From a virus: DNA of 64,000 nucleotides. Location of the stretch: the IMG/VR virus record IMGVR_UViG_3300042934_000631, positions 1-64,000 of that record. One strand, 5' to 3'. This document shows, piece by piece, positions 1-64,000 of this stretch (within the stretch, counting starts at the first letter, position 1; each line of letters opens with the position of its first letter). Position numbers and translations under genes: made by a program. The notes under the pieces were generated by a model. That model had not been told where the DNA came from. It worked only from the letters and a program-made list of their open reading frames with translations, and did not search any database.

Positions 1-435
1 AATGGGGTTCCCGCCATTTAAAGTCAGTCGACCTTCGGTATTTACATTTTGTAATCCTAGTAAAGCCAAGATACAAAGAGTCATTGCTGTAATAAACAAC
101 GTTTTCGCAAACAATTCAACTGATTCTTTATCTTTCAGCAATACTGGCGATATTGTTGTTAATACTAAGAATAGCAGTAAAAACATTGTCAATTTGCCTA
201 TTTCGTGCTCGTTATACGCTAAAGCTGGAAGGCTTATGCCTAAGAATAAAATAATGAATAATGACGCCTTCTGTACAGACATAGTTCCTAGAGTGTAGTG
301 AACGAAATAAATGCACGGTAAAATCATTGATAATATTAAGATATCAACAGGCAACGAACTGAAAAAAGTGAAATTATTGAAATTTCCTGACAGTATAAAA
401 AATCCAAAACTAACTATTGCAATTTTTTTAAACAT
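1..435 (-). CDS. O-antigen ligase/polymerase-like membrane protein, N-terminal part (cut by window edge)
   Basis: The ATG at 435 follows a GGGAGG ribosome site, and the frame is open for 145 codons to the window edge. The product is very hydrophobic, with about four to five predicted membrane segments, and the visible part ends in GRLTLNGGNPI, which resembles the loop motif of Wzy/WaaL-type O-antigen ligases. That family joins or polymerises surface polysaccharide at the membrane. The gene is far more AT-rich than the phage genes to its right and points away from them. It is either flanking host DNA or a lysogenic-conversion gene; which one cannot be decided here. Confidence 0.6.
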   Translation of the reverse strand, partial: MFKKIAIVSFGFFILSGNFNNFTFFSSLPVDILILSMILPCIYFVHYTLGTMSVQKASLFIILFLGISLPALAYNEHEIGKLTMFLLLFLVLTTISPVLLKDKESVELFAKTLFITAMTLCILALLGLQNVNTEGRLTLNGGNPI

Positions 436-561
436 TTCTATTCCTCCCAGTGTTTGATTATACATTTCATCAAACTATTAGGAAATAGTTAATTTTCGCA
501 GTAGGACCATTATGCGCATTAGTGATCTCTAACTAACGAAGTTCGATAGCTCGATAACAAC

Positions 562-584
562 GGGACCCCAGGCGGGTCCTTTTT
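562..584 (+). terminator. Rho-independent terminator at the left edge of the tail genes
   Basis: GGACCC and GGGTCC form a 6-bp GC-rich stem with a short loop, followed directly by TTTTT. The T-run touches the ATG of the next reading frame, which makes that ATG a doubtful start. Confidence 0.7.
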
Positions 585-586
585 CT

Positions 587-1261
587 ATGGAAAGGAAGGC
601 GGCCTATTTGCGCAATAAGGAGTATATACCCGTTCTCCCATTTTTTATCGTCGAAGCGCGAGACGTAGTCACCTACACGAAAACTGACGTAGATCCACGC
701 GATTTCACGTCAATCCGGCGCGACATCGGCGATTATCTTCCGCATTACTACCGCGATTCCCGCACGGTCGATAACTTGCTTAACGTCGAAGCAACGGAAT
801 TCGCCGACTTAAACGCTGAAATCGCGGACGTTCTCGCGCAGTTCTATATCGATACGGCAACGTGGGGCCTCGCGAATTGGGAGCGAATCTGCGGCCTTTT
901 AACGGACGAGACGAAGCCGATCGAACAGCGCCGCTCCGTCATCAAATCGAAGTTGCGCGGTGTCGGCACGGTAACAGCTGCGATGATTAAGAACGTGGCG
1001 GAATCGTTCGATAACGGCGAGGTCGCGGTCATTGAGGACAACGCGACGTATACCGTTACTATTAAATTCGTAAGCACGCGCGGCGAGCCGGCGAACCTCG
1101 ACGATATTCAGAACGCATTACGCGAAATCATACCGGCGCATCTCGCGGTTAACTTCTCGTTTACGTATATGACGTGGAACGCGCTGGACGCGAAGGCGTT
1201 AACGTGGGACGACTTGGATGCGCTTAATTTAACGTGGGACGAATTCGAAGTATTAGAATAA
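587..1261 (+). CDS. Baseplate protein, YmfQ/DUF2313 family
   Basis: The region from about residue 42 (RRDIGDYLPHYYRDS) is typical of the YmfQ/DUF2313 family, which lies at the end of the baseplate operon of PBSX- and Mu-like phages and joins the baseplate to the fibres. The C-terminus carries a short repeated motif (ALTWDDLDAL, NLTWDEFEVL). The N-terminal 40 residues do not look like the family. The ATG at 587 sits on a terminator T-run; a TTG at 608 behind AAAGGAAGG is a better start. The 5' end may have been altered by the junction just upstream. Confidence 0.75.
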   Translation: MERKAAYLRNKEYIPVLPFFIVEARDVVTYTKTDVDPRDFTSIRRDIGDYLPHYYRDSRTVDNLLNVEATEFADLNAEIADVLAQFYIDTATWGLANWERICGLLTDETKPIEQRRSVIKSKLRGVGTVTAAMIKNVAESFDNGEVAVIEDNATYTVTIKFVSTRGEPANLDDIQNALREIIPAHLAVNFSFTYMTWNALDAKALTWDDLDALNLTWDEFEVLE

Positions 1262-1277
1262 ATAGAGGAGGATACGG

Positions 1278-2342
1278 ATGCCTACGACAACACCGAAACT
1301 AGGATTACCGCGTCCAACAGGAACGGATAACGTAACTCGTGTGAGTCAGCAAGAGTTAATTGACGCAATAGACAACAACGCGGCCAAACTCGCGCATACG
1401 CACGATGGGACGGCCGGCAACGGTTCGAAAATAGCGGCCGCTAATATTACGGTTGCGGATACGGGCAACAACTTCGCGGCCACCGACGTTGAGGGAGCGC
1501 TAACCGAGCTTTTTACAAATGTCAGTAACGGTAAGACGGCGGTCGCTTCCGCTATTACTGGCAAGGGCGTAGCAGCCTCGGGGAGCGACACATTTACGCA
1601 ATTAAGCACGAAGATTAACGCAATCAGCACGGGGACCGGCAACGCAGTGGCTGCGGATGTTCTCGCGCCTAAGACGTTCACGAACGGTTCAAGCGCGGGC
1701 CTTACCGGTACTATGCCGAACAGAGGCGCGGTCACTATCACGCCGAGCGCGTCAAGTCAGGCGATAACTGCCGGATACCATAACGGATCGGGTTCGGTGG
1801 CGGCCGTAGTAGTGCCGGCTGCGAACGTATTAACGGGTACGACGATCGCGGGAACGGCGGGGACGATGCCTAATAGGGGGGCGGTGTCAATCACGCCTAG
1901 TACGTCGGCGCAGACGATCCAATCCGGATTTCACAATGGTAGCGGCGTAGTCAGCGGCGATGTTAACTTAATTTCGGCTAATATACTGGCTGGCGTTTCC
2001 ATATTCGGAGTCGCCGGAAATGTAATCGCGGGTAAACGGTCAGCGTCGGGAACGGGCACTCTGAGCGGCTCTACCGCTGCTGTTAGTGGGCTTTCGTTTA
2101 CGCCGAGCGTAGTAATCGTTGAATCTAACTATACCGGAATAAGCCAGGCCGTCCGGGCTGTGTACCAAACTGGAGCGATACATGCGGGATTAAACGAAGC
2201 TCAGTATCGGTGGAACTACGGAAATAATAGTCCGAGTGCGTGGAATTCTTATCCGTTTACAGTTTCCGCGGGATCTTTTTCCGTTACTCTGGCTAATGGC
2301 GGAACCTCTGGGTCTACATTTTCATGGATTGCTATAGAGTAG
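1278..2342 (+). CDS. Tail fibre / receptor-binding protein with GTMPNRGAV repeats
   Basis: The ATG follows an AGAGGAGG site. The 354-residue product starts with the collar-like stretch PKLGLPRPTGTDNVTR seen in phage tail fibres. It has two imperfect repeats of about 55 residues containing GTMPNRGAV.ITPS and GFHNGSG or GYHNGSG, and ends in a Gly/Ser/Thr-rich beta domain. These repeats recur in fibres of Firmicute phages and are taken to form a trimeric shaft. Its place right after the baseplate gene fits host recognition. The receptor is unknown. Confidence 0.8.
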   Translation: MPTTTPKLGLPRPTGTDNVTRVSQQELIDAIDNNAAKLAHTHDGTAGNGSKIAAANITVADTGNNFAATDVEGALTELFTNVSNGKTAVASAITGKGVAASGSDTFTQLSTKINAISTGTGNAVAADVLAPKTFTNGSSAGLTGTMPNRGAVTITPSASSQAITAGYHNGSGSVAAVVVPAANVLTGTTIAGTAGTMPNRGAVSITPSTSAQTIQSGFHNGSGVVSGDVNLISANILAGVSIFGVAGNVIAGKRSASGTGTLSGSTAAVSGLSFTPSVVIVESNYTGISQAVRAVYQTGAIHAGLNEAQYRWNYGNNSPSAWNSYPFTVSAGSFSVTLANGGTSGSTFSWIAIE

Positions 2343-2356
2343 GGAGGTAAATTTTA

Positions 2357-2752
2357 ATGGCTTTCATAGGTAGAAAAATCTATTTTGAAAAAACTACGGG
2401 TAACTTAATTTTGGACACTGGGGAACGTTCAGGCGATGTAGTTGCGACTACAGCTGAGCAGGATTTTAATTCCTACAGTGTTTTAAAAGACCGGATACCC
2501 GAAACTGTAGGCATTAAAACTTTGGAGTACGGACAGTTTGCAGACGACTTCAATCAATGTTCTGGGTTTCGCGTAAATCCTGGAACTTTAAGTTTGGAAT
2601 TCAGTTTCCCAGATCCAACCGCCCCTCAGGAGCCGATATATCGAAAACCTTTGACAGAAGAGGTAGAAGATCTTAAAGCGGAAAACGCGGACCTAAAATC
2701 CCGCATAAGCGACGTTGAGATGTTTGTCGCGGACATGATCGGGGGCGCTTAA
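2357..2752 (+). CDS. Tail fibre-associated protein with C-terminal coiled coil
   Basis: 131 residues with a compact N-terminal domain (IGRKIYFEKTTGNLILDTGE) and a heptad-rich C-terminus (EEVEDLKAENADLKSRISDVE) that predicts a coiled coil. Proteins with this start are common between the fibre and XkdX-like genes of Bacillales phages (XkdW-like position). A role in fibre assembly or as a minor tail part is inferred from context. Codon use is slightly more AT-rich than in its neighbours. Confidence 0.6.
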   Translation: MAFIGRKIYFEKTTGNLILDTGERSGDVVATTAEQDFNSYSVLKDRIPETVGIKTLEYGQFADDFNQCSGFRVNPGTLSLEFSFPDPTAPQEPIYRKPLTEEVEDLKAENADLKSRISDVEMFVADMIGGA

Positions 2753-2754
2753 CC

Positions 2755-2925
2755 ATGGCATTGGCATCGTATAAAGTTCGAATTGTAGCGAACGCTTGTA
2801 TTACGAGGTATGACGCAGGTGAACGTGAAATAACGGATATCATCGAGAGCTACCGACTTAATCCGGAGGATGCAGATCTTGTTAAAGCGGAAGTCGCCGC
2901 AAAACGGCCGGATATTGTAGTTTAA
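2755..2925 (+). CDS. XkdX-like small tail protein
   Basis: 56-residue reading frame starting two bases after the previous stop. Length and position between fibre genes and holin match XkdX-family proteins of PBSX-like phages. The gene is too short for most ORF filters, but it closes the gap in an otherwise tightly packed operon. The function of XkdX is not established. Confidence 0.6.
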   Translation: MALASYKVRIVANACITRYDAGEREITDIIESYRLNPEDADLVKAEVAAKRPDIVV

Positions 2926-2939
2926 CGGGAGGTCTAACG

Positions 2940-3353
2940 ATGAAAACAACGATTTTTAATAGCGTAGCCGGGGGATTAGGCGCGTTTGTAACGTACGCAT
3001 TCGGCGGATGGACGGAGCTCATGTCGTTCTTCCTACTTGCGGTAATGATCGATATTGTGACGGGGCTGCTCGCGTCAGTCAAGGAAGGCAGCGGCATCTC
3101 CAGCGCAGTAGGATTCGATGGACTCGCAAAGAAAGTGTTCATGTTAATCGCGATAATGCTCGCGCATAGAGTCGACGTTCTTATGGGCACGTCATTTATT
3201 ATGGACGGCGCCATCTACTGTTACCTCGCGAACGAACTCGTATCAATCACCGAAAATTACGGGCGGATGGGCTTGCCGCTGCCGGACGCACTTAAACGTG
3301 TAATTTCCGTGCTTAAAGATCGCGGAAGTAAGGACGGAGGCGATGCGCAGTGA
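2940..3353 (+). CDS. Phage holin (holin_4_1 / toxin-secretion family)
   Basis: 137 residues with three hydrophobic segments (about 10-25, 28-45 and 65-85) and the family-typical stretch ELMSFFLLAVMIDIVTGLLA, then a charged C-terminus. Holins of this family make the membrane holes that release the endolysin at the end of infection. An AACGGGAGG site precedes the ATG, and the gene overlaps the following peptidase gene by a GTGA junction. It begins the lysis cassette. Confidence 0.85.
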   Translation: MKTTIFNSVAGGLGAFVTYAFGGWTELMSFFLLAVMIDIVTGLLASVKEGSGISSAVGFDGLAKKVFMLIAIMLAHRVDVLMGTSFIMDGAIYCYLANELVSITENYGRMGLPLPDALKRVISVLKDRGSKDGGDAQ

Positions 3354-4099
3354 TACAGCGCACGTACGCTCTTAAGAAGGACCGCGTTGATGCGCGCGAC
3401 TTAATGTTTGCGCCGAAATCAGCCACGGTTTTTCCTGACACCGTGGATTTGCGTCCGTATGACGCCGTCCCTATTTACGATCAAGGCTGGCTCGGTTCAT
3501 GTACGGCGAATGCAATCTGCGCGCTTCATTCGTTCCTACAAAAGCGTGTCGACGGATATTACTTCAACCTATCGCGCCTATTCCTGTACTGGCACGAGCG
3601 GAACCTCGAAGGAACGGTCGACTACGATGCGGGCGCCTATATTCGCGATGGTATGAAGGTGCTGCAGAAGATCGGTTGTGCCGGCGAATCAACGTTTCCT
3701 TACGTTGAGTCAACGTTTCGAAATAAGCCGTCAGCCGAGGCGGAAGCGACCGCAGCCTACCACAAGATCGCGGAATACCGCCGACTTAACGCGAATAATC
3801 CGACGCAGCTTAAAGAATCACTCGCGTCAGGCTATCCGGTCGTTCTAGGCATCGAGATTTACGAAAGTTTCGAGTCGGCAGACGTTGCTAAGACGGGGAT
3901 CGTCCCGTTCCCTGACCGATCGAAAGAACAGTTTCTCGGTGGTCACGCAGTTCTGGCGATGGGGTATACGACGTTTAACGGAATTGAATATATTATTTGC
4001 CGTAACTCTTGGGGACCGGATTGGGGCGATAGGGGTTATTTTTACTTACCGATGCAATACGTCGGGCGCATGATAAGCGATATGTGGACTGGGAGGTAA
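3350..4099 (+). CDS. Papain-like (C1A) cysteine peptidase in the lysis cassette
   Basis: The 249-residue protein has the complete C1A active site: Gln45 of the oxyanion hole, Cys51 in GWLGSCTAN, His199 in GGHAVLAMGY and Asn219 in RNSWG. It has no signal peptide and no propeptide of usual size. Papain-like peptidases are common in bacteria but unusual between a holin and an endolysin gene. The GTG start overlaps the holin stop by four bases, so the two are translationally coupled. It may cleave a surface protein or peptide crosslink during lysis, or mature another lysis protein; neither is shown. Confidence 0.85.
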   Translation: MIQRTYALKKDRVDARDLMFAPKSATVFPDTVDLRPYDAVPIYDQGWLGSCTANAICALHSFLQKRVDGYYFNLSRLFLYWHERNLEGTVDYDAGAYIRDGMKVLQKIGCAGESTFPYVESTFRNKPSAEAEATAAYHKIAEYRRLNANNPTQLKESLASGYPVVLGIEIYESFESADVAKTGIVPFPDRSKEQFLGGHAVLAMGYTTFNGIEYIICRNSWGPDWGDRGYFYLPMQYVGRMISDMWTGR

Positions 4100-4104
4100 T
4101 TAGC

Positions 4105-4719
4105 ATGGCACTGACACGCGCAGAGTTTATCGCAATCATCGCACCGGTCGCCGTCAAGTTACGCGCAGCAGGCTCGTCGATATTTCCGTCAATCCGTATC
4201 GCGCAGGCACTCCTCGAAACTGGCGGACAGATTCCCGCGTGGAATAACCTCGTCGGATTCAAAGTCGGTAGCGGCGTCACCAACGCATACTGGCGCGGTC
4301 GCAGCGTTTCGACGCAAACGTGGGAAGTCTACGATGGCGTCCGATACGACAACGTTACGGCCAATTGGCGCGCGTATAGTTCGATCGAAGATTGCTTCCG
4401 CGATCAGGACTTATTGTTCGGGACCGCACGTTATCAACGCGTTAGAGCTGCGCGAACGCCATCCGAACAGGCAGCGGCCCTCTATGCGTGCGGCTACGCG
4501 ACGGATCCGTTTTACGCAGGGAAGATCGTAGCGATCGCGTCGCAGTACGTGGATTACGATAAGGAGGTGACGGATGTGCTCGATCCAGGCGTCGCAAAAA
4601 CGGTAATCAATACGTGGATTTCGCCGGCATGGCACGCGACCAGTGACGCCAAACAGCGCGCTTACCTTAACTGGCTCGCGAACGAATTGCGCAAGGCAGC
4701 CGGCCTGCCGACAGAATAA
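4105..4719 (+). CDS. Endolysin, glucosaminidase (FlgJ/LytG type)
   Basis: 204 residues; the N-terminal 140 match the mannosyl-glycoprotein endo-beta-N-acetylglucosaminidase fold (FAM: IRIAQALLETGG, WNNLVGFKVG, YSSIEDCFRDQDLLF, YACGYATDPFYAGKI). The likely acid is Glu in LLETGG. The family cuts glycan strands of peptidoglycan. A short C-terminal tail (about residues 160-204) replaces the usual wall-binding repeats. ATG at 4105 with GGGAGGT upstream. It follows the holin and peptidase, so it is the likely endolysin. Confidence 0.85.
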   Translation: MALTRAEFIAIIAPVAVKLRAAGSSIFPSIRIAQALLETGGQIPAWNNLVGFKVGSGVTNAYWRGRSVSTQTWEVYDGVRYDNVTANWRAYSSIEDCFRDQDLLFGTARYQRVRAARTPSEQAAALYACGYATDPFYAGKIVAIASQYVDYDKEVTDVLDPGVAKTVINTWISPAWHATSDAKQRAYLNWLANELRKAAGLPTE

Positions 4720-4756
4720 CGAAACCAAAAACTAAACCTAAAGGGGAAATCAACCA

Positions 4757-4873
4757 ATGAAAACAATCGCAAAATTTATGTCCGTAGCTTCTTTTTCCGT
4801 AGCATTCGCATTCTTCGCAGTTATGAAGGGCGGCATCGGCGAGATTGACGTACCGGCCGACTTTCGCAAGTAA
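4757..4873 (+). CDS. AgrD-like signal peptide precursor, copy 1 (lysis operon)
   Basis: 38 residues with AgrD architecture: Lys-rich start, amphipathic hydrophobic helix (residues 2-22), core KGGIGEI (24-30) and an acidic/Pro tail DVPADFRK like the VPxEL tail of AgrD. AgrD is processed by AgrB and exported as a signal. There is no Cys or Ser where the thiolactone ring residue normally lies. The first 71 bases are identical to copy 3 at 26661, while 10 of the 12 changed codons after that are silent, so the core is under purifying selection. It lies downstream of the endolysin gene and is followed by a terminator, so it is probably a late gene. Confidence 0.7.
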   Translation: MKTIAKFMSVASFSVAFAFFAVMKGGIGEIDVPADFRK

Positions 4874-4882
4874 ATAAAAATG

Positions 4883-4927
4883 AGGCGCCATCTTATCGCT
4901 TAATCGCGGTAGGGTGGCGCCTTTTTT
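4883..4927 (+). terminator. Terminator after the lysis operon and agrD copy 1
   Basis: AGGCGCCA and TGGCGCCT form a perfect 8-bp stem around a 24-base loop, followed by TTTTTT. It ends the late tail/lysis operon. Confidence 0.85.
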
Positions 4928-4930
4928 CGT

Positions 4931-4976
4931 TTGTATAACACCCTCATAATCGCGTATAATATAGGAACTAATGTTC
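4931..4976 (+). promoter_or_regulatory. SigmaA-type promoter with LexA (SOS) box
   Basis: A perfect -10 TATAAT (4955-4960) lies 18 bp after TTGTAT. Immediately downstream, at 4965-4976, is GAAC-TAAT-GTTC, an exact match to the Bacillus LexA/DinR core GAACN4GTTC. A LexA dimer here would cover the start point, so the next gene is predicted to be induced by DNA damage. Confidence 0.7.
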
Positions 4977-4993
4977 TTAGTGAGGTGTTAAAT

Positions 4994-5428
4994 ATGAGTC
5001 GTACAACGGCAAGCGAAACAGACGATATTACACGATATATCGTTCTCCCGATGATCTTAACTATGATAGATAGATGGATGTCATTTCCGGATTTTACTCC
5101 ACTTAAACATCTTCATAAGGAGCAGTTTCAATTGCTTCTGGATATGGTGACCGTTGATCACGTTGAATGTAAGCAGAGACTTAAGGCCGCGAATATCAAA
5201 GTCGTAAAAAACTGGAGGCCCGGCGCGACACTGGATTATAAAGTTTATGTGCGCCGCTACGAGGAAAACTTAACATACTGGAAGGGCCACATTAAATCAG
5301 AAATATCTATAACGCTGGGCAAGTATGTAGCTAAGTTAGATAAGAGTAAATTTAAACCGCAGCACGACGATCAAACCGCGAAGAAACAAATCGTTCAGGA
5401 CCGCAGCCTATTCGTAAATTTTGACTAA
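4994..5428 (+). CDS. Hypothetical protein under a predicted SOS promoter
   Basis: 144 residues from the ATG behind TGAGGTG; the frame is open further upstream, but that part overlaps the promoter. I do not recognise the family. The sequence is mostly alpha-helical and charged (RRYEENLTYWKGHIKSEI) with no membrane segment. The LexA box over its promoter suggests a role in the response to DNA damage, such as an anti-repressor or induction switch. That is inference from context only. Confidence 0.65.
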   Translation: MSRTTASETDDITRYIVLPMILTMIDRWMSFPDFTPLKHLHKEQFQLLLDMVTVDHVECKQRLKAANIKVVKNWRPGATLDYKVYVRRYEENLTYWKGHIKSEISITLGKYVAKLDKSKFKPQHDDQTAKKQIVQDRSLFVNFD

Positions 5429-5523
5429 ATTCGAGTGTACACGCATTATTCCGGTAGGGTCGCGCATAAGCTGTGAGTATAACGCTCACGGCGTCCTAGC
5501 CGACATCTAACCGTTAAATATAG

Positions 5524-5766
5524 CTAGTCTATACGCCAAAAATGCGCAGCGCGAACGGATGGAACAACCTCCCGTAGCGCTTTTTCTATTTTCATCGCGT
5601 TTATATAAGTAGGCGATCGATCGTCCTCTACCGCCAGCTGGCTAATTACCGCTTTACTTAAACCCGTCTTCTCAACTAACCACTGCTGCTTTATGCCTCG
5701 GTTATCTAACCACTCTCCGAATTTACTACGCGGTCTTCCTAATCCTAGCCCGTAAGAACCTTTCAT
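5524..5766 (-). CDS. XRE-family helix-turn-helix regulator
   Basis: 80 residues with a clear HTH: FGEWLDNRGIKQQWLVEKTGLSKAVISQL. The start is placed at the ATG behind GAGGTG; the GTG three codons earlier lies inside that ribosome site. The gene is transcribed away from the parM operon, so it may control the intergenic region 5767-5940. Such proteins bind operators as dimers. No target is visible with confidence. Confidence 0.75.
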   Translation of the reverse strand: MKGSYGLGLGRPRSKFGEWLDNRGIKQQWLVEKTGLSKAVISQLAVEDDRSPTYINAMKIEKALREVVPSVRAAHFWRID

Positions 5767-5940
5767 TACTTTCACCTCTTAAGCAAGTCATGTCCAAGTT
5801 TCTACTTTTTTAAACTTCGGTTCAGAAAAATGGAAACACGGACAGACGGTGTCGCATATTGTAAGACATAAGTAAAACATGGGCGGTTGCCTAGCACGTC
5901 TACGTTTTACGTATCTCATACATCAAGGGAGTGCGTTATC

Positions 5941-6090
5941 ATGGCGACAATTATCGGTACGGTTTTCGGAATTTTTATGGGACTGACGGAAGGGCTCGAG
6001 GAGGCCGGAGTTTCTTCCGGAGAGCTAGTTAAAACGGAGGTTATCGCGTGGGAAGATTTTTTCGCGAAGGACGGTGACGCGGATGAGTAA
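5941..6090 (+). CDS. Small hydrophobic-start protein preceding parM
   Basis: 49 residues with a hydrophobic N-terminus (TIIGTVFGIFMGL) and an acidic C-terminus. GGGAG lies 11 bases before the ATG. It overlaps the next gene by 8 bases, so it is the first gene of the partition/conjugation-like operon. No family recognised. Confidence 0.5.
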   Translation: MATIIGTVFGIFMGLTEGLEEAGVSSGELVKTEVIAWEDFFAKDGDADE

Positions 6091-6901
6091 CGTAATCGGA
6101 TTGGATATCGGTCGCAATGGTGTTAAGGTTTGCGCTGAATCTCGTCTATTCGGGTTTCCTTCGATCGTCGGCGAATGGAACGTACGTAAGTTGAACAATT
6201 TTGATTACGGAGATCGCGGATTCGAAATCGAAGTGGACGGCGTTAAAAATTTCATCGGAGAGTTGGCGGAAAACGAATCGGATAACTGGCGCTATATGTT
6301 AATCGATAATAAAGCGACAGAGGACGCGAAGCTTCTTGCGTTGACCGCGATTCACCTATCCGGATACCAGGACGTCACAGTAATAACGGGGCTACCGGTC
6401 GAGCAGCACGATGACGACCGCAAGAAAACGTTCCGCAATCTTCTGATGGGACCGCGTGCCGGATTGTGGGACGTTACGGTCAACGGTCAAAGACGTATTA
6501 TTAAAATACACGATATTAAAGTCGCAGTAGAGGGCGGAGCTGCGTTTTGGTCGGATCCACGCGATGGACTAATCCGGCTAATCGACGCAGGAAGTAAAAC
6601 GGTAAATTACGTTACAATGAAAGATCGTCGTTACATTTATCGCGATTCTGGAACGCTTCCTTACGGATTTAATACGAAGCGCAAAGGTAAGGAGATCAAC
6701 GTTAGCGAGTACGCGAAGCAGATTGCCGCTGATCTAGGTGCGATTAAATGGAGCGCTACGGATACGGTTTTTGTAAGCGGAGGCCGAGCGCAAGAGTTGT
6801 CGGATCATCTGCGTCAATACTTCCCGCTAGCCGTACCGTTACCTAACGCTGTCTACGCCAATGCAATCGGCTATTATCGCGCGGGGAGGGCTACGACATG
6901 A
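6083..6901 (+). CDS. parM: Actin-like plasmid segregation ATPase (ParM/Alp family)
   Basis: The 272-residue protein shows actin-fold nucleotide motifs: phosphate-1 GLDIGRNGVKV near the N-terminus, phosphate-2 LIDAGSKTVNYVTM at about 175-190, and an adenosine motif VFVSGGRAQELSDHL at about 230. ParM-type filaments push plasmid copies apart. It is shorter than R1 ParM (about 320) but close to Gram-positive Alp proteins. The next gene overlaps by four bases and looks like the matching ParR adaptor, as expected for a type II partition operon. Confidence 0.85.
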   Translation: MSNVIGLDIGRNGVKVCAESRLFGFPSIVGEWNVRKLNNFDYGDRGFEIEVDGVKNFIGELAENESDNWRYMLIDNKATEDAKLLALTAIHLSGYQDVTVITGLPVEQHDDDRKKTFRNLLMGPRAGLWDVTVNGQRRIIKIHDIKVAVEGGAAFWSDPRDGLIRLIDAGSKTVNYVTMKDRRYIYRDSGTLPYGFNTKRKGKEINVSEYAKQIAADLGAIKWSATDTVFVSGGRAQELSDHLRQYFPLAVPLPNAVYANAIGYYRAGRATT

Positions 6902-7125
6902 CAGACGGATATATCCGCAAGTCAATCATATTTAACATGGACGACGCGCACCAACGCAGGCTCTACGAGTGGTGTACGGAGCAGAGCGGAAATTTTAGCG
7001 GTTTCGTAAAAGACGTGCTGCTCGTTCATAAAAGCGGTGCTCGCGTTAATACTACGCCTGAACCCGTCGTCGCTCCGGTTAAAAACAACGAAGCCGGCAT
7101 CGGCGATATTTTCGGAGGGATGTGA
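6898..7125 (+). CDS. ParR-like centromere-binding adaptor
   Basis: 75 residues. RKSIIFNMDDAHQRRLYEWC followed by SGFVKDVLL is typical of the ribbon-helix-helix part of small ParR-like proteins encoded directly after ParM/Alp actins. The last ten residues (EAGIGDIFGGM) resemble the C-terminal tail that ParR inserts into the filament end. ATGA overlap with parM. Assignment rests on context and fold pattern. Confidence 0.65.
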   Translation: MTDGYIRKSIIFNMDDAHQRRLYEWCTEQSGNFSGFVKDVLLVHKSGARVNTTPEPVVAPVKNNEAGIGDIFGGM

Positions 7126-7129
7126 CATT

Positions 7130-7531
7130 ATGGCGCACACGATGTCTATACCGGATTTCGTCCGTCATGGTTGGCGTGAAGAGACGGCGATTGACGCATT
7201 TCTCGCGCATCTCGACCGCAATAAAATTAAGTACCGCATCGTCGGGACCGCGATCATCTTATTTCTCGGATTCGTCGACGTATCTTACGCGTCAACCGGC
7301 ATCGATGTCGGCGCGATGAAGCTGTATAAGCGGATTATAAACGTAGGTAAGTGGATCATTATCATCAAAGGCGGTATTGATACGATTAAGTCCGGTGTGG
7401 ATGGCGACTATCCTGGCGTAAAGACAAAGCTGCTCGGATACGGTCTAACATACGCGAGTCTATGGGCGTTGCCGTGGCTATTCGGTGAGATCGATAAGTT
7501 ATTCGGGGAAATGGAGGCGTCGGCGCAATGA
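7130..7531 (+). CDS. VirB2/TrbC-like small membrane protein
   Basis: 133 residues: cytoplasmic N-terminus, a signal-like segment ending VDVSYAS (about 42-58), then two hydrophobic segments around IINVGKWIIIIKGGIDTIK and YGLTYASLWALPWLFGEI. This is the layout of VirB2/TrbC pilin-like proteins found next to VirB4 ATPases in Gram-positive conjugative elements. It overlaps the M23 peptidase gene by four bases. A role in a membrane channel is inferred from layout and neighbours. Confidence 0.55.
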   Translation: MAHTMSIPDFVRHGWREETAIDAFLAHLDRNKIKYRIVGTAIILFLGFVDVSYASTGIDVGAMKLYKRIINVGKWIIIIKGGIDTIKSGVDGDYPGVKTKLLGYGLTYASLWALPWLFGEIDKLFGEMEASAQ

Positions 7532-8190
7532 CAACGCTGAGCTTTACGTTAGCACCACGTATCACGGCGCCTTTCGGCAGCATCGACGACGTTCATAAAA
7601 CGCCACATACCGGTATAGACTACGCCATGCCGATCGGGAGTAAAGTGTATGCACCGGAAGGCGGCATCGTATCGCGCGTTGTTGATTACGGTGACACTTC
7701 GCTCGGCAAAGCGGTATTCGTTAAGACTCGCGCAGGCTACCAGTATATATTCGGGCATCTATCGGATAACACGATCGTTCACGAAGGCGACCGCGTCCAT
7801 GCCGGTGATCTAATTGCGCTGTCGGGATCAACCGGATTTTCGACCGGTCCGCATCTCCACGTTGGACTCGTTAATAAGGCGGGCGCCTTCGTGGATCCTT
7901 CAGCTGGAACTACTGACCGCGGCCACCTCGGTATTCTCGGTAAGGTTCTCGAGAAATCGTACGACCAGGCGACGGATTCCGTACAGGAACACGCGCGATC
8001 CGTTGCGTACGATACGGCGATGGGTTTCTTGAAAGGCGTTGGCGACTTGCTGCTCGACCTATCGTATTCTATCGCGTTAATTGGCGGCGGACTCTGCATC
8101 ATATTCGGAGTCGCCGGATGGGATAAGGGCAAGCGGTGGGCGGGGATTTTAACGGTGGCTTACGTATTCATTAAGTATTTGGCAACGTGA
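7528..8190 (+). CDS. M23-family metallopeptidase with C-terminal membrane anchor
   Basis: 220 residues. The LytM/M23 zinc motifs are intact: His27 and Asp31 in HTGID, His77 in FGHLS and His109/His111 in PHLHVG. M23 enzymes cut peptidoglycan crosslinks. Two hydrophobic segments follow (about 172-195 and 200-218), so the enzyme is membrane-bound rather than a free endolysin. Its position between VirB2-like and VirB4-like genes fits the wall-opening enzyme of a secretion or conjugation apparatus (VirB1-like role). Confidence 0.8.
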   Translation: MTTLSFTLAPRITAPFGSIDDVHKTPHTGIDYAMPIGSKVYAPEGGIVSRVVDYGDTSLGKAVFVKTRAGYQYIFGHLSDNTIVHEGDRVHAGDLIALSGSTGFSTGPHLHVGLVNKAGAFVDPSAGTTDRGHLGILGKVLEKSYDQATDSVQEHARSVAYDTAMGFLKGVGDLLLDLSYSIALIGGGLCIIFGVAGWDKGKRWAGILTVAYVFIKYLAT

Positions 8191-8200
8191 GGTGAGCGAA

Positions 8201-8341
8201 ATGGTAACGACAGCATTAACGGCGGCGGTCGCGTTATTCCTGAAATACGGACCGTACATCGTCAGCTTAAAAGTGTGTACTTCCGCGATTGATTGCGCAG
8301 CAACTTACGTAAAGCATCGCATTACAACGAGGAGGGGTTAA
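8201..8341 (+). CDS. Small hypothetical protein of the VirB4-like operon
   Basis: 46 residues starting with a hydrophobic stretch (TALTAAVALFLKYGPYIVSL), preceded by GTGAGGTGAG. It fills the gap between the M23 gene and the next ORF. No family recognised. Confidence 0.5.
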   Translation: MVTTALTAAVALFLKYGPYIVSLKVCTSAIDCAATYVKHRITTRRG

Positions 8342-8343
8342 CA

Positions 8344-8562
8344 ATGGTTTTGAAAATTAATGGAAAAGAAGTTTCGCGTACTGGTATTATAATCAAAAAG
8401 TCGGCGGAAATACTGGATGATGTAGGCTGTTTCTTGGTAAATTCATTCCACAGCAGTATTGAATTAGCAATAAAAATTGGTTTGCTCGTTTTCCTATTCC
8501 CGTACATTTCAAAATTCATATCCATATTCATTGAAATACTGAAAGGGGCGGCGGGGCTATGA
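8344..8562 (+). CDS. Small single-span membrane protein, AT-rich
   Basis: 72 residues with one or two hydrophobic segments (about 37-68, LAIKIGLLVFLFPYISKFI). A strong GAGGAGGGG site precedes the ATG. Its base composition is clearly more AT-rich than that of both neighbours, which suggests separate acquisition. The 3' end overlaps the VirB4-like gene by four bases. It could be a small membrane partner of the ATPase; function unknown. Confidence 0.6.
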   Translation: MVLKINGKEVSRTGIIIKKSAEILDDVGCFLVNSFHSSIELAIKIGLLVFLFPYISKFISIFIEILKGAAGL

Positions 8563-10931
8563 ATCGCGCCATCTCTCTACGCGAAGCAATCCGCATCGTC
8601 CGTCCGGAGTATGTATTTCTGCGGTTGAAACCGAACAACTCCATCCGCAATGAACAGACGCATAAACTAGCGCGGACGATTGCGACGCTTCATAAGAACG
8701 TACTCGAATCCGTTAAGCGCGATGAAATCCGTGTAATGAACGTACTAGGCAAACGTTTATTCATTCCGACACGACTCACGTACGAGGCGCCGTCCAAAGT
8801 CGCGTATATGATTTACATCGAAAAGAAGCGCGTCGAGTTTTATTTCATCGTACCGCGTACGTATTTATCCGTTATCAAAGAGAAGATGTCCGACGTTTGG
8901 TCGTCTATTACCGTAGAGGAAGTCGTAGCCCTTCCGGAATTCGACCGTGACGCGACGAAGTATCAAATGTCCTATACGAAGGAAGATGCGCTCGCCCTCG
9001 CAACCAACCGCGCTAATAGCCATCTCCTGTACTCAACTCTAAACGTTATCGACGTATTAGAGGAAGGCGACCGCGTCGGCGTTTACTACAACTTCGTGCC
9101 GGCCTCGCAGTTTACCTGGCGCAGCACTTACCGCGCGACTATCGATAAGGTACGCGCCAATAAGCCGGTTGATCGCGATAAAACGGGCACGGGATACCTT
9201 GCGAAAATGGCCGTCACTCTCCTCGTTAATGTGGCGGAAACAGTGGCGGAAGTGCTCGGCAGCAAACGGAGGGAGGGCGGTGTCAACGCGTTTGAGGAAG
9301 CGCTAGAGCGCATGAACGGTGGCAAACGTATCAGCGAGTCTACACAACGTAAGGCGACCGCGTCCATTGTCGATACGCAGATACTCGTTCTGAGCCGGAG
9401 CGAAGACGCGTTAAGACAGCGAAATAACGCGCGCAGTCTGGCGCAAAGTTTTGATACGGTTACGGAGGACAATGCGCTAAAACACCGCAATTATAGCGGC
9501 AAATTTAGCTATACGGACTATAGGATCCGCGGGGCCACCGTTAACAAAACGGGCGACGAAGAGTGTCAGAGTTTTATCGCGCTGGCCGGACGCGACGTGC
9601 TCGAGCGGTTCAACTTTATCGATCGCGTAGAAACGCAGGAGACGGAGGTGCCGGACGATCTGCAGGCGGGCGTCATGTGCATCGGCACCAACCGTTTTCG
9701 CGGCAAGGATACGCCGGCCTACTTAAGCAACGATCGCGAATTCCGTAATCTACTTACGCTTCTTATCGGACCGTCACGCGCCGGCAAATCGAACCTTATC
9801 GCGAATCTTACGGTGGATGCGATCGAGGCGGGCGAGTGCGTGATTATCTTCGATTTTATCGAAAACTGCGAACTCAGCGATTCGGTGGCGGCATTATTCC
9901 CGCGCGATAAAGTGCTCGAAATACGCTGCGATGATTACGCGAGAATGCAAGGGCTCGGCTATAACGAAGTCGGCCGTACGGATGACGTGTTCAAGGCGTA
10001 TGTGAACGCGAAGGATCAGACGTCGAATGTGCTTGCGCTCGTCAATTCGATTAACTCGAAAGAAAGTCCGCTAAGTCCGAAGATGGAACGGTACTTAGAG
10101 AGCGCCAGCCTCATCGTATTTATCAGCTACGGAAGTATAAAGGACGTTTTCAGCGTATTGCAGAATCATAAGGTTCGCGCGGAGTTTCTAGCGAAGGTAC
10201 CGCGTAGGCAATACGAAAATCTCGAAGAGGCTATGGATAGCCTGCGCGAGCTCGACGATCGCGACAAGAAAACCGGCGTGGTAGAGGGAACGAAGCATAA
10301 TCTGATTGACGGAATTATCGACCGCCTCAATATTTTAAAACGGAATCCTTACATGGAGCTCATGCTTAAGAAGGACACGTCACGCAACGTAAACTTAGCG
10401 GAAGAAATGCAGAAGGCGCAGTTGATTACGATTAAGATGCCGCAGTCCATGTTTACGACGGACGGCGAGAAGGACGTCTGCACGACGTATTGGATGACGA
10501 AGATATGGCTCGCGTTACAGGTTCGCGCCGATAAGATACGCGATAAGGCGAAACGTACGAAGGTCAACCTCGTGGTCGACGAATTGTACCAGGTCGAGAA
10601 TACCGAGCGCTTCCTGACCGCTAAGTTGTCGCAAATAGCGAAGTTTATTATGAAGCCGATCGTCAGCTGCCATTATATCAATCAGCTGCGTTTCATGCGC
10701 GATGAATTACGGAGTGCGAACACGTCGTATATGCTGATCGCCGGCTGCGACAAACAGAATTTCGAAGAGTTAAAGAGCGAGCTCTATCCGTTCACAGCGA
10801 AAGATTTGAGTTCGTTACCGCGTTACCACAGTATGAATTACATCAAGAATGCGGACGGCTACACGAGATTTATTACGAAATTGCCGGGCCGCGTAGAGAA
10901 CCGCGCTCGTAAAAGTGAAACTTCAGTCTAG
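8559..10931 (+). CDS. VirB4/TraC-like (HerA-FtsK superfamily) ATPase
   Basis: 790 residues. Walker A is GPSRAGKSN at about 404-412 and Walker B LVVDELYQV at about 669, followed by a conserved block (LTAKLSQIAKFIMKPIVSCHYINQLRF) like the arginine-finger region of the VirB4/TraC group. The N-terminal 380 residues form the mixed alpha/beta domain that docks VirB4 to the membrane complex. VirB4 powers pilus assembly or DNA transfer. No relaxase, coupling protein or VirB6-like protein is visible, so it is not a complete conjugation system. A packaging-type ATPase is an alternative. Confidence 0.75.
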   Translation: MNRAISLREAIRIVRPEYVFLRLKPNNSIRNEQTHKLARTIATLHKNVLESVKRDEIRVMNVLGKRLFIPTRLTYEAPSKVAYMIYIEKKRVEFYFIVPRTYLSVIKEKMSDVWSSITVEEVVALPEFDRDATKYQMSYTKEDALALATNRANSHLLYSTLNVIDVLEEGDRVGVYYNFVPASQFTWRSTYRATIDKVRANKPVDRDKTGTGYLAKMAVTLLVNVAETVAEVLGSKRREGGVNAFEEALERMNGGKRISESTQRKATASIVDTQILVLSRSEDALRQRNNARSLAQSFDTVTEDNALKHRNYSGKFSYTDYRIRGATVNKTGDEECQSFIALAGRDVLERFNFIDRVETQETEVPDDLQAGVMCIGTNRFRGKDTPAYLSNDREFRNLLTLLIGPSRAGKSNLIANLTVDAIEAGECVIIFDFIENCELSDSVAALFPRDKVLEIRCDDYARMQGLGYNEVGRTDDVFKAYVNAKDQTSNVLALVNSINSKESPLSPKMERYLESASLIVFISYGSIKDVFSVLQNHKVRAEFLAKVPRRQYENLEEAMDSLRELDDRDKKTGVVEGTKHNLIDGIIDRLNILKRNPYMELMLKKDTSRNVNLAEEMQKAQLITIKMPQSMFTTDGEKDVCTTYWMTKIWLALQVRADKIRDKAKRTKVNLVVDELYQVENTERFLTAKLSQIAKFIMKPIVSCHYINQLRFMRDELRSANTSYMLIAGCDKQNFEELKSELYPFTAKDLSSLPRYHSMNYIKNADGYTRFITKLPGRVENRARKSETSV

Positions 10932-10969
10932 GCATGTACGTAAGATACGTTATACAATAGCGGTAATTT

Positions 10970-11539
10970 ATGGGAAAGAGAGTTGACGTTAGTTTGAAAT
11001 CGATATCGATCGTAGCATTATCCGTAGTTCTCGCGATAGGTGTGAGCGCTTGCGGAAGTAAAAATACGGAAACAGTGGCGGTGGCTACTGTTGCACCTAC
11101 CGCGTCAGTCGCGCCAACACCAACGCCGGCTCCCGTGTTTAAATTAAACGATAAAGTAACCGCAGGCAAGTTCGCCGTTACCGCGTCAGATACGAAAGTT
11201 ACGAGCGAATTGAAAAGCACGTATACAAGCGAGAAAACGCAGGACCAATTCGTCGTCGTCAAGGTCGCGATTACGAATAACGACGATCGGGCTCGCGATG
11301 TGAGTACGAGTATGTTTAAACTTACGGACGGCAACGGTAAGAACTACGAGGCGTTCGATAAAAGTGTCGGCGTTGATGGCGACGAATTCCTCTTCTACGA
11401 AACGATTAATCCGGGCCTTACACGCGAGAGATCGGTCGCGTTCGAAACTCCGAAGGGGATCAGCGGATTGAAGCTCGTTGTTGATAGCGGAGTGGCGCTG
11501 GCGGGCGGTGAGAAAGTTGCGATTGATCTTGGACAATAA
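10970..11539 (+). CDS. Lipoprotein with DUF4352 (telokin-like) domain
   Basis: 189 residues with a type II signal peptide and lipobox ending at Cys28 (GVSAC). A short Thr/Pro/Ala linker is followed by a DUF4352 immunoglobulin-like domain (about 55-189: DQFVVVKVAITNNDDRAR, NPGLTRERSVAFETP). Such lipoproteins are anchored outside the membrane. It has its own promoter-like stretch (TATACAAT before 10950) and a terminator after it. Possible roles are superinfection exclusion or surface modification of the lysogen, as for other prophage lipoproteins; this is inference. Confidence 0.75.
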   Translation: MGKRVDVSLKSISIVALSVVLAIGVSACGSKNTETVAVATVAPTASVAPTPTPAPVFKLNDKVTAGKFAVTASDTKVTSELKSTYTSEKTQDQFVVVKVAITNNDDRARDVSTSMFKLTDGNGKNYEAFDKSVGVDGDEFLFYETINPGLTRERSVAFETPKGISGLKLVVDSGVALAGGEKVAIDLGQ

Positions 11540-11544
11540 ACGAA

Positions 11545-11583
11545 AAGAAGCGTTGGCCCGCGTAGGACTGACGCTTCTTTTTA
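11545..11583. terminator. Bidirectional terminator between convergent genes
   Basis: AAGAAGCGT and ACGCTTCTT form a perfect 9-bp stem with T-runs on both strands. It serves the lipoprotein gene from the left and the small minus-strand genes from the right. Confidence 0.85.
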
Positions 11584-11586
11584 TCG

Positions 11587-11715
11587 TTAAACATGCTTCT
11601 CTAATTCTTTAATCGCATTTCTTAAATTCATTTTTGCGTTGTCAAACTCCGGACTTTGAAAAAATTCTTCCAAAATACTAAGCTGCAATTTCAGTTCGTT
11701 CACGATATGATCCAT
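11587..11715 (-). CDS. Small coiled-coil protein
   Basis: 42 residues, nearly all helix (MDHIVNELKLQLSILEEFF at the start), with AAGGAG 9 bases before the ATG. It follows the zinc-ribbon gene on the same strand with a gap of 15 bases. No family recognised. Confidence 0.55.
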   Translation of the reverse strand: MDHIVNELKLQLSILEEFFQSPEFDNAKMNLRNAIKELEKHV

Positions 11716-11730
11716 CACACACGCTCCTTA

Positions 11731-11859
11731 TCATTGTAGCTCTTCGCCCTCTAAATCCTGCTCTGAGAACGTTTCCTTACATTTCAAACATACCCATTCA
11801 CTCGCGCCTTTCTCGATAAGTGTATCTTCTTCGCAATAAGGACACTCTCTGTCTCCCAC
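11731..11859 (-). CDS. Zinc-ribbon mini-protein
   Basis: 42 residues from a GTG behind GGTGGTGAG. Two CxxC knuckles (ECPYCEED and VCLKCKET) 19 residues apart form a zinc ribbon, followed by an acidic tail. Proteins like this may bind nucleic acid or RNA polymerase; no function can be assigned. Confidence 0.6.
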   Translation of the reverse strand: MGDRECPYCEEDTLIEKGASEWVCLKCKETFSEQDLEGEELQ

Positions 11860-11925
11860 TCGTGCTCACCACCTATTCAAAATTTTGTTACGTTTCGTTT
11901 CGCCGTATAATTATTATACCGTAAA

Positions 11926-11961
11926 TTTACGTATACGTATACATCAACGTTTACGTTTACG
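11926..11961. repeat. Hexamer repeat cluster A (partition-site-like)
   Basis: Six tandem hexamers of the TTTACG/TATACG type in register. The cluster spans the stop codon of the ribbon-helix-helix gene and encodes its last residues. It shares the core TATACA-TCAACG-TTTACG with the other clusters. Confidence 0.8.
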
Positions 11962-12342
11962 TAGATATTGTTCGAGCGCCTCATTAAATATCCGCGCCTT
12001 TTCTCCGCGTTCGCCAACCGTTTCCTTTTCGATCTGCTCAACGAGGTCCTTACGGATCCAGACCGTCTGGCGCGTATGGTTATCCTCGAATTTAGGGCGC
12101 CGCTCTTTCGGAGGCTCTACGTCCGCCGGCGGCTTTTCGTCGACGTTTACGTGTACGTTTACATCATCGTTTACGTTTACGTATACGGGCTCCGCCGCCG
12201 GTTCTGGCGCGGGCTTGGCGTTTTCCTTGCGATCGTCTTCGATAATAGTCGAGTCGATAAGTTGCGCATGTACGCTGCTCGCGCCACTCTGTTTTATCTT
12301 CTGCTTAATCGCATCCATTGCGTTCGGCTTCGGTTTAGACAC
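11944..12342 (-). CDS. Ribbon-helix-helix partner of ParA (ParB/CopG-type centromere binder)
   Basis: 132 residues. The C-terminal 45 residues (HTRQTVWIRKDLVEQIEKE, ARIFNEALEQYL) match a ribbon-helix-helix DNA-binding fold. The N-terminal half is a flexible, Pro/Ala/Glu-rich linker. The GTG start overlaps the parA stop by eight bases, as in type Ib partition operons where a small RHH protein binds repeats and activates ParA. Residues about 53-67 (VYVNVNDDVNVHVNV) and the C-terminal RKRKR are encoded by the same hexamer repeats it probably binds. Confidence 0.75.
   Translation of the reverse strand: MSKPKPNAMDAIKQKIKQSGASSVHAQLIDSTIIEDDRKENAKPAPEPAAEPVYVNVNDDVNVHVNVDEKPPADVEPPKERRPKFEDNHTRQTVWIRKDLVEQIEKETVGERGEKARIFNEALEQYLRKRKR
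12146..12187. repeat. Hexamer repeat cluster B inside the RHH gene
   Basis: Seven consecutive hexamers: TTTACG, TGTACG, TTTACA, TCATCG, TTTACG, TTTACG, TATACG. They are read on the minus strand as alternating Val-Asn/Val-Tyr/Val-His dipeptides, so a probable protein-binding site doubles as coding sequence. Confidence 0.8.
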
Positions 12343-13102
12343 GCGCGATCAACTCCTCTACAAATTCGCGATACTGGGCGACCGCCTGCTTAAGCTCCGG
12401 ATTATCGTTAAACCCGTTAATGGAAAGGCGGCCCGTCGCAGCTGTACGTGTGATGACGGTTTTAAAGCACAACTCCGCGTATTCTTCCTCAACGAGTTCG
12501 ATCAGCGCTTTATTATCCGTCCGGCGGACGTCGATCATGCAGCGGAGGATTCCCGCAACTTGCATCTCACGGTTAACGATTTCTTGAATATGAACGCACG
12601 TCTCAAGAAACCGGCTGAGCGCGGAATAGCAGAATTTGCTCGCTTCGAACATCGCCACAACGATATCGGCGGCGGCCAGCGCATTCAGCGTTTGTTCGCC
12701 GAGGGCCGGCGGCGTATCGATGATAACGTAATCATAATCGTCCAGGACCGGCGCGAGCGTTTCCATTAGGACGAGCGATTTGTTTCCGCGGTATGCGTTG
12801 GATGGCGAATACAGCCACGAAGCGAATCGCGCGATATGATCCTCGGCCGGCAAGATATGTAAACGATCGTTAATTGCGTGTATGTACGGCCGCGCGTCCT
12901 GAACCTGCAGCGCTTCAAAAACGGTGTTCTTATGGAAATCGTAGATGTCGCGTTGTGTTAATAACTCCGTGAGATTTCCTTGCGAATCCATATCGACCGC
13001 AAGTACGCGGTGGTTTTCGCTAAGCAAATGCGCTACGATTCCGGAGGTTGTCGTTTTAGAGCTGCCGCCTTTTTGAATACCGAATGTTATGATCTTCGCC
13101 AT
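12335..13102 (-). CDS. parA: ParA-family partition ATPase
   Basis: 255 residues with the deviant Walker A KGGSSKTTT near residue 11, Walker A' VLAVDMDSQGNLT, and Walker B DYVIIDTPPALGEQTLNAL. ParA binds DNA non-specifically and moves the partition complex. The protein lacks an N-terminal HTH, which fits type Ib systems with a small RHH partner, encoded just downstream. GGAGGT precedes the ATG by 8 bases. Hexamer cluster C lies 23 bp upstream, so the operon is probably autoregulated by the RHH protein. Confidence 0.9.
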   Translation of the reverse strand: MAKIITFGIQKGGSSKTTTSGIVAHLLSENHRVLAVDMDSQGNLTELLTQRDIYDFHKNTVFEALQVQDARPYIHAINDRLHILPAEDHIARFASWLYSPSNAYRGNKSLVLMETLAPVLDDYDYVIIDTPPALGEQTLNALAAADIVVAMFEASKFCYSALSRFLETCVHIQEIVNREMQVAGILRCMIDVRRTDNKALIELVEEEYAELCFKTVITRTAATGRLSINGFNDNPELKQAVAQYREFVEELIARV

Positions 13103-13124
13103 GATTTAGAACCTCCGATATAAG

Positions 13125-13142
13125 TTTACGTATACGTATACG
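13125..13142. repeat. Hexamer repeat cluster C at the parA promoter
   Basis: TTTACG-TATACG-TATACG upstream of parA. Its place suits an operator for autoregulation of parA and its partner. Confidence 0.75.
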
Positions 13143-13192
13143 TTGGTTAATATCTATATAATACAAGCATTTCGCGAAATATACAATACTTG

Positions 13193-13264
13193 TTTACGTC
13201 GACGTATACGTTTACAATTACAATTACGTATACATCAACGTTTATGTATACGTATACGTAAACA
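13193..13264. repeat. Hexamer repeat cluster D, 12 units, centromere candidate
   Basis: Twelve hexamers in register (TTTACG, TCGACG, TATACG, TTTACA, ATTACA, ATTACG, TATACA, TCAACG, TTTATG, TATACG, TATACG, TAAACA). It is the longest cluster and lies between parA and the DnaA boxes, so it is the best candidate for the partition site or Rep iterons. Confidence 0.8.
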
Positions 13265-13338
13265 ATTAAGAAACCCCTTGCAAAATCTATCGAAGCATGG
13301 CAATATTATCTGTGTACAAAGGGCAAGGAAATATTTAG

Positions 13339-13388
13339 TTATCCACAATCGTGCATTCATACATAATTTTTTCATCGCGTTATCCACA
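13339..13388 (+). other. Replication origin candidate with two perfect DnaA boxes
   Basis: Two exact TTATCCACA boxes (13339-13347 and 13380-13388) lie 41 bp apart in the same orientation, followed by the AT-rich run AAATAAAATAAAAAAAG. Repeats upstream and a Rep-like gene downstream complete the layout of a theta-type plasmid origin. Confidence 0.75.
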
Positions 13389-13397
13389 AAATAAAAT

Positions 13398-13491
13398 AAA
13401 AAAAGAAGCACTCACGCTTTTTCATTAAATACAACCGGCGACCAAACCACGGTATTTAATGAAATCCATAGGAGAGAGCTACTTCTTTTTT
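13398..13491. repeat. Nested inverted repeat between origin and rep gene
   Basis: Inner arms of 13 bp (13420-13432 and 13452-13464, TTTCATTAAATAC and its complement) match perfectly. Outer arms AAAAAAGAAG and CTTCTTTTTT flank them. The structure ends in a T-run on either strand, so it could be a bidirectional terminator or a rep-controlling RNA. Confidence 0.7.
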
Positions 13492-13606
13492 CGTTGGAGT
13501 TTATAGTTACATTTTACTTAACCTTCGCGAAAAATGCAAGTATTCTACTCCTATTTAAGTGTTGCCATTTCTAAATATGGCGCGTGCTCAAGAAGGAGTT
13601 TTTATT

Positions 13607-14272
13607 ATGTCCGCAAACCTTTCCGCAATCACATCCGTATTCGAACTCGCCACTGACGACTTTTCTCCGTACGATCGCGTGGTCCTCATCTATTTACGTA
13701 CCCTCTCGCTGGAGCATTCATCCGTTTTTCCTTCCTACGAAACAATCGCGTCCAAATGCGGTATGGTTCGCCGTACTGTCATTAACGTGATAAAGCGCCT
13801 CATTAAGCATGGACTTATCGCGAAAGAATCCCGCTTTAAAGACGTGCCTGGCACCGACCGTCCGCGTCAAACGTCCAACGAATACATAACAACTACAGCA
13901 CCGGCAGTGTCGTCAAATTCACCCGTAGTAACGGACGAGCTGCCGCCGTCAAATTCACTCTATAATTCAAATTCTTTTAAACATAAACAAGAAGAAGATG
14001 AAAATATAAATATCGCGCCAAATCCGCCTTATCTTCCGTTCGAAAACGAAATCAAACGAAACAAAATCACGCCAGAAATCCGTATAGCCATCCTCGAACA
14101 AGTAGCGGCATCCGGCGCTGACATCTGGCACTATAGCGCGGAAGCCATCCGTCGCGCGCTCAAAAAGGCTACGAACCGTATGCGTCTGGGCAGCGGTCTC
14201 TATAATCCTCCGAAATGGATCGCGGCAGCTCTCCGTAATGAGCAGATGAATCTCGATATAGCTGGCGCTTAG
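13607..14272 (+). CDS. Rep-like winged-helix replication protein
   Basis: 221 residues from the ATG behind AAGGAG. The N-terminal 85 residues form an HTH_36-type winged helix (SYETIASKCGMVRRTVINVIKRLIKHGLI) common in replication initiators of Gram-positive plasmids and phages. A Ser/Thr/Asn-rich linker follows, then a C-terminal helical domain. Position just after the DnaA boxes and repeats supports initiation at that origin. A transcription factor is the alternative. Confidence 0.7.
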   Translation: MSANLSAITSVFELATDDFSPYDRVVLIYLRTLSLEHSSVFPSYETIASKCGMVRRTVINVIKRLIKHGLIAKESRFKDVPGTDRPRQTSNEYITTTAPAVSSNSPVVTDELPPSNSLYNSNSFKHKQEEDENINIAPNPPYLPFENEIKRNKITPEIRIAILEQVAASGADIWHYSAEAIRRALKKATNRMRLGSGLYNPPKWIAAALRNEQMNLDIAGA

Positions 14273-14320
14273 ACTGCGGAAACCATTATGTGCGGCTGCG
14301 CAATTTGGTTGACGCAAAAA

Positions 14321-14376
14321 TTATTTTCCGCGGAAGTGTGCGAAACGGCGAAGTCTCTTCGTACATTGCAGTATAA
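14321..14376 (+). promoter_or_regulatory. Bipartite element type 1, copy 1
   Basis: TTATTTTC, then GGAAGTGTGCGA, a 14-base spacer, and TTCGTACATTGCAGTATAA. The spacer length is the same in three copies. TACATT/TACAAT resembles a -10 box about 18 bp after GTGCGA. A type 2 element follows 12 bases later. Confidence 0.65.
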
Positions 14377-14387
14377 CGCCGGATAAA

Positions 14388-14443
14388 TTATTTTCGCGGG
14401 AAGTGTACGGAATTTTTCCGACCGGCGTCGTAGTCAGTGTAAG
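14388..14443 (+). promoter_or_regulatory. Bipartite element type 2, copy A
   Basis: The block TTATTTTCGCGGGAAGTGTA continues as CGGAA, then 14 bases holding the palindrome CCGACCGG, then GTCGTAG. The upstream half repeats that of the type 1 element just before it. It sits 20 bases ahead of the next gene. Confidence 0.65.
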
Positions 14444-14462
14444 CCGAAAGGAGGCCGCCACT

Positions 14463-14591
14463 ATGAGCGCTAAAGTAATCGATTTCGCCGCGTGTCCGCC
14501 ACGCATCTATCTCGAACTCGCCGAGCTATCCCGCGGTAACGAGCGCGTCCGTCGCGTTTGGCTGCGTAGGTATCTGAGTTTCACGGTATGA
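14463..14591 (+). CDS. Small hypothetical protein
   Basis: 42 residues behind AAAGGAGG, starting SAKVIDFAACPPRIYLELAEL. It is directly downstream of the two bipartite elements, so it is probably an early gene. No family recognised. Confidence 0.55.
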   Translation: MSAKVIDFAACPPRIYLELAELSRGNERVRRVWLRRYLSFTV

Positions 14592-14797
14592 AAAAGTTAT
14601 CTTATTTTGCTACGCGACTCCTACGATCCTGCTATCGGTGTCTCGACGCGATCGAATACGGCAGCCCCAGCGTTCAAAAATACGCCGCTTTCGGGTCACT
14701 GCAATTTTACCGTCAAATTAGCGCGTTTCAGACGCCGGACGATAAAATGTTCGACTTCGCTATCAGAGCGGCTAATTTCACGCTAAAAACACGGTGA
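14588..14797 (+). CDS. Small hypothetical protein (doubtful)
   Basis: 69 residues with an ATGA overlap but no ribosome site of its own. Its first 16 codons coincide with a block that is repeated in a non-coding context at 15102, so this stretch may be regulatory rather than coding. Confidence 0.35.
   Translation: MKKLSYFATRLLRSCYRCLDAIEYGSPSVQKYAAFGSLQFYRQISAFQTPDDKMFDFAIRAANFTLKTR
14591..14638. repeat. Dispersed repeat block, copy 1
   Basis: AAAAAGTTATC, TATTTTGCTACGC and CGATCCTGCTAT occur in the same order and almost the same spacing as at 15102-15149. Confidence 0.6.
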
Positions 14798-15101
14798 AAT
14801 CACGGCGGTGATTCGGCGGCGACGGGGCGGATACGAAATGTGCGGGGCGAATCGCTAAGTTTTATCTTTTCTCTTGGTTTAAAGAGCGCGCGGAAAAGGT
14901 TTATGTTTAACTGACACGATATGAACGTAGTGAATATCGTTAATATTTAGATCTTAAGATCTTTATTATTAAATCTTTATATCTTTAAGATCTTTATATA
15001 ACGCTTTAACTACGTAAATAACGTTATTATCCGTTACTTAACGTAAGATTCCCGCCAGGCCCCGCAAACATATCCGATTCTGCTGCGGCCGGAATCGCGT
15101 C
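14798..15101. other. Non-coding AT-rich region with palindromes
   Basis: No gene seen. It contains the perfect palindrome AGATCTTAAGATCT (14949-14962) and several ATCTTTA repeats in a very AT-rich stretch (14940-15000), like a DNA-unwinding element. CGATTCTGCTGCGG at about 15074 is a weaker copy of the dispersed repeat. Confidence 0.5.
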
Positions 15102-15149
15102 AAAAAGTTATCCTATTTTGCTACGCTAGTCACACGATCCTGCTACGGG
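15102..15149. repeat. Dispersed repeat block, copy 2
   Basis: Matches the block at 14591 (AAAAAGTTATC, TATTTTGCTACGC, CGATCCTGCTAC). Here it is non-coding and lies 25 bases before a gene start, which suggests an operator or leader function. Confidence 0.6.
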
Positions 15150-15173
15150 TCGAAAATCGGAGGAGGCTGCGCA

Positions 15174-15569
15174 ATGAAAACGCATGAAATGATTCGAGAT
15201 ATTCGCGAAGGGGAAACGTATGAAATCGCTTCGGGCGAATTTGCCGGTAGTGGAGTCGCGCTACAAGAATTCGGAGAGTTCGCGTCAAAAGTCCTCGTTT
15301 GGACGGAGAAGGACGGTCTAGCATCGGATGATGCGCGGTTTACTGTTAACGAAGGAACGCTCGCTTATGAATGGCGCAAACGCACGCCAGCCGTCACGGT
15401 CGACTTCGCTAAAGCATTCGCCGCGTACGAAAGAGGGGCGCGGATTACGTCGCAGGTTACGAACGAAACCGTATCGAAAACATTCTACGGAAATTCAGCT
15501 CCGTTTACAGCCGATGAAATCCGCGGCCAATGGATCGTAGAAGGCGACGGTGAATACTGGTGGGAATAA
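15174..15569 (+). CDS. Hypothetical early protein
   Basis: 131 residues behind CGGAGGAGG. The C-terminal half (VDFAKAFAAYERGARI, FTADEIRGQWIVEGD) resembles a short domain seen at the end of many Gram-positive phage early proteins of unknown function. No catalytic motif seen. Confidence 0.65.
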   Translation: MKTHEMIRDIREGETYEIASGEFAGSGVALQEFGEFASKVLVWTEKDGLASDDARFTVNEGTLAYEWRKRTPAVTVDFAKAFAAYERGARITSQVTNETVSKTFYGNSAPFTADEIRGQWIVEGDGEYWWE

Positions 15570-15589
15570 ATAGCGGAGGTGCACGTAAT

Positions 15590-15964
15590 ATGACGAAGAA
15601 TAACGAAGCGAAGCAGACGCAGTCAATCGAACTAACGCCCGACTTCCGCCTGACAACGGACGGCGACCGCAACTTTATCCTGGAGCGCCGCCACACGGTC
15701 GACCCAACGAAGGCGCCCGGCTTTGAGCGGCGGAATGCGGAGGCACTGGAGGCTACTGGCGCCGGCCTGTCGACGGAGAAACGCGATGATTGGCGCGAGG
15801 ACGGTTATTACGGATTTACCGTGCAGGGACTCAGCGCAGCATTATCGACGGTGGCGGTGCGGTCGGCGTGGGGGAGAGCGAGTCACTTATCGGAGTATAT
15901 TGAAGCGGTCGCGGAAGAAAGACGGCGGCTGACGGAATTAATAGACGTAGAACACACGTTCTAA
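15590..15964 (+). CDS. Hypothetical early protein
   Basis: 124 residues from the ATG behind CGGAGGTG. Hydrophilic and charged, with no recognised domain. It is collinear with neighbouring early genes. Confidence 0.6.
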   Translation: MTKNNEAKQTQSIELTPDFRLTTDGDRNFILERRHTVDPTKAPGFERRNAEALEATGAGLSTEKRDDWREDGYYGFTVQGLSAALSTVAVRSAWGRASHLSEYIEAVAEERRRLTELIDVEHTF

Positions 15965-16007
15965 GTTAATTAGGCTATGTTAATATAAACGTGAGGGAGC
16001 GACAGAT

Positions 16008-16385
16008 ATGACGAAAGTTACAATTCCGGCCGAAATCGCGGACGCAATCGAATACCTGCGCAAAGACTGCCACGTTTGGGATGACGCAATCATCCTTAAC
16101 TGTTTTGACGGCGGTTATTATAGAACGACGTGCTGCATCCGCCAGTTGCTCGGCAAGTATGCGCTGCAGAATCCGGCAGTATTGGCGAGCGCGATCGTTA
16201 ACGGGTACGAGCGTGAGATGACGGACGAGGAACGGGCGCACGCGAAAGTCCGTGAGAAATACGATTATTATCGCGGGGATATGACGTATGGAGAGGCGTT
16301 CTGTGACGGTATGAAATTCGTGCTTAATTCGCTGAATGTAAAAATCGCGGGAGTGAACGTGGGATTTACGGTAGCTCGCACATAA
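16008..16385 (+). CDS. DUF1642-like phage protein
   Basis: 125 residues. AIEYLRKD near the start and LASAIVNGYEREMTDEE follow the pattern of DUF1642 proteins, which occur only in Gram-positive phage early regions. Function unknown. GTGAGGGAG precedes the ATG. Confidence 0.55.
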   Translation: MTKVTIPAEIADAIEYLRKDCHVWDDAIILNCFDGGYYRTTCCIRQLLGKYALQNPAVLASAIVNGYEREMTDEERAHAKVREKYDYYRGDMTYGEAFCDGMKFVLNSLNVKIAGVNVGFTVART

Positions 16386-16409
16386 CTATATACGAGTGGA
16401 GGATTGCGG

Positions 16410-16952
16410 ATGGAAAAACGAAACTTAACCGCTGACCTGGCGATATGCGAGGCGGCGACGGCGGGACCGTGGTTTAAAACGGACGGCATTCATGCTCTAT
16501 ACGTATCAACAGACGCTTGTATGGATGTTATCGCAGAATGCGAAGTTACACGCGACGCTACTTTCATCGCGGAAGCACGCACCGGATGGCCTCACGCGAT
16601 TCAGCGGGCGATGGCGGCGGAGAAGGAAGTCGAGCGGTTGCGTGCATTGATTCGCGATGCTGTCGACGAACATAAACGTATATCGGGAAGGGTTGATGCG
16701 CCCGCCAAGGATGCGGAAATCGTTAAGCAAACGGTGTCGACAGAAACTACTGAGACGATCAACGGCTTTACGTATATCACCGTACATGAACACGACATAG
16801 AGTCCACAACGGTATGCTCCGGATGCAAAGAGCCGCTCAATTTTATAAAGGCGTATACGCAGCGTGAAGTTATCGATGAGCGAACGTTTAAATTCTATTC
16901 CGTTCATAAATATTGTCGCGCGTTGGAGGTGCCCGCTAATGCCGAAAATTAA
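16410..16952 (+). CDS. Ead/Ea22-like early protein with a zinc knuckle
   Basis: 180 residues. The start (ADLAICEAATAGPWFKTDG, then IAEARTGWPHAIQRA) matches the ead/Ea22 style of phage proteins. A helical middle is followed by a C-terminal part with CSGC and a later HKYC that could bind zinc. Role unknown. GTGGAGG precedes the ATG. Confidence 0.6.
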   Translation: MEKRNLTADLAICEAATAGPWFKTDGIHALYVSTDACMDVIAECEVTRDATFIAEARTGWPHAIQRAMAAEKEVERLRALIRDAVDEHKRISGRVDAPAKDAEIVKQTVSTETTETINGFTYITVHEHDIESTTVCSGCKEPLNFIKAYTQREVIDERTFKFYSVHKYCRALEVPANAEN

Positions 16953-17325
16953 CACCGCCGACTGGCGAAATCTCCCCGCCAATCAATGGAACGCGCGGAC
17001 GGTACAGACGATGTGCATCGATCGCAACCGCGAACTCTACGGCGTCGAGCAATACGTCCCGTATCGCAATTGGACCGCTGAGCAGGCGATTATCAAACGT
17101 AATTTAACGCAATATGGCGCAGAAGTTCTACGCGTAGTATTCGACGAGGCATTTCGCGAGTACCGTCCGACGAGGGACTATCCGCAGTTGACGGCAGGCT
17201 TCGTATTGTCGTACGTGGCGAGCCGGATATTGCCGAGGGTGATTGCGGAGAGGGAATCGCGAGAACGGCGAGTGGTGGCGGAAGAGTGCGGACAGGGGGC
17301 GGCCGAGGTGACTGCGTGGCTATAA
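16939..17325 (+). CDS. Hypothetical early protein
   Basis: 128 residues; the ATG at 16939 lies 12 bases before the previous stop behind GGAGGT. The helical C-terminal part (ILPRVIAERESRERRVV) is basic and acidic in turn. It could be a replication accessory factor given its place ahead of the helicase loader, but no motif proves this. Confidence 0.55.
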   Translation: MPKINTADWRNLPANQWNARTVQTMCIDRNRELYGVEQYVPYRNWTAEQAIIKRNLTQYGAEVLRVVFDEAFREYRPTRDYPQLTAGFVLSYVASRILPRVIAERESRERRVVAEECGQGAAEVTAWL

Positions 17326-17477
17326 AAACGCCAAATATCCGCAAATTAGTCCGAATTCGTCCGTTTTTATAAAATTTTCCCTCGATAGGAGACGAACTTT
17401 CATTTTCGCCGATTTACGTGATATTACTCGTTTGATGAAAACGTAATCCTCATGTTAAATTTTGGAGGTGGCCGCCA

Positions 17478-17657
17478 ATGTTCGATAAGCTACTCGGAAT
17501 TACCGCGCCCGACCGTATGTCCGAAGCGTTCATGTGGCGCTTTGCCGAAGCACATCCGTATCTTCATACGCTAATTGAAGTAACGAATCAGCCGTACTTC
17601 CTTGTCGCGATCGTGTTCGTCGGCTATCACGTTATCCGGCGGATGGTTCGTCGCTAA
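17478..17657 (+). CDS. Small single-span membrane protein
   Basis: 59 residues behind TTGGAGGTGG, with one hydrophobic segment (PYFLVAIVFVGYHVI) and a basic end RRMVRR. The layout is that of an Nin/Cout one-span protein. It stands alone between two small gaps. Function unknown. Confidence 0.6.
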   Translation: MFDKLLGITAPDRMSEAFMWRFAEAHPYLHTLIEVTNQPYFLVAIVFVGYHVIRRMVRR

Positions 17658-17758
17658 CATAAAATTATCGCGAAGTCAATACGCAGTTTCATCGTATAAG
17701 TGTGTATTGATGATTGCGCAAGTTGCTGTTACATTGAAATTAAGGCGGTGATCAAACG

Positions 17759-18568
17759 TTGTCACATGTAGCAAAAAGCGCTACTCATGCGCTAAAATGT
17801 ATTCTACGCGAACCATGCACGTACGCCAATACGGAGTCATGTAACGCGCTATGCGGTCCATTCGTCGCCATGCACGGTCACTCCGGAAAGGGAGGACGCG
17901 TGTACAATGCGGGCCTTCCCGCTGAGTATCATATGTTAACGCTTAAGACCGCACCCTCCGCAGCGTCCATCGTTCGTATAGGCAGCGATGAGATGGCGCT
18001 CGGCTCCTTTATCGGTCAATATGCGGCCACATTTACGCGACAATTTGACGGTGAAGACGGAGCGCAGCGACGGATTAAATCGTTGTATCTATATTCCGAA
18101 TCGCCTGGCACCGGTAAGACGACGACGGCAGCCGCTCTACTGAACGAATACCTCACCGTTCACTATATCGGATCACTCAAGCGTAATAGGCAGGCGCTTG
18201 ATCGACCGGCATATTTTCTCGATGCGAATGCATTCCAGACCGAATTTGTAACGTTCAACAGACCGCGTGTTCCCGAAGAAACGGCGGCTCCGGCGGCTGC
18301 ACGGTATTACAAATCGTTAGATATCGCGCAGAGTGTTCCGTTCCTTGTCATGGATGACGTAGGCGTCCGCGAGGCTAGTGACGCTTTCAGAACGGACTTA
18401 CACGCAATCATTAACGCAAGGGTAACGAATGGGCTACCGACAGTTTATACGTCGAATCTACCGATGGCGGAGCTTATGCGGACGTATGATGCGCGACTCG
18501 CTGATCGCATAAGGGACATGTGCGTGGAGATATCGTTCCAGGGCGGAAGTAATCGCGGGATGAGGTAA
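17759..18568 (+). CDS. DnaC/DnaI-like helicase loader ATPase
   Basis: 269 residues from a TTG behind AAGGCGGTG. Walker A is SPGTGKTTTA at about 118 and Walker B FLVMDDVGV at about 199; sensor-1 YTSNLPM follows. The N-terminal region has several cysteines (Cys14, Cys20, Cys28, Cys32) that may hold zinc as in DnaI. It lies two genes from a DnaB-like helicase, as usual for loaders. Confidence 0.8.
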   Translation: MSHVAKSATHALKCILREPCTYANTESCNALCGPFVAMHGHSGKGGRVYNAGLPAEYHMLTLKTAPSAASIVRIGSDEMALGSFIGQYAATFTRQFDGEDGAQRRIKSLYLYSESPGTGKTTTAAALLNEYLTVHYIGSLKRNRQALDRPAYFLDANAFQTEFVTFNRPRVPEETAAPAAARYYKSLDIAQSVPFLVMDDVGVREASDAFRTDLHAIINARVTNGLPTVYTSNLPMAELMRTYDARLADRIRDMCVEISFQGGSNRGMR

Positions 18569-18886
18569 AGTCGATACGTGTCGAATCCGCTAAAGATTTG
18601 CTAAATTGCGCCCGGAATACAAACATGTGCGCTAGAATATCCGTAAATGTAAGAGAGCGGAAGGTAGCGCGAGATCGTATGTTCGCGATTCCACATAATT
18701 CATCTCAAATTAAACAAACTATTTCCGACTAGACTAAACTAAAAAGACAAAAAGGTATATGATCGACACGATGTTACAGTTGTCAAGGACATACTGGTAG
18801 ACCCGCGTTGCCACATTGAAATCGCCAAATTTGGCCGGAAACGGCATTTTACGAACGAATACAGACCGCATATAATCGGAGGTGTA
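18569..18886. other. Non-coding gap before the helicase gene
   Basis: No gene, tRNA or terminator recognised. The only clear signal is the GGAGGTG site of the following gene at its right end. Confidence 0.5.
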
Positions 18887-20248
18887 ATGAACGCAATGGC
18901 TAATTACGCAGAACAATTGATTTCGAAGATATGCGATGATAATGACGTAGGTGCAATTACGCGATACTCAATAACGGAGTCAGATTTCGCCACGGAAACG
19001 GAGCGCCGAGCGTTTTGTTTCGTACTTCAACACAGTGACGCCAATAAGGGACAAGCGCCATCCTACGCGACACTGGTCGGAGAAATCGACGGATTTACGT
19101 ACATTCCGGCAGTGACCGACTCGTATGAATTCCTCGCAAAACGGCTTAAAGACGCGGCTGGCCGGCGTCAATTTGCGGAATGGTTTGAATCCGGTCAAAT
19201 TACGGCCAACTTTAGCGAAATGACCGCCGAGGAGTTCGGAAGGTACTTGCGCGAAGAATCAGATCGTATTATGATGGGAACATCGGTTCGCGTGTTGAAT
19301 TTCAAAACATTCGATACGCTCCGCCACGAGTTCCGCACCGAGTACGAAAAACGTAAAGATGGCCGCTCGTTCAAACTGTGGAAGACGCCGTTTCCTTCGC
19401 TAAACGACGAAATCGGCGGCCTCTATTCCGGTGACATCTACGGCGTCATGGCGGAATCCGGACGCGGCAAATCGTATCTGATCGCGTGCTTAGTTGACGA
19501 GTTGCTCCGCCAAGGCGCGAAGGTTCTCGTCAAGTCATACGAGCTCAAAGCGTATCTGTGGTTATCGCGGTTACTTTCTATTATAACGGCGCGAGAAGGA
19601 GCGCTCGATCACGCTGAGATAGCGCAGAAAGTCGGCATTCCGAATAAGGCGATACTTAGCGGCCAACTTGACGGTGAGATAGAAGAATATTTTCTGCGCA
19701 TGGTTGATGCGCTTAACGAATACTATCCAGGCGAATTGTTCCTACAGGCGAAGGGTGATCGTGATTTAACGCGAACACTGGCGGATTTGGACCGCGAGCT
19801 GCAACAGCATCCGGAGATTGACGCCGTAGTCATCGATCCATTCTACGGCCTCTCGGATGTATACGGAACGAACGCAAACAGGACAACCGGCGGATCTGCG
19901 GAACAGGCTGCGCGTAAGTTTGAGCAGATTATCGGAGCGAACGACGTGGTAGGCATCTTCGCGATACAAGCAGATTCGCGCAAAGGGAAGGACGCAGATG
20001 AGGACGGACGTAGAGAAATAAGCTTACCAGATCGGAGCCGCGTAAAAACTACCGCAGCAGTACTCGAAATCGCGACGAATCTATTCGCGTTCGATGCCGT
20101 CGATGGTAACGGGCGGATAGGCGTGGAGAAGGGGCGGAATGGCGGCGAGGGGTTTACGATCGACTTGCTTGCGCTGATGGATTACGGCGTGCTTCGGGAG
20201 CTTCCGAAGGGTGCGGAGGCGGCTGCGCAGTTTGCGAGTAATTTTTGA
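18887..20248 (+). CDS. Replicative DNA helicase, DnaB-like
   Basis: 453 residues. An N-terminal DnaB-type helical domain (about 1-110) is followed by a RecA-like helicase domain with Walker A MAESGRGKSYL at about 190 and Walker B DAVVIDPFYGLSDV at about 312. The later IFAIQADSRKGK stretch matches DnaB motif H4. It unwinds the replication fork with primase. Start chosen at the ATG behind CGGAGGTG. Confidence 0.85.
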   Translation: MNAMANYAEQLISKICDDNDVGAITRYSITESDFATETERRAFCFVLQHSDANKGQAPSYATLVGEIDGFTYIPAVTDSYEFLAKRLKDAAGRRQFAEWFESGQITANFSEMTAEEFGRYLREESDRIMMGTSVRVLNFKTFDTLRHEFRTEYEKRKDGRSFKLWKTPFPSLNDEIGGLYSGDIYGVMAESGRGKSYLIACLVDELLRQGAKVLVKSYELKAYLWLSRLLSIITAREGALDHAEIAQKVGIPNKAILSGQLDGEIEEYFLRMVDALNEYYPGELFLQAKGDRDLTRTLADLDRELQQHPEIDAVVIDPFYGLSDVYGTNANRTTGGSAEQAARKFEQIIGANDVVGIFAIQADSRKGKDADEDGRREISLPDRSRVKTTAAVLEIATNLFAFDAVDGNGRIGVEKGRNGGEGFTIDLLALMDYGVLRELPKGAEAAAQFASNF

Positions 20249-20371
20249 ATATTAATACACAACGTAAAAATATTATTATTCATAACGTAAAAACGTTATT
20301 TACAATCTATATAATTGGTGGTAGTATTTTCATATAAGAATATTGACGCCAATTTGGAGGTAGATTTTTGA

Positions 20372-20713
20372 ATGAGTGAGAAAAATAGTACAAAATCTTA
20401 TATTCGCGCACTCGTAAAGGTGTCGGCGAATTCTAGTCAGCCACAAGATAAATTTACTATTTCACTTGATTATGCTGACGGGAGGTTACTGGAGGCGTTC
20501 GCGAAGATATTCGGATTGAAAAAGACTGTGTTTGCACGTGAACTACTTAATACTGCGCTTAAAGATGTCAATGACGAAGTGATACCTGGGCTAAGCACTT
20601 CTTCAGTAAATTTCTATGACTTCATAAACAGTACCGAGCCAATGGAAAAATTTAACCCAGAGGATTATTTTGAGATAACTAGCGAGGGAGTAAAGCCTAA
20701 AGAGGATATATGA
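20372..20713 (+). CDS. RHH-like hypothetical protein, AT-rich
   Basis: 113 residues. DKFTISLDYADGRLLEAFAKIFGLKKTVFARELLNTAL fits a ribbon-helix-helix pattern in its middle; the C-terminal 40 residues are acidic. It is more AT-rich than the flanking helicase and primase genes, and the 120-bp leader holds repeated AACGTAAAAA. It looks like a separately acquired regulator. Confidence 0.55.
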   Translation: MSEKNSTKSYIRALVKVSANSSQPQDKFTISLDYADGRLLEAFAKIFGLKKTVFARELLNTALKDVNDEVIPGLSTSSVNFYDFINSTEPMEKFNPEDYFEITSEGVKPKEDI

Positions 20714-20736
20714 TATTGATTAGGGAGTGACCGCCA

Positions 20737-21723
20737 TTGACCGCCACACTAACGCTTAACGGACGCCGCGTCCCCGTCGACATCGAACGCGAGCTCCGCG
20801 AATATGAATGGAATCGCGCGGTATGGCACGCCGATAAGTTGCAGGCGGTAAGCCCGTTCCGATACGATAAGAGCCCGTCATTCTACGTTTATCTGACGGA
20901 CACGCTAACGGCACGTGCCGGCGATTGGGGCGATAGTGGCGGTGAGGGCGATTATGCGCGTGGCGGCTTCGTTAAGCTGCTCGCATTCCTCCGAAATGAG
21001 GACGAAGAGAGTACCCGCGAGTATTTGCTGGCGGAGTACAGCGCCGATTCCACGATCGTGAACGAAAATTACACGTTAGAGGTGCCGGAGCTCGCTATCG
21101 CCGAACGTCGCCGACCGCTGGACAAGCGGATTTTGTCCGAATATGCGTGGCGCCATCCGTACCTGGAATCGCGCGGCATACCGGAAGATATCCAGCGCCT
21201 GTATGGCGTGGGCTACGATAGGCGCAGAAAAGCGATCGCGCTGCCGTGGTTTTCGACAAATGGCGACCTTCAAAACGTCAAATATAGGCGCATAGACACG
21301 AAAATGTTCTGGTACGCACCGAACGCTCGTCCTATCCGCGAATTAATATATGGCATACACATCGCCTATGAACGAAAGATCAAACGGGCGGCCATCGTAG
21401 AGGCGGAAGTTGACGCGCAGACAATTGCGGCTGCGGGCACGTTCGCAATCGCAACCGGCGGCAGCGCCTTTAATACGGTAAAGCGCGATATCATTCTGCG
21501 GTCGCCGATCGAGGAGCTCGTTATCATGGCGGACCATGACGCGGCAGGCCAGAAGTTGAAGCGTCAGATTATCGAATCATTCCGCGGCAAAATCACCGTC
21601 AAGGTGGCGGGCTTTCCGAAGCGTTGGAAGGATCCGAACGAGATGGCGGGGGCAGCCGGCTTGCAAGCGGTGGCTGAGCGAATCAAATACGCGCGGGAAG
21701 TCCGCACGAAAATAAAATTATAA
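20737..21723 (+). CDS. DNA primase (Toprim), zinc ligands lost
   Basis: 328 residues from a TTG behind GGGAGTGA. The N-terminal 90 residues follow a CHC2-type primase (SPFRYDKSPSFYVYL in place of CPFHxEKTPSF) but have no Cys/His ligands. The Toprim domain is intact: Glu in IVEAEVDAQTIAA (about 224) and DxD in VIMADHDAAGQ (about 268). Primase lays down RNA primers at the fork with the DnaB-like helicase upstream. Confidence 0.8.
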   Translation: MTATLTLNGRRVPVDIERELREYEWNRAVWHADKLQAVSPFRYDKSPSFYVYLTDTLTARAGDWGDSGGEGDYARGGFVKLLAFLRNEDEESTREYLLAEYSADSTIVNENYTLEVPELAIAERRRPLDKRILSEYAWRHPYLESRGIPEDIQRLYGVGYDRRRKAIALPWFSTNGDLQNVKYRRIDTKMFWYAPNARPIRELIYGIHIAYERKIKRAAIVEAEVDAQTIAAAGTFAIATGGSAFNTVKRDIILRSPIEELVIMADHDAAGQKLKRQIIESFRGKITVKVAGFPKRWKDPNEMAGAAGLQAVAERIKYAREVRTKIKL

Positions 21724-21741
21724 AATGGCGGTGTATATGCG

Positions 21742-22404
21742 ATGTTGAACTCGTTCCTTAACGTGTTCTTCGGCACCTTAGACTCACTAGCGACTTTCGT
21801 ACTTATTTATAAAATTTTCCGTTGGCCGTTCTGGCGCGATTTCAACAAGCTGCTCATTCTCGCCGTCATCATCGCACTCGTCTCATTTGCGGACAGGACC
21901 GTGCTTGGACTAGCGGAATTCGATACCGCCATCCAATTCGTTCTGTATGTATTATTCCTGCGTTACATAATAAAAGTCGGATTCTGCGACGCTGCGCTGC
22001 TATCCGCGATTGGCTACAATAGTTTCTTACTTATTCAACTCATCGTTTATCCGGCGCTGCTTGCGTCAGGCATCGTAAGCACAAGTGACGCCGAAGTGGC
22101 GAGCGGTTTCGGAACATTCATCATCCAGGCATCGACTGAAATATCGTGCTTTATCGTTGCGGCATTGTTGTACGTGTTCCGTCTCGGATTTGCACACGTT
22201 GACTTACCGCCACATGATGCTTACGCAATCCAGAGCTGCACGAAACTCGACTGGATCGCTAACGTAATCGGTGCGATAGCGGTCATGTCGTTCACGTACT
22301 GGCTATTAAATCACGTAAGTAATATCACGTTAATGATTCCAGTACTCGCAGTCACACTGGCGTTCCTTCTATATTTATCGCGAAGAAAGGACTACGGAAG
22401 ATGA
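21742..22404 (+). CDS. AgrC-like membrane sensor without kinase domain
   Basis: 220 residues with six to seven predicted membrane segments and then only ARRKDYGR-like basic residues before the stop. AgrC receptors have this membrane sensor followed by a histidine kinase of about 200 residues; the kinase is absent here. The gene overlaps agrB by ATGA and shares its operon. By analogy with HdrM/BrsM, which hold a LytTR protein at the membrane, it could control the LytTR gene downstream directly. This is inference from layout. Confidence 0.6.
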   Translation: MLNSFLNVFFGTLDSLATFVLIYKIFRWPFWRDFNKLLILAVIIALVSFADRTVLGLAEFDTAIQFVLYVLFLRYIIKVGFCDAALLSAIGYNSFLLIQLIVYPALLASGIVSTSDAEVASGFGTFIIQASTEISCFIVAALLYVFRLGFAHVDLPPHDAYAIQSCTKLDWIANVIGAIAVMSFTYWLLNHVSNITLMIPVLAVTLAFLLYLSRRKDYGR

Positions 22405-22931
22405 CGTTAACATTATCTCGAAAGTTCGCGGATTTCACGCTTAAGCACAATCCGCATGAGACGCGCAGTTACGAATCGCTCGTCTATCAATTTGCAGTTA
22501 TGGTAAACTTCTTGTCCATAATTACGTTAACACTTTTGATCGGATTGATCAATGGGCACTTAGGCGCAACTTTAACCGCGGGCGCTGCGTTTATGTCGTT
22601 AAGGGTGGTATCCGGCGGCTTCCACTTTAAATCGTTAGACCTATGCGCAGTCGTAACGGCAGCCCTATACGGAGTCATCCCGCTAATACCGTTAGAATCC
22701 GCTTACATAACGTGGATTAACGCGATCAGCCTCGTTTTAGTCGCGGCTCTCGCACCGACTAACTTGCGGAATACGTTATGGACGAGCACGACTCGCGCAA
22801 AGATAGCGTTCAAAGCTGCGGCTATGTGCGTAGTATTAATCGGATGGGCATTCGGTTCAGAAATCGTTGCGCTGGCGTTCCTGGCGCAGGCATTACTATT
22901 GATTCCACGAAGGGAGGTGGCCATTCGATGA
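22401..22931 (+). CDS. agrB: AgrB-like peptide-processing membrane endopeptidase
   Basis: 176 residues, with four to six membrane segments. The AgrB catalytic pair is present with correct spacing: His75 in GGFHFKS and Cys82 in DLCAV, seven apart as in Staphylococcus. AgrB removes the C-terminal tail of AgrD and joins the ring. ATGA overlap with agrC-like and a further overlap with agrD show one operon. Confidence 0.85.
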   Translation: MTLTLSRKFADFTLKHNPHETRSYESLVYQFAVMVNFLSIITLTLLIGLINGHLGATLTAGAAFMSLRVVSGGFHFKSLDLCAVVTAALYGVIPLIPLESAYITWINAISLVLVAALAPTNLRNTLWTSTTRAKIAFKAAAMCVVLIGWAFGSEIVALAFLAQALLLIPRREVAIR

Positions 22932-23047
22932 AAAACGTTGCTAAGTTTATGTCCGCTGTATCATTCGGCGTCGCATTTGTATTCTACGTTACCTTAAAGG
23001 GCGGTATCGGCGAAATCAGCGCACCAAAAGACTTCTTTAAAAAGTGA
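22928..23047 (+). CDS. agrD: AgrD-like signal peptide precursor, copy 2 (agr operon)
   Basis: 39 residues; the start overlaps the agrB stop behind GGGAGGTGG. It has a hydrophobic amphipathic helix (residues 3-23), core KGGIGEI and tail SAPKDFFKK. The core is identical to the two other copies although the rest differs by many residues. No Cys is present in the peptide; a Thr lies two residues before the core Lys. AgrB is the presumed processing enzyme. Confidence 0.75.
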   Translation: MKNVAKFMSAVSFGVAFVFYVTLKGGIGEISAPKDFFKK

Positions 23048-23057
23048 GATCAACGCT

Positions 23058-23447
23058 ATGATGAGTAAATTATCCTGCAGTGTTATTATAGACGGCAAGG
23101 TTGTTAAGGCGCACGAGATGGTTCCGTTAGCCAACGTTATTATAATAGATACGATCGAGCTATCAAGGAATGATCGTAGAATTCGGATAAGAGCGACTGA
23201 CGGGGATTACGTCTTTAATTTGAATGGGGCACTGAACGTGATCGAAGATATGCTGACTGAGCACGGCTTCTGGCGCGCGGACAACAGTAATTTAATCAAC
23301 ATGGCTCACGTAGATAAGGTTGTCGACGCAATGTTCAAACCGGAGGTATTGTTCGTTAATACGGATATTCGCGGTCAAATCGCAGCCATTAAGGTGCGGG
23401 CCTTGAAGAAGCTGTTTCCGGAAATTTCGATAGTAAAGAACGCTTAG
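23058..23447 (+). CDS. LytTR-family DNA-binding regulator
   Basis: 129 residues. The C-terminal 95 residues match LytTR domains, with FWRADNSNLINMAHVDKV in the place of the typical FFRIHKSYIVNLNHI block. There is no receiver domain as in AgrA. LytTR proteins bind pairs of direct repeats upstream of genes. Encoded 10 bases after agrD, it is the likely output of the signalling operon. Confidence 0.8.
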   Translation: MMSKLSCSVIIDGKVVKAHEMVPLANVIIIDTIELSRNDRRIRIRATDGDYVFNLNGALNVIEDMLTEHGFWRADNSNLINMAHVDKVVDAMFKPEVLFVNTDIRGQIAAIKVRALKKLFPEISIVKNA

Positions 23448-23476
23448 CACAAAATATTGGAAATGTCAAGAGTAGT

Positions 23477-23526
23477 GTTTACCCCCAAACACTTGGGTAT
23501 CCAAACGGGTGGAAAACATGGTAAAC
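23477..23526. promoter_or_regulatory. Inverted repeat, possible operator after the LytTR gene
   Basis: GTTTACC and GGTAAAC are complementary arms 36 bases apart. Between them are two further near-copies of ACCCxxxAA/TTGGGT. It lies between convergent genes and has no T-run, so it is not a simple terminator. Confidence 0.4.
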
Positions 23527-23634
23527 TTTAGTAGAAGGTAAAGTAAACGAGCAGCCGGACAAACGTCGATTCCACGATTGTGGAACGATCGCTATGAGGA
23601 ACGGTGTTTAAACCGATACACTCATACGCTGCCC

Positions 23635-23868
23635 TTACTCAGTTTCGACGATTTCCCAGTCGTACAGATCTTCCGCAGTTACGCCGAGAACGTGAGCGAT
23701 CAGAATCGCGTTCTTGAGCGGAATACTCGGACGAACCTCCGTGCAATACGACGAAACTGTAGACGGACTTAATCGCGTGCGGTTGACGATATCCATCTGG
23801 ATTAAGCCGCGCGCATTAAGTAAGTCCGGTATTCGGCAGCGTCCCATAACGATACTCACTCGTTTCAA
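23635..23868 (-). CDS. XRE-family helix-turn-helix regulator
   Basis: 77 residues with HTH (IPDLLNARGLIQMDIVNRTRLSPSTVSSYC) and the family end AHVLGVTAEDLYDWEIV. A TTG at 23868 is preferred because GGAGG lies 9 bases before it; the ATG five codons earlier has no ribosome site. Divergent from the sigma-like gene, so it may control that promoter region. Confidence 0.7.
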   Translation of the reverse strand: MKRVSIVMGRCRIPDLLNARGLIQMDIVNRTRLSPSTVSSYCTEVRPSIPLKNAILIAHVLGVTAEDLYDWEIVETE

Positions 23869-23944
23869 GGACGTAGCCTCCATTTTACAAAATGTTACAA
23901 CGTAATCATATCAGAATGGGCGCACGGAAAAAAGTTCCTAAAAA

Positions 23945-23997
23945 GTTTTCGCGAAAGTGTGCGAGGTAAGATAGTGGGTTCGTACAATGCAGTATAA
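23945..23997 (+). promoter_or_regulatory. Bipartite element type 1, copy 2, upstream of sigma-like gene
   Basis: GTTTTCGCGAAAGTGTGCGA, a 14-base spacer, then TTCGTACAATGCAGTATAA. If TACAAT acts as a -10 box, transcription would start about 25 bases before the sigma-like gene, allowing autoregulation. Confidence 0.65.
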
Positions 23998-24019
23998 GGA
24001 GAACGAAGGAGTTGGTTGA

Positions 24020-24610
24020 ATGAAATTTGATGATTTGTACAAAGATTATGCTCAGAGAATTAAGATCATGAGCAAGAAGTATAATTTAATCGGCAAGGTT
24101 CCAATACCTGATCTTATTAGTCACTTAAATGAAGCTTTGTGGGAAGCGTACTCTAGTTTTGACCCGGATCGCGGCTGCACACTGGATACCTGGGTAATTC
24201 GAAACCTAAACAACAAAGCGATCGACGTACTAAGAGGTAAAGAAGGAAATTATTACAATAGAGTTTTCGCAAAGTTGGATTGTCCAATGAAAGATGATAT
24301 CGACGAGGATGCTGCAACATCCAAAATCGAATACATAACAGACATCTCAGCAGAAGATTGCGTTATTGAGAAAAAGAAAAAAGCCGATCAGATTTCTCTA
24401 ATCGACTTCTTCCAACGGTCCTGCAAGACCGACGCAACGACGACTGCAATCGTCGAAGCATTTTTGTTAGCGCCAGCCAGCGCATCACCCAATGCAATAT
24501 CGAAATCGATTGGGCTACATCATGAAACTGTTAAACGCAAGTTGACCGCACTTTCTCGCCGTTACGACGCCAATCGTTTCGGAGATATAAGCGATTACTT
24601 AGCGGTTTAA
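24020..24610 (+). CDS. Sigma-70-like phage RNA polymerase sigma factor
   Basis: 196 residues. Region 2 is recognisable (PDLISHLNEALWEAYSSFDPDRGCTLDTWVIRNLNNKAID, about 35-73) and the C-terminal 50 residues end in an HTH like region 4 (ASPNAISKSIGLHHETVKRKLTAL). Such factors redirect host RNA polymerase to phage promoters. The bipartite element immediately upstream, also found before other early genes, is the obvious candidate target. Confidence 0.75.
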   Translation: MKFDDLYKDYAQRIKIMSKKYNLIGKVPIPDLISHLNEALWEAYSSFDPDRGCTLDTWVIRNLNNKAIDVLRGKEGNYYNRVFAKLDCPMKDDIDEDAATSKIEYITDISAEDCVIEKKKKADQISLIDFFQRSCKTDATTTAIVEAFLLAPASASPNAISKSIGLHHETVKRKLTALSRRYDANRFGDISDYLAV

Positions 24611-24874
24611 CCAGGAAAACGTTCAGGTCGGCACTTTAGGCATTAACGCCGACTTGACGCCTTCATTCATTAATTATAGCACATAGAACTGCGGTGTCAT
24701 TACCTAAAGTATGGGTATAAATGACGCGAGTTATACGTTGTTGTTAAATATTCTAACATGATAGTTATGTCTACATTTCTTATTTTACTAAAAAATTCGT
24801 AGATGTCAACGCTTATTTAGTCGTGTCTACGTTAAGTTACGATAAAGATTACGTAAAGATACGGAGGAAATATT
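24611..24874. other. Non-coding region with weak terminator
   Basis: GTCGGC and GCCGAC could form a stem at about 24628-24654 without a strong T-run. The rest is AT-rich and holds only the AGGAGG-like site of the next gene at its right end. Confidence 0.4.
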
Positions 24875-25039
24875 ATGATCGACGCAAATACACGTAAAAT
24901 TGACGTTAAGCCAACGAGAAAACGCAAGACGCGCCGCCTGGAAAACGCGTATCTTCAATATAACGGAGGCTGCCGCGAATACGAAGATTTGGCCGATTAC
25001 CTGCCGCGGCTATCGTTGAGAGGCGTGGTGATCGCATGA
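24875..25039 (+). CDS. Small basic protein
   Basis: 54 residues behind CGGAGGAAA. Basic N-terminus (KPTRKRKTRR) and acidic middle (REYEDLADYLPR). It overlaps the following gene by ATGA. No family recognised. Confidence 0.55.
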   Translation: MIDANTRKIDVKPTRKRKTRRLENAYLQYNGGCREYEDLADYLPRLSLRGVVIA

Positions 25040-25602
25040 CATCTACGCTGGACCCGCGAGCCGGCACGCATTTTACCGGAAAAATCTTCGTAACGCCGCA
25101 CGCATTGGACCGCGCCGTCGAGTATTTCGGAGTCGATCGCGGCAAAGCACCCATGCACGTAATGGATTTACTTCGCAAGGCTTCGTTAATAGACGCCAAT
25201 TCCTTATCCGATGACGGAACGGTGTTTAGGCTTTACGCATACAAACGGATAGTTTTCGCCGTTGCGCCTCACGAGGATAAAGTTATAACGCTGTATCCGC
25301 GAGATGATTCCCCGATCGCAGTACGTGAAGGCGTCGCAAAAGTCTTATCGACGCTATTACGCGCAGCTCAACGCAAAGAAACGCGCGAAGTAAAACGCCT
25401 GGAATTGCGCAGAGCCGAATTAACCGTCGAACGCGCCGAGTGTGCGCTGCGGAAGTTAAAGACCACTAGTATAAACGTTGCCAAGCAGATGGACGGTCGG
25501 ATTGCGGAGATCGACGGTGAGGTCGCGGCCATTAACGCTGAGATATTCGAAGTCCGCCGCGAGAAAACAACGCTGGCAAAAGGAATCGCAGCTTACGTAT
25601 GA
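25036..25602 (+). CDS. Hypothetical protein with C-terminal coiled coil
   Basis: 188 residues. The N-terminal part (TPHALDRAVEYFGVDRGKA, LYAYKRIVFAVAP) resembles small phage domains of unknown role. The C-terminal 80 residues are a Lys/Arg/Glu-rich coiled coil. It is coupled to the preceding gene. Confidence 0.6.
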   Translation: MTSTLDPRAGTHFTGKIFVTPHALDRAVEYFGVDRGKAPMHVMDLLRKASLIDANSLSDDGTVFRLYAYKRIVFAVAPHEDKVITLYPRDDSPIAVREGVAKVLSTLLRAAQRKETREVKRLELRRAELTVERAECALRKLKTTSINVAKQMDGRIAEIDGEVAAINAEIFEVRREKTTLAKGIAAYV

Positions 25603-25603
25603 A

Positions 25604-25647
25604 AAAGTGTACGGAAATTGAACGGTCGGCGTCGTAAGAGCTATAGC
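25604..25647 (+). promoter_or_regulatory. Bipartite element type 2, copy B
   Basis: AAAGTGTACGGAA, 14 bases, GTCGTAA. It starts two bases after a stop codon and lies about 170 bases ahead of the next gene. The distance from TGTACGG to GTCGTAA is 23 in all four copies. Confidence 0.65.
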
Positions 25648-25816
25648 GGTTCTTGCGTCGGCCACACGCCATCTACGCCGAAGGATCGGGGATGTCCCGG
25701 TCGCCGCGAAGGAGAGCGCGGATAGTAAGCGCAGGTGTCGTGTGACGGACGCAGGAAAGTGTCTGGCGAGCGTTAACGCTAATTGACGCAAATATACGAT
25801 AAAGGAACGTGATCGA
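25648..25816 (+). other. GC-rich leader, possibly structured
   Basis: No ORF. GGGGATGTCCC and CGCGAAGGAGAGCGCG can each form hairpins, so the leader of the downstream gene may be structured. No known riboswitch recognised. Confidence 0.3.
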
Positions 25817-26620
25817 ATGAGTTTATTCACGAAGCGCGGAAATGACGCGGTCAACTCTGCGGCAACCAACGACGGAGGCGGCAAGGACAGTCCGATCGTA
25901 TCGTTCAAATCCGGCAGCACGTTTAAAGTTGGCGTTAAGTCGATCGCAGACGTCGCGGAGTATTACGGCTACTCGATTTACAAGAAAGTGAACACTTTTG
26001 TCCCGAAGAATCCCGCCGAAAGAAACGCGAAAGGTTACATTACCGCTAATCCGACCGTATGGGATCGCGCAGCTGAGCTGTTGTATGCGGAAGCTAACGC
26101 AGCCAAAGAGGCCGGCGCCAGTGAAGCGGACGTCAAGCTAATCACGGACGAAGCGTATCTCTATCGCGGCAAGCCACGTTTCCTTCGCGCATTCTTCGAC
26201 CTGACGACCGGTAAGGATATCGTAGTCGACTTATCGCCGAAGCAGGAGAAAACACTGAAAGACGTTATCGCGGAAAACGCGGACGATCTCGATTCAATCG
26301 CGTTCAAGTTGACGAAGAAGGGCGAAGGCACTGGCGCAGTCGTAGCGCTCGCAGCCATCGTTAAAATGGATCGCGACTTGACTCCGGAAGAGCGCGCTAA
26401 CTTTGCGAAGATCGGCGATGTTCCATTCGATATGGAATCGCTTGAGACGTGTCTTTACGTCGCGGACGAAGCGGAGCAAATCAAGAACCTCGTAATCGCC
26501 GGCTTCGATATCGGACGCCTGGGACTAACGTATGGCGGAGACAACAACGCGAAACAGCCAGCGGAAGAGGACGTTAAGCCGATCGATCCGGATGCGCCGC
26601 CAGTAACGGTAAATTTCTAA
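25817..26620 (+). CDS. Putative single-stranded DNA-binding protein
   Basis: 267 residues. Lys/aromatic-rich middle (SIYKKVNTFVPKNPAERNAKGYI, YLYRGKPRFLRAFFDLTTG) and an acidic end finishing PPVTVNF, the pattern of phage ssDNA-binding proteins whose acidic tail recruits partners. It sits between replication genes. The family assignment is tentative. AAAGGAACG precedes the ATG. Confidence 0.45.
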   Translation: MSLFTKRGNDAVNSAATNDGGGKDSPIVSFKSGSTFKVGVKSIADVAEYYGYSIYKKVNTFVPKNPAERNAKGYITANPTVWDRAAELLYAEANAAKEAGASEADVKLITDEAYLYRGKPRFLRAFFDLTTGKDIVVDLSPKQEKTLKDVIAENADDLDSIAFKLTKKGEGTGAVVALAAIVKMDRDLTPEERANFAKIGDVPFDMESLETCLYVADEAEQIKNLVIAGFDIGRLGLTYGGDNNAKQPAEEDVKPIDPDAPPVTVNF

Positions 26621-26660
26621 TCTAAACAAAAACTAAACCAAAAAAGGGGATAACCAATCC

Positions 26661-26777
26661 ATGAAAACAATCGCAAAATTTATGTCCGTAGCTTCTTTTT
26701 CCGTAGCATTCGCATTCTTCGCAGTTATGAAAGGCGGAATTGGCGAAATCGAAGCGCCAGCAGATTTCCGCAAATAA
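26661..26777 (+). CDS. AgrD-like signal peptide precursor, copy 3 (replication region)
   Basis: 38 residues, differing from copy 1 in only two (Asp to Glu and Val to Ala in the tail). The first 71 bases are identical to copy 1 and the leaders are similar too (AAACTAAACC, AAAAGGGGA); the remaining 46 bases differ mostly at silent sites. It is downstream of the putative ssDNA-binding gene, away from agrB. Core KGGIGEI is kept and Cys is absent. Confidence 0.7.
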   Translation: MKTIAKFMSVASFSVAFAFFAVMKGGIGEIEAPADFRK

Positions 26778-26800
26778 TCCGCATCAAAGGAGGGCGCACC

Positions 26801-27025
26801 ATGAGCGAAAAACTCGGACTCAGCACGACAATCCTTCTCGTCTTCTTGGCGGGAATCGGCGTTCTATCGGCAGTCGCGCTCGGCATCATGACGGTACTCT
26901 CGTGGATCGGCGTATCCATGCCGTTCTGGCTAGCGTTCATTGATGCGATCGGCCTCGCACTTCTCGCGTTGATCTTCTACGTAAACGGAGCGAAGGAGGT
27001 TGACGCGGATGACGACACCTATTAA
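26801..27025 (+). CDS. Small two-span membrane protein
   Basis: 74 residues behind AAAGGAGG with two long hydrophobic segments (about 9-35 and 40-62) and an acidic tail KEVDADDDTY. It follows agrD copy 3 by 23 bases and may belong to the same transcript. Function unknown. Confidence 0.6.
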   Translation: MSEKLGLSTTILLVFLAGIGVLSAVALGIMTVLSWIGVSMPFWLAFIDAIGLALLALIFYVNGAKEVDADDDTY

Positions 27026-27281
27026 ACGTAATCTATCGATCGGCGTCAACGTAAAGGAGGCCGGCAATCTTCCGAAAGTCGGCCGCCACCTTGCCGCGTT
27101 CCTTAAGACGGTCGACCACGATCACGGTCCGTTCGACGTGAATATTGCGGTAAGCGTGGAGCCGACGGATGCGTCCGCAATTGGACCGATTGAGCTTCCG
27201 CAAGGTGACGAGGAGATGCCGCAAACAATCGAAATTGTATACATGGATCGCGGAGACGTCGATCCGGAAGGAGCTGACTAG
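27009..27281 (+). CDS. Hypothetical protein
   Basis: 90 residues from the ATG behind AAGGAGG, overlapping the previous gene by 17 bases. Basic at the start and acidic at the end. No family recognised. Confidence 0.55.
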   Translation: MTTPIKRNLSIGVNVKEAGNLPKVGRHLAAFLKTVDHDHGPFDVNIAVSVEPTDASAIGPIELPQGDEEMPQTIEIVYMDRGDVDPEGAD

Positions 27282-27284
27282 CGC

Positions 27285-27686
27285 ATGGCGCACGAATCAC
27301 AGATTACCGGAATGCATAGCGAGCTCCTAGCGCAAACGGCGCTCCTGGCGAACGGATTCGAAGTTTCGCAGCCAATTGCGCCAGAAGTGTACGATCTAAT
27401 CGTAAGGAATCCGCTCACCAACGACTATTCTCGCGTACAAGTGAAGACCGCCCGCGTTCGGGATGATCGCGATGGGGCAATCGTGATATACGCAAGAAAG
27501 GGCAATGGTGACCCGTATACTCCGGAAGAGTGCGATCTAATCGTAGGCGTTAACGGTCCAGACGTGTATATGTTTCCTTGCGTAGGGAACGCGGAGTACT
27601 GGAGCACGCCAGGCAACGCAGAAGCGAAATGGACGCTGCTTCCGACGACGCTGCGGAAAGAGGCCGCCGAGGTCGCGCATGTTTGA
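27285..27686 (+). CDS. PD-(D/E)XK-type endonuclease-like protein
   Basis: 133 residues. GMHSELLAQTALLANGFEVSQP, YDLIV and VQVKTARV follow the group of PD-(D/E)XK proteins that share the fold of archaeal resolvases and group I intron endonucleases: Glu13, Asp37 and the QVK motif (Gln52-Lys54) are the likely metal site. Role in phage DNA processing is inferred. Confidence 0.65.
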   Translation: MAHESQITGMHSELLAQTALLANGFEVSQPIAPEVYDLIVRNPLTNDYSRVQVKTARVRDDRDGAIVIYARKGNGDPYTPEECDLIVGVNGPDVYMFPCVGNAEYWSTPGNAEAKWTLLPTTLRKEAAEVAHV

Positions 27687-27894
27687 CCGTTTCGCACCGC
27701 CAGACGAGCCGATAACCATCGCTCATTGCGAATGGTGCGGACGCGAGATTTACGCCGGCGACGAGGTTAAGCGGACGTTGATCGACGGCTGGCGGCCCGG
27801 ATACGTTCATGCGGAAGAGTGCGCGGAGGACTACGCGTTCGATCGAGTGTATAACGCGGAAGGTACGATTACAGCGACGTTAGACGTAGAGTAA
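27679..27894 (+). CDS. Small zinc-finger-like protein
   Basis: 71 residues; overlaps the preceding nuclease gene by eight bases. CEWCG at 17-21, then HAEEC at 44-48, gives a plausible zinc site. Function unknown. Confidence 0.55.
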   Translation: MFDRFAPPDEPITIAHCEWCGREIYAGDEVKRTLIDGWRPGYVHAEECAEDYAFDRVYNAEGTITATLDVE

Positions 27895-27951
27895 CGAAGG
27901 TAAGCGCAAGCTAAAATAAACAGGCCGCGAGCCACGAAGGAGACTATATAA

Positions 27952-28857
27952 ATGGCGAAGTTAAACGGTGTAACAACGGTATCCGAGCGTATTCAATATA
28001 ACGGTGCGGAGTACGTGAAATCCGATGATGCTGCGGTTGTTGGCGATATCGTGCGGCATGATGCGGAAGGATACACGAGCATTCCAGAGGGAGCGTACTA
28101 CGAAGTGTTGCGCGCTAATAAGGCGGGCGAACCGAAGATTATCGATGAGGACGGCGACGAGATTACGGTGGATAGCGATTTTGCGGTATTCAAACGCGTA
28201 GAGGAAGTCGTCCAGCCTCAGTATCGCGAAGTCAAACGTAAAGCTATCGTAGGCGAGCGCATTCGTATCGTAGCGGCTCAATATACGTCCGGTAGATATC
28301 AGAACGGAGACGAATTCACTGCAATGCGTTTATCCGATTCCGGCGGAGTCGAATTTGTGACGGGGAAAGGCGAGGGAGGGTACGCGTATCAGCGAGAATA
28401 CGTCGTGCTCGAACCGGTGCAGGCTGACGTGAAGAAGGCGGAGGATGAGCCGCAACCAGGCGATAAGGTTCGTTCGAAGATGTACCCAGACACGCTGCAT
28501 ACGTTAGTTAAACGACTACCACAGCACGACGGAGATCGATACGGGAAGGCGTGGGATATTACACCGGGCTCATGGCTCGGAGAGAAACAATTCTATATCG
28601 TTGAACGCGCCGTAGAGGCCGCCAAAGCCGCGGAAGAAGCAAAATGGAGCGCGATCGGACGGAAAGTCGGCGAATACAAAGTCGGCGATATTGTTAGGAC
28701 AACGGATTCTGTCGGGCATAAGGTTGGAACGATTGGCGTCATTTGCACGGTTGACGATACGGATATGCCACGCGTAAAGGCTAACGGCACAGCCATGTGG
28801 CACACCGTCGAGCTCATCGCGCCAGTCGAATCGCTATTCAATCGCTCCGAGGCGTAG
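27952..28857 (+). CDS. Hypothetical protein with KOW/SH3-like repeats
   Basis: 301 residues. Several segments of the type VGDIVRHDAEGYTSIPEGAYYEV, GDKVRSKMYPDTLHTLV and VGDIVRTTDSVGHKVGTIGVI look like small beta-barrel modules. The protein at 40363 shares this style. Role unknown; it precedes the DNA polymerase genes. Confidence 0.6.
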   Translation: MAKLNGVTTVSERIQYNGAEYVKSDDAAVVGDIVRHDAEGYTSIPEGAYYEVLRANKAGEPKIIDEDGDEITVDSDFAVFKRVEEVVQPQYREVKRKAIVGERIRIVAAQYTSGRYQNGDEFTAMRLSDSGGVEFVTGKGEGGYAYQREYVVLEPVQADVKKAEDEPQPGDKVRSKMYPDTLHTLVKRLPQHDGDRYGKAWDITPGSWLGEKQFYIVERAVEAAKAAEEAKWSAIGRKVGEYKVGDIVRTTDSVGHKVGTIGVICTVDDTDMPRVKANGTAMWHTVELIAPVESLFNRSEA

Positions 28858-28859
28858 AC

Positions 28860-30638
28860 ATGCAAACGCCAAAGCTGACGCTAGCAGCGAAGCAGCCGAC
28901 AACGAGCGCGGTCAAAGACGCGGCGCAACGGAAGGCGGCCGCGGTGCCGGAAACAGCCGCGGAGGCGTTCGATCGAATTGGCGCGATGTCGCTTACAGAT
29001 AAGGAACGCGCGCAGTTTAACGCAGCAAAATCCGCTTATTTCTCCGGGCAACTAGGCAATGTCCGGAGCGATGGCGGAAAGTGGACGAAAGGTGACGTAC
29101 TCGCAGCGGGCTCCCTCCTCTTGCGCCAACAGGCGGAGGGACTGCGTGAGGAACGTATCCGCGAAGTGCTGGCGAGCAAACCTACGAATTACTTCATTCT
29201 TACGAGTGATACCGAGCTCCCAGCGTTCGTCGACCGGTTGCGCGAAGAGTGCCGGCGCCAAATGGCGGAGTGGCGCGATCGCTTCCGCATCCTAGGCGTT
29301 GATACGATGACGGCAGGCGACTTCGAGGGAACCGGCGTTGATACGTACATCGACTTATCCATCGGATTCAGCGTATGGCTACCGCTGCTTAACGAGGGCT
29401 ACTACTTACCGTATGGGCACGTCAGCGGATTCGACGTCCCTTACGCGTTTAAGGAAGGCGATCCGCAGCTAACACGTTCGAAAGTAATCGCGGCAATTTC
29501 CCCGTATCTGACGCGGCCGAATCACGGCAAAACGTTTCATATGGGATCGGCACGCTATGACCTCCACGTCGCGATAAAGGACGGTTACGAGATCGCCGGC
29601 TGCGTGTGGGATACGTTAGATGCCATGCGGCATTTAAATGAGCACGAGGCGGCCTACGGTTTGAAACCGCTGATCGCGAAGTATGGGCCGGCATTCGGCG
29701 TAACAGGCACCGTCTACGCTTTCGAAGACCTTTTCGGTAATCGATCGCCGGCACCATATAACGTTGAGCTTGTCGGCATCTACGCGATTAAGGACGTACT
29801 CTACGGATGGAAGCTGTTCGAATGGCAATACGAAGCGATGAGGAACGCGCCTGGCCGCCTACTCGACTGTTACGCACAGATTGACTCGAAGCTGCCGGAA
29901 ACTGACGTCTTCATGGCGCGATGCGGCTTCGAGATTGATATCGCGGGACTCAAAGCGCTAGAAGACGAATTTACTCCGCTACTCGAAAAAGCGCGCGCTG
30001 ACGTAGTTACATCGTACGGCATCGACGCGGAGTTTGTCCGTAAGATGGATCGACACATTAACGCGAGAGCAGTCGCGGAGTGGATCGATAAACAGCGGAA
30101 GAAAATCGCCAGGCATGCGGAAGACATCGCCAAACAACGCGCTATTATTGCGGAGTGTGAGGCGACCGGTAAAACGAAGCTTAAGCGGTACACGGAGGCT
30201 GTCGCCAAACTTGCGCAATTAAAGGCGGAGGTTTTGGCGGATCCGACCGAAGCGAACGCGCCGCTTACGATTACGGAGTTTTCGATTACGAACGGGAATC
30301 ATCTCGCGTACCTAATCTACGACGTACTCGGTATCGAAGACGTAACCGGCCGCTTTAAGCGCGGGAAGTCACGGTCTACGGCTGCGGACGTTCTCGATGT
30401 TTACTACGAGGAAGAGGACGCACTGAAACCGCTGGCGATCGTTGCCGCGTACGAGAAGCTGCTTAATACGTACGTGATGAAGATTCCGCACGCACTTGAG
30501 CGAGACGGACGGATCCATACGGAATATAAGGCTGGCGGAACTGCGACAGGTCGCTATAGTAGCGCGGGGTACAACGGTCGACCTATCGATATATTATCCG
30601 AATTTGAAACGGAGGACGACGCTAGTGTTAGCAATTGA
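28860..30638 (+). CDS. DNA polymerase A, N-terminal subunit (3'-5' exonuclease, start of palm/thumb)
   Basis: 592 residues. The 3'-5' proofreading motifs are present: DFEGTGVDTYID at about 155, MGSARYDLHV at about 222 and Tyr-x3-Asp in GIYAIKDVLYG at about 301. The end reaches the polymerase motif GTATGRYSS. The reading frame stops inside a loop that normally leads to QNMPSK. The rest of the enzyme is a separate overlapping gene in the +1 frame, so the polymerase is split. It copies the phage genome with the helicase and primase. Confidence 0.85.
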   Translation: MQTPKLTLAAKQPTTSAVKDAAQRKAAAVPETAAEAFDRIGAMSLTDKERAQFNAAKSAYFSGQLGNVRSDGGKWTKGDVLAAGSLLLRQQAEGLREERIREVLASKPTNYFILTSDTELPAFVDRLREECRRQMAEWRDRFRILGVDTMTAGDFEGTGVDTYIDLSIGFSVWLPLLNEGYYLPYGHVSGFDVPYAFKEGDPQLTRSKVIAAISPYLTRPNHGKTFHMGSARYDLHVAIKDGYEIAGCVWDTLDAMRHLNEHEAAYGLKPLIAKYGPAFGVTGTVYAFEDLFGNRSPAPYNVELVGIYAIKDVLYGWKLFEWQYEAMRNAPGRLLDCYAQIDSKLPETDVFMARCGFEIDIAGLKALEDEFTPLLEKARADVVTSYGIDAEFVRKMDRHINARAVAEWIDKQRKKIARHAEDIAKQRAIIAECEATGKTKLKRYTEAVAKLAQLKAEVLADPTEANAPLTITEFSITNGNHLAYLIYDVLGIEDVTGRFKRGKSRSTAADVLDVYYEEEDALKPLAIVAAYEKLLNTYVMKIPHALERDGRIHTEYKAGGTATGRYSSAGYNGRPIDILSEFETEDDASVSN

Positions 30639-31707
30639 CGACGCGAATTATCACGCGATAGTTAAGAAACTTATCGCAGACGAGCGGAAAGTGCCGAAAG
30701 GTTTTAATGCGCAAAACATGCCGTCAAAGGGCGCAGGTAATCGCGTACGTAATTGCTTTGTCCCTAAACGCGGATTCACATTCGTCGGAGCTGACCTGGG
30801 TCAGATAGAACCGCGCGTGATGAGCGCCATCATGTGGGATCGATACGGCGATAATTCACTTCGTCAGATTTTCCTTGATGGCGTAGATCTCTATACGACG
30901 ATGGCGATGATGACGTTCAATATCGCGGAAGAGTTCTGCGTCGATAAAGCGTACGATCCAACCGGCACGTTCAAACCGCGCTCGATGATGAAGACGGGCG
31001 TACTCGCAGTTTCATACGATCAATCACCGAAGGCCTTCGCGAAGAAGATGAATGTTACGGACGAAGTGGCAGCGTACTTCTTCGAAAACTTCGACCGCAC
31101 ATTTCCGTCATTCAAAACGATGGTGGCAGATATCCGCGAGTTTATGCGGAAGTACGGTTACGTGGAGACGTTATTTGGAAGAAAACGGCGCTTTCCGGAT
31201 TACGCTTCGGTTGCTGCAGCAGCGTCAAAAAACGAACAACGGTTGATCAGGTTGTATACGGAGCGTAAGCAACTCCGTAATAAGGAAACGCCGACGCAAC
31301 GAGATGCACAACGACTAATCGCGGTCCAGGACGAAATCGATATATTGTCGGAGAAACGCGGACTCATCGGTTATTGGGAACGTGCAGCCTTCAACGCGTG
31401 TATTCAAGGGACCGGCGCGGATATCTTGAAGATGATCGGAAACCGCAATGCTCGGATATGTAAAGAGCGCGGATGGGAGCTAAACGCGTCCATACACGAC
31501 GAAGCGCTCAACTCGATTCCTGACGAGCAGCTTACGGAAGAAACGATCGATTTAATTAACGATGTAATGACGCAAACGGCGACGCTAAGTGTACCGTTAG
31601 TGACCGATATCGTAATTATGAAGCGCTGGATGCAGGAATTTAAGCCTGGCGAATGGGACTTCGTTAACTGTCGGCCGAAGGATGAGTTCGCGAATAGATA
31701 TGCATAA
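30625..31707 (+). CDS. DNA polymerase A, C-terminal catalytic subunit
   Basis: 360 residues. It begins with a GTG that has GGAGG 9 bases upstream, inside the end of the N-terminal gene (14-bp overlap). It carries QNMPSK, motif A (VGADLGQIEPR), motif B (RSMMKTGVLAVSYDQ) and motif C (SIHDEAL), so all catalytic residues lie in this part. The ribosome site and GTG make re-initiation the likely mechanism. No slippery heptamer is seen. Confidence 0.85.
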   Translation: MLAIDDANYHAIVKKLIADERKVPKGFNAQNMPSKGAGNRVRNCFVPKRGFTFVGADLGQIEPRVMSAIMWDRYGDNSLRQIFLDGVDLYTTMAMMTFNIAEEFCVDKAYDPTGTFKPRSMMKTGVLAVSYDQSPKAFAKKMNVTDEVAAYFFENFDRTFPSFKTMVADIREFMRKYGYVETLFGRKRRFPDYASVAAAASKNEQRLIRLYTERKQLRNKETPTQRDAQRLIAVQDEIDILSEKRGLIGYWERAAFNACIQGTGADILKMIGNRNARICKERGWELNASIHDEALNSIPDEQLTEETIDLINDVMTQTATLSVPLVTDIVIMKRWMQEFKPGEWDFVNCRPKDEFANRYA

Positions 31708-31731
31708 TTCGAAATATAGGAGGCGTTTGCG

Positions 31732-32217
31732 CTGCCTAAAGAGATACATCTTACAAAAGGAAACGTTGCAATCGTAGACGATGAAGACTACGATGCTCTT
31801 TCAAAGCTCACATGGTGTATTGCTACGACCGGTTACGCCAAAACAAATATGCGCATAGACGGGATTTACAGAACTGTTTTCATGCACAGACATATCCTAA
31901 GTGCTCCCAAAGGACTTGTCGTAGACCATGTCGACGGTGATAAGTTAAATAATCAACGATCGAATTTAAGGATCTGCACACATGCGCAAAACTGCAGAAA
32001 TAAAGTTAAGAATCACAATAACAAATCCGGCTTTAAAGGGGTTTCTTGGGATAGTTGGAATCAACGTTGGAAGTCGGCCATAGAACATCACGGCGTCTCT
32101 ATTGCACTTGGTAATTACCGCGACCCGATCGAAGCAGCTCGCGCCTACAACGCTAAAGCACGCGAACTATTCGGAGAATATGCGCGACTCAACGAAATTC
32201 CCGGAGAAACCGCATAA
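31732..32217 (+). CDS. HNH homing endonuclease with AP2 domain, CTG start
   Basis: 161 residues. The N-terminus (LPKEIHLTKGNVAIVDDEDYDAL) is typical of the family, followed by an HNH core (HRHILSAPKGLVVDHVDGDKLNNQRSNLR) and a C-terminal AP2 DNA-binding domain (SGFKGVSWDSWNQRWKS). The reading frame opens with CTG 8 bases after AGGAGG; the first ATG would cut off the family's N-terminus. Free-standing HNH genes next to polymerase genes are mobile and may have helped to split the polymerase. Confidence 0.8.
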   Translation: MPKEIHLTKGNVAIVDDEDYDALSKLTWCIATTGYAKTNMRIDGIYRTVFMHRHILSAPKGLVVDHVDGDKLNNQRSNLRICTHAQNCRNKVKNHNNKSGFKGVSWDSWNQRWKSAIEHHGVSIALGNYRDPIEAARAYNAKARELFGEYARLNEIPGETA

Positions 32218-32258
32218 CTGTACGGAATCCCACCGCACGGCGTCGTAATAAATGAACG
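32216..32258 (+). promoter_or_regulatory. Bipartite element type 2, copy C
   Basis: CTGTACGGAA, 14 bases holding CCGCACGG, then GTCGTAA, just behind the HNH gene and 28 bases before the next ATG. Confidence 0.65.
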
Positions 32259-32285
32259 TAAACAATCGAAGGAGAGTGACGCGGA

Positions 32286-32555
32286 ATGAAGATCACGGAA
32301 ACGCACGATATCAGTGGTGGATATGACGAGTATAGCGGTAAAGGTTCGATTACGGTAACTGTTGAGGATGACGCAGGAAACCGTACGAGTGTCGACATAT
32401 CCGCAGGCGAGCCGGAAGATGCCGTATTCTTCCGCGACTTGAACGGCGCGTATAGCATTGCTGACGCGATTAAACTAGCGTACGCGGCCGGCAAGCGTGG
32501 CGAGGAGCTCGAATACGTATTTATCGACGAGAATCCGGAAGAGGAGGGTGCGTAA
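32286..32555 (+). CDS. Hypothetical protein
   Basis: 89 residues behind AAGGAGAGTGA. Mostly beta at first (GKGSITVTVEDDAGNRTSVDI), ending acidic. It stops one base before the next ATG, so the two are one operon. No family recognised. Confidence 0.6.
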   Translation: MKITETHDISGGYDEYSGKGSITVTVEDDAGNRTSVDISAGEPEDAVFFRDLNGAYSIADAIKLAYAAGKRGEELEYVFIDENPEEEGA

Positions 32556-32837
32556 ATGGGCGTTGATTTTTACGCATGTGAAAACTGTGCGGACACATTT
32601 CCGGATTGCGGTCCTCATTACCATTGCGAGTGCGGCCGCGTTTACTGCTCAGAGGAATGTGCGGACGCTAAGTATAACGTAGATGAAGACGGCGACGAAG
32701 AGGATCAAACGTGTGCACATTGCCGCGGTGAGACTGCGGACGACTCCGAGCTGCTGACGTATTTGCTTTCGCTATCCGGATTGTCAAAAACCGAATTACT
32801 CGCGCAGTATCTAAAGGAGGCGGTCAGCCATCGCTAG
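32556..32837 (+). CDS. Zinc-finger protein
   Basis: 93 residues. Many Cys/His ligands: CENC, HYHCEC, YCSEEC and CAHC, enough for two zinc sites of treble-clef or RING type. Function unknown. It is followed by a nuclease gene that starts inside its end. Confidence 0.6.
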   Translation: MGVDFYACENCADTFPDCGPHYHCECGRVYCSEECADAKYNVDEDGDEEDQTCAHCRGETADDSELLTYLLSLSGLSKTELLAQYLKEAVSHR

Positions 32838-33945
32838 TTTATTTTCACGGATTGGATTGGAAGTCGTCGCAGAGTCCTCGCAAGAAACGCGCGGTACAAC
32901 GCTAGAACGCGAGTTCCTCACGCAAATGGACGCATACTACGCGTCACCATCGTCATCCTTTTATGACAACGCGATCTCCCGCCGATTCTACGAGCAGAAG
33001 CTGCGCTACCTACGTTTTGATCCGTATCCAAACGACGGCCTTGTCACATTCGGTGCGTCCGGTACGGCAATGTGCGATCGGCAGCTTGTACTAAAGAACG
33101 CGCAAGGCGTTAAGCCGGAGAAATCCGATGACTTACCATTTCGTGGACGGCAGCGGCGCCAGGGGACCGCGATCGTTGATTACGTTCAGCTCGACCTCGT
33201 CCATATGCAGAAGCGTTTAGGCGTGAATGCGAAGTTTACGATGGCTGAACGCGAAAACGGCGAATGGGACTTTGAGGATACGGCGCAACAACGCGTTATA
33301 TTCGAATACCCGAATCCCGAAACGGGCGAAATCGTTAAATTCGCTATTACTGCGAAGCCTGACGGTAAATTCAATTACGCTCCGGATGGATCGCGCATTA
33401 TATTCGAATACAAAACTAAGGCCAGCGGACTCCGCGCTATGAACGGTAAAATCGACTTTAAAGGCGCGCAGGACGATCACATCCGCCAAGTAACGGCCGA
33501 GTCGCTCGTATTCGGCATTGACGAAGCGCTGATCGTTTACGAATCGACGCAGAAGCCCGCCTGGTTCGATGACGCGCAATCTACGTCGGTCACGAAGGGG
33601 CAGAAAACGTGGGAGGACGGTCAGCCACGGCCGGACCTGCGCGCATGCTACGTTAAGATCACGGACGAAATGAAGGCAGCACTGTTATCCGATCTAGCAC
33701 GTCAGGCTGCGCTAGTTTACGAACAACGCGCTGGCGGTGAGGTTCCGGAAGTTACCGCGGAGAGTACCGGCAAATGCGGTTTCTGCCAGTTTAGCGGATA
33801 TTGCCGCAAGACAATAACGTCGGATAACTTGGCGAAGCTGCAACGGATCGATTCGGCAATGGCTGCGTCACAGATGGCGGGAAAAGCGGAGCACAGGAAC
33901 GTTATGAAATATATTGCGGAGGTGATCGAACCTGCCACCGAATAG
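32830..33945 (+). CDS. RecB/Cas4-like PD-(D/E)XK exonuclease, ATC start
   Basis: 371 residues. Nuclease core: Asp in KPDGKFNY, then FEYKTK (ExK). The C-terminal CGFCQFSGYC with a Cys near residue 77 suggests the iron-sulfur cluster of Cas4/AddB-type nucleases. The frame opens with ATC nine bases behind AAAGGAGG; the first canonical codon (TTG at 32857) has no ribosome site. It probably processes DNA ends in recombination or replication. Confidence 0.75.
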   Translation: MASLFSRIGLEVVAESSQETRGTTLEREFLTQMDAYYASPSSSFYDNAISRRFYEQKLRYLRFDPYPNDGLVTFGASGTAMCDRQLVLKNAQGVKPEKSDDLPFRGRQRRQGTAIVDYVQLDLVHMQKRLGVNAKFTMAERENGEWDFEDTAQQRVIFEYPNPETGEIVKFAITAKPDGKFNYAPDGSRIIFEYKTKASGLRAMNGKIDFKGAQDDHIRQVTAESLVFGIDEALIVYESTQKPAWFDDAQSTSVTKGQKTWEDGQPRPDLRACYVKITDEMKAALLSDLARQAALVYEQRAGGEVPEVTAESTGKCGFCQFSGYCRKTITSDNLAKLQRIDSAMAASQMAGKAEHRNVMKYIAEVIEPATE

Positions 33946-34435
33946 ATATTTGGGTTTGGACCTCTCGTTAAATCCCGGAGTCGCCGCGATCGAAGTACGC
34001 AATAGGCAAGCGTATTTAATCGCAGCCTCCGCCATTACGACGACAACGCAAGATAACGACGCAGTCCGCTCATTAACGGTCGAATCATTCATCGCGCAGT
34101 TTATCTACGCGAATCGGCCGTTTACCGCGGTCATTCGCGAGGATTTTACTTCCGGCCGCAATAAGCGTGCGACACAGACGGTATTTAGTGCGTGGGCAGC
34201 GGCGGACAGAGCGCTTCACGCGTACGGTTACGCGGTGAATGCGGAGATTTCGCCGACCTCCGTTAAGAAAACGGTCACCGGTAGCGGTAAAGCGGAGAAG
34301 GCGGAGGTCGCCGAGGCCGTACGGAAATACCTGCGGCTGCCGTCCGATTACAAATTCGTTGCGGGATACGATGACAGTGATGCTTGTGCGATCGTACTCG
34401 CGCATCTTATCGCGGAAAATTTAATCGACGTATGA
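33932..34435 (+). CDS. RuvC-like Holliday junction endonuclease, CTG start
   Basis: 167 residues. RuvC-fold acidic residues: Asp in YLGLDLSLN near the start, Glu in VIREDF, and Asp residues in GYDDSDACAIVLAH near the end. The CTG start lies nine bases after GGAGGTGATC, a ten-base match to the 16S rRNA tail. The first canonical codon (TTG at 33950) would cut six residues and lacks a site. It likely resolves recombination junctions before packaging. Confidence 0.75.
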   Translation: MPPNRYLGLDLSLNPGVAAIEVRNRQAYLIAASAITTTTQDNDAVRSLTVESFIAQFIYANRPFTAVIREDFTSGRNKRATQTVFSAWAAADRALHAYGYAVNAEISPTSVKKTVTGSGKAEKAEVAEAVRKYLRLPSDYKFVAGYDDSDACAIVLAHLIAENLIDV

Positions 34436-34794
34436 ATATCGTCTACTACTCGCTGACCGGCAACGTGCGACGCTTTATCGAGCGGACGGGACTACGCGCG
34501 CAGACGATCGACACGCCGCCAGACGGCCCGTTCATCATCGTTACGCCGACGATACGGTTCGGCGAGGTTCCGGATCCTGTCGCGCGATACCTTGCGGAGC
34601 ATGGCGGGCTCTTACGCGGCACGGCTGCGTCCGGCAATCGTAACTGGGGCGCCAACTACGGAGCTGCTGCAGATAAGATTAGCGCTCTTTACAGCGTTTC
34701 AATCGTTCTCAAATTCGAATTATCCGGAACATCCGATGACATACGAAAATTTATCGAAGGAGTTGACGCTTTATCTCACGTCACATCGAGTTAA
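34432..34794 (+). CDS. nrdI: Ribonucleotide reductase-stimulatory flavodoxin NrdI
   Basis: 120 residues. The flavodoxin-like start VYYSLTGNVRRFIER binds FMN phosphate; RGTAASGNRNWGANYGAA matches NrdI. NrdI supplies oxidant to build the dimanganese-tyrosyl radical in NrdF. ATGA overlap with the RuvC-like gene; nrdE begins inside its 3' end. Confidence 0.9.
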   Translation: MNIVYYSLTGNVRRFIERTGLRAQTIDTPPDGPFIIVTPTIRFGEVPDPVARYLAEHGGLLRGTAASGNRNWGANYGAAADKISALYSVSIVLKFELSGTSDDIRKFIEGVDALSHVTSS

Positions 34795-36860
34795 ACAACG
34801 AAATTATGCAACGCGGGGAAGACGGATTTTACCGCCTGGAGAAAGACGCGGAGGCCGTGCGTGCCTTCATGCGCGAGGTCAAGTCGAAGTCGATGCGGTT
34901 CGAATCCGTTATCGACCGGCTGCGTTATCTCGTGGAGAACACGTACTATTACGATGTGTTCGCGCAATATAACAACGAAGAGTTAATGCAGATTCACGCG
35001 ATTACTGCCGCCTATAAATTCCGTTTCGCCTCGTACATGGCTGCGTCCAAGTTTTATTCGGATTACGCGCTTAGAACGAACGATAAACGCCAGTATCTCG
35101 AAGATTACGGACAGCACGTTGCGATCGTAGCGTTATACCTCGGTCAAGGCGATTACCAGCGCACGGTAAGGCTGGCGCGTTCAATGATGGAGCAGCGCTT
35201 GCAGCCGGCGACACCGACTTTCCTCAACGCAGGGCGAGCGCGACGTGGCGAAATGGTATCGTGCTTCCTACTCGAAATGGATGACTCGCTGAATTCGATT
35301 AACTACGTGCTCGGAACGTGTATGCAGTTATCGAAGATTGGCGGAGGCGTTGCGGTTAATCTATCGAAACTGCGCGGGCGTGGCGAAGCGATTAAGGGCG
35401 TAGAGGGTGCGGCAAAGGGCATTATGCCGGTGCTTAAACTGATGGAAGACGCGTTCTCTTACGCAGATCAGATGGGCCAGCGGAAGGGCTCCGGTGCGGC
35501 GTACTATAACATCTTCGGATGGGACCTCGTCGAATTCCTCGATAGTAAGAAGATTAACGCGGATGAAAAGTCGCGTATCAAAACGCTATCGATCGGACTT
35601 ATCGTTCCGGCGAAATTCTATAAGCTCGCGGAAGAAAATAAACCGCTCGTTGTATTCGGTGGCCACTCCGTTTTTAAAGAGTACGGTAAGCACCTCGACG
35701 ACATGGATATGACGGTAATGTACGACAAGCTCCTGGCGAACCCCGCCGTTAAAAAGAAAGAGATTATGACCGCGCGTAAGATGCTTGAACGTATTGCAAT
35801 TACGCAGCTGCAGAGCGGGTATCCGTATATCTGTAACAAAGACAACGCGAACAGCTCGCACGCATTGAATGCGCTGGGCACGATCAAAATGTCGAACCTC
35901 TGCACGGAAATTTTCCAGCTGCAGGAGACGTCCGAGATCGCGGACTTCGGCGATGAGAGTAAAATCCTCCGCGATATTTCGTGTAACCTTGCGTCAATGA
36001 ACATCGCTAACGTAATGGAGCGCAAGAGACTCCGCGAAACGGTACACGAAGGTATGGAGGCGCTAACAGTTATCTCCGATATCTCGCGCATTCCAAACGC
36101 TCCCGGCGTTCAGAAAGCGAATCGCGAGCTTCATTCCGTCGGCCTCGGCGTCATGAACCTTAACGGATACCTCGCGAAGAATAAGATTGCTTATGAATCC
36201 GAAGAGGCGAAGGACTTTGCGCGCGCATTCTTTGCGGCGATGAATTTCTATTCGATTGAGAAATCGATGATCATCGCGAAACAAAGCGGAGTCAAATTCG
36301 ATGGTTTCGAGAAGTCTGCGTACGCAGACGGCAGTTACTTCGATATGTATCTCGAAAATGACTACGCGCCGAAAACGGAGAAAGTAGCGGCTCTATTCGA
36401 AGGTATGACGCTGCCAACTCGGGCAGATTGGGCTGACTTAGCGTTTATGGTAGCGCAGCACGGACTTTATCACGCGTACCGTTTAGCTATCGCTCCAACG
36501 CAATCCATTTCGTATATTCAGAACGCGACATCGTCCGTTATGCCAATCGTAGATGTCATCGAACGCCGTACGTATGCCAACTCGGAGACATTCTATCCGA
36601 TGCCGTTCTTGGCGCGCGATAACTTTTTCTACTATAAATCCGCGTATAACGTTGATCAATTTAAGGTCATCGATTTAATCGCGGAGATTCAACCACATAT
36701 AGATCAAGGCATATCGACGATCCTTCATGTAAATAGCGATATCAGTACGCGTAAGCTCGCTCGAATGTATGTTTACGCAAATCACCGCGGGCTCAAATCG
36801 CTTTATTATACGCGAACAAATCAAATCGACGTAGCGGAATGCACCGCGTGTCAGATATAG
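34773..36860 (+). CDS. nrdE: Class Ib ribonucleotide reductase large subunit NrdE, ATC start
   Basis: 695 residues. RHIELNNEIM aligns with the N-terminus of Bacillus NrdE (WIQLNNEIM), so the protein starts before the first ATG (34806). The only in-frame codon with a ribosome site (AAGGAG ten bases upstream) is ATC at 34773. The body has QPATPTFLNAGRARRGEMVSC, LSKLRGRGEAIKGVE and the C-terminal redox pair CTAC. NrdE reduces ribonucleotides to deoxyribonucleotides. No nrdH glutaredoxin is seen nearby. Confidence 0.92.
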   Translation: MSRHIELNNEIMQRGEDGFYRLEKDAEAVRAFMREVKSKSMRFESVIDRLRYLVENTYYYDVFAQYNNEELMQIHAITAAYKFRFASYMAASKFYSDYALRTNDKRQYLEDYGQHVAIVALYLGQGDYQRTVRLARSMMEQRLQPATPTFLNAGRARRGEMVSCFLLEMDDSLNSINYVLGTCMQLSKIGGGVAVNLSKLRGRGEAIKGVEGAAKGIMPVLKLMEDAFSYADQMGQRKGSGAAYYNIFGWDLVEFLDSKKINADEKSRIKTLSIGLIVPAKFYKLAEENKPLVVFGGHSVFKEYGKHLDDMDMTVMYDKLLANPAVKKKEIMTARKMLERIAITQLQSGYPYICNKDNANSSHALNALGTIKMSNLCTEIFQLQETSEIADFGDESKILRDISCNLASMNIANVMERKRLRETVHEGMEALTVISDISRIPNAPGVQKANRELHSVGLGVMNLNGYLAKNKIAYESEEAKDFARAFFAAMNFYSIEKSMIIAKQSGVKFDGFEKSAYADGSYFDMYLENDYAPKTEKVAALFEGMTLPTRADWADLAFMVAQHGLYHAYRLAIAPTQSISYIQNATSSVMPIVDVIERRTYANSETFYPMPFLARDNFFYYKSAYNVDQFKVIDLIAEIQPHIDQGISTILHVNSDISTRKLARMYVYANHRGLKSLYYTRTNQIDVAECTACQI

Positions 36861-36874
36861 GGAGGCTACGTTAG

Positions 36875-37852
36875 ATGAAGATTACGATGCCATGCGTTAA
36901 CTGGAATAAGTCGGAAGATTACGTAAATGTGTTCTGGAATCAGAACATTATGCAGTTTTGGACGGAGGAAGAGTTCCCGGTATCCGATGATATCGGGGAT
37001 TGGACGGGACTATCCGAAGCCGAGCGCTCAACTTATAAACACGTGCTGGCGGGCCTCACCGGTCTTGACACGCAACAGGCGTCCGAAGGAATGCCGCTCA
37101 TTTCGCTTCATATCGGCGACCACCGTAAGAAGGCTGTCCTGGCGTTTATGGGCGCGATGGAGCATATGCACGCGAAGTCGTATTCGTCCATCTTTACGAC
37201 GCTGCTTACGTCGGAGGATACGGATTACCTGCTCGAAACGTGGGCGCCGAATCAGTCCAATCTCGTATATAAGGCGGAAGCGATTGGTCAGTATTACCGC
37301 AAGCTGCTGAAGCCTGACGTGTCGGGATACGAACTCTATATGGCGTGCGTGGCTTCGGTCCTCCTCGAAAGCTATCTGTTTTATAGCGGATTTTACTATC
37401 CGTTATACCTGTCCGGTCAGGGTATAATGCGCGCGTCTGGCGAAGTCATCCGGAAAATCCTCATTGATGAATCGATCCATGGCGTATACGTCGGCTACCT
37501 CGCGCAGGAACTGCACGCGCAGCTAACGCAAGAGGAGCGTATCCGTTCAACGCATGAAATCGCCGATCTATTGCGTAGGCTTGACGCAAACGAAGCCGAG
37601 TACTCAGCGGAATTGTACGATCCGCTCGGACTTACTGACGACGTGTTGCGGTTTATCCGTTACAACGCGAATAAAGCGCTTATGAATCTCGGCCTGGACA
37701 CCGCATACGAACCCGAACCATTCAGCGCGATCGTAGAGAACGGAATCGACACGGGAACGAAGCAGCACGATTTCTTCTCGCAGAAGGGCGACGGTTACGT
37801 TATCGCGCTTAACATCGAACCAATGACGGACGACGACTTTATTTTCGCGTAA
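36875..37852 (+). CDS. nrdF: Class Ib ribonucleotide reductase small subunit NrdF
   Basis: 325 residues. Metal ligand motifs: LTGLDTQQ, AMEHMHAKSYSSIF, LLESYLFYSGFYYP and LIDESIHGVYVG. NrdF holds the radical used by NrdE. GGGAGG precedes the ATG. The 3' end overlaps a type 1 bipartite element. Confidence 0.95.
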   Translation: MKITMPCVNWNKSEDYVNVFWNQNIMQFWTEEEFPVSDDIGDWTGLSEAERSTYKHVLAGLTGLDTQQASEGMPLISLHIGDHRKKAVLAFMGAMEHMHAKSYSSIFTTLLTSEDTDYLLETWAPNQSNLVYKAEAIGQYYRKLLKPDVSGYELYMACVASVLLESYLFYSGFYYPLYLSGQGIMRASGEVIRKILIDESIHGVYVGYLAQELHAQLTQEERIRSTHEIADLLRRLDANEAEYSAELYDPLGLTDDVLRFIRYNANKALMNLGLDTAYEPEPFSAIVENGIDTGTKQHDFFSQKGDGYVIALNIEPMTDDDFIFA

Positions 37853-37890
37853 ATGTGCGAAACGAAATAATTACTTCGTACAATGCAGTA
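37839..37890 (+). promoter_or_regulatory. Bipartite element type 1, copy 3
   Basis: TTATTTTCGCGTAAATGTGC continues as GA, a 14-base spacer, then TTCGTACAATGCAGTA. It begins within the end of nrdF and is followed at once by a type 2 element; together they precede the phoH-like gene. Confidence 0.65.
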
Positions 37891-37931
37891 AGTGTACGGA
37901 AATCCTCCGTGCGGAGTCGTAATGAATGTAA
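37891..37931 (+). promoter_or_regulatory. Bipartite element type 2, copy D
   Basis: AGTGTACGGAA, 14 bases with CCGTGCGG, then GTCGTAATGAATGTAAG. It lies 33 bases before the phoH-like gene. Confidence 0.65.
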
Positions 37932-37963
37932 GCGCGCAAGACAAATAAACGGAGGTGGGCCGG

Positions 37964-38617
37964 ATGCCTTTACCGAAAGATTCGCTACTATTCGGATTTG
38001 CCGCCAAGCTGACGGACGAACAACGCGTCTACGTTGACTCAATGTTCGACCGGCAGCTTACGATTGTTAACGCGAAAAGTGGGACCGGCAAGACTACGCT
38101 GGCTGTGGCGGTTGCGAAGATGCTCGGTAAGCCGCTCGTCTACGTATTCGCTCCGGTCGAAGAAAAGCGCATGGGCTACCGTCCAGGCAATCAACGCGAA
38201 AAGGAAGCGGAGTACATTACGCCGCTTACCGATGCGCTGACAGAGATTGGCGAGGATCCAGCGCGCGTCATATTCGATCCGGAAAAGCCGGAGTTGCTAA
38301 AACGCGGTGAGGTGTGGGTGTATCCGATATCCCACACGTTCGCTCGCGGTACAAATCTCAAAGGGAAAACGATTATTATCGGAGAGTCGCAGAATTTTAC
38401 GCGGGGTGAGTTGAAGAAGATTCTAACGCGTATTCACGACGATTGTTACGTTATTCTCGAAGGGCACACAGAACAATGCGATTTACCTGACGCGAAGAAA
38501 TCCGGATTCGCCCCGTATATCGAGCACTACCGTAAGCAGCCATACGCTCAAGTATGCGAGTTAACTCGTAACTTCCGCGGCAAACTGGCGCAGCATGCCG
38601 ATGAGCTTAAATGGTAA
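37964..38617 (+). CDS. PhoH-like ATPase
   Basis: 217 residues. Walker A AKSGTGKTTLAV at about 37 and Walker B-like IIIGESQNFTRGELK at about 139, the PhoH signature (with ES instead of DE). PhoH proteins are RNA/DNA-dependent ATPases widespread in phages; their role is not settled. CGGAGGTG precedes the ATG. Confidence 0.85.
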   Translation: MPLPKDSLLFGFAAKLTDEQRVYVDSMFDRQLTIVNAKSGTGKTTLAVAVAKMLGKPLVYVFAPVEEKRMGYRPGNQREKEAEYITPLTDALTEIGEDPARVIFDPEKPELLKRGEVWVYPISHTFARGTNLKGKTIIIGESQNFTRGELKKILTRIHDDCYVILEGHTEQCDLPDAKKSGFAPYIEHYRKQPYAQVCELTRNFRGKLAQHADELKW

Positions 38618-38634
38618 ACGAAAGGGTGACGCAA

Positions 38635-38991
38635 TTGAACGATAAGTTAACGCAGATATACGATATGCAACAAGCGCTAGACGATCGCATCATTACCGAG
38701 CGCGGCATCGAAAAGTCGCTCGACGAGTGGGTTATTGGAATCACTCTCGCTATGGAATCGGAGATTGACGAAATCCGGCGCGAAGTGAGCTGGAAGTGGT
38801 GGAAGAATCCGAAGCCGATCGATAAGGCGGCGCTGCAGGGCGAAGTTATCGACATGTGGCATTTCCTACTCAGCCTATCGCGAATCGTCGGTTTGAGCGC
38901 GGACGACATCCACCGCATCTACGTTGAGAAAAACGCGGAGAATCACGCTCGCCAGGACGGAACGAGCGCGAAGGAGGGATACGCGGTATGA
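38635..38991 (+). CDS. Dimeric all-alpha dUTPase (MazG superfamily)
   Basis: 118 residues from a TTG seven bases behind AAAGGGTGA; an earlier ATG overlapping phoH lacks a site. EIDEIRREVSWKWWKNPKP and LQGEVIDMWHFLLSLS contain the Glu/Asp residues that bind magnesium. It hydrolyses dUTP to dUMP, feeding the ThyA encoded downstream and keeping uracil out of DNA. Confidence 0.85.
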   Translation: MNDKLTQIYDMQQALDDRIITERGIEKSLDEWVIGITLAMESEIDEIRREVSWKWWKNPKPIDKAALQGEVIDMWHFLLSLSRIVGLSADDIHRIYVEKNAENHARQDGTSAKEGYAV

Positions 38992-39161
38992 GCCGGTTCT
39001 TTAACGGGATACCTACGTACACGGACGAAATGCTCGACGGTAAAACGTTAAAGATGGCAGTAGTGAAATCCGAAGGGCATACGGTAGTAGCAGGACAGGA
39101 CGTAACTACCGGAATCATTTACGTAATCAAACATGTTATCGAAAAGGAGCTCGCTAATTAA
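38988..39161 (+). CDS. Small hypothetical protein between dut and thyA
   Basis: 57 residues. The ATG overlaps the dUTPase stop and its own TAA overlaps the thyA ATG (TAATG). AAGGAGGG lies 9 bases before. No family recognised; the tight overlaps support a real gene. Confidence 0.65.
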
Positions 39162-39967
39162 TGCGCCAGTATCACGACCTATGCCGCCACATCTTCGCAA
39201 ATGGCGTTGAGAAGACGGACCGCACCGGAACGGGCACGCTTTCTACCTTCGGTTATCAAATGCGATTTAACCTCGCGGAAGGATTTCCGCTGCTGACAAC
39301 TAAGCGCGTTCATCTACGCAGCATCATCTACGAGCTCCTATGGTTCCTGCGCGGAGACGCCAACGTTAAATATCTACGCGATAACGGCGTAACGATATGG
39401 GACGAATGGGCGCGCGATAACGGTGAGCTCGGTCCCGTCTACGGTAAGCAATGGCGCAGCTGGACGTCAACCACTTATCCGAAGGCGTCCGTTAGCATCG
39501 ATCAGATTAGCGCGGTCATCCGCCAAATACGCGAGAATCCCGACAGCCGGCGCTTAATCGTTAGCGCCTGGAACGTTGAGCAACTCGATCAAATGGCGCT
39601 GCCGCCGTGCCACCTACTGTTTCAATTCTACGTCGCTAACGGACGCTTATCGTGCCAATTGTATCAACGGTCGGCCGACGTATTCCTCGGTGTGCCGTTC
39701 AACATCGCATCTTACGCGCTCCTGACGATGATGATTGCACAAGTAACCGGACTTGAGCCGGGCGAATTCGTCCATACGATCGGCGACGCACACATTTATA
39801 CGAATCACCTCGACCAAGTCCGCCTGCAACTTTCTCGCGAAGAACGCCCGCTGCCTATGATGCGCCTGAATCCTGACGTCACCAATATCGATTCGTTCAC
39901 ATACGAAGACTTCGCGCTTGAGGGATACGATCCGCATCCCGCGATTAAGGCGCCGGTGGCGGTCTAG
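39161..39967 (+). CDS. thyA: Thymidylate synthase ThyA
   Basis: 268 residues, normal length. Active-site Cys in [44 protein letters not shown] and the folate/nucleotide block [18 protein letters not shown] are all present. Converts dUMP to dTMP with methylene-tetrahydrofolate. The ribosome site is AAAAGGAG. Confidence 0.97.
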
Positions 39968-39969
39968 GT

Positions 39970-40362
39970 ATCGAGCAGCTTATCGCGTTAATGATTGCGC
40001 TCATGACGACAGGTAGCGAAGAATATGCGCAATCTCACGCAACATACTACGAAGTGACCGCGTATACGGCGGGTCCGGAATCAACCGGAAAACGTCCGGG
40101 CGATCGCGGCTACGGTATCACGGCTAGCGGTAAAAAGACGGAGGAAGGCGTTACAGCAGCGTGCGGACCGGACTTGGCGTTCGGCACACGCGTAGAAATA
40201 CCGGAGCTTGGACGGACTTACACGTGCCAGGACCGTGGCGGCGCAATAACAGCGGACCACCTCGATATCTTTATGACGTCAGTGAAGCGAGCTAGGCAAT
40301 TCGGAAGGCAGACGATGCGCGTAAAAATAATCCCGCCAGAGAGCGGAAAAGGAGCGGCATAA
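39970..40362 (+). CDS. 3D-domain protein (Rpf/YocH-like), possible ATC start
   Basis: 130 residues counted from an in-frame ATC behind GGTGGCGG; the ATG at 39991 gives 123. A short hydrophobic start (LIALMIALMTT) leads to a 3D domain: VTAYTAGPESTGKRPGDRGYG, then CQDRGGAITADHLDIFM with the three conserved Asp. The domain occurs in wall-active transglycosylase-like proteins. It is odd to find it inside the nucleotide metabolism operon. Confidence 0.7.
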   Translation: MEQLIALMIALMTTGSEEYAQSHATYYEVTAYTAGPESTGKRPGDRGYGITASGKKTEEGVTAACGPDLAFGTRVEIPELGRTYTCQDRGGAITADHLDIFMTSVKRARQFGRQTMRVKIIPPESGKGAA

Positions 40363-41262
40363 ATGGGCGAAAAGTTAACGGTTATTGAAGGTAAGCAATA
40401 TCGCGGAGTTGAACGAGCGGCTGGCGTAGGTGAACGAATTAAGATTATCAAACCGGACAGTGAGGACGAAAAGTATGAACGCGGAGAAATTCTTAACGTA
40501 GTCGAATCCTTCTCCGACGGTGACGTATACGTATCAGAGTACGGAAGAACGTTTGTCCTATTAAGCGAATATCTGACGCTCGAACCGGTCGAACCCGCTG
40601 ACGACCTCCGCGCCCTAGTAGACGGCCTCACTGAAACAGTCGCCAGCCTTACGCTGCGTGTGACGGAGCTTGAGCGTAAATCGGCGCAGGCTAAGACTAG
40701 TATTGGTGATATTACGGTAAAAATTCCGGATATGAGCGGTATTGCTCGAAGGCTTGCAGATAGCATCCGTGAATATGTAAAACCGAAAACGCGCGACGAG
40801 ATTGTTGAGCAGGCGAGGAAGGATATTGCGGAGCTTATTGACCGAGCTAAATCTACGCGTATGGATACGCCATCTACAAGTAGATATGGCAGCCTTGACG
40901 TGGAATTCGTAATTAACCGCGATAAGAGAACCGTAGTTGCGTTACTTCGCGACCACTGGACCGGTAATAAACGCGTCAGAGTAAGCGGAAAGGCCCGTTG
41001 CGCACCGGATGACTGCTTCAACGCGCACATTGGCCGTGCGATTGCGCTGCGCCGTGCGTTAGGGTTAACGGTACCTGACGAGTATTATAGCGCGCCGCAC
41101 CCGACGGAGGTGCGCGTGGGGGATATCGTAGAGAAGAACTCCTGCAGGCGACGCGTAATTGCGAGTAACGAACATCCTGCGTTATTTAAAACTACGCAAA
41201 TAGGATCTGTTAACGCTAGCGGACGCATTGTCGACGACTCGCGTGAGGAGGTGGGCGCCTAA
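40363..41262 (+). CDS. Hypothetical protein with KOW-like N-terminus and coiled coil
   Basis: 299 residues. The N-terminal module (VGERIKIIKPDSEDEKYERGEI) is like that of the protein at 27952. A coiled coil follows (DGLTETVASLTLRVTELERK), then a domain with NRDKRTVVALLRDHWTGNKRVRVSGKARC. Function unknown. It overlaps the next HNH gene by one base. Confidence 0.6.
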   Translation: MGEKLTVIEGKQYRGVERAAGVGERIKIIKPDSEDEKYERGEILNVVESFSDGDVYVSEYGRTFVLLSEYLTLEPVEPADDLRALVDGLTETVASLTLRVTELERKSAQAKTSIGDITVKIPDMSGIARRLADSIREYVKPKTRDEIVEQARKDIAELIDRAKSTRMDTPSTSRYGSLDVEFVINRDKRTVVALLRDHWTGNKRVRVSGKARCAPDDCFNAHIGRAIALRRALGLTVPDEYYSAPHPTEVRVGDIVEKNSCRRRVIASNEHPALFKTTQIGSVNASGRIVDDSREEVGA

Positions 41263-41864
41263 TGTCCGAGTTATACAAGTCAGAAGAATGGCTTCGTCGT
41301 CAATACTGGGAACTTGAGTACTCACTTCAAGACATAGCGGATTTAGCAGGATGCACGAGGAAAAACGTCGAGTACTGGATGAGAAAGTTTGGAATCGAAA
41401 GGAGGGATAACCAGACTAAATACACTAGGCGGTTGTTATCGAAAATCTCGGAGACGTCAAAAGGGAGGCCTTCATTTAGCAAGGGTCTAACAAAGCATGA
41501 ACATCCGTCTCTACTTAGGATTAGTGAAAAGCTTAGCGGCAGCAATAATCCACAATGGAAAGGCGGTAGTTATTTGTCGCACGGATACCGCTTTATATAT
41601 GATCCAAATCACCCACTCAGCAATAGGCAAGAAGGCTATGTACTAGAACATCGCTTGGTAATGGAATTTCTTATTGGCCGACTTTTAACCGATGACGAAG
41701 TTGTTCACCATAGGGACGCGGTGCGGCACAATAACCTTTCATGCAATTTGTTTTTGTTTCCAAACCATAGCGCTCATACCGGCTTCCATATGTTCAAATT
41801 GCATAAAAATCCGCTAATAACGGAGGAACAGTTTATGAGCGAGGTGTATACGAATGCTTCCTAA
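41262..41864 (+). CDS. HNH homing endonuclease with N-terminal HTH
   Basis: 200 residues. A helix-turn-helix start (SLQDIADLAGCTRKNVEYWMRKFGI), a NUMOD-like linker (SGSNNPQWKGG) and an HNH core (LEHRLVMEFLIGR, EVVHHRDAVRHNN, NLFLFPNHSAH). More AT-rich than its neighbours. It probably moves as a free-standing homing gene. The 3' end overlaps the kinase gene by 11 bases. Confidence 0.85.
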   Translation: MSELYKSEEWLRRQYWELEYSLQDIADLAGCTRKNVEYWMRKFGIERRDNQTKYTRRLLSKISETSKGRPSFSKGLTKHEHPSLLRISEKLSGSNNPQWKGGSYLSHGYRFIYDPNHPLSNRQEGYVLEHRLVMEFLIGRLLTDDEVVHHRDAVRHNNLSCNLFLFPNHSAHTGFHMFKLHKNPLITEEQFMSEVYTNAS

Positions 41865-42456
41865 TATCTCACTCTGCGGTAAGTTACGCTCCGGAAAGGA
41901 CTCGGTCGCCGCCTATCTCGTACGCCAATACGGATACACGCGGTTTGCGTTCGGCGACGAGCTTAAGCGTTACTATCACGAGTTGTTTGGCGAAACGGGC
42001 ACGAAGCCACGCGAAGGCTACCAATGGCTCGGTCAAACGATGCGGCAGCGTGATCCTGACGTTTGGGTGCGGAAGTGTTTCTCGGCGATTGATACGGAGG
42101 ATAAGCGTTTCTATCGCGGACATCATCAAGTTCTCAATTCGAAAACACGCGAAGTGTTAATCGATGTTCCTGCGAATCCATTGCGCGCCGTCATCACGGA
42201 CCTGCGCCAGCCTAACGAATACGACCGCTGCCGCGTTGAGGGCTTCGTCATCATCCGCGTAAATGCTCCGGAAGGCGTCCGTATTAATCGCGCGGTCGAG
42301 TCCGCTGATACGTTCAATCTCGCCGACCTCCGACACGAAACTGAGTCGCACGTGGATACATTCGCTGTCGACTACGTGATCAATAACGACGGCACACTGG
42401 CGGAATTACACGCGCAGATTGACGCAATTATGGCGCAGGTGAGCGCTGATGTCTAA
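41854..42456 (+). CDS. Deoxynucleoside monophosphate kinase-like
   Basis: 200 residues. P-loop CGKLRSGKDSVAAYL at about 8, the substrate region FAFGDELKRYYHE and the lid FIR-like ITDLRQPNEYDRCR match phage dNMP kinases. It would phosphorylate dNMPs produced with ThyA and dUTPase. Confidence 0.8.
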   Translation: MLPNISLCGKLRSGKDSVAAYLVRQYGYTRFAFGDELKRYYHELFGETGTKPREGYQWLGQTMRQRDPDVWVRKCFSAIDTEDKRFYRGHHQVLNSKTREVLIDVPANPLRAVITDLRQPNEYDRCRVEGFVIIRVNAPEGVRINRAVESADTFNLADLRHETESHVDTFAVDYVINNDGTLAELHAQIDAIMAQVSADV

Positions 42457-42649
42457 CGTACCACTTTCCGCACTCGACGCGTACCGTGCCGGCTATGCTG
42501 CGGGCTACTTTCGCGGAAGAATATCGGTTTTAACCGGTGAGGAATACGATGAGCGGACGGATGTTGAGCGCGGCGAGATTGCGGAGGAGACGGCGGATGG
42601 TACTGCGTTAGTTGATCCGTGGGATAACGAAAAAGGAACTACCGAATAG
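42449..42649 (+). CDS. Small acidic protein
   Basis: 66 residues, overlapping the kinase gene by eight bases. DAYRAGYAAGYFRGRISVL resembles a short phage motif of repeated Gly/Ala/Tyr; the rest is acidic. Function unknown. Confidence 0.55.
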   Translation: MSNVPLSALDAYRAGYAAGYFRGRISVLTGEEYDERTDVERGEIAEETADGTALVDPWDNEKGTTE

Positions 42650-42701
42650 ATAATTTCGCAAAATAGGCAATTGCGAAATCACGCTTTATAACGGTAGTTC
42701 C
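42635..42701. terminator. Nested inverted repeat between convergent genes
   Basis: Outer arms GGAACTACCG and CGGTAGTTCC (10 bp, perfect) enclose inner arms TTTCGCAA and TTGCGAAA. The structure overlaps the end of the small acidic gene and lies just before the minus-strand gene end. It has no long T-run, so strength is uncertain. Confidence 0.6.
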
Positions 42702-42709
42702 AATCGTTC

Positions 42710-43096
42710 TCACTGCGTTCCCCGACCGTCAGGCGCCGCGTACCCTTCGCGCTTAAACATGAGCCATCCGTCGGCCTTACCGTCGTACACGTATTTCACA
42801 GGTTCGAACGGCAGCTGATGCTTGTTCATGAACACTTTAATATTCGCGTAATGGCGGCCGCGATCGAAGCTGACCGGATTGGCGTCGGACGGTCGCACAA
42901 CGTCAGGCTTGCCGATTGCGATACGTTTATTAGCAGCGTCATAGCCTACGTAAAGTTTAATCGCGGAATCCTTGCACGATAACATCTCGACGAGGCCGGC
43001 GCTCATGCGGACGCGCCCGAATTTATCAGACGTTAGGAAGGCGGCGCCACCGTGTGCGCCCGAATTTGCCCATACGTCGATTACGATTTTTGACAT
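42710..43096 (-). CDS. Hypothetical minus-strand protein
   Basis: 128 residues, ATG behind GGAGGATTCCGC. It is one of the few minus-strand genes. FLTSDKFGRVRMSAGLVEML and KLYVGYDAANKRIAIGKP look like a small beta domain known from phage genomes without a function. Confidence 0.65.
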   Translation of the reverse strand: MSKIVIDVWANSGAHGGAAFLTSDKFGRVRMSAGLVEMLSCKDSAIKLYVGYDAANKRIAIGKPDVVRPSDANPVSFDRGRHYANIKVFMNKHQLPFEPVKYVYDGKADGWLMFKREGYAAPDGRGTQ

Positions 43097-43185
43097 GCGG
43101 AATCCTCCGTTTCTTGTACGAGTTATATAACGCTATTATACGCGGAGATTGACGCAAATACAACGCATAAAAGGAGCGGATTAAT

Positions 43186-43947
43186 ATCGGGGCCACGACT
43201 CCAAAATGGACTGACAATCGATTCGACCGCTGGCTTGAGGGTAATTTACCAAACTATAGACGTACTGGTTCTGTTATTAACGTTCGCACACCAATACAGA
43301 TGATGTGTGAAAGAGGGCATGAGATGAGTATGACGATAAACTCTCTCATTCATCGCGGATACCGATGTAAGAAGTGCTTTACAGAGGACGTTAGTAGAGG
43401 GGGTCCTAAGCACATAAAGACTCAGGCGAAAACCCGAACGTTCTACGATACAAAATCATTCGGAGCTTTAGTCGAGCAGGACGGTTACAAATTGCTAACC
43501 GAATATTGCGGAACAAAGTCATATGTAACCCTAAAGTGCGCCGAACCTTTACATCCGGAATACAAGGTCGTCCCAGGTGCTTTCATCCATAAAGGCCATA
43601 GGTGTCCAGAGTGTGCCCTCGCTAAGAGGCGTGGACTATCTGAGGCTTACCAGGCCACAAAATTGGAGCGAAGTCGCTACAAATCTAAGAAATGGTCTAC
43701 AGATGTACGTAGAGCGCACGGAAACGCTTGTCAATACTGCCGATCGGCCAACAAGAAATTAGTAGCCCATCACATTTTTAGCTGGGAAAATGCTGCGCAC
43801 TTGCGTTACGAAGTTGAAAACGGGGCTTGTCTTTGTGAAGGGTGCCATACTCACTTTCATAACTCGTACGGTTGCGGCAACAACACGCTAGAACAGTTCG
43901 AAGAATGGTTACCTAAAAAGGGGGAATCAGCGAGTGGGGTCTTGTAA
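43186..43947 (+). CDS. HNH endonuclease with zinc knuckles, ATC start
   Basis: 253 residues. Repeated units with CxxC (CERGHE, CKKC, CPEC) precede an HNH-type end (CQYCRS, VAHHIFSWENAAHLRYE, NGACLCEGCHTHFHN). The frame opens with ATC eight bases behind AAAGGAG; the first ATG is 38 codons later and would remove the first knuckle's context. It is a mobile free-standing endonuclease. Confidence 0.8.
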   Translation: MGATTPKWTDNRFDRWLEGNLPNYRRTGSVINVRTPIQMMCERGHEMSMTINSLIHRGYRCKKCFTEDVSRGGPKHIKTQAKTRTFYDTKSFGALVEQDGYKLLTEYCGTKSYVTLKCAEPLHPEYKVVPGAFIHKGHRCPECALAKRRGLSEAYQATKLERSRYKSKKWSTDVRRAHGNACQYCRSANKKLVAHHIFSWENAAHLRYEVENGACLCEGCHTHFHNSYGCGNNTLEQFEEWLPKKGESASGVL

Positions 43948-44335
43948 AGTGGACATCGGCGAAAAAGGACGTAAATACGAGCAAAGTTACGCGCTAAATA
44001 CTGCGAAAGGCGTGGCGATGCTATTGCGTGATCGTCACAGAATCTCGGAGCGACGTTTTAAAGGTGATACTGACGCATCCTGCATCATCATCGATCTCCA
44101 TAGCGCAATAGAGAGCGCCGGCCTTACCGAGCGCCAGGCGGAATCGGTTGCGTGGGTTTACGGGCAGGACCTGACACAAACGGAGGCGGCGCGGATTATG
44201 GGCGTATCGCAGCAGGCGGTTAAGCAATCGATAGATGCTGCAGCCGAGCGGATATCTACTGTGTTTAGCCGGTGGGATTACGGCGAGGTTACAGTCGAAA
44301 TGAACGAACAGGAGGCGCAGGATGACGAAGAATAA
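43934..44335 (+). CDS. ArpU/sigma region-4-like late regulator
   Basis: 133 residues, GTG start behind AAAGGGGG. The C-terminal half (LTERQAESVAWVYGQDLTQTEAARIMGVSQQAVKQSI) is a clear region-4-type HTH. Proteins like this (ArpU, Xpf) activate phage late genes and are often encoded just before the packaging genes, as here. Confidence 0.75.
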   Translation: MGSCKVDIGEKGRKYEQSYALNTAKGVAMLLRDRHRISERRFKGDTDASCIIIDLHSAIESAGLTERQAESVAWVYGQDLTQTEAARIMGVSQQAVKQSIDAAAERISTVFSRWDYGEVTVEMNEQEAQDDEE

Positions 44336-44855
44336 ACATGCATTTGCGGAAGAGGTTACAGCGCTCATTCAGCGCAATATCACGGACAGAAGTGAGCGCA
44401 TGGCCGCAATTAATGCGCTGACTGACGAGTACGATCGTGCTGACATGGATGTCACGCAATTAGAGCGCCTGACGGATCACATTTTTCGCGAGGAGTTAAC
44501 GGACACATACCGCGGCAAGTCAATATGCGTTGAGTACCCGTTTTTAAGCGAGCGCCAGCTAACCACGCGAAGAAATGGCGAGGTAGGTGCCAAAATAGCG
44601 GAGGATTACGGCACAGATAGACGAAATTACTCTGTCCCAAAACGCCGTCTGCGCAATTCTTACGAGAATAACTACGTTGATACACACGCGAAGTCACGTA
44701 ATAAAGCGAGGGCTGCGCAGTATAAGCGCGATACATCATCGAGCGATGTCGTACCGTATAATCTGCGCGACACTAGCGGTGAGTTGGCGCCGGAGTTTGT
44801 CGCGTGCCGCGGCTTAGGTGAGCGGTGGAAAAACGGACTAGGCTTCGTCAACTAG
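44322..44855 (+). CDS. Hypothetical protein
   Basis: 177 residues, overlapping the regulator by 14 bases. Highly charged and probably helical at the start; PFLSERQLTTRRNGEVG and PYNLRDTSG are the most distinctive stretches. Common as an unknown gene beside late regulators. It ends against the repressor gene from the other strand (18-base overlap). Confidence 0.6.
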   Translation: MTKNKHAFAEEVTALIQRNITDRSERMAAINALTDEYDRADMDVTQLERLTDHIFREELTDTYRGKSICVEYPFLSERQLTTRRNGEVGAKIAEDYGTDRRNYSVPKRRLRNSYENNYVDTHAKSRNKARAAQYKRDTSSSDVVPYNLRDTSGELAPEFVACRGLGERWKNGLGFVN

Positions 44856-45056
44856 CGTAAGTAAATCAGCGATACTGCAGCCGAAATAAGCGCATAGCTT
44901 TGCGAGTAGGTCGCGTGGGTAACGTTCGACTTCGTCATTGTACATTTGACGTACGGATTCGAATCGGTAATCTATATCTCGCGCGATCTCGCGAATGCTA
45001 ACGCCGCGCGCTTCGGAAAGCTGGCGCAAGTTTGAGCGAATGTTCAACGGAATCAC
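44838..45056 (-). CDS. Cro/CI-type XRE repressor
   Basis: 72 residues with the HTH LRQLSEARGVSIREIARDIDYRFESVRQMYN and the end KLCAYFGCSIADLLTLV. GGAGGTGATTCC precedes the ATG. It faces a divergent promoter with palindromic operators, so it is the likely lysogeny switch repressor or a local autoregulator. Confidence 0.8.
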   Translation of the reverse strand: MIPLNIRSNLRQLSEARGVSIREIARDIDYRFESVRQMYNDEVERYPRDLLAKLCAYFGCSIADLLTLVDEA

Positions 45057-45103
45057 CTCCGAAAATAAATATATCCCGACACGTAAAAAGTGTCAATTGG
45101 CTG

Positions 45104-45164
45104 TTGACACGATAAACGAGTCATGATATATTTGGTTTATAGGAACGACTCGTTTAACGAGTCG
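45104..45164 (+). promoter_or_regulatory. Promoter with palindromic operator
   Basis: TTGACA (45104-45109), 17 bp, TATATT (45127-45132). The 19-bp sequence CGACTCGTTTAACGAGTCG (45146-45164) is a perfect palindrome downstream of the -10, and AAACGAGTCA, a half-site, lies in the spacer. A repressor on both would block this promoter. Confidence 0.75.
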
Positions 45165-45185
45165 AATAAATGGAGGTAATGACTT

Positions 45186-45611
45186 ATGATTATCGTTAAC
45201 ACGTGCGAGTGCGGTAAGAAATACCCGGAGACAGCAGCAAAATTCTCTACAGAAGGATACGCTTTTTGCTCAAAAGAATGCGTTGCTAATTATGACATTC
45301 CTCTTAAAACCATTTCCCTTTCGGCTCATGCTTGGGATTACGCAGCAGAGTTTAAGGTTTCAGGCGTCCGTGGAAGTGTCAGCCTTCACCGCGATTATAA
45401 CAAGGTTGGTGACGGAATCTATTGGGGTATGCAGTCCGGGGCGATACTCAAAGCGACATACACACCCGAAGAAATAGCGCACCGTGAACGCATGAAAACA
45501 TTAGAGCCGATCAACAACGGGGAATTAGTATTGATTGACGGCGAAAAGTATCAAGCGCGAATTCTGGGTAATTTTTCGGATTGCGTGATATTCGATAAAT
45601 TGGAGGGCTGA
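45186..45611 (+). CDS. Hypothetical protein under repressor control
   Basis: 141 residues behind TGGAGGTAA. A zinc-ribbon start (CECGKKYPETAAKF, FCSKECVANYD) then an unknown domain. Direct target of the operator promoter. It may be an anti-repressor or early lytic gene; not shown. Confidence 0.6.
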   Translation: MIIVNTCECGKKYPETAAKFSTEGYAFCSKECVANYDIPLKTISLSAHAWDYAAEFKVSGVRGSVSLHRDYNKVGDGIYWGMQSGAILKATYTPEEIAHRERMKTLEPINNGELVLIDGEKYQARILGNFSDCVIFDKLEG

Positions 45612-45616
45612 TCGGA

Positions 45617-45715
45617 ATGTACCATCACGGAAAACGAATGAACGGCCGCCTTTACGTAAAGACTCGCGCCGGAAACTGGGTTGACCTGCGGTTAATTTCC
45701 GCGGATATCGTATAA
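45617..45715 (+). CDS. Very small basic protein
   Basis: 32 residues behind TGGAGGGCTGA, starting MYHHGKRMNGRLYVKTR. Between the previous gene and a terminator. Possible short regulator; weakly supported. Confidence 0.4.
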   Translation: MYHHGKRMNGRLYVKTRAGNWVDLRLISADIV

Positions 45716-45747
45716 TTTACCGCTGTATGCTGACTTATATTATGCAG

Positions 45748-45781
45748 GACGTTTAGCCAACGATGGCTGAGCGTCTTTTTT
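45748..45781 (+). terminator. Terminator after the repressor-controlled genes
   Basis: GACGTTTAGCCA and TGGCTGAGCGTC pair through 12 positions with G-U wobbles around an ACGA loop, followed by TTTTTT. Confidence 0.85.
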
Positions 45782-45819
45782 GCGTTGGCCTAAACTTACG
45801 AAAAAGGGGATCGTTATAA

Positions 45820-46656
45820 ATGACGTTAGAACGCAGTATTAATCCGGAAACTGGCGAAATAGGTACGTTTGTACCTGATGGAGAGGGCTATACGATTCAA
45901 TCGCAAGAACAGCGCGAAGCAGGTCGCCGTTATTTCGAGGGTCTACGCAATCCAATTAGCGGAGGCCGCAGCGTTGATTTTACATTTACCGCGATGGAGG
46001 CGATTGGCGAGGTTATTAGCGTGCTTTCGACGGCACAGTGCGGCTTTCTCGCGGTCATCCAGTGTTACGTTAACTACGATTCAAACGCGCTTATTAACGC
46101 GGATAAAACGCCTATGAGCACGGCCGACATGATGCGCGCGCTAAAACTCGAACGGAAGCGCTCGACCTTCTACGCGTTCCTGGCGGCGGCACAGGAGCAT
46201 GCAATTATTACGGTAGATGACAGCTGCTTTTCCGTCAATCCTCGCTACCATTTCCGCGGTTCTGCGCGCGATACGAGCGTTATACGTACATATACTGCGA
46301 AGATTAAGCAAACGTACACTAGCGCGAAACAGGCGGCCGATATCGGGCTTATATACCGCATGCTACCGTTTGTTAATTACGAAATGAACGCGCTATGCTC
46401 GAATCCTACCGAAAGGGATCCGCGAAAAGTTGACTGGTTCAATCGTAAGCAGCTGGCGGAGGCGATCGGCATTAGCGAGGCGGAACTAACGAAGAGAATC
46501 CGCAGACTTACGGCTGGTGACGAGTATGTAGTCGCGCGAATCAACGTGGGCGGCGAGACAATGTACGTATTCAATCCACTAGTATTCAAGCGTAATAGCC
46601 GGCCGCTCAATCACACGGAGCAATTTATGTTCAACGTTAAGTATAAGCGCGGATAA
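45820..46656 (+). CDS. Rep-like protein, Firmicute plasmid replication type
   Basis: 278 residues behind AAAAGGGGA. Winged-helix features in the middle (TADMMRALKLERKRSTFYAFLAAAQEHAIITV) and near the end (NRKQLAEAIGISEAELTKRIRRL). The order resembles replication or transcription proteins of Gram-positive plasmids. A 22-bp direct repeat begins at its stop codon, as expected for iterons or an operator bound by the product. Confidence 0.5.
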   Translation: MTLERSINPETGEIGTFVPDGEGYTIQSQEQREAGRRYFEGLRNPISGGRSVDFTFTAMEAIGEVISVLSTAQCGFLAVIQCYVNYDSNALINADKTPMSTADMMRALKLERKRSTFYAFLAAAQEHAIITVDDSCFSVNPRYHFRGSARDTSVIRTYTAKIKQTYTSAKQAADIGLIYRMLPFVNYEMNALCSNPTERDPRKVDWFNRKQLAEAIGISEAELTKRIRRLTAGDEYVVARINVGGETMYVFNPLVFKRNSRPLNHTEQFMFNVKYKRG

Positions 46657-46707
46657 AACGTGTGCTTATTTGGACAAATCGCCCGAAAACGTGTGCTTAT
46701 TTGGACA
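46655..46707 (+). repeat. 22-bp perfect direct repeat
   Basis: AAAACGTGTGCTTATTTGGA plus CA occurs at 46655-46676 and again at 46686-46707, a period of 31 bases or about three helical turns. The first copy overlaps the stop codon of the Rep-like gene. Confidence 0.85.
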
Positions 46708-46803
46708 CGTAAAAAAGCCTAAATCCCGCGTGGGACTAAGTGAGTCGGCGTTTTGGGTGCGAAATTATTTCTTAGTCTTATAGATGGCGCGGTGCTCCGT
46801 ACG

Positions 46804-46827
46804 CGTAAACGTAGATGTATACGTAAA
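46804..46827. repeat. Hexamer repeat cluster E (remote, minus orientation)
   Basis: Read on the minus strand: TTTACG, TATACA, TCTACG, TTTACG. It is the same core as the clusters near parA, 34 kb away, and lies just ahead of the small terminase gene. Confidence 0.65.
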
Positions 46828-46981
46828 CATCGCGCGATTACTTGTATTGTGAGTCCGTATGCTGTATTACGTTATGAAACGATTCACAATATTCACAATT
46901 AATTCGCGAGGAACGTAGTGACGAAGCGGACGGGGCGCAGTTCCCCGTTATTCTTTTAATATAACGGAGGTGAACGTTAAT

Positions 46982-47377
46982 ATGGCGAAAATACTTAGCG
47001 CTGAACAGATGATCGCGATCGAATGGTTGTCGAAGCCGAAAAAAGGCGGTAAGACATTCGAAGAAATCGCGGAAATTTGCGGCGTCCATCCGAACACAAT
47101 CGGTAACTGGCGTAAGGATAAGACGTTTGATGCGGAATTGAAACGGACTATTGTACGCGAAAATAGCGATAAGCTACCGGAATTGGTCGCGTCATTAACG
47201 GATTTAGCTATTCGCGGAGATGGTAACGCGGCCTTTGCGAAACTAGCGCTGCAGGTTAACGGAATGTTGACGGATAAGCTCGAAGTGGAAACGAAGGATA
47301 GCGGAGATACGGATATTGACGCTATAAAGGCGAGGCTGGCTGCGTACAAAGAACGGAATAAGGGAAGCGAAGGTTAA
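46982..47377 (+). CDS. terS: Terminase small subunit
   Basis: 131 residues from the ATG behind CGGAGGTGAA. An HTH in the first 60 residues (MIAIEWLSKPKKGGKTFEEIAEICGVHPNTIGNWRKD) and an oligomerising helical end fit phBC6A51-type small terminases, which bind the packaging site. The large subunit lies one kilobase downstream, an unusually large gap. Confidence 0.75.
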   Translation: MAKILSAEQMIAIEWLSKPKKGGKTFEEIAEICGVHPNTIGNWRKDKTFDAELKRTIVRENSDKLPELVASLTDLAIRGDGNAAFAKLALQVNGMLTDKLEVETKDSGDTDIDAIKARLAAYKERNKGSEG

Positions 47378-47536
47378 CGTTAAGGTATCGTATTCACAAC
47401 GCGTACGTTTTTATACGCATATAATGGAAGGAATACGTTTGCGAACGTATGTGTAACGTTGTGAATAGCGAATTATTATCGGGGAGAAGCCATTTTTACG
47501 CGCCTGGTCCGGAATTTTTCACGTTTAAGCTACGTT

Positions 47537-48061
47537 AAAAATAACTGTTGACAACGGACGATATACGTGATCTAAGCGGACAGGCTGCGCTGCATAAAAA
47601 TCGTATGAAAATAATCGTTGACACGCGCGAATAAATGTGTATGTGCGTTTTTATGCACGTATGAATGTATATTTATGCGTATGCATAACGAATGTATAAA
47701 CGAATGGGCGTATATACGCGCCAGAAATGCCGTTGTTACGCGGTTTTATAGGCGTGGTGCGGGTTTCATGGCGTAGGTACATATGTACAAAACACGTATT
47801 TTATACACATGTCTGCGCGTATTTATGCATAAACGATGTATAAGAATTATTCGTTAAATAACGCTTGACAAATACATGGCGCTATGATCCGCACATACTA
47901 CGCGAAAATAAACGCTTGACAACGTATTGAACGTGTGATTCACGCATGATATCGCAGCTGAGCACGATCGAACGGTCGATTCCGTGACCCCCAAGGCACC
48001 CCGTCATAATGTGCGGAATCAGGTGCGGAGAAAATCCGCGTATCAAAATTAACGTTTGACT
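47537..48061 (+). repeat. Five-copy AAAATAA-TTGACA element in the packaging region
   Basis: Five sites share an AAAATAA-like stretch, 2-3 bases, then TTGACA or TTGACT (TTGAC at 47548, 47618, 47865, 47916 and 48056). They fill the otherwise gene-free 47378-48088. They could be tandem promoters, terminase-binding repeats or part of the pac/cos site. CCCCAAGGCACCCC at about 47989 stands out as a GC-rich block. No tRNA or larger ORF is seen. Confidence 0.5.
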
Positions 48062-48088
48062 TTCGCAGACTAAAGCGTAGGGGCCGCA

Positions 48089-48223
48089 ATGTTAACGATA
48101 ATCACCGTAATCGGTATCGTTTTTCTCGCAATATGCGCGTATCAGGACGTAACCGACCGAAAGATTCCGTTTCCCAGCGCTTTCGAAACGATGGATGAGT
48201 ACCGCCGGAAGTATTTACGTTAG
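48089..48223 (+). CDS. Small membrane protein
   Basis: 44 residues: a hydrophobic first segment (LTIITVIGIVFLAICAYQDV) and a charged end. The ribosome site (AGGGG) is weak. Position between the repeat region and the terminase gene. Function unknown. Confidence 0.45.
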   Translation: MLTIITVIGIVFLAICAYQDVTDRKIPFPSAFETMDEYRRKYLR

Positions 48224-48343
48224 TTTATTACGCAGTTTTACCGTGAAATTACCGCTTTATACCGTAATCTTAACCGAATACCTTACCGCAATAGAAATCG
48301 CGTTATTTTACGCTAATTATACGCTCAAAAGGAGGACGCCGCC

Positions 48344-50077
48344 ATAGCGTGGATAAACAATCGTTGGCATAACCGCAAGGAACGCGAAGAATTAGTCGCC
48401 AGTTACCGCGAATTAGTCGACGCTATGGTCGCGCAGCCCTCGTTAACTGGCGACGAACTAGCGGACATTGACCGCTATCTTACCGAAATCGAACGTTTAG
48501 AACGCATATCACGCGCTGAAACGGACTTACTCTACTTCGCGTACGAGTACTTTGGCGAAATTTACAACGCAGACAACAGCGGAAACTGGATTCCGGTCGA
48601 AATCGGCGAGGCTCCGGCCTTCCACGGTGAGATTTGCGACATCATGAACGTAGTTTCTACGCGTGAAATTAACGCGAAGATTGCGGTAGCGGCACCGCGT
48701 TCGCACGCCAAATCGTCGTTTCTATCGAAGGCGTTCCCGATACATGAGCTCGTTTTCCGAAAACGGAAATACGTCATCATTATTTCGGAGACGCCGCAAG
48801 TATCGACGGGGAACATGGAGTGGCTATCGCTGCAGCTTAAGTCGAACGATAAGCTTCGCGCTGACTTCGGTCCGCTATTATCCGCGAAACAGCAGGAGAA
48901 CCCGAAGGATAACTCGTCGGAATTCATCGCGTGGGAGCCTCGCCAGGACGGCAGCCAGCGCTTATTATGCCGCGTAGAGGCCGCCTCAACCGGTCAGGCG
49001 CTCCGTGGGCGTAACTGGAACGGGACGCGGCCGGATTTAATTATCTGCGATGACCTCGAAGGTAAAAAGAATACGAATACGGAGCAACTTCGGACGGAAA
49101 TGCGCGATTGGTTTACACAGGTCGTGATTCCGCTCGGTGATCCAGCAGGAAAACGGACGGCCTTCGTATACATGGGGACGATGGTCCATCACGATTCGTT
49201 ACTGCGCTACGTCATGGAGAAGCGGTCGGACTTTAAAACGAAGCTATTCCGCGCGATCATCGAATGGCCTGAGCGGATGGACTTGTGGGAAGCGTGCCGC
49301 CTCGTTTACATCGATCGCGATAATCCGAAGCGCGCCGACGAAGCGCAGGCCCTCTACGAACTGAATCGATCAGAGATGGACCGCGGTTCGACCGTACTGT
49401 GGCCGGACGTGCAGCCGCTGTGGAAGCTGATGCAGTGGAAATGGGATAACGGAAGCAAAGCGTTCAACACGGAGTATATGAATAATCCGGTTGACGAGGA
49501 AAATATGGTGTTTAATCCGGATAAGTTTACGTACTACGACGGACTTCGCGACGATTTCCCTGCGTCCGAGTTCGATATATTTCTCGGATGTGATTTCGCC
49601 ATGGGCAAAACCCGTGGTGACTATAGCGCAATTGTTACGGTGGCAAAACACCGCAGCAGTGGCGCTATTTTTGTTATCGACGCGTGGGGCGAGCGCGTTC
49701 ATCCGGACGTGTTCTTGCGCGTGATCGTTGATAAGGTGATCCGCTACCAACCGGCAGGAATCGCGGCAGAAGCGCAGGCGGCGCAGGAATTCTTCGTACA
49801 CAAACTCAAAGAAGCGCTGCGGGCGGCAGGCTATCCGGCGAATAATCGCGTTAAGGAAATTCACCAACGCACACGTAAGGAGCTACGTATTGAGGCGATG
49901 GCGCCCGATATCGAGAACGGCACGATTCGATTCTCGCGCAAGCACGCGTTACTACTCGAACAATTCGAGCTATACGGAAGCGGAACGCATGACGATCTAC
50001 CGGACGCTATGGAAATGGCGGTCAGCATCGCAAAAAACGGACGCAAGCAAGTAACGAATAAGCCCGCGTGGCTATAA
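48344..50077 (+). CDS. terL: Terminase large subunit, possible ATA start
   Basis: 577 residues counted from an in-frame ATA behind AAAAGGAGG; 550 from the first ATG (48425), which has no ribosome site. ATPase: Walker A-like APRSHAKSSFLS (about 117) and Walker B DLIICDDLEG. Nuclease: LGCDFAMGKTRGDYSAIV and DDLPDAMEMAV. It cuts and pumps DNA into the prohead. Confidence 0.92.
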   Translation: MAWINNRWHNRKEREELVASYRELVDAMVAQPSLTGDELADIDRYLTEIERLERISRAETDLLYFAYEYFGEIYNADNSGNWIPVEIGEAPAFHGEICDIMNVVSTREINAKIAVAAPRSHAKSSFLSKAFPIHELVFRKRKYVIIISETPQVSTGNMEWLSLQLKSNDKLRADFGPLLSAKQQENPKDNSSEFIAWEPRQDGSQRLLCRVEAASTGQALRGRNWNGTRPDLIICDDLEGKKNTNTEQLRTEMRDWFTQVVIPLGDPAGKRTAFVYMGTMVHHDSLLRYVMEKRSDFKTKLFRAIIEWPERMDLWEACRLVYIDRDNPKRADEAQALYELNRSEMDRGSTVLWPDVQPLWKLMQWKWDNGSKAFNTEYMNNPVDEENMVFNPDKFTYYDGLRDDFPASEFDIFLGCDFAMGKTRGDYSAIVTVAKHRSSGAIFVIDAWGERVHPDVFLRVIVDKVIRYQPAGIAAEAQAAQEFFVHKLKEALRAAGYPANNRVKEIHQRTRKELRIEAMAPDIENGTIRFSRKHALLLEQFELYGSGTHDDLPDAMEMAVSIAKNGRKQVTNKPAWL

Positions 50078-50095
50078 CGAAAGGAGGCGGTCAGA

Positions 50096-51697
50096 ATCGC
50101 GCCAATTACACAGTGGTTTCAGCGTAAAAATTATTCCGTCGAAACGTCAGGCAACGTAACAGAAGTCTACCAGAGCGGCGGACTCTTTTATACAGGCGGT
50201 ATGTTTCCGCCACCAAACGAGATCGAACGGCTGGCGAAGTATTATCGCGGACGCAAGATATTCGACGGTAAGCAATACGAATTGGTGGCGCGCATGAGCG
50301 ACCTCCTTAAGGATACGCCACATGCGGCACAACTCGAAAAATTATATATGGCCGTAAATATTATGGACGTACTCCTAACGAAGCCGGCCGACATGCTCGT
50401 AGGGGAGCCGCCAACATACGATTCCGTTAAAGGCGCGGATAGTCCCGAACAGAAGGCTGTAAACAGCATCGTAGAGGAAAACGATCTCAATCAGCTAGTC
50501 CACGAGATCACGATCGGCGCCGGCATACGGGGCGACTCCGTTATTAAAGAGTATTACGGATATCGGCAGGATTTCACGGAAGTGCCCGGCGGCATTCCCG
50601 AAGGAATCGCAAAAGAACCGATTATCGAAGCGGTCAATCCGGCGTATTTCTTTCCGGAGTTATCGCACCACTCCGCGAAAAAGTTTAAAGCGGTTAATAT
50701 CGCGACGGTCGAGTGGGTTTATTCGCAATCAGACGGCGAGATTCCGTATCTTAACGTTGAGAGACACGTTCCTGGCTACATCATCTACGAACGCTATCGG
50801 TTGACGAAACAGGGCGTAGACAATTCGTTTGGCGCGCCGATTCTAACGTTTATTATTGGCGACAAGGTATCGACTGGACGCGACAAAGACGTCGTTGAGA
50901 CGGGCGTTCCGCAAATCCTCGTGCAGCACATTCCGTACAAGTCGGTCGACGATCATTGGGCGGGAATCAGCGGTATCGAAAAGATCGAATCGATACTGGC
51001 CGCGATCAATGATACGCTCGTGCAGCTCGATTACATTTTACACAAACACTCCGATCCTACCGCGTACGGACCGCCTCTTGACGGCGTCAACGTTAGGATG
51101 GGCGGAAAATATATCGATGTTGAAAAGACAGATGTTGTTCCCGGTTACATGGCGTTCTTGTCATCGCAGCAGCTCGACGGAATCTTTAAGGAGCTCGATC
51201 TTCTTATCGGACTCGTATTCCAGATGAGCGAAACGCCGCAGTGGTTATTCGGCACGCAAATATCCGGAGGCTCCGACGGCGGAACCGGCACCTCACACTC
51301 GGACGGCGGCGCCATTAAAGCGCGCTTTATGCCGGTGCTGACGAAGGTTAAACGGATCCGCTCGCATGTTGATCGCGCAATTCGTGACGCGATCTACAAC
51401 GCGCAGCAGCTTGAAATCTTCGCAAACGATGGCGTTGATGGCTTCGTTGAATATACGCCAGTTTATCCGAAGATTATGTGGAAAGACGGTATCCCACGCG
51501 ATGAGAAGGCCGAAGCTGAGACGATGCAGATTAGAACGGGTGGTCACGCTACGATCGACGTAAAATCCGCGATTAAGCGAATGGACGGCATTGACGACGC
51601 GCAGGCTGACGAAATCATGACGCGTATCGAAGACGATACGACGCGCGTTAACGGCACGGTCGATTCTACGATATTCAACGGCGGCGGTGGCGCTTAA
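50096..51697 (+). CDS. Portal protein (SPP1 gp6 type), ATC start
   Basis: 533 residues. VNIMDVLLTKPADMLVGEPPTY and the C-terminal EILxxLRxG-like IRxGGHATIDVKSAIKRM match SPP1-type portals, which form the DNA entry ring. The terL stop (50075-50077), then AAAGGAGG, then ATC seven bases later are followed by 35 in-frame codons before the first ATG (50201), which lacks a site. Confidence 0.9.
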   Translation: MAPITQWFQRKNYSVETSGNVTEVYQSGGLFYTGGMFPPPNEIERLAKYYRGRKIFDGKQYELVARMSDLLKDTPHAAQLEKLYMAVNIMDVLLTKPADMLVGEPPTYDSVKGADSPEQKAVNSIVEENDLNQLVHEITIGAGIRGDSVIKEYYGYRQDFTEVPGGIPEGIAKEPIIEAVNPAYFFPELSHHSAKKFKAVNIATVEWVYSQSDGEIPYLNVERHVPGYIIYERYRLTKQGVDNSFGAPILTFIIGDKVSTGRDKDVVETGVPQILVQHIPYKSVDDHWAGISGIEKIESILAAINDTLVQLDYILHKHSDPTAYGPPLDGVNVRMGGKYIDVEKTDVVPGYMAFLSSQQLDGIFKELDLLIGLVFQMSETPQWLFGTQISGGSDGGTGTSHSDGGAIKARFMPVLTKVKRIRSHVDRAIRDAIYNAQQLEIFANDGVDGFVEYTPVYPKIMWKDGIPRDEKAEAETMQIRTGGHATIDVKSAIKRMDGIDDAQADEIMTRIEDDTTRVNGTVDSTIFNGGGGA

Positions 51698-52494
51698 TGT
51701 ATGAGGAAGAAATCGCGGAAATCGTTGGTGAGTTTCGTAAGGCCGGCGAGGAAATAAACGCGGAAATGGCGAGCCTGGACGTTAGCGCGTTGACGAATAG
51801 CGGAGCGCAGCCGGTACTTAAGCGTGTCGGTGAAATCTTGCGCGAATTACTCGCGAAAGTGTCCGAAATGGTGGCGCGCTTATTCGGCAAGGCAGCGGCA
51901 GAGGGCGTAAGCAAGGCGCGAGAAAGTATTGGCGTTCCAGGTCCGCCGGAGCCGTCGAGATCACGTGACGCTGTCGTTGCGGCTGCCACTTCCGATATGC
52001 AATCGGATTTACTCGCGGTAACGCAGAATATCGATCGACGGACGAAAGCGGCCATACGGCGGGCAGTCGCCGATTCCATGCGCGCGAATATGAGCGCCGG
52101 CATCAACGGGCGGCGGACGCTGAATCGCGATACGCTCGCGGGCATCCGCAAGGCGCTCGGTTCATCGGCAGATACCGCAATCATTGACGCTGCAGGACGG
52201 CGGTGGAAGCCGGAAGTTTACGTCGACATGGTGACGCGTACGAAAGCGATGAACACGCAAATTGACGCCACGATCGACGAGGCTCTAGCGCGAGACGTTC
52301 AATACGGCGTTATCTCACGCCATGGGGCGAAGGATGCCTGCGCGAGATACGAAGGTAAAGTCGTCAAGCTAACACCGGATGCGCCCGGGGATTATCCGTA
52401 CATTGGCGCGTTGAAGGCGTCAGGCGCAATATTTCATCCGAATTGCAAGCACGTAATAAGTCCGATAAGGAATCCGAGAGGGGATACGAAATGA
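51697..52494 (+). CDS. Minor head protein (SPP1 gp7-like / minor capsid 2)
   Basis: 265 residues. A helical N-terminal half; the C-terminal domain (YVDMVTRTKAMNTQIDATIDEALARDVQYG, ARYEGKVV, FHPNCKHVISPI) is the Mu F/gp7 type with conserved Cys/His. It interacts with portal and DNA. One-base overlap with portal. Confidence 0.85.
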   Translation: MYEEEIAEIVGEFRKAGEEINAEMASLDVSALTNSGAQPVLKRVGEILRELLAKVSEMVARLFGKAAAEGVSKARESIGVPGPPEPSRSRDAVVAAATSDMQSDLLAVTQNIDRRTKAAIRRAVADSMRANMSAGINGRRTLNRDTLAGIRKALGSSADTAIIDAAGRRWKPEVYVDMVTRTKAMNTQIDATIDEALARDVQYGVISRHGAKDACARYEGKVVKLTPDAPGDYPYIGALKASGAIFHPNCKHVISPIRNPRGDTK

Positions 52495-52949
52495 ACGACG
52501 GAATTAAAATCGTAGGACGCATCAAATGGGAGCATACGCGAAACGGCGAGATCATCGCAAACGGCGAGCGCGACAACGTCATCACAACCGCGGGCAAGAA
52601 CGCACTTGCGGCGCTGTTGAATAGTGCGAGCGCAGGAACAACACTTGTTACGCATATCGGATTTGGAACGTCAACGACTGCGGTTGCGGCCGGCGATACA
52701 GCGCTAGGAACGGAATTGTCCGGAGGTTCTTATGCGCGAGTAGCTGTTACGCGATCAAATCCGTCCGGAAACGTTATTCAATATCAAGCGACGCTAACCG
52801 GTGTTACGAACAATCCTACGGTCCAGGAAGCCGGCTTGTTTAGCGCAATTACTGGCGGAACACTCTTCGCGCATCAACTAACAGGCGCGGTTAATCTTGC
52901 TACGGCTGCAGATAGTCTCCAAGTAACTTGGCAAGTGACGTTCTCGTAA
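52491..52949 (+). CDS. Head fibre/decoration-like protein
   Basis: 152 residues, ATGA overlap. GKNALAALLNSASAGTTLVTHIGFGTS and LGTELSGGSYARVAVT resemble phage fibre or decoration proteins with a beta fold. It sits between minor head and a LamG protein, so it may attach to the head surface. The family is uncertain. Confidence 0.6.
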   Translation: MNDGIKIVGRIKWEHTRNGEIIANGERDNVITTAGKNALAALLNSASAGTTLVTHIGFGTSTTAVAAGDTALGTELSGGSYARVAVTRSNPSGNVIQYQATLTGVTNNPTVQEAGLFSAITGGTLFAHQLTGAVNLATAADSLQVTWQVTFS

Positions 52950-52967
52950 TGAATAAGGAGGTAGGAT

Positions 52968-54425
52968 ATGGCTTACTATCTCCAAATGGACGGAACCAGC
53001 AATTATTTAAAACTTCCGTCATTGACGTTAAATAGAATTGTTTTTGATGGTGTCATACGCAGGAGAACAGACGCCAACCGCGTTGTGTGGGATTTCCGAA
53101 CGGGAATAAGTTTCAGCTACATTTTGCAGCAAACCAATGGTGCTGACGCCATCGGAAGTGGATCGGTTAAGGTGAATGGCGGTTCTAACGTAACCAATAA
53201 TACAGCATTTATTCCGAATGGAACCAGATGCACTATTGAGCACACATTCTCGACAACAGCTGCGGATGATGGGAATATTTTTTCGAACAGTAGCGGTCAG
53301 GCTTCAAGTGTAATTGACGGAGACATATACGATATAAAAATTTACAACGGCGCAACGCTTGTGGCTCATTACGACATGACACTAGGCAACGTCCAGGATC
53401 AAAGCGGGAACGGAAGGCACGCCACATTAACGGGCGGCACATGGGTAAGCGACGGAGGATCCGGAACAGAGTATCCGGTTAATCTAACGGACTCCATTTC
53501 CGTTACAGATACGTTGAGTAAACGGCTAAACGTAATCGTCGCTGACACCGTCACTACAAGCGAAAATGAATCGGATACCGCAAATAAATCCCTCACGGAT
53601 TCCATTGCGAGCACCGATTCATTTTCATCAACACGCGGCAAGGGCGTAAATCTATCCGACTCAATCGCTATAACGGACTCCATCCGAAAGGCACTCACGA
53701 AATTGCGCGTAGATTCTGTAACACTTACGGATGCCGCCACGGATAGAGCATCGATTGGTAAGTCTTTCGCAGATACACTTACCATTTCGGAGTCAGTAAC
53801 AACGTTTAAAGGTAAATCGATCGTCCTAAGTGATAACATCACCGTTTCGGATTCGATTAACAAAGCGATCGGCAAGATTCGCGAAGACTTCGTCAGCTCC
53901 TCCGACTCGTTGTCGCGAAAAACCAACGTAAGTCTACGCCTATATGACGTAATCGTAACGACCGAAACGTTTTCTAAAACGATACCAAACGCGCCAACTC
54001 TCATCGGGACTGTCCGATTAAAGGGGCGCCAGAACTTACGCGTGTACCTAATTGGAAGACGCGATCTAACCGTTAGATTGCGAGGTGGCATCAAAGTGAC
54101 AGCGGAGAATCAGAAATTTAAGATGACCGCAGGAGACTCGAAGATTATCGAAGTTCCCATCGAGGACATGGCGGATTTAACGGGAATTACTGCTAAATAT
54201 GCGATGAAAAAATCAATATACAGCGCCGATTCCGATTTATTCAAGGACACAACGAGCGGCATTACGGTAGATGTCGCGAATAAGCAACTTATTATAACGC
54301 TATCGCCGACTGATACGCAGAACTTGTCCGGCGATTATTTACACGAAGTTGAAATCACGGATCAGTCCGGTAATGTATCAACAATTATGACTGGTACCGT
54401 AACGATTAGAAAAAGCGGAGTTTAG
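52968..54425 (+). CDS. LamG-like surface protein with Ser/Asp repeats and BppU-like end
   Basis: 485 residues. A LamG/concanavalin-like N-terminus (about 1-160, ending HYDMTLGNVQDQSGNGRHATL). Then eight or more imperfect repeats of about 22 residues of the type LxDSIxxTDSxxK (165-350), and a C-terminal beta domain (VPIEDMADLTGITAKYAMKKS) like BppU-type baseplate proteins. Placed in the head operon, it is probably an exposed head fibre binding sugars or the cell surface. Confidence 0.7.
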   Translation: MAYYLQMDGTSNYLKLPSLTLNRIVFDGVIRRRTDANRVVWDFRTGISFSYILQQTNGADAIGSGSVKVNGGSNVTNNTAFIPNGTRCTIEHTFSTTAADDGNIFSNSSGQASSVIDGDIYDIKIYNGATLVAHYDMTLGNVQDQSGNGRHATLTGGTWVSDGGSGTEYPVNLTDSISVTDTLSKRLNVIVADTVTTSENESDTANKSLTDSIASTDSFSSTRGKGVNLSDSIAITDSIRKALTKLRVDSVTLTDAATDRASIGKSFADTLTISESVTTFKGKSIVLSDNITVSDSINKAIGKIREDFVSSSDSLSRKTNVSLRLYDVIVTTETFSKTIPNAPTLIGTVRLKGRQNLRVYLIGRRDLTVRLRGGIKVTAENQKFKMTAGDSKIIEVPIEDMADLTGITAKYAMKKSIYSADSDLFKDTTSGITVDVANKQLIITLSPTDTQNLSGDYLHEVEITDQSGNVSTIMTGTVTIRKSGV

Positions 54426-54508
54426 TCCGCGTTGTCCTACGTTATGACGTTAAACTAACGGCTGCACTTACGAATGGTCGACGGACCTTAAACGGTGGAG
54501 GTAACGCA

Positions 54509-55204
54509 ATGAAACGTAAATATCCGCTTAGTCTCGATATACAATGGTTCGCGCAAGACCCGCAAGATCCACCCGCTGATCCACCGCAGGATCCGCCAAA
54601 GCCGGAGAAAATCGTATTCACTCCGGAACAACAAGCGGAGGTTGATCGTATCGCGGCTGAGAGAGCGGCGCGTGAACGTAAGAAATTTGCGGATTACGAC
54701 GATGTTAAAACGAAGCTCTCCGATTATGAAAAAGCGGAAGAGGAACGCAGACTGGCGTCACTGTCCGAAAAGGAACGCCTGGAAGCGGAGAAAGCTGACG
54801 CGTTAACTAAGGCACAGGCTGCCGAAGAAGCACGCGATAAGGCGCTAACAGCCGCTAACCAACGCCTCATTAAAGCGGAGTTCAAGGCGCTTGCCCGTGA
54901 GCTCGGCATTCGTTCTGACGCACTAGATGACGCCCATAAACTCGCTGACTTGTCCGCGGCAAGTGTAGACGATGATGGGAACGTGCTCGGCGTTAGGGAC
55001 GTAATTGAGGCGCTTGTTAAAGATAAACCATATCTAGCGGAGCAAGCGAAGAAAGAAGCGAAGTCGATCGGCAATCCTTCGAACCCGCCGCAGCCTAACG
55101 AGATTAAGACGCTCGAACAGCAGTTGGAGGAAGCGAAGCAGAAACGCGATTTCAGTAAAGTAATCGAATTGTCCAACAAAATCAAAGCCCTATTACGTAA
55201 TTAA
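54509..55204 (+). CDS. Scaffolding protein (DUF4355 type)
   Basis: 231 residues. LSLDIQWFAQDPQDPPADPP near the start is typical, followed by a long Glu/Ala/Lys coiled coil (60-140). The scaffold guides capsid assembly and then leaves. It precedes the capsid gene. GGTGGAGGTAA precedes the ATG. Confidence 0.85.
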   Translation: MKRKYPLSLDIQWFAQDPQDPPADPPQDPPKPEKIVFTPEQQAEVDRIAAERAARERKKFADYDDVKTKLSDYEKAEEERRLASLSEKERLEAEKADALTKAQAAEEARDKALTAANQRLIKAEFKALARELGIRSDALDDAHKLADLSAASVDDDGNVLGVRDVIEALVKDKPYLAEQAKKEAKSIGNPSNPPQPNEIKTLEQQLEEAKQKRDFSKVIELSNKIKALLRN

Positions 55205-55236
55205 CCGTTCCGCCTAAATGGCAGAGCGGTTTTTTA
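55203..55236 (+). terminator. Terminator-like hairpin between scaffold and capsid genes
   Basis: AACCGTTCCGCC and GGCAGAGCGGTT pair with two mismatches, followed by TTTTT. It may reduce read-through or stabilise the mRNA end ahead of the strongly expressed capsid gene. Confidence 0.65.
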
Positions 55237-55269
55237 ATTTACACCCAAATTTAAGGAGGAATTTTCCCC

Positions 55270-56388
55270 ATGTTAAAAACTTATGACTTTCAAGATCAAA
55301 TCCGAGACCTATCCGAAGGAATTAGTATGATCATCAATGATGCCCCGACCCTTCTCGGCCTGGTCGGTATGAATGGCGAAGCACTAACGCAAACGAAATA
55401 CGAATGGATGAGCGATAATCTTAACTCCAACCGTTCTACAGTTAACGGTGCGAAACTCGTTGGCGACACGTCCGTTACTGTAGCAACTGGCGACGGAGAT
55501 AAATTCCGCGTTAACGCTCTTATCGTAATCGGCGAGGAGTACTTGAAAGTAACCGCGGTTGCAGGCGACGTCATCACTGTAACGCGTGGATTTGACGGTA
55601 CAACTGCGGCGGCCATCGCTAACGGCGCTGAAATCCGCATCGTAGCGCGTCCGCAACTCGAAGGCGCCGGCGTTGGTACTGACGAAGGTCACGACAGACA
55701 AGTGGAGTACAACTTCACGCAAATCATCGAGCGTTACGCGCAAGTATCCGGTACTCAACAAGCGGTCCGTACTTACAACGTAGGTAACGAGCTTGACTAC
55801 CAAGTTCAACTTCGTCTGAAAGAGATGGCGCGTGAGTTTAATGACTGGTTGATTTACGGTCGTCGTGTTAACTCCGGCGCAGGCGTTCCTCGGATGACTG
55901 GCGGTCTGTTGTACTTCGCTGCGCAAAAAGCGGCGTTCAAGAAAAACCTTTCCGGCGCAGAAGTGGCTGCGAAAGACATCAACGAAGTCATGGAGCAAGT
56001 ATTCCTGCGCGGTGGTAGCGTGAATACCATCCTGACCAATACTGCAGGAGCTCGTCAAATCACGAAATTGGCTAACAACCAAATTCAAGTACAACGTACT
56101 GACTCCGCTACTGGTCACCAAATCTCCACGTTCGTATCCGACATCACTGGCGGTAACGTTGCGACAGTCGTTGTTGATCCGAACTTCCCGAAAAACAAAA
56201 TCGCGTTGTTCGATCGCAGCATCCTTTCCATGCATCCGCTGAGCGGCCGTTCCGTAAGCGACGTTGACGCATCCGTAGCAGGTGCCGACTTTGTTGCGCG
56301 TCAAATCCGCGGTGAGTACGGAATCAAGGTTAAGAACGCGAACGAGAAAATCGCGATCATCGAGAACGTAAGCACATCGGTATCCTAA
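55270..56388 (+). CDS. Major capsid protein (DUF5309 / SPP1-like group)
   Basis: 372 residues. DQIRDLSEGISMIINDAPTLLG and RAEFNDWLIYGR-like REFNDWLIYGRRV match DUF5309 capsid proteins; an inserted beta domain (about 60-125: VTVATGDGDKFRVNALIVIGEE) is Ig-like. AAGGAGGAATTTT precedes the ATG. It forms the shell. Confidence 0.9.
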   Translation: MLKTYDFQDQIRDLSEGISMIINDAPTLLGLVGMNGEALTQTKYEWMSDNLNSNRSTVNGAKLVGDTSVTVATGDGDKFRVNALIVIGEEYLKVTAVAGDVITVTRGFDGTTAAAIANGAEIRIVARPQLEGAGVGTDEGHDRQVEYNFTQIIERYAQVSGTQQAVRTYNVGNELDYQVQLRLKEMAREFNDWLIYGRRVNSGAGVPRMTGGLLYFAAQKAAFKKNLSGAEVAAKDINEVMEQVFLRGGSVNTILTNTAGARQITKLANNQIQVQRTDSATGHQISTFVSDITGGNVATVVVDPNFPKNKIALFDRSILSMHPLSGRSVSDVDASVAGADFVARQIRGEYGIKVKNANEKIAIIENVSTSVS

Positions 56389-56400
56389 TAACTACGAAGA

Positions 56401-56430
56401 CGGGGCGCTTAGCGGCGCCTCTCTTTTCTT
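56401..56430 (+). terminator. Terminator-like hairpin after the capsid gene
   Basis: GGGGCGC and GCGCCTC arms with a short loop, followed by a pyrimidine run CTCTTTTCTT. Confidence 0.65.
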
Positions 56431-56444
56431 AACGGAGGTTTAAA

Positions 56445-56645
56445 ATGGCGGATTATAAAGCCAGTCCGTTCTACGCGGTACAAGACGGCGAGACTCGCAT
56501 CAGTTTCGACCATGCGGGCGCGTATTCAACGGACGACGCAGCGGAAATTAAACTACTCGACGGACTTGTTCCGGCTTGGATTCAGCGGATCGATGAACAA
56601 CCGGAGGTAAAGGCGCCAACCACGCGCAAAGCCTCCGCTAAATAA
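56445..56645 (+). CDS. Small head-region protein
   Basis: 66 residues behind CGGAGGTTT, starting ADYKASPFYAVQDGETRISF and ending in Lys. Such small genes after the capsid gene are common; the function is unknown. Confidence 0.6.
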   Translation: MADYKASPFYAVQDGETRISFDHAGAYSTDDAAEIKLLDGLVPAWIQRIDEQPEVKAPTTRKASAK

Positions 56646-56662
56646 ACGGAGGTGACCGCACT

Positions 56663-57058
56663 ATGGCGGCAAATTTAGGCGACGCGGAAGCGTATATCGA
56701 ACAGAACGTAATCGCGCTCGATGATTGGGCGGAAGCAGACGAAGCCAAAAAACAACGACTGTTAACGGTGGCTGATCGTACTCTTACCGGCCGATACGTC
56801 GGGTACACGATTCCGGACGACGCGGTTTACGAATATGCGGCGGTCCTGGCTACGGTATTCAATGATAACGGACTAATGAAGCGGCAAGGCGTCGCAGGTT
56901 TCGCCGTCACTGGCGTCGCGTCCTTTACCTTCGCGAACACGGGCAGGCCATCCGATGATATTGCGCGATTCATTCCGAAGGCAGCGACGGACATTATCAA
57001 CGCGAGCAATGCCGGCCTTCCTAGCGTCGGTGGCCGCGTTAAATGGACGGTGATCTGA
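56663..57058 (+). CDS. Head-tail connector (adaptor)
   Basis: 131 residues. GDAEAYIEQNVIALDDWAEADEAKKQRLLTVADRTL resembles adaptor proteins of the gp6/gp15 group that dock on the portal. Position 1 of the connector set. CGGAGGTGACCG precedes the ATG. Confidence 0.75.
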   Translation: MAANLGDAEAYIEQNVIALDDWAEADEAKKQRLLTVADRTLTGRYVGYTIPDDAVYEYAAVLATVFNDNGLMKRQGVAGFAVTGVASFTFANTGRPSDDIARFIPKAATDIINASNAGLPSVGGRVKWTVI

Positions 57059-57375
57059 TGGCGCTCATACCGCTCAAACAAACGGTTACTGTTACGAAAG
57101 CTGGCGTAACTGACGATTGGGGCGACGTTGTTCCAGGCGATGAGTTAACGCTTAAGGCTCGCGTAGAAGAACAAACGAAAACGATCACGGCAGCGTCCGG
57201 ACTCGAAGCGGTTACCACGCTCAAGATTTACCTCGATAAGAAGGCGGATGTATCATATGACGACACGATAACGTATACGGACGAAAACGGTGTGACAGTC
57301 GTGAGGAAGCCGATTTCTATCGATGTAAAACGTGGGCTTAACGGTAAAGCGCTTCTAACGGAGGTGCATGTGTAA
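57058..57375 (+). CDS. Head closure protein
   Basis: 105 residues from an ATG overlapping the previous stop. IPLKQTVTVTKAGVTDDWGD and the later beta-rich part match the head-closure group (XkdH position). Confidence 0.7.
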   Translation: MALIPLKQTVTVTKAGVTDDWGDVVPGDELTLKARVEEQTKTITAASGLEAVTTLKIYLDKKADVSYDDTITYTDENGVTVVRKPISIDVKRGLNGKALLTEVHV

Positions 57376-57849
57376 ATGGCGAGTAATCGCATTGATATCG
57401 ATTTAAACCGTCCGGGCTCGTTCGTACAGAACCTAATCGGACGTTTTTTCCGCGGTTATGGCGAGAGACTTGCGGGTGCGGCTGGTGACGGTGCACGGCG
57501 CGGTCTTGAGGACGTTATGGACGAATGGAAGCGCGAAGCGACGGACCTCGCACCGCTTAAGCACGGTACATTGAGGCGCGGCATCCACGTCGATGTCGAC
57601 GAATCAACCGGCAAGCTAACCGGTGCTATTTCCGTTACCGCGATAGAGAGTAAAAACGGACGAAGTTTCGATTATGCCGAGTATATCCACGATATTTATC
57701 CGCAGGTTCACGGCAAAACGTTCAAGCATCCGACGACGCCCGGCACAATTCCGGAATTTTTGGATAAGCCGATGGAAGATCACGAGGATGAGTGGAAGCG
57801 TCTGCTCGAACGTGAGATACGCGATGGATTAAGACGGAGGGGATTCTGA
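57376..57849 (+). CDS. HK97 gp10-like / XkdI-like connector
   Basis: 157 residues. KREATDLAPLKHGTLRRGIHV and FDYAEYIHDI are typical of gp10-family tail completion proteins. ACGGAGGTGC precedes the ATG. Confidence 0.8.
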   Translation: MASNRIDIDLNRPGSFVQNLIGRFFRGYGERLAGAAGDGARRGLEDVMDEWKREATDLAPLKHGTLRRGIHVDVDESTGKLTGAISVTAIESKNGRSFDYAEYIHDIYPQVHGKTFKHPTTPGTIPEFLDKPMEDHEDEWKRLLEREIRDGLRRRGF

Positions 57850-58307
57850 TGGCGCTGATTAACGATATAGTTTCGATCGATACGTACATCGCGCAGAAGT
57901 TTCCGACAGCGGCGACTTTCCGCCAGACTGCTCCGCTCAAGGCCGCGCCTAACACGTTCGTGATTCGGCTTCAAAACAACGTCAGCGCGACGGAAACTTC
58001 CACGTCATGGCGAGCTGAACGCGAGTATCAAATCGTGTATTACGGAGCCAAAGTGGCGGACACACTCGCAGCAATGGACGCGCTCAGCACAGCACTGTAT
58101 TCCGATAAGGTAATCGCGAAGGACGGGGACGTCCGTTATATTCGCGTTGAATCATTCGTGTATAGCATGCCGTTTAAGGCGGCCGATTCGGATAACTACG
58201 TCTGCATCGGAGTCTTGCGGGCCGTGACGCGCGCGATGCGTTCGATGGCGGATTACGAAGCGACTGACAAAATTATGCACGTAAATGTCCGGTATCAACC
58301 GGAATAA
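57849..58307 (+). CDS. XkdJ-like tail terminator
   Basis: 152 residues, one-base overlap with the previous gene. TYIAQKFPTAATFRQTAPLK and REYQIVYYG match small tail completion proteins in this position before the sheath gene. Confidence 0.75.
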   Translation: MALINDIVSIDTYIAQKFPTAATFRQTAPLKAAPNTFVIRLQNNVSATETSTSWRAEREYQIVYYGAKVADTLAAMDALSTALYSDKVIAKDGDVRYIRVESFVYSMPFKAADSDNYVCIGVLRAVTRAMRSMADYEATDKIMHVNVRYQPE

Positions 58308-58319
58308 GGAGGCTACACA

Positions 58320-59372
58320 ATGGCAGGCGGAACTTGGGATCCATCAGCACTACCCCCTAGGCCGGGGCTCTATATTGTTTTTAAAAACGCAGCTATTGCG
58401 CAGATTAGCGGAGGCGCACGCGGTACGGTAGCGATTCCGCTTAAAGCATTCACGGGCGGTACGGCGGCGGCTAAAACGTTCTACACCGTTACCAACGAAA
58501 CAGACGCGGCCGCACTTTTCGGCTCGGCCAATATCGCGTCGATTAAGTACGCGCTACAAGGCGGAGCGAAAGAGGTGCTCGTTTACACGTTGCCTGCGAG
58601 CGCCACTCCTACCGATTACACTGACGCACGCACCGCTTTCGATACGCGTCCGTTCAATGTTCACGTATTCGATGGCGAAGTAACGGCGGCCATCCAGGAC
58701 TCGACTCTGACGTGGGTTAACGCAAACAAAGCGGACGGTAAGCACTTCATCGCGGTATTTGGTGCGGCAGCAGCTGCGGACGATCAAACGCCTGCTACCG
58801 GTAATGCGCGTTCCGTACGTTTACTTAGCGACTACGCCGTTAACTTGACGGTCGGCACCGTTCTCGATGGCGTGGCAGTTTCATCCGGAGTCTACGCACC
58901 ATACATTGCGGGCCTTATCGCAGGCACACCGATTAACCGTTCGATTACGTACAAGGTTGCGCCGGTAACGGACGTAAACAAACGCTACACTAACGCCGAA
59001 GTCGTTACGGCATTGGCTGCGGGCTCGCTCGTGCTCATGAATGACGGCGAAAAAGTTAAGGTCGAACAGGGCCTCGTAACTTCCGCGAAGAAAATCCGCT
59101 CGATTCGCGCACGCCAGGCGATCAGCAACGATATTACGAAGACAGCGGCGGACTCGTACATCGGTCAAATCAACAACGATGCGGACGGTCAGGCAGCGCT
59201 AATTTCCGCTGTTAAAGCGTATCTCGAAACGTTGGAAGGCGAAGGCGTGCTGACGGGTATTTCCGTGAGCTTGGATCCGCAATTCCAAAGCGTTGGCGAT
59301 CGCGTTTACCTACTCGTTAGCTATACCGAACTTGACTCGATGGAACGTATCTTCTTCACAATTACCGTTTAA
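58320..59372 (+). CDS. Contractile tail sheath protein (XkdK-like)
   Basis: 350 residues. GTWDPSALPPRPGLYIVFKNA, GARGTVAIPLKAFTGGTAAAKTF and the end DRVYLLVSYTELDSMERIFFTITV are typical of XkdK sheath proteins. This shows a contractile (myovirus) tail. AAGGAGG precedes the ATG. Confidence 0.93.
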   Translation: MAGGTWDPSALPPRPGLYIVFKNAAIAQISGGARGTVAIPLKAFTGGTAAAKTFYTVTNETDAAALFGSANIASIKYALQGGAKEVLVYTLPASATPTDYTDARTAFDTRPFNVHVFDGEVTAAIQDSTLTWVNANKADGKHFIAVFGAAAAADDQTPATGNARSVRLLSDYAVNLTVGTVLDGVAVSSGVYAPYIAGLIAGTPINRSITYKVAPVTDVNKRYTNAEVVTALAAGSLVLMNDGEKVKVEQGLVTSAKKIRSIRARQAISNDITKTAADSYIGQINNDADGQAALISAVKAYLETLEGEGVLTGISVSLDPQFQSVGDRVYLLVSYTELDSMERIFFTITV

Positions 59373-59388
59373 GAAAGGAGTGTAACGC

Positions 59389-59826
59389 ATGCCAGTATTA
59401 GATTCTACGCGCACGATTCAAGGGCATTTCGGCGAAGTCTGGAAAGACGGCGTTTGGCTGACGAATATCTACAAGGCGGAAGCTACCGGCGACATGACGT
59501 ATGACAAGATCAAACGGAGTGGCACGCGAAGAACTGGTAATAAGCTCGGTGGTATCGAGTATTCCGGCAGCATTGGCGGATACAAAGTTACGACGGAGTT
59601 TGCCGAGCAAATCGCGCAAGCTAAAGACGACAAGCGCGGCGCATTCGTTTGCGAGCTAATCATTGCGCTAAAGGATCCGGAAGCATACGGATACGAACGC
59701 GTCAGGTTGAAAGGCGTTCAGTTTACGAAGATGGACATCATTAAATTCGAAGTAGGATCGGTCGTTGAGCAGGAAAACCCCTTCGTCTTCGATGACTGGG
59801 AGCATCTCGACAAAATCACGTCATAA
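59389..59826 (+). CDS. Tail tube protein (XkdM-like)
   Basis: 145 residues. TIQGHFGEVWKDGVWLTNIYKAEA and the end EEENPFVFDDWEHLDKI-like match XkdM tube proteins. GAAAGGAGTG precedes the ATG. Confidence 0.93.
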   Translation: MPVLDSTRTIQGHFGEVWKDGVWLTNIYKAEATGDMTYDKIKRSGTRRTGNKLGGIEYSGSIGGYKVTTEFAEQIAQAKDDKRGAFVCELIIALKDPEAYGYERVRLKGVQFTKMDIIKFEVGSVVEQENPFVFDDWEHLDKITS

Positions 59827-59837
59827 TAAACGCAATC

Positions 59838-59878
59838 AAACGCAGTTTTACGCCTAGTGCGCTAAGCTGCGTTTTCAA
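59838..59878 (+). terminator. Terminator after the tail tube gene
   Basis: AAACGCAG and CTGCGTTT are perfect arms around a 21-base loop, followed by T-rich sequence. Confidence 0.7.
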
Positions 59879-59917
59879 TTTCGAAAATTAACCTTACCTA
59901 AACGGAGGAACACATAT

Positions 59918-60307
59918 ATGGACGCATTACAGGCGTTGCTATCCGCAAATCTTGAAATCGAGCAAGACGTTTACATTAAGCGCCTCGGCGCTAGTTTCCG
60001 CATTAAAGCGATGAGCACGAAGGAAATGGAACGCGCGCGTGAGCAATGTACGAAAATCACCGGAACAGGATCGCGTAAAGAATCCGTGGTTGACGCTGAC
60101 CGTCTGAACTCGGTTATGGTCGCGAAGCTTTGCGTGGTACCGGACTTCGGCGATAAAGGTCTGCTCGCGAAATACGGCGCTGCCAATTCGGCTGACTGCG
60201 TAGGCAAGGCGCTTCTGCCCGGAGAGATTGCGCGAATCATCGCAGCCGGCATGGAGTTGTCCGGATTCGGAGACGACGAGGAAGCGGAAGAAGACGTAAA
60301 AAACTAA
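59918..60307 (+). CDS. Tail assembly chaperone, short form (XkdN-like)
   Basis: 129 residues. DVYIKRLGASFRIKAMSTKEMERAREQ matches XkdN-type chaperones that coat the tape measure. The stop follows directly on an A-AAA-AAC slippery site, so a longer form is expected by -1 frameshifting, as with lambda G/GT. Confidence 0.88.
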   Translation: MDALQALLSANLEIEQDVYIKRLGASFRIKAMSTKEMERAREQCTKITGTGSRKESVVDADRLNSVMVAKLCVVPDFGDKGLLAKYGAANSADCVGKALLPGEIARIIAAGMELSGFGDDEEAEEDVKN

Positions 60308-60468
60308 TCCAGGCGGGCGGCGTTCCGTATCTCGTACACCGAATATTCCAACGCCACCACATCCCGCCTGACGAATTTTACGCGAAGGACATACGTACTC
60401 GGCGATTCATGCTCGTATCCGAAGCGATCGAGTTAGACGTCGAAATCGCGCAGAGAAAGGAGATATAA
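59918..60468 (+). CDS. Tail assembly chaperone, frameshifted long form
   Basis: At 60298-60304 the heptamer A-AAA-AAC precedes the zero-frame TAA. A slip of -1 continues the frame as KLIQAGGVPYLVHRIFQRHH and stops at 60468, four bases before the tape measure ATG. The extension of 55 residues has the length and position of the T part of GT-type chaperones. It has no separate start of its own. Confidence 0.8.
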
Positions 60469-60471
60469 CGG

Positions 60472-62340
60472 ATGGCTTTCGATTTAGTTGCGCGTTTACG
60501 TTTAATCGATAATATGACGGCGCCAGCTCGACGTGCAATGTCGTCTATGGCGTCAATGGCGACGAAAATTAGCGGAGTTTCTGCGGCAGTCGGCGTGCTT
60601 ACGTCCGGACTCGGATCGGCTGCTATCGCGACGAAATCGCTAAGCAAAGCGCTCGATTTCGAAGCGCAGATGTCGACGATTAAGGCGCTGACTGGCGCTA
60701 CGAGTACGCAGATGAAACAGATGGAAGACCTCGCGCTAACGATGGGGTCGAAAACGAAGTACTCGGCGTTACAGGCTGCGCAAGGTATCGAAGAGTTATT
60801 GAAAGCGGGCATATCGCCGGCAGCCGTTCAGTCCGGCGCATTAGAAGCAGCGCTTAACCTCGCAACGGCGGGCGGACTTGAACTTGCGAGCGCGGCCGAG
60901 ATTATGTCGACGGCACTTAACGCGTACAAAAAAGACGGACTAACAGCGGCCGAAGCATCGAATATCCTCGCGGGGACGGCGAACGCATCCGCAACGGGAG
61001 TCGAGGATTTACGCATGTCACTATCGGCAGTCTCCGCTGTTGCGGCCGGCTTCGGTATGACGTTCAAAGATACGAACGCTGCGATGGGATTATTTGCCAA
61101 CAACGGATTCAAGGGTTCTGACGCGGGGACATCGCTAAAAACGATGCTCCAAAATCTGCAGCCGGGGACTAAGGAACAAATCGCGTTATTTAATAAGCTT
61201 GGCATCACAACGAACGGAACCGCTAATAAATTCTTCGATGCGTCCGGTAAGATTCAGGACCTCGCAAATGTAGCGAATACGTTGCGGAAAGCGCTCGGCG
61301 GAATGAACAATATGCAACGTCAGGCTGCGTTAGAAGCGATGTTCGGAACGGACGCAATCCGTGCTGCGAATATCCTCTACGAAGAAGGTGCGGACGGAGT
61401 TAAAAAGTTTTACGACGAAATGGGCAACGTAACCGCGCTCCAGGTTGCGACGGAGAAGATGAACAACGGTAAGGGCGCGATTGAACAATTTAAAGGCGCC
61501 GTCGAAACGTTGCAAATCCGCGCGTTCAAGCCGTTACTGCCTGCGGTCAAGCAGACGTTCAATGCGCTCGGCGATTACGTCACGAATAAGACTCCGCAGA
61601 TTACAGCGGCTATGCAGCGCATGGTTGACGGTGCCAAACGTTATCTAAACGAACACTTTATCAACAATCCGGAGTTTAAATCGCTTCCCGACACGAAGAG
61701 TAAGATTACGTTCATTTTCGATGATCTGTTAGCTGCGTTTAACCGTTGGTATCAACAAACCGGAGCTGGGATGGTTAATACCGCGACTGCTACGCTTGTA
61801 GATAACCTTGCGCGAGTACTTAGTGACAACGCAGGCAAGCTTGCGGATCCTGCGATTAAGTTAGGCGCCACTATCGCATCGGGAATCGCGTCCGGCTTAC
61901 GTGATAGCCTCGCAAATCATCCAATTCTTGGCGGTATGGTTGCGGGAGCTGCAGCGCCTGTTCCCTTGCCGATGAAAGCGACGGTCGGCGCCGGCACGTT
62001 AGTAACCGGGAATATGATGAAATCGTTCGACAATTACAAGAAAATGTTCACTTCGGGTGAGATCGAAGGACTTTCGGACCTTAAGGCCGTATTCGGATTC
62101 CCTGACGGCAGCCACCGTTCTGGACTTTCTAACGTACCGTTTGACGGATATAGAGCGGAGTTACACCGTGGAGAACGCGTCCTCACCGCATCTGAAAACG
62201 ATAGCTACTCGCGCGGAAATGGCGGTGGCATAATGGTTACCGGAAATACGTTCCATGTGCGCCAGGAGTCCGACATCCAAGCGATCGCAGCGGAATTAGC
62301 GCGTGAGATACGTGCGGCAAGGGAGGCGGGCGTACGATGA
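60472..62340 (+). CDS. Tail tape measure protein
   Basis: 622 residues. TP901-type core (AAQGIEELLKAGISPAAVQSGALEAALNLATAGGL, TGVEDLRMSLSAVSAVAAGFGM) and two hydrophobic segments near 470-520. Tape measures set tail length; 622 residues suggests a short tail. The C-terminal part (YRAELHRGERVLT) is usual for XkdO. AAAGGAGAT precedes the ATG. Confidence 0.9.
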   Translation: MAFDLVARLRLIDNMTAPARRAMSSMASMATKISGVSAAVGVLTSGLGSAAIATKSLSKALDFEAQMSTIKALTGATSTQMKQMEDLALTMGSKTKYSALQAAQGIEELLKAGISPAAVQSGALEAALNLATAGGLELASAAEIMSTALNAYKKDGLTAAEASNILAGTANASATGVEDLRMSLSAVSAVAAGFGMTFKDTNAAMGLFANNGFKGSDAGTSLKTMLQNLQPGTKEQIALFNKLGITTNGTANKFFDASGKIQDLANVANTLRKALGGMNNMQRQAALEAMFGTDAIRAANILYEEGADGVKKFYDEMGNVTALQVATEKMNNGKGAIEQFKGAVETLQIRAFKPLLPAVKQTFNALGDYVTNKTPQITAAMQRMVDGAKRYLNEHFINNPEFKSLPDTKSKITFIFDDLLAAFNRWYQQTGAGMVNTATATLVDNLARVLSDNAGKLADPAIKLGATIASGIASGLRDSLANHPILGGMVAGAAAPVPLPMKATVGAGTLVTGNMMKSFDNYKKMFTSGEIEGLSDLKAVFGFPDGSHRSGLSNVPFDGYRAELHRGERVLTASENDSYSRGNGGGIMVTGNTFHVRQESDIQAIAAELAREIRAAREAGVR

Positions 62341-63014
62341 CGAACGATATGCAATTTTGGCTTTCGTACAACAACGGCGAAGAACGCCTCCGCCTTCCGG
62401 TGAATCCCGAATCCGTCCGCATCTCTAAATCGCACGGATACGACGATGTTCTAACGACGCAGCTCGGCGAGGTAACGGTTATCGGATCGGACAGATTGCG
62501 CGAGGTATCGTTCTCATCGTTCTTTCCGCGCGACTATAACGAGTCCTTCTGCGAATACGCGGATATTCCGGAGCCACACGAAGCAGTCGCGATGATTGAA
62601 CGGTGGATCGAAACGCGCCGGCCTATCCGGTTGACGATCACGAATTCCGTTAATATTCCAGTTACCGTGCGCTCATTCACGTATGAAGAACGCGCCGGCC
62701 ACGTTGGCGACATCTTCTTCGACCTCGCGCTCAAAGAATACCGTTTTACGGAGTTAAATAAGCTCACGGAAAAGAGCGTCGATGGATCACTAACTGCGGT
62801 CGCATACGTGGCGGGCGAACCTATGCGCGAAGGGACTGCCGTTCCTTTATCCGCTGAATACACGGTAAAATCCGGCGACAGCCTTTCAAAGATTGCGCAT
62901 AGCATGTACGCAAACGTCGATAAGTGGCGCGCTATTTACGATGCGAATAAGGCGACGATCGGCGCGAATCCGAATCAAATTAAGCCGGGACAGGTGCTGA
63001 AAATGCCGTCATGA
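62337..63014 (+). CDS. LysM tail protein (XkdP-like)
   Basis: 225 residues, ATGA overlap. The N-terminal 140 residues match XkdP. The C-terminal LysM domain (EYTVKSGDSLSKIAHSMY, KPGQVLKMP) binds glycan strands. It lies at the tail hub and bridges tube and wall. Confidence 0.9.
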   Translation: MTNDMQFWLSYNNGEERLRLPVNPESVRISKSHGYDDVLTTQLGEVTVIGSDRLREVSFSSFFPRDYNESFCEYADIPEPHEAVAMIERWIETRRPIRLTITNSVNIPVTVRSFTYEERAGHVGDIFFDLALKEYRFTELNKLTEKSVDGSLTAVAYVAGEPMREGTAVPLSAEYTVKSGDSLSKIAHSMYANVDKWRAIYDANKATIGANPNQIKPGQVLKMPS

Positions 63015-64000
63015 CAATTTCGGTTATCTACGGTGACACGGTAATTGATCCGCTAGTCACATCCGTCATATGGTCCGGAGATATTACTCAAGCATACCGC
63101 AGGCTCGAAGTTACGCTTAAAAACACGCAGGACGGACGCAGCCAGGCGATAACGTTCGAAGTCGGCGGCCAAATTACGCTGCTCTCGGATAACGCCGAGC
63201 TATTCCGCGGAGTAGTGTTCGCGTATAACATCAACGCGCAAGGAGTAACGCAGATCACCGCATATGATGAGGCCGTCTACTTAACGAAATCAATTGATAC
63301 GCGAAAGTTTACCGGAATGACAGCATCGTCAATCTTACGTGAGATATGCGCAGATTTCGATATTGCGATCGGTTCAGTCGCGGATACTGGCTATGTTATT
63401 CCGAAGCTAATTCTCCGCGATATGTCGTTGTGGGATATGGTTACGACTGCGCTAACGGAGACGCGTAAGCAAAAGGGTACGCGCTTCCTCGTGCAGTCAT
63501 CCGGCGGCAAAGTCAACTTAGTCGCGCGAGGTGAGAAGATCGTTAGCTTCGTACTCGACGACACAACGAATATTCTTGACGCAAACTACGCGCAATCTAT
63601 CGAAGATATGCGCAATCAGGTTAAGGTGCTCGGCGGTGACGAAGAAAAGAATCCGATGGAGCTTACGGTTAAAGACGATGCCAATGCGGAGAAATTCGGC
63701 GTCATGCAGCATTTGGAGCGCGCAGATTCAACGCTAACGCGGTCGCAACTCGAACAATTAGCGCAGACGCTACTCGCTGAAATGGCGACGATTAACGATG
63801 ACGCCACGGTTACAGCGCTCGGCGATACGAGTGTGACGGCGGGCTCAGCGGTCTATGTTCGCGAGTCCTTAACGGGAATTGTCGGTGCGTTTTACGTTGC
63901 GACGGATTCTCACGTGTGGGACGGAGATTCGTATAGCATGACGTTAACGATATCGGGCGACGAGGGTCTTCCGCGATTAGAGTATACGCCACCGCCGGTC
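63011..64000 (+). CDS. XkdQ-like tail hub protein (cut by window edge)
   Basis: 330 residues visible, no stop before the edge. ISVIYGDTVIDPLVTSVIW, RFLVQSSGGKVNLVARGEK and the later VKVLGGDEEKNPME fit XkdQ/gp27-like hub proteins that close the tail tube. The ATG overlaps the XkdP stop (ATGA). The remaining baseplate genes (XkdR-T type) lie outside this window. Confidence 0.9.
   Translation, partial: MTISVIYGDTVIDPLVTSVIWSGDITQAYRRLEVTLKNTQDGRSQAITFEVGGQITLLSDNAELFRGVVFAYNINAQGVTQITAYDEAVYLTKSIDTRKFTGMTASSILREICADFDIAIGSVADTGYVIPKLILRDMSLWDMVTTALTETRKQKGTRFLVQSSGGKVNLVARGEKIVSFVLDDTTNILDANYAQSIEDMRNQVKVLGGDEEKNPMELTVKDDANAEKFGVMQHLERADSTLTRSQLEQLAQTLLAEMATINDDATVTALGDTSVTAGSAVYVRESLTGIVGAFYVATDSHVWDGDSYSMTLTISGDEGLPRLEYTPPPV

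Follow-up and report, generated by a model that had tools for sequence, protein, structure and literature searches.

Tandem hexads with a GTNNAC core surround a parA gene and the small gene behind it on a 64,000-nucleotide stretch of viral DNA (the window), and one block of them lies wholly within the reading frame of the small gene, whose product is the putative centromere-binding partner of ParA. The DNA coding for the linker of this protein resembles the hexad in the promoter of the respective locus more closely than the amino acid sequence alone would demand. We consider it rather likely that the module is an omega-like ParABS system, in which the hexads would serve as operator and as centromere (parS) and are partly embedded in the reading frame of the binder.

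The window comprises 64,000 of the 68,411 bases of IMG/VR record IMGVR_UViG_3300042934_000631. As it codes for terminase, portal, major head protein, contractile sheath and tape measure together with DnaB, primase, DNA polymerase A and ribonucleotide reductase, it was assigned to a tailed phage. DNA polymerase A is represented by two overlapping ORFs (28797-30638 and 30496-31707), each matching polymerase families, which might reflect a split gene, a frameshift or an intron-like arrangement. The phage further encodes a papain-family cysteine protease (3350-4099), an actin-like protein (ALP_N, PF17989; 6074-6901), possibly a second segregation or cytoskeletal gene, and a 790-aa protein (8559-10931) with a weak TrwB-type match (phrog_5156, function unknown) near an M23 peptidase (7528-8190); these last two are possibly conjugation-like or DNA-translocation genes. 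Its ParA shares 97% identity with that of a 69-kb Paenibacillus planticolens contig (L014), the name of which includes 'Circ' and on which a terminase gene (48% identity) is likewise present. The element probably exists as a phage-plasmid.

The genes of the module and the neighbouring initiator-like gene are arranged as follows.

12335-13102, minus strand: parA, coding for a 255-aa Walker-type ATPase (ParA, AAA_31)
11944-12342, minus strand: putative gene of an RHH-like centromere-binding protein of 132 aa, its GTG start overlapping the parA stop
13607-14272, plus strand: replication-initiator-like gene (HTH_36, phrog_270), divergent from parA with array E in between

The parA product matched PF13614 (1.3e-32), the ParA-like family phrog_164 (1.3e-49) and, in the PDB, ParA/Soj and Orf delta'. 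It is a short ParA lacking an N-terminal HTH, with AAA_31 spanning residues 3-182 of the 255 aa. The small protein consists of a conserved N-terminus, a variable disordered linker and a C-terminal beta-alpha-alpha domain (about residues 88-131). Its best sequence match in the PDB was omega of pSM19035, at a weak E value of 0.087, and hhalign of the family profile against the RHH segment of omega gave a probability of 75 with 39% identity over 38 aa. Relatives of the protein showed weak RHH_3, 56B_RHH or RelB-type matches (E 0.0001-0.01); for the window protein itself, Pfam at gathering level and PHROGs yielded no match. AlphaFold2 predicted residues 81-130 with a pLDDT of about 90 or more, the C-terminal domain being modelled as an extended stretch followed by helices 98-107 and 114-131, and assigned a pLDDT under 50 to residues 53-57 and 61-66, in the region translated from array B. 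The RHH strand, which is expected to pair only in the dimer, was not recognised as such in the model, which comprises one chain, and searches with the model by Foldseek (PDB) and VIA-align gave no matches. The small protein encoded after parA is thus likely to belong to the RHH type.

The repeat unit is best read as a hexad with a GTNNAC core, contiguous and with a period of 6. Arrays were scored with a position matrix trained only on the non-coding arrays of eleven other loci, the window being left out. The following features were obtained.

11925-11966, no strand: array A, 7 hexads, score 33.4; straddles the RHH stop codon, encodes the RKRKR tail and enters the next promoter region
12139-12186, no strand: array B, 8 contiguous hexads, score 36.1; lies wholly in the RHH reading frame and is translated as VYVNVNDDVNVHVNVD of the disordered linker
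13124-13141, no strand: array D, 3 hexads plus degenerate flanks, located after the -10-like box and before the start codon of parA
13192-13263, no strand: array E, the main array with 12 hexads, upstream of the parA -35-like box
46799-46828, no strand: fifth array, 5 hexads, score 20.1; intergenic, ahead of the structural gene block
13158-13186, minus strand: promoter-like pair TTGTAT (13186-13181), 17 nt, TATTAT (13163-13158), found by eye between E and D
11913-11918, minus strand: TATAAT box, found by eye directly after array A, with the next small ORFs of the minus strand following it

The four highest-scoring arrays of the window were E (58.0, referring to 13192-13275), B, A and D (20.2, referring to 13118-13159), whereas 60 dinucleotide shuffles of the whole window reached a maximum of 16.5, none of them attaining 20. 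These four arrays are the clusters which the preliminary description had placed at 11926, 12146, 13125 and 13193, and their places were confirmed; the fifth array, a possible second operator or parS, is absent from it. GTNNAC occurs 269 times in the window, and 14 of the 17 pairs lying 6 apart fall within 11900-13300. Spacings of 4, 5, 7, 8, 9, 10 and 11 account for 0-2 pairs each (one pair at 7), and 11 pairs lie 12 apart, that is, two periods. Outside the window, in the other 4.4 kb of the record, no array scored above 12.2 with the same matrix. Tandem Repeats Finder by itself detected array B only, and weakly. An exact threefold TTTACG pattern was rejected as the repeat, since the repeats are mixed and it had no match in the genome. 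The TTGTAT-TATTAT pair has a weak -35 box and was not listed by a consensus promoter scan.

Clusters A and B had both been placed within the RHH gene. This holds entirely for B, but for A only in the part 11944-11966, the rest lying beyond the stop codon (11944-11946); the peptides attributed to them, VYVNVNDDVNVHVNVD from B and the C-terminal RKRKR from A, are indeed encoded there. The core TATACA-TCAACG-TTTACG, said to be shared by all four arrays, is exact in A and carries one mismatch in E, whereas B is merely similar (TTTACATCATCGTTTACG) and D lacks it, including TCAACG.

Searches with ParA in plasmids, phages, viral contigs and genomes yielded about 57 non-duplicate loci in which parA is followed by a small gene, and the pattern recurs across parA-RHH modules of the Bacillales. 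Paenibacillus relatives carry GTNNAC arrays both in the promoter of parA and at, or immediately behind, the stop codon of the RHH gene; at this latter position, corresponding to array A, hexads were found in L001, L002, L004, L007, L009, L014, L015 and L022. The window and L014 have the module in common, but their linkers contain 8 and 3 hexads, respectively, the difference being an in-frame gap. Several relatives have no linker hexads at all, and, together with the three of L014, this indicates that the module can do without the intragenic block. Strong downstream arrays without a linker array occur in L001, L004, L006 and L022, and the reverse was found in L016 and the Alicyclobacillus loci. 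On this comparison of sequences, the linker and downstream positions may be interchangeable for the array block in a sample that is small, related and non-independent.

Whether the encoded peptide accounts for the hexads was evaluated with a synonymous null, in which the protein was held constant and codons were redrawn from the usage of the locus itself. The window RHH gene exceeded this null (p=0.0039, 10,000 draws), the observed score being 36 compared to a synonymous mean of 28, so that the peptide alone accounts for part of the score. Among relatives (1000 draws), p was 0 for L014, L016 and L017 and 0.003 for L015, and for L009 none of 2000 recodings reached the observed score. In the short-linker relatives L001, L004, L006, L007, L019 and L022 there was no excess over the null; L002, also with a short linker, gave p=0.018 for 2 hexads. 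A simpler test of shared 8-mers was concordant for the window, L014, L016, L053, L055 and L040. A motif-free test at period 6 singled out 14 of 57 RHH genes at p<=0.01 compared to none of the parA controls, but this per-locus test was noisy, as its matrices drifted to base composition.

Loci of the Alicyclobacillus type as well as L023 and L024 carry a different promoter hexad, NYTARY, for which a matrix was trained solely on promoters of other loci. Their linkers contain 89 (L053), 88 (L054), 96 (L055) and 68 (L057) contiguous hexads and scored 122-248 compared to synonymous maxima of 40-127; 15-26 NYTARY hexads were found in L023, L024 and L051, and in all seven loci the linker lay above every or nearly every synonymous recoding. 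Serine codons follow the hexad phase, with TCN at odd and AGY at even codons, which in L055 amounted to 32/1 versus 0/21 (p=4e-14) and was also significant in L057 (p=5e-9) and L053 (p=7e-8). A protein-level spacer provides no reason for such a phase. When the motifs were exchanged, GTNNAC-clade linkers exceeded the null with the GTNNAC matrix only and Alicyclobacillus linkers with the NYTARY matrix only; the sole exceptions were L023 and L024, which preferred NYTARY but were also above the null with GTNNAC. In a comparison of shared 10-mers among 55 loci, the own promoter ranked in the top 3 of 55 for 14 RHH genes (p=1e-6), compared to one in the parA-gene control. Promoter motif and linker DNA thus co-vary across clades. 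The suggestion that a DNA binder carries its own sites inside its gene gains support from these sequence comparisons: the gene follows that of a ParA ATPase, its RHH-like product is nearest to omega, hexads recur at the parA promoter and the RHH 3' end of relatives, and linker hexads track those of the promoter at the same locus when the motif differs between clades.

Further motifs were seen by eye in L040, L112, L123 and L111. In L123, the gene of a 405-aa binder (2246-3463) contains long near-identical repeats with GCTAGC, which is also present in its own parA promoter, the spacing being wider than 6. In L052, parA is preceded by a long and almost perfect array of (CAGTGT)n (upstream of parA, about 1-100), and related hexads occur in the gene after parA.

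For the working of the module we propose that contiguous hexads of 6 bp are most likely the binding sites of the small RHH-like protein. Arrays E and D at the parA promoter and A after the RHH gene would represent operators and centromere, and array B in the linker frame a further centromere block. Bound dimers would coat the arrays and stimulate the ATPase of ParA, allowing copies to be moved on the nucleoid; transcription of parA-RHH would be repressed by them as well. By analogy with pSM19035, E and D around the TTGTAT-TATTAT pair may serve autorepression and partition, as may A beside its TATAAT box, and array B, with no promoter nearby, may contribute to partition or to storage of the binder; it may be under current selection. 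Since a hexad equals two codons, arrays can grow and shrink in frame, and the disordered linker is therefore partly the translation of a DNA array; in-frame multiplication of hexads, which heptads would not allow, would be the simplest account of why arrays collect there.

The arrays might instead be iterons of the neighbouring replication initiator, the ParA and RHH genes merely lying beside an origin. The initiator-like gene on the far side of array E would fit this, as would the rep genes close by in many relatives. However, GTNNAC hexads flank parA-RHH beside differing initiators, namely the HTH_36 type in the window, a 'replication initiator protein A' in L004 and L006 and another HTH protein in L005, and the arrays at the RHH 3' end and in the linker follow the parA-RHH clade and not the Rep type. 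Iterons are, moreover, usually longer, helically spaced units, whereas the units observed here are contiguous and of 6 bp. We regard the iteron reading as improbable. Very improbable in our judgement is that the linker repeats are a low-complexity spacer at the protein level whose DNA match arises by coincidence from V/N or S/N codons. The predicted disorder of the window linker, the richness of linkers in N, S, V and D and the share of the window score set by the peptide are in line with it, but the synonymous nulls and the serine codon phase require a cause at the DNA level, the hexad signal persists once codon usage and peptide are fixed, and the match to the own promoter was obtained with parA as control.

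More weight has to be given to the possibility that array B is a neutral copy: hexads of the promoter or the downstream array would have entered the gene through slippage or recombination and expanded there because a disordered linker tolerates in-frame hexads, and they may bind the RHH protein while nothing is needed of them. We think this rather unlikely but take it as a serious rival. The differing hexad number in the window and L014 argues for it, as does the ParA tree, on which presence of the linker array (labelled partly by eye) takes at least 7 changes and has therefore been gained and lost frequently. In the one close pair compared, L053 and L054, substitutions preserved hexads no better than random placement (p=0.27), and linker changes were mostly non-synonymous (30 to 5), whereas differences in parA were almost all at third positions. 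Against a neutral copy, phase is held over up to 96 mutually diverged hexads, linker arrays with different motifs recur in many lineages, and downstream and linker arrays seem to be alternative placements, although in a small, non-independent sample. We retain the omega-like partition module as the preferred explanation. Its stronger form, in which the linker would be a translated centromere, with series of as many as about 96 in-frame hexads that are bound by the protein itself, constitute a main part of the parS of some lineages and change with the promoter operators, has in our view an even chance of being correct.

If so, a coding region would be shaped by the binding preference of its own product and the linker written by demands at the DNA level, joining operator, centromere and gene in one DNA stretch. 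The loci would provide a natural series, from 0 to about 96 hexads and with several motifs, for the co-evolution of repeat number and specificity in partition, and synonymous recoding would offer a simple experimental handle on a combined gene and centromere. It would also call for caution, as Asn/Ser/Val-rich linkers may not reflect selection on the protein.

Among known systems, the module resembles most closely the delta-omega ParABS of pSM19035 (type Ib), which combines a small ParA with an RHH binder, in the window a likely RHH protein, and with many contiguous short repeats overlapping promoters. In pSM19035 each omega dimer binds one heptad, parS arrays and promoters overlap, and full activation of ParA takes an uninterrupted run of at least four repeats (PMC9499535), compared to 7, 8 and 12 hexads in arrays A, B and E. 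Contiguous short repeats overlapping promoters are found in the window too, where E and D flank the promoter-like boxes of parA and presumably act as parS. The units differ, being 7-bp WATCACW heptads in the promoters of pSM19035 but 6-bp GTNNAC or NYTARY hexads here; in the window, the core is GTNNAC instead of WATCACW and the period 6 instead of 7, with 17 GTNNAC pairs at 6 and one at 7. Unlike in pSM19035, hexads are located not only in promoters but also across the stop codon and inside the linker of the binder. TP228 ParF-ParG-parH and other RHH systems combine a small ParA, an RHH partner with a disordered N-terminal arm and a repeat centromere near the operon. In these TP228-type systems, the centromere lies upstream of the genes and its repeats differ from the hexads described here.

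A literature search restricted largely to non-subscription papers returned no hexad parS, no RHH linker made of an array and no co-variation of promoter and linker. SCP2 already provides a case of parS within the binder gene, and omega one of a repeat parS; the 6-bp period, the array in a disordered linker and the promoter-linker co-variation, not found described, are apparently new. Lambda O provides an example of an origin inside the gene of its initiator. Similarly, oriL of P1 lies in repL (PMC9948254). These cases are alike in that a gene contains the site on which its protein acts, but they concern replication and not partition. The ParA-ParT-parS system of the Streptomyces plasmid SCP2 has parS inside the parT coding sequence (PMC12260392), as the presumed parS here lies inside the gene of the presumed centromere binder. 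However, SCP2 uses a clamp-type ParT with a single inverted repeat of 18 bp and has neither tandem array nor RHH nor repeat-derived linker, whereas the protein described here is small and RHH-like and its site a tandem array of hexads, which places the module outside the ParATS type.

Follow-up and report, generated by a model that had tools for sequence, protein, structure and literature searches.

The stretch analysed here (hereafter the window, 64,000 nucleotides) is part of the 68,411-base virus record IMGVR_UViG_3300042934_000631. Between positions 21742 and 23447 it carries four genes that overlap or lie close together, in the order membrane protein, agrB, agrD-like gene and LytTR gene, and two further agrD-like genes are located elsewhere in the window (Table 1). 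As judged from its gene content, this region is a kinase-less agr-type cassette of a phage of Paenibacillus-like bacteria. The window also carries genes of ParM-like (6074-6901) and ParA-like (12335-13102, minus strand) partition proteins, which makes it probable that the virus is a phage-plasmid, in agreement with the label "Circ" of a related 69-kb contig from Paenibacillus planticolens.

Table 1. Features of the agr-type cassette and of the additional precursor genes (positions in the window).
Feature	Coordinates	Strand	Evidence and remarks
7-TM membrane protein, 220 aa	21742..22404	+	phrog_15604, E 2e-46; proposed receptor; AgrC-type sensor domain without kinase; Asp61 codon 21922-21924
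AgrB peptidase	22401..22931	+	PF04647, E 8e-16; His75 codon 22623-22625, Cys82 codon 22644-22646
AgrD-like signal precursor linked to agrB	22928..23047	+	position and tail register; Lys24 codon 22997-22999; predicted AgrB cut Ile27/Gly28
Predicted ring-forming segment Lys-Gly-Gly-Ile	22997..23008	+	inferred from tail-anchored alignment
LytTR DNA-binding protein, 129 aa, without receiver domain	23058..23447	+	PF04397, E 9e-7; proposed output regulator
Second AgrD-like gene, without adjoining agrB	4757..4873	+	directly 3' of an endolysin-type gene
Third AgrD-like gene, without adjoining agrB	26661..26777	+	replication region

The agrD-like gene linked to agrB overlaps the agrB stop by 4 nt and encodes a peptide of 39 aa (MKNVAKFMSAVSFGVAFVFYVTLKGGIGEISAPKDFFKK), while the 4757 and 26661 copies encode 38 aa each and display 63 and 66% identity to it. 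The initial annotation had claimed that none of the three cores contains a Cys or Ser able to close a ring, and the translations bear this out: Cys is absent from all three precursors and Ser from all three cores, the sole Ser past the leader of the linked copy (Ser31) lying beyond the expected cut, within the C-terminal tail. In all three copies the core reads [L/M]-K-G-G-I-G-E, with the common stretch Lys-Gly-Gly-Ile-Gly. The register was counted back from the tail Pro; in the staphylococcal precursor the cut, M32|D33 (PMC10196373), precedes that Pro by five residues. In this register the place of the ring Cys is taken by Leu23 in the linked copy and by Met23 in the 4757 and 26661 copies, and Lys24 is adjacent to it in all three; the initial annotation, which had named Met or Thr at this place, was right about the adjoining Lys, but Leu or Met, and no Thr, is found here. 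Several features of AgrD were recognized, namely a small gene adjoining agrB, a leader, a hydrophobic end of the core and a P-x-[E/D]-[L/F] tail; five residues before the cut, where AgrD has Cys or Ser, Leu or Met occurs. A scan of the linked and 26661 copies against Pfam, NCBIfam and PHROG gave no match at E<=1, and both fell below the cut-off of the TIGR04223 profile (AgrD, cyclic lactone autoinducer), again with no match at E<=1. The relative with the same Lys that scored best with this profile, L018 from Chengkuizengella axinellae, reached 15.7 bits (cut-off 19), and the peptide of phage Abouo, although named "cyclic lactone autoinducer peptide" in RefSeq, reached 12.6 bits against the same cut-off.

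The AgrB of the window scored 58.3 bits with PF04647 (cut-off 23) and possesses both His75 and Cys82, as had been noticed from the sequence at the outset. Its R68, G73, H75 and C82 correspond to R70, G75, H77 and C84 of Staphylococcus aureus AgrB, which are needed for proteolysis (PMC10196373). Among 116 AgrBs from loci with Lys-type peptides, R68 is kept in 115 and G73, H75 and C82 in all 116, and the His and Cys are also kept in all AgrBs of the other classes (34/34 and 68/68). In the established AgrB mechanism a thioester acyl-enzyme is formed and then attacked by the Cys of the precursor, giving a 16-membered thiolactone (PMC4979651). Sequence and fold searches of the PDB with AgrB and with the sensor returned no match.

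The invariance of the Lys was assessed with a peptide profile in which the Lys column was masked, so that peptides were not picked by this residue; its seeds were all of the Lys type, and it was blind in the masked column only, not in the remainder. The regions around 163 AgrB genes were searched, and 144 of these genes had a peptide match, with Lys in 134 cases and a Ser-type peptide in 10; six of the 19 loci without a match proved to be Lys-type by eye. The 134 Lys peptides reduce to 99 distinct ones (49 clusters at 60% identity, 18 at 40%), and Lys is present in 99/99 as the sole invariant residue of the core, all neighbouring core positions being variable; the tail Pro is found in 99/99 as well, but the seeds had been picked for having it. 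Because 99 distinct peptides of the family repeat it, the core pattern devoid of Cys and Ser is beyond chance. Loci collected with the membrane-protein profile numbered 110 (30 automatic, 80 fetched), with AgrB in 97 of them; here 99 full-length AgrB genes (three more AgrB matches are fragments) were accompanied by a Lys-type peptide in 97 cases (91 by profile, six by eye), by a Ser-type one in one case and by none in one, in a sample that favours the Lys type, since Lys-type cassettes were the source of this membrane profile. Against such conservation of all three precursors and their homologues, it is hardly credible that the peptides have decayed or that an ordinary thiolactone is made from some other precursor: no Cys- or Ser-type AgrD was seen beside the agrB of the window, and nothing was found in favour of either variant.

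Two further considerations concerning the Lys were set aside. That it anchors the leader by the positive-inside rule was rejected, the exact register being kept even in peptides with leaders full of Lys and Arg. The lack of Arg in this column, considered as proof of amine chemistry, proves little, because columns +10 and +14 likewise hold Lys and no Arg.

The same gene order was found in the Brevibacillus phages Abouo, Emery and Davies, in the Paenibacillus phages Harrison and Paisley, in several IMG/VR contigs and on the 69-kb P. planticolens contig, which encodes an AgrB 78% identical to that of the window and three similarly arranged precursor copies. Among 392 genomes of the order to which P. 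planticolens belongs, 239 contain relatives detected with the membrane-protein profile, and the peptide-profile search in its class gave matches in 13 of 299 genomes. By these comparisons the Lys-type precursor is a large family, common in Paenibacillales genomes, and not an oddity of one phage.

Precursors with and without the Lys were compared in a set extended by a second search, performed with a Ser-type membrane profile (161/246 genomes) and 80 more regions. The combined set comprises 301 loci with 273 AgrB genes, 260 of them with a peptide. Counted from the tail Pro, Lys at P-9 is found in 152 peptides, Ser, Cys or Thr at P-9 in 36, Ser or Cys at P-10 in 71 and Cys at P-11 in one; distinct peptides have Ser (28), Cys (2) or Thr (3) at P-9 and Ser (55) or Cys (8) at P-10. 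A ring nucleophile is retained in 108/108 non-Lys peptides, which suggests that Lys has taken its place in the others, and Ser, Cys or Thr at P-10 occurs in just 3 of the 111 distinct Lys peptides. Around the cut the classes have similar tails (HSPEAP with Lys, HSPEPP with Ser), which anchors the register and places the cut before residue 28. Control loci identified in the phylum by PF04647 (the best 30 of 164 matching genomes, read by eye) have Cys or Ser at P-10 in 25 cases; among these best 30 no Lys-type peptide was found, and in five no peptide was seen. On a quick tree the Lys class requires at least three changes, one of them forced by supported branches; with so few origins the Lys type does not count as a switch that recurred independently.

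The peptides with Ser, Cys or Thr at P-9 form an AgrD class of their own in Paenibacillales (L224, L225, L241, L261, L286, L303 and others), mostly of the pattern T-N-[SCT]-x-x-x-[HN]-R-P-E-T-P, its register implying either a four-residue ring or a shifted cut. The single peptide with Cys at P-11 (L321, position 1671, minus strand; TACFGAVGHRPEVP) may form a six-residue ring.

From the genes and their conservation we infer the cut site and the bond as follows. The best reading, to which we assign a probability of about 0.5, is that the signal is a macrolactam, formed when AgrB links the side chain of the Lys to the peptide's cut end. Cys82 of AgrB would cut between Ile27 and Gly28 of the precursor, five residues ahead of the tail Pro, with formation of a thioester, and the side-chain amine of Lys24, instead of a Cys thiol or Ser hydroxyl, would attack this thioester in the manner of sortase-type isopeptide formation; the product would be a ring of Lys-Gly-Gly-Ile that bears a short tail on its N-terminal side. 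Lys is favoured as the ring nucleophile because it is invariant, because it occupies the position of Ser, Cys or Thr in the related class and because the catalytic residues of AgrB are kept. In sortase-type transpeptidation a Cys thioester is resolved by an amine, and the proposed thioester/amine chemistry is alike, while sortase is unrelated to AgrB and, unlike it, does not process a signal precursor as an integral membrane peptidase; cyclisation by SrtA is covered in PMC4979651. The initial annotation had left three options for the signal, namely linear, cyclised through the Lys side chain or cyclised through the amino end; the comparison favours the Lys side chain and yielded nothing for the amino end, and the linear form persists as a rival (see below).

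By the register used, the predicted ring would contain 16 atoms, the size of the five-residue (thio)lactone, since the three atoms added by the Lys side chain offset the three lost with one residue fewer. This match is suggestive only: ring-size equality was dropped as a decisive argument, as the same register gives 13-atom rings for the class with Ser at P-9, and ring size is not fixed in the superfamily, the ring of GBAP being larger (PMC3673130). The latter fact, together with the frequent Gly28 after the core (55/99), speaks for another route to a ring, such as a cut after Gly28, a head-to-tail closure or an attack by Lys that gives a ring of different size; we regard this as rather improbable, considering that His, Phe, Asn or Tyr replaces Gly28 in 44/99 peptides and that the tails match those of the Ser type, with the cut before residue 28. 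It is very improbable that the Lys serves just for docking of the precursor to AgrB and is not involved in making the bond. In favour of docking, the Lys-type AgrBs represent one or few lineages, but no acidic column of AgrB is both near-invariant in the Lys type and absent elsewhere, the best candidate (residue 25) being Asp or Glu in 85% of Lys-type AgrBs, yet also in 60% of the clostridial ones.

No Pfam match was obtained for the 220-aa sensor, in which the histidine kinase part is absent; its AF2 model displays seven long helices (pLDDT 83.5). In C. axinellae (L018) the Lys-type agrBD adjoins the gene of a 458-aa HATPase_c kinase, the N-terminal sensor part of which is matched by the profile of the window's sensor family (E 1e-22). 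With the sensor part of this kinase belonging to the same family, the most plausible reading of the phage protein is a kinase-less AgrC sensor. The most discriminating column of the sensor alignment is residue 61: 116 of 119 Lys-type sensors have Asp there, and none of the 100 others does. The three Lys-type exceptions have Ala (L018 and L314, both long kinase-type proteins, L314 by length alone) or Asn (L064). In these alignments Asp61 is a residue that ties the class of the peptide to the class of the receptor, while a test for independent switches of Lys and Asp61 yielded only one independent pair on supported branches, so that independent switches do not replicate the association. In the AF2 model Asp61 lies at the start of TM3, and it would face the outside, provided that the basic loops are cytoplasmic.

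This co-conservation sustains the main rival, a linear signal, in which AgrB would cut the precursor, water would release the peptide and the free Lys ammonium would form a salt bridge with Asp61 at the beginning of TM3 of the sensor. At neutral pH the amine of Lys is for the most part protonated, which counts against the lactam, and the co-conservation of Asp61 and Lys would most simply be a salt bridge to a free amine, although Asp61 fits an acceptor for a lactam NH as well. We nevertheless consider a linear signal unlikely. The Lys is kept with Ala (the kinase-type sensors of L018 and L314) or Asn (L064) at residue 61, which suggests that it is needed beyond the contact with Asp61, for making the signal, an argument from three cases, two of them from one small family; moreover, with the nucleophile kept in every non-Lys peptide, the loss of the ring would have to coincide with the gain of Lys. 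In the macrolactam reading the secreted ring would be sensed by the 7-TM AgrC-like protein near Asp61.

From the genes and the co-conserved residues we propose the receptor role and the output: the sensor would relieve or activate the LytTR protein with no phosphotransfer. A LytTR gene follows in 126 of 140 Lys-type loci. The cassette of the window adjoins the gene of a weakly matching Cro/CI-type regulator (23635-23883), and in Abouo, Davies and Harrison the cassette lies near integrases, which makes a role in lysogeny control a reasonable guess. The least firm part of the scheme is what the signal conveys, which is probably the density of related phage or host.

The cassette resembles the staphylococcal agr system (AgrB/AgrD/AgrC/AgrA) in its AgrB with the R, G, H and C residues for proteolysis, its AgrC-like membrane sensor, its LytTR output domain and its small precursor composed of leader, core and Pro-containing tail; it differs in having Lys instead of Cys, a kinase-less sensor, a receiver-less LytTR protein and another gene order. 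The agr genes of Abouo, Davies and Emery, described as those of Paenibacillus phages and comprising AgrB, a putative AgrD and membrane proteins without HATPase_c (PMC3901668), represent the same cassette as that of the window. The word "cysteine" is absent from the text of that report, and its accessible parts do not discuss the missing Cys, the Lys or the LytTR gene beside agrD. The agr3 locus of the Clostridium difficile phage phiCDHM1 is likewise a phage-borne agrB and agrD, but with a full-length AgrC and no response regulator gene (PMC3901668). A stand-alone LytTR regulator and a kinase-less membrane protein in one operon also constitute the LytTR regulatory systems HdrRM and BrsRM, for which, in the portion of the source available, no peptide or AgrB is described and the regulator gene comes first (PMC6193735). 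Direct repeats before the operon, a regulator gene upstream of the membrane gene and inhibition of the regulator by the membrane protein characterize LytTR systems; the order in the window is reversed, and a search of the window with a LytTR-type consensus revealed no paired repeats.

The agr family is defined by a thiolactone or lactone ring. An invariant Lys at the ring position in a large branch of it means either that AgrB forms amide rings or that agr signals can be linear. If the former is true, the products would be hydrolysis-stable, chemically tougher pheromones, and macrolactams would become obtainable by a genetically simple route. The co-conserved Asp of the receptor offers a ready test of specificity. 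The kinase-less receptor with LytTR output on a phage represents a compact signalling device. No description of a Lys-type AgrD was found in the open full-text literature, to which the search was confined, and this version of AgrD seems to be undescribed so far. In its general form the proposal is tentative, at somewhat less than even odds: AgrBs of Paenibacillales and their phages may be isopeptide-forming cyclases, producing an undescribed class of Lys-closed macrolactam pheromones that are read by kinase-less AgrC sensors with a dedicated evolved Asp.

Several minor observations were made on these loci. AgrD-like genes without adjoining agrB also occur in P. planticolens (contig G001:C10, positions 35 and 20913) and at G055:C1:3527251; in P. 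planticolens their layout relative to the linked copy resembles that of the window (+3.9 kb and -17 kb). Four of the five orphan copies have Met in front of the Lys and G001:C10:35 has Leu, while the linked copies vary at this place (L, L, A). Both orphan agrD genes of the window share an upstream leader (AAAAACTAAACC...GGGG; 4700-4760 and 26610-26665), and the copied unit therefore takes in the start region. Emery and Davies encode a second sensor-like membrane protein just upstream of the cassette (L011, 1107-1772; L012, 1104-1763), and in one IMG/VR contig (L002, 11249-11899) a 216-aa protein 3' of the cassette looks like two LytTR-type halves. The RefSeq label "peptidase" on the small protein in the LytTR position (NC_022980, NC_028746, NC_029029) is apparently wrong. 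Finally, a 19-nt palindrome-like repeat (GTGTTTA..ACACT) occurs twice in the window, at 23475-23493 and 23604-23622, just 3' of the LytTR gene and by the divergent regulator gene, and its two copies are possible operators.
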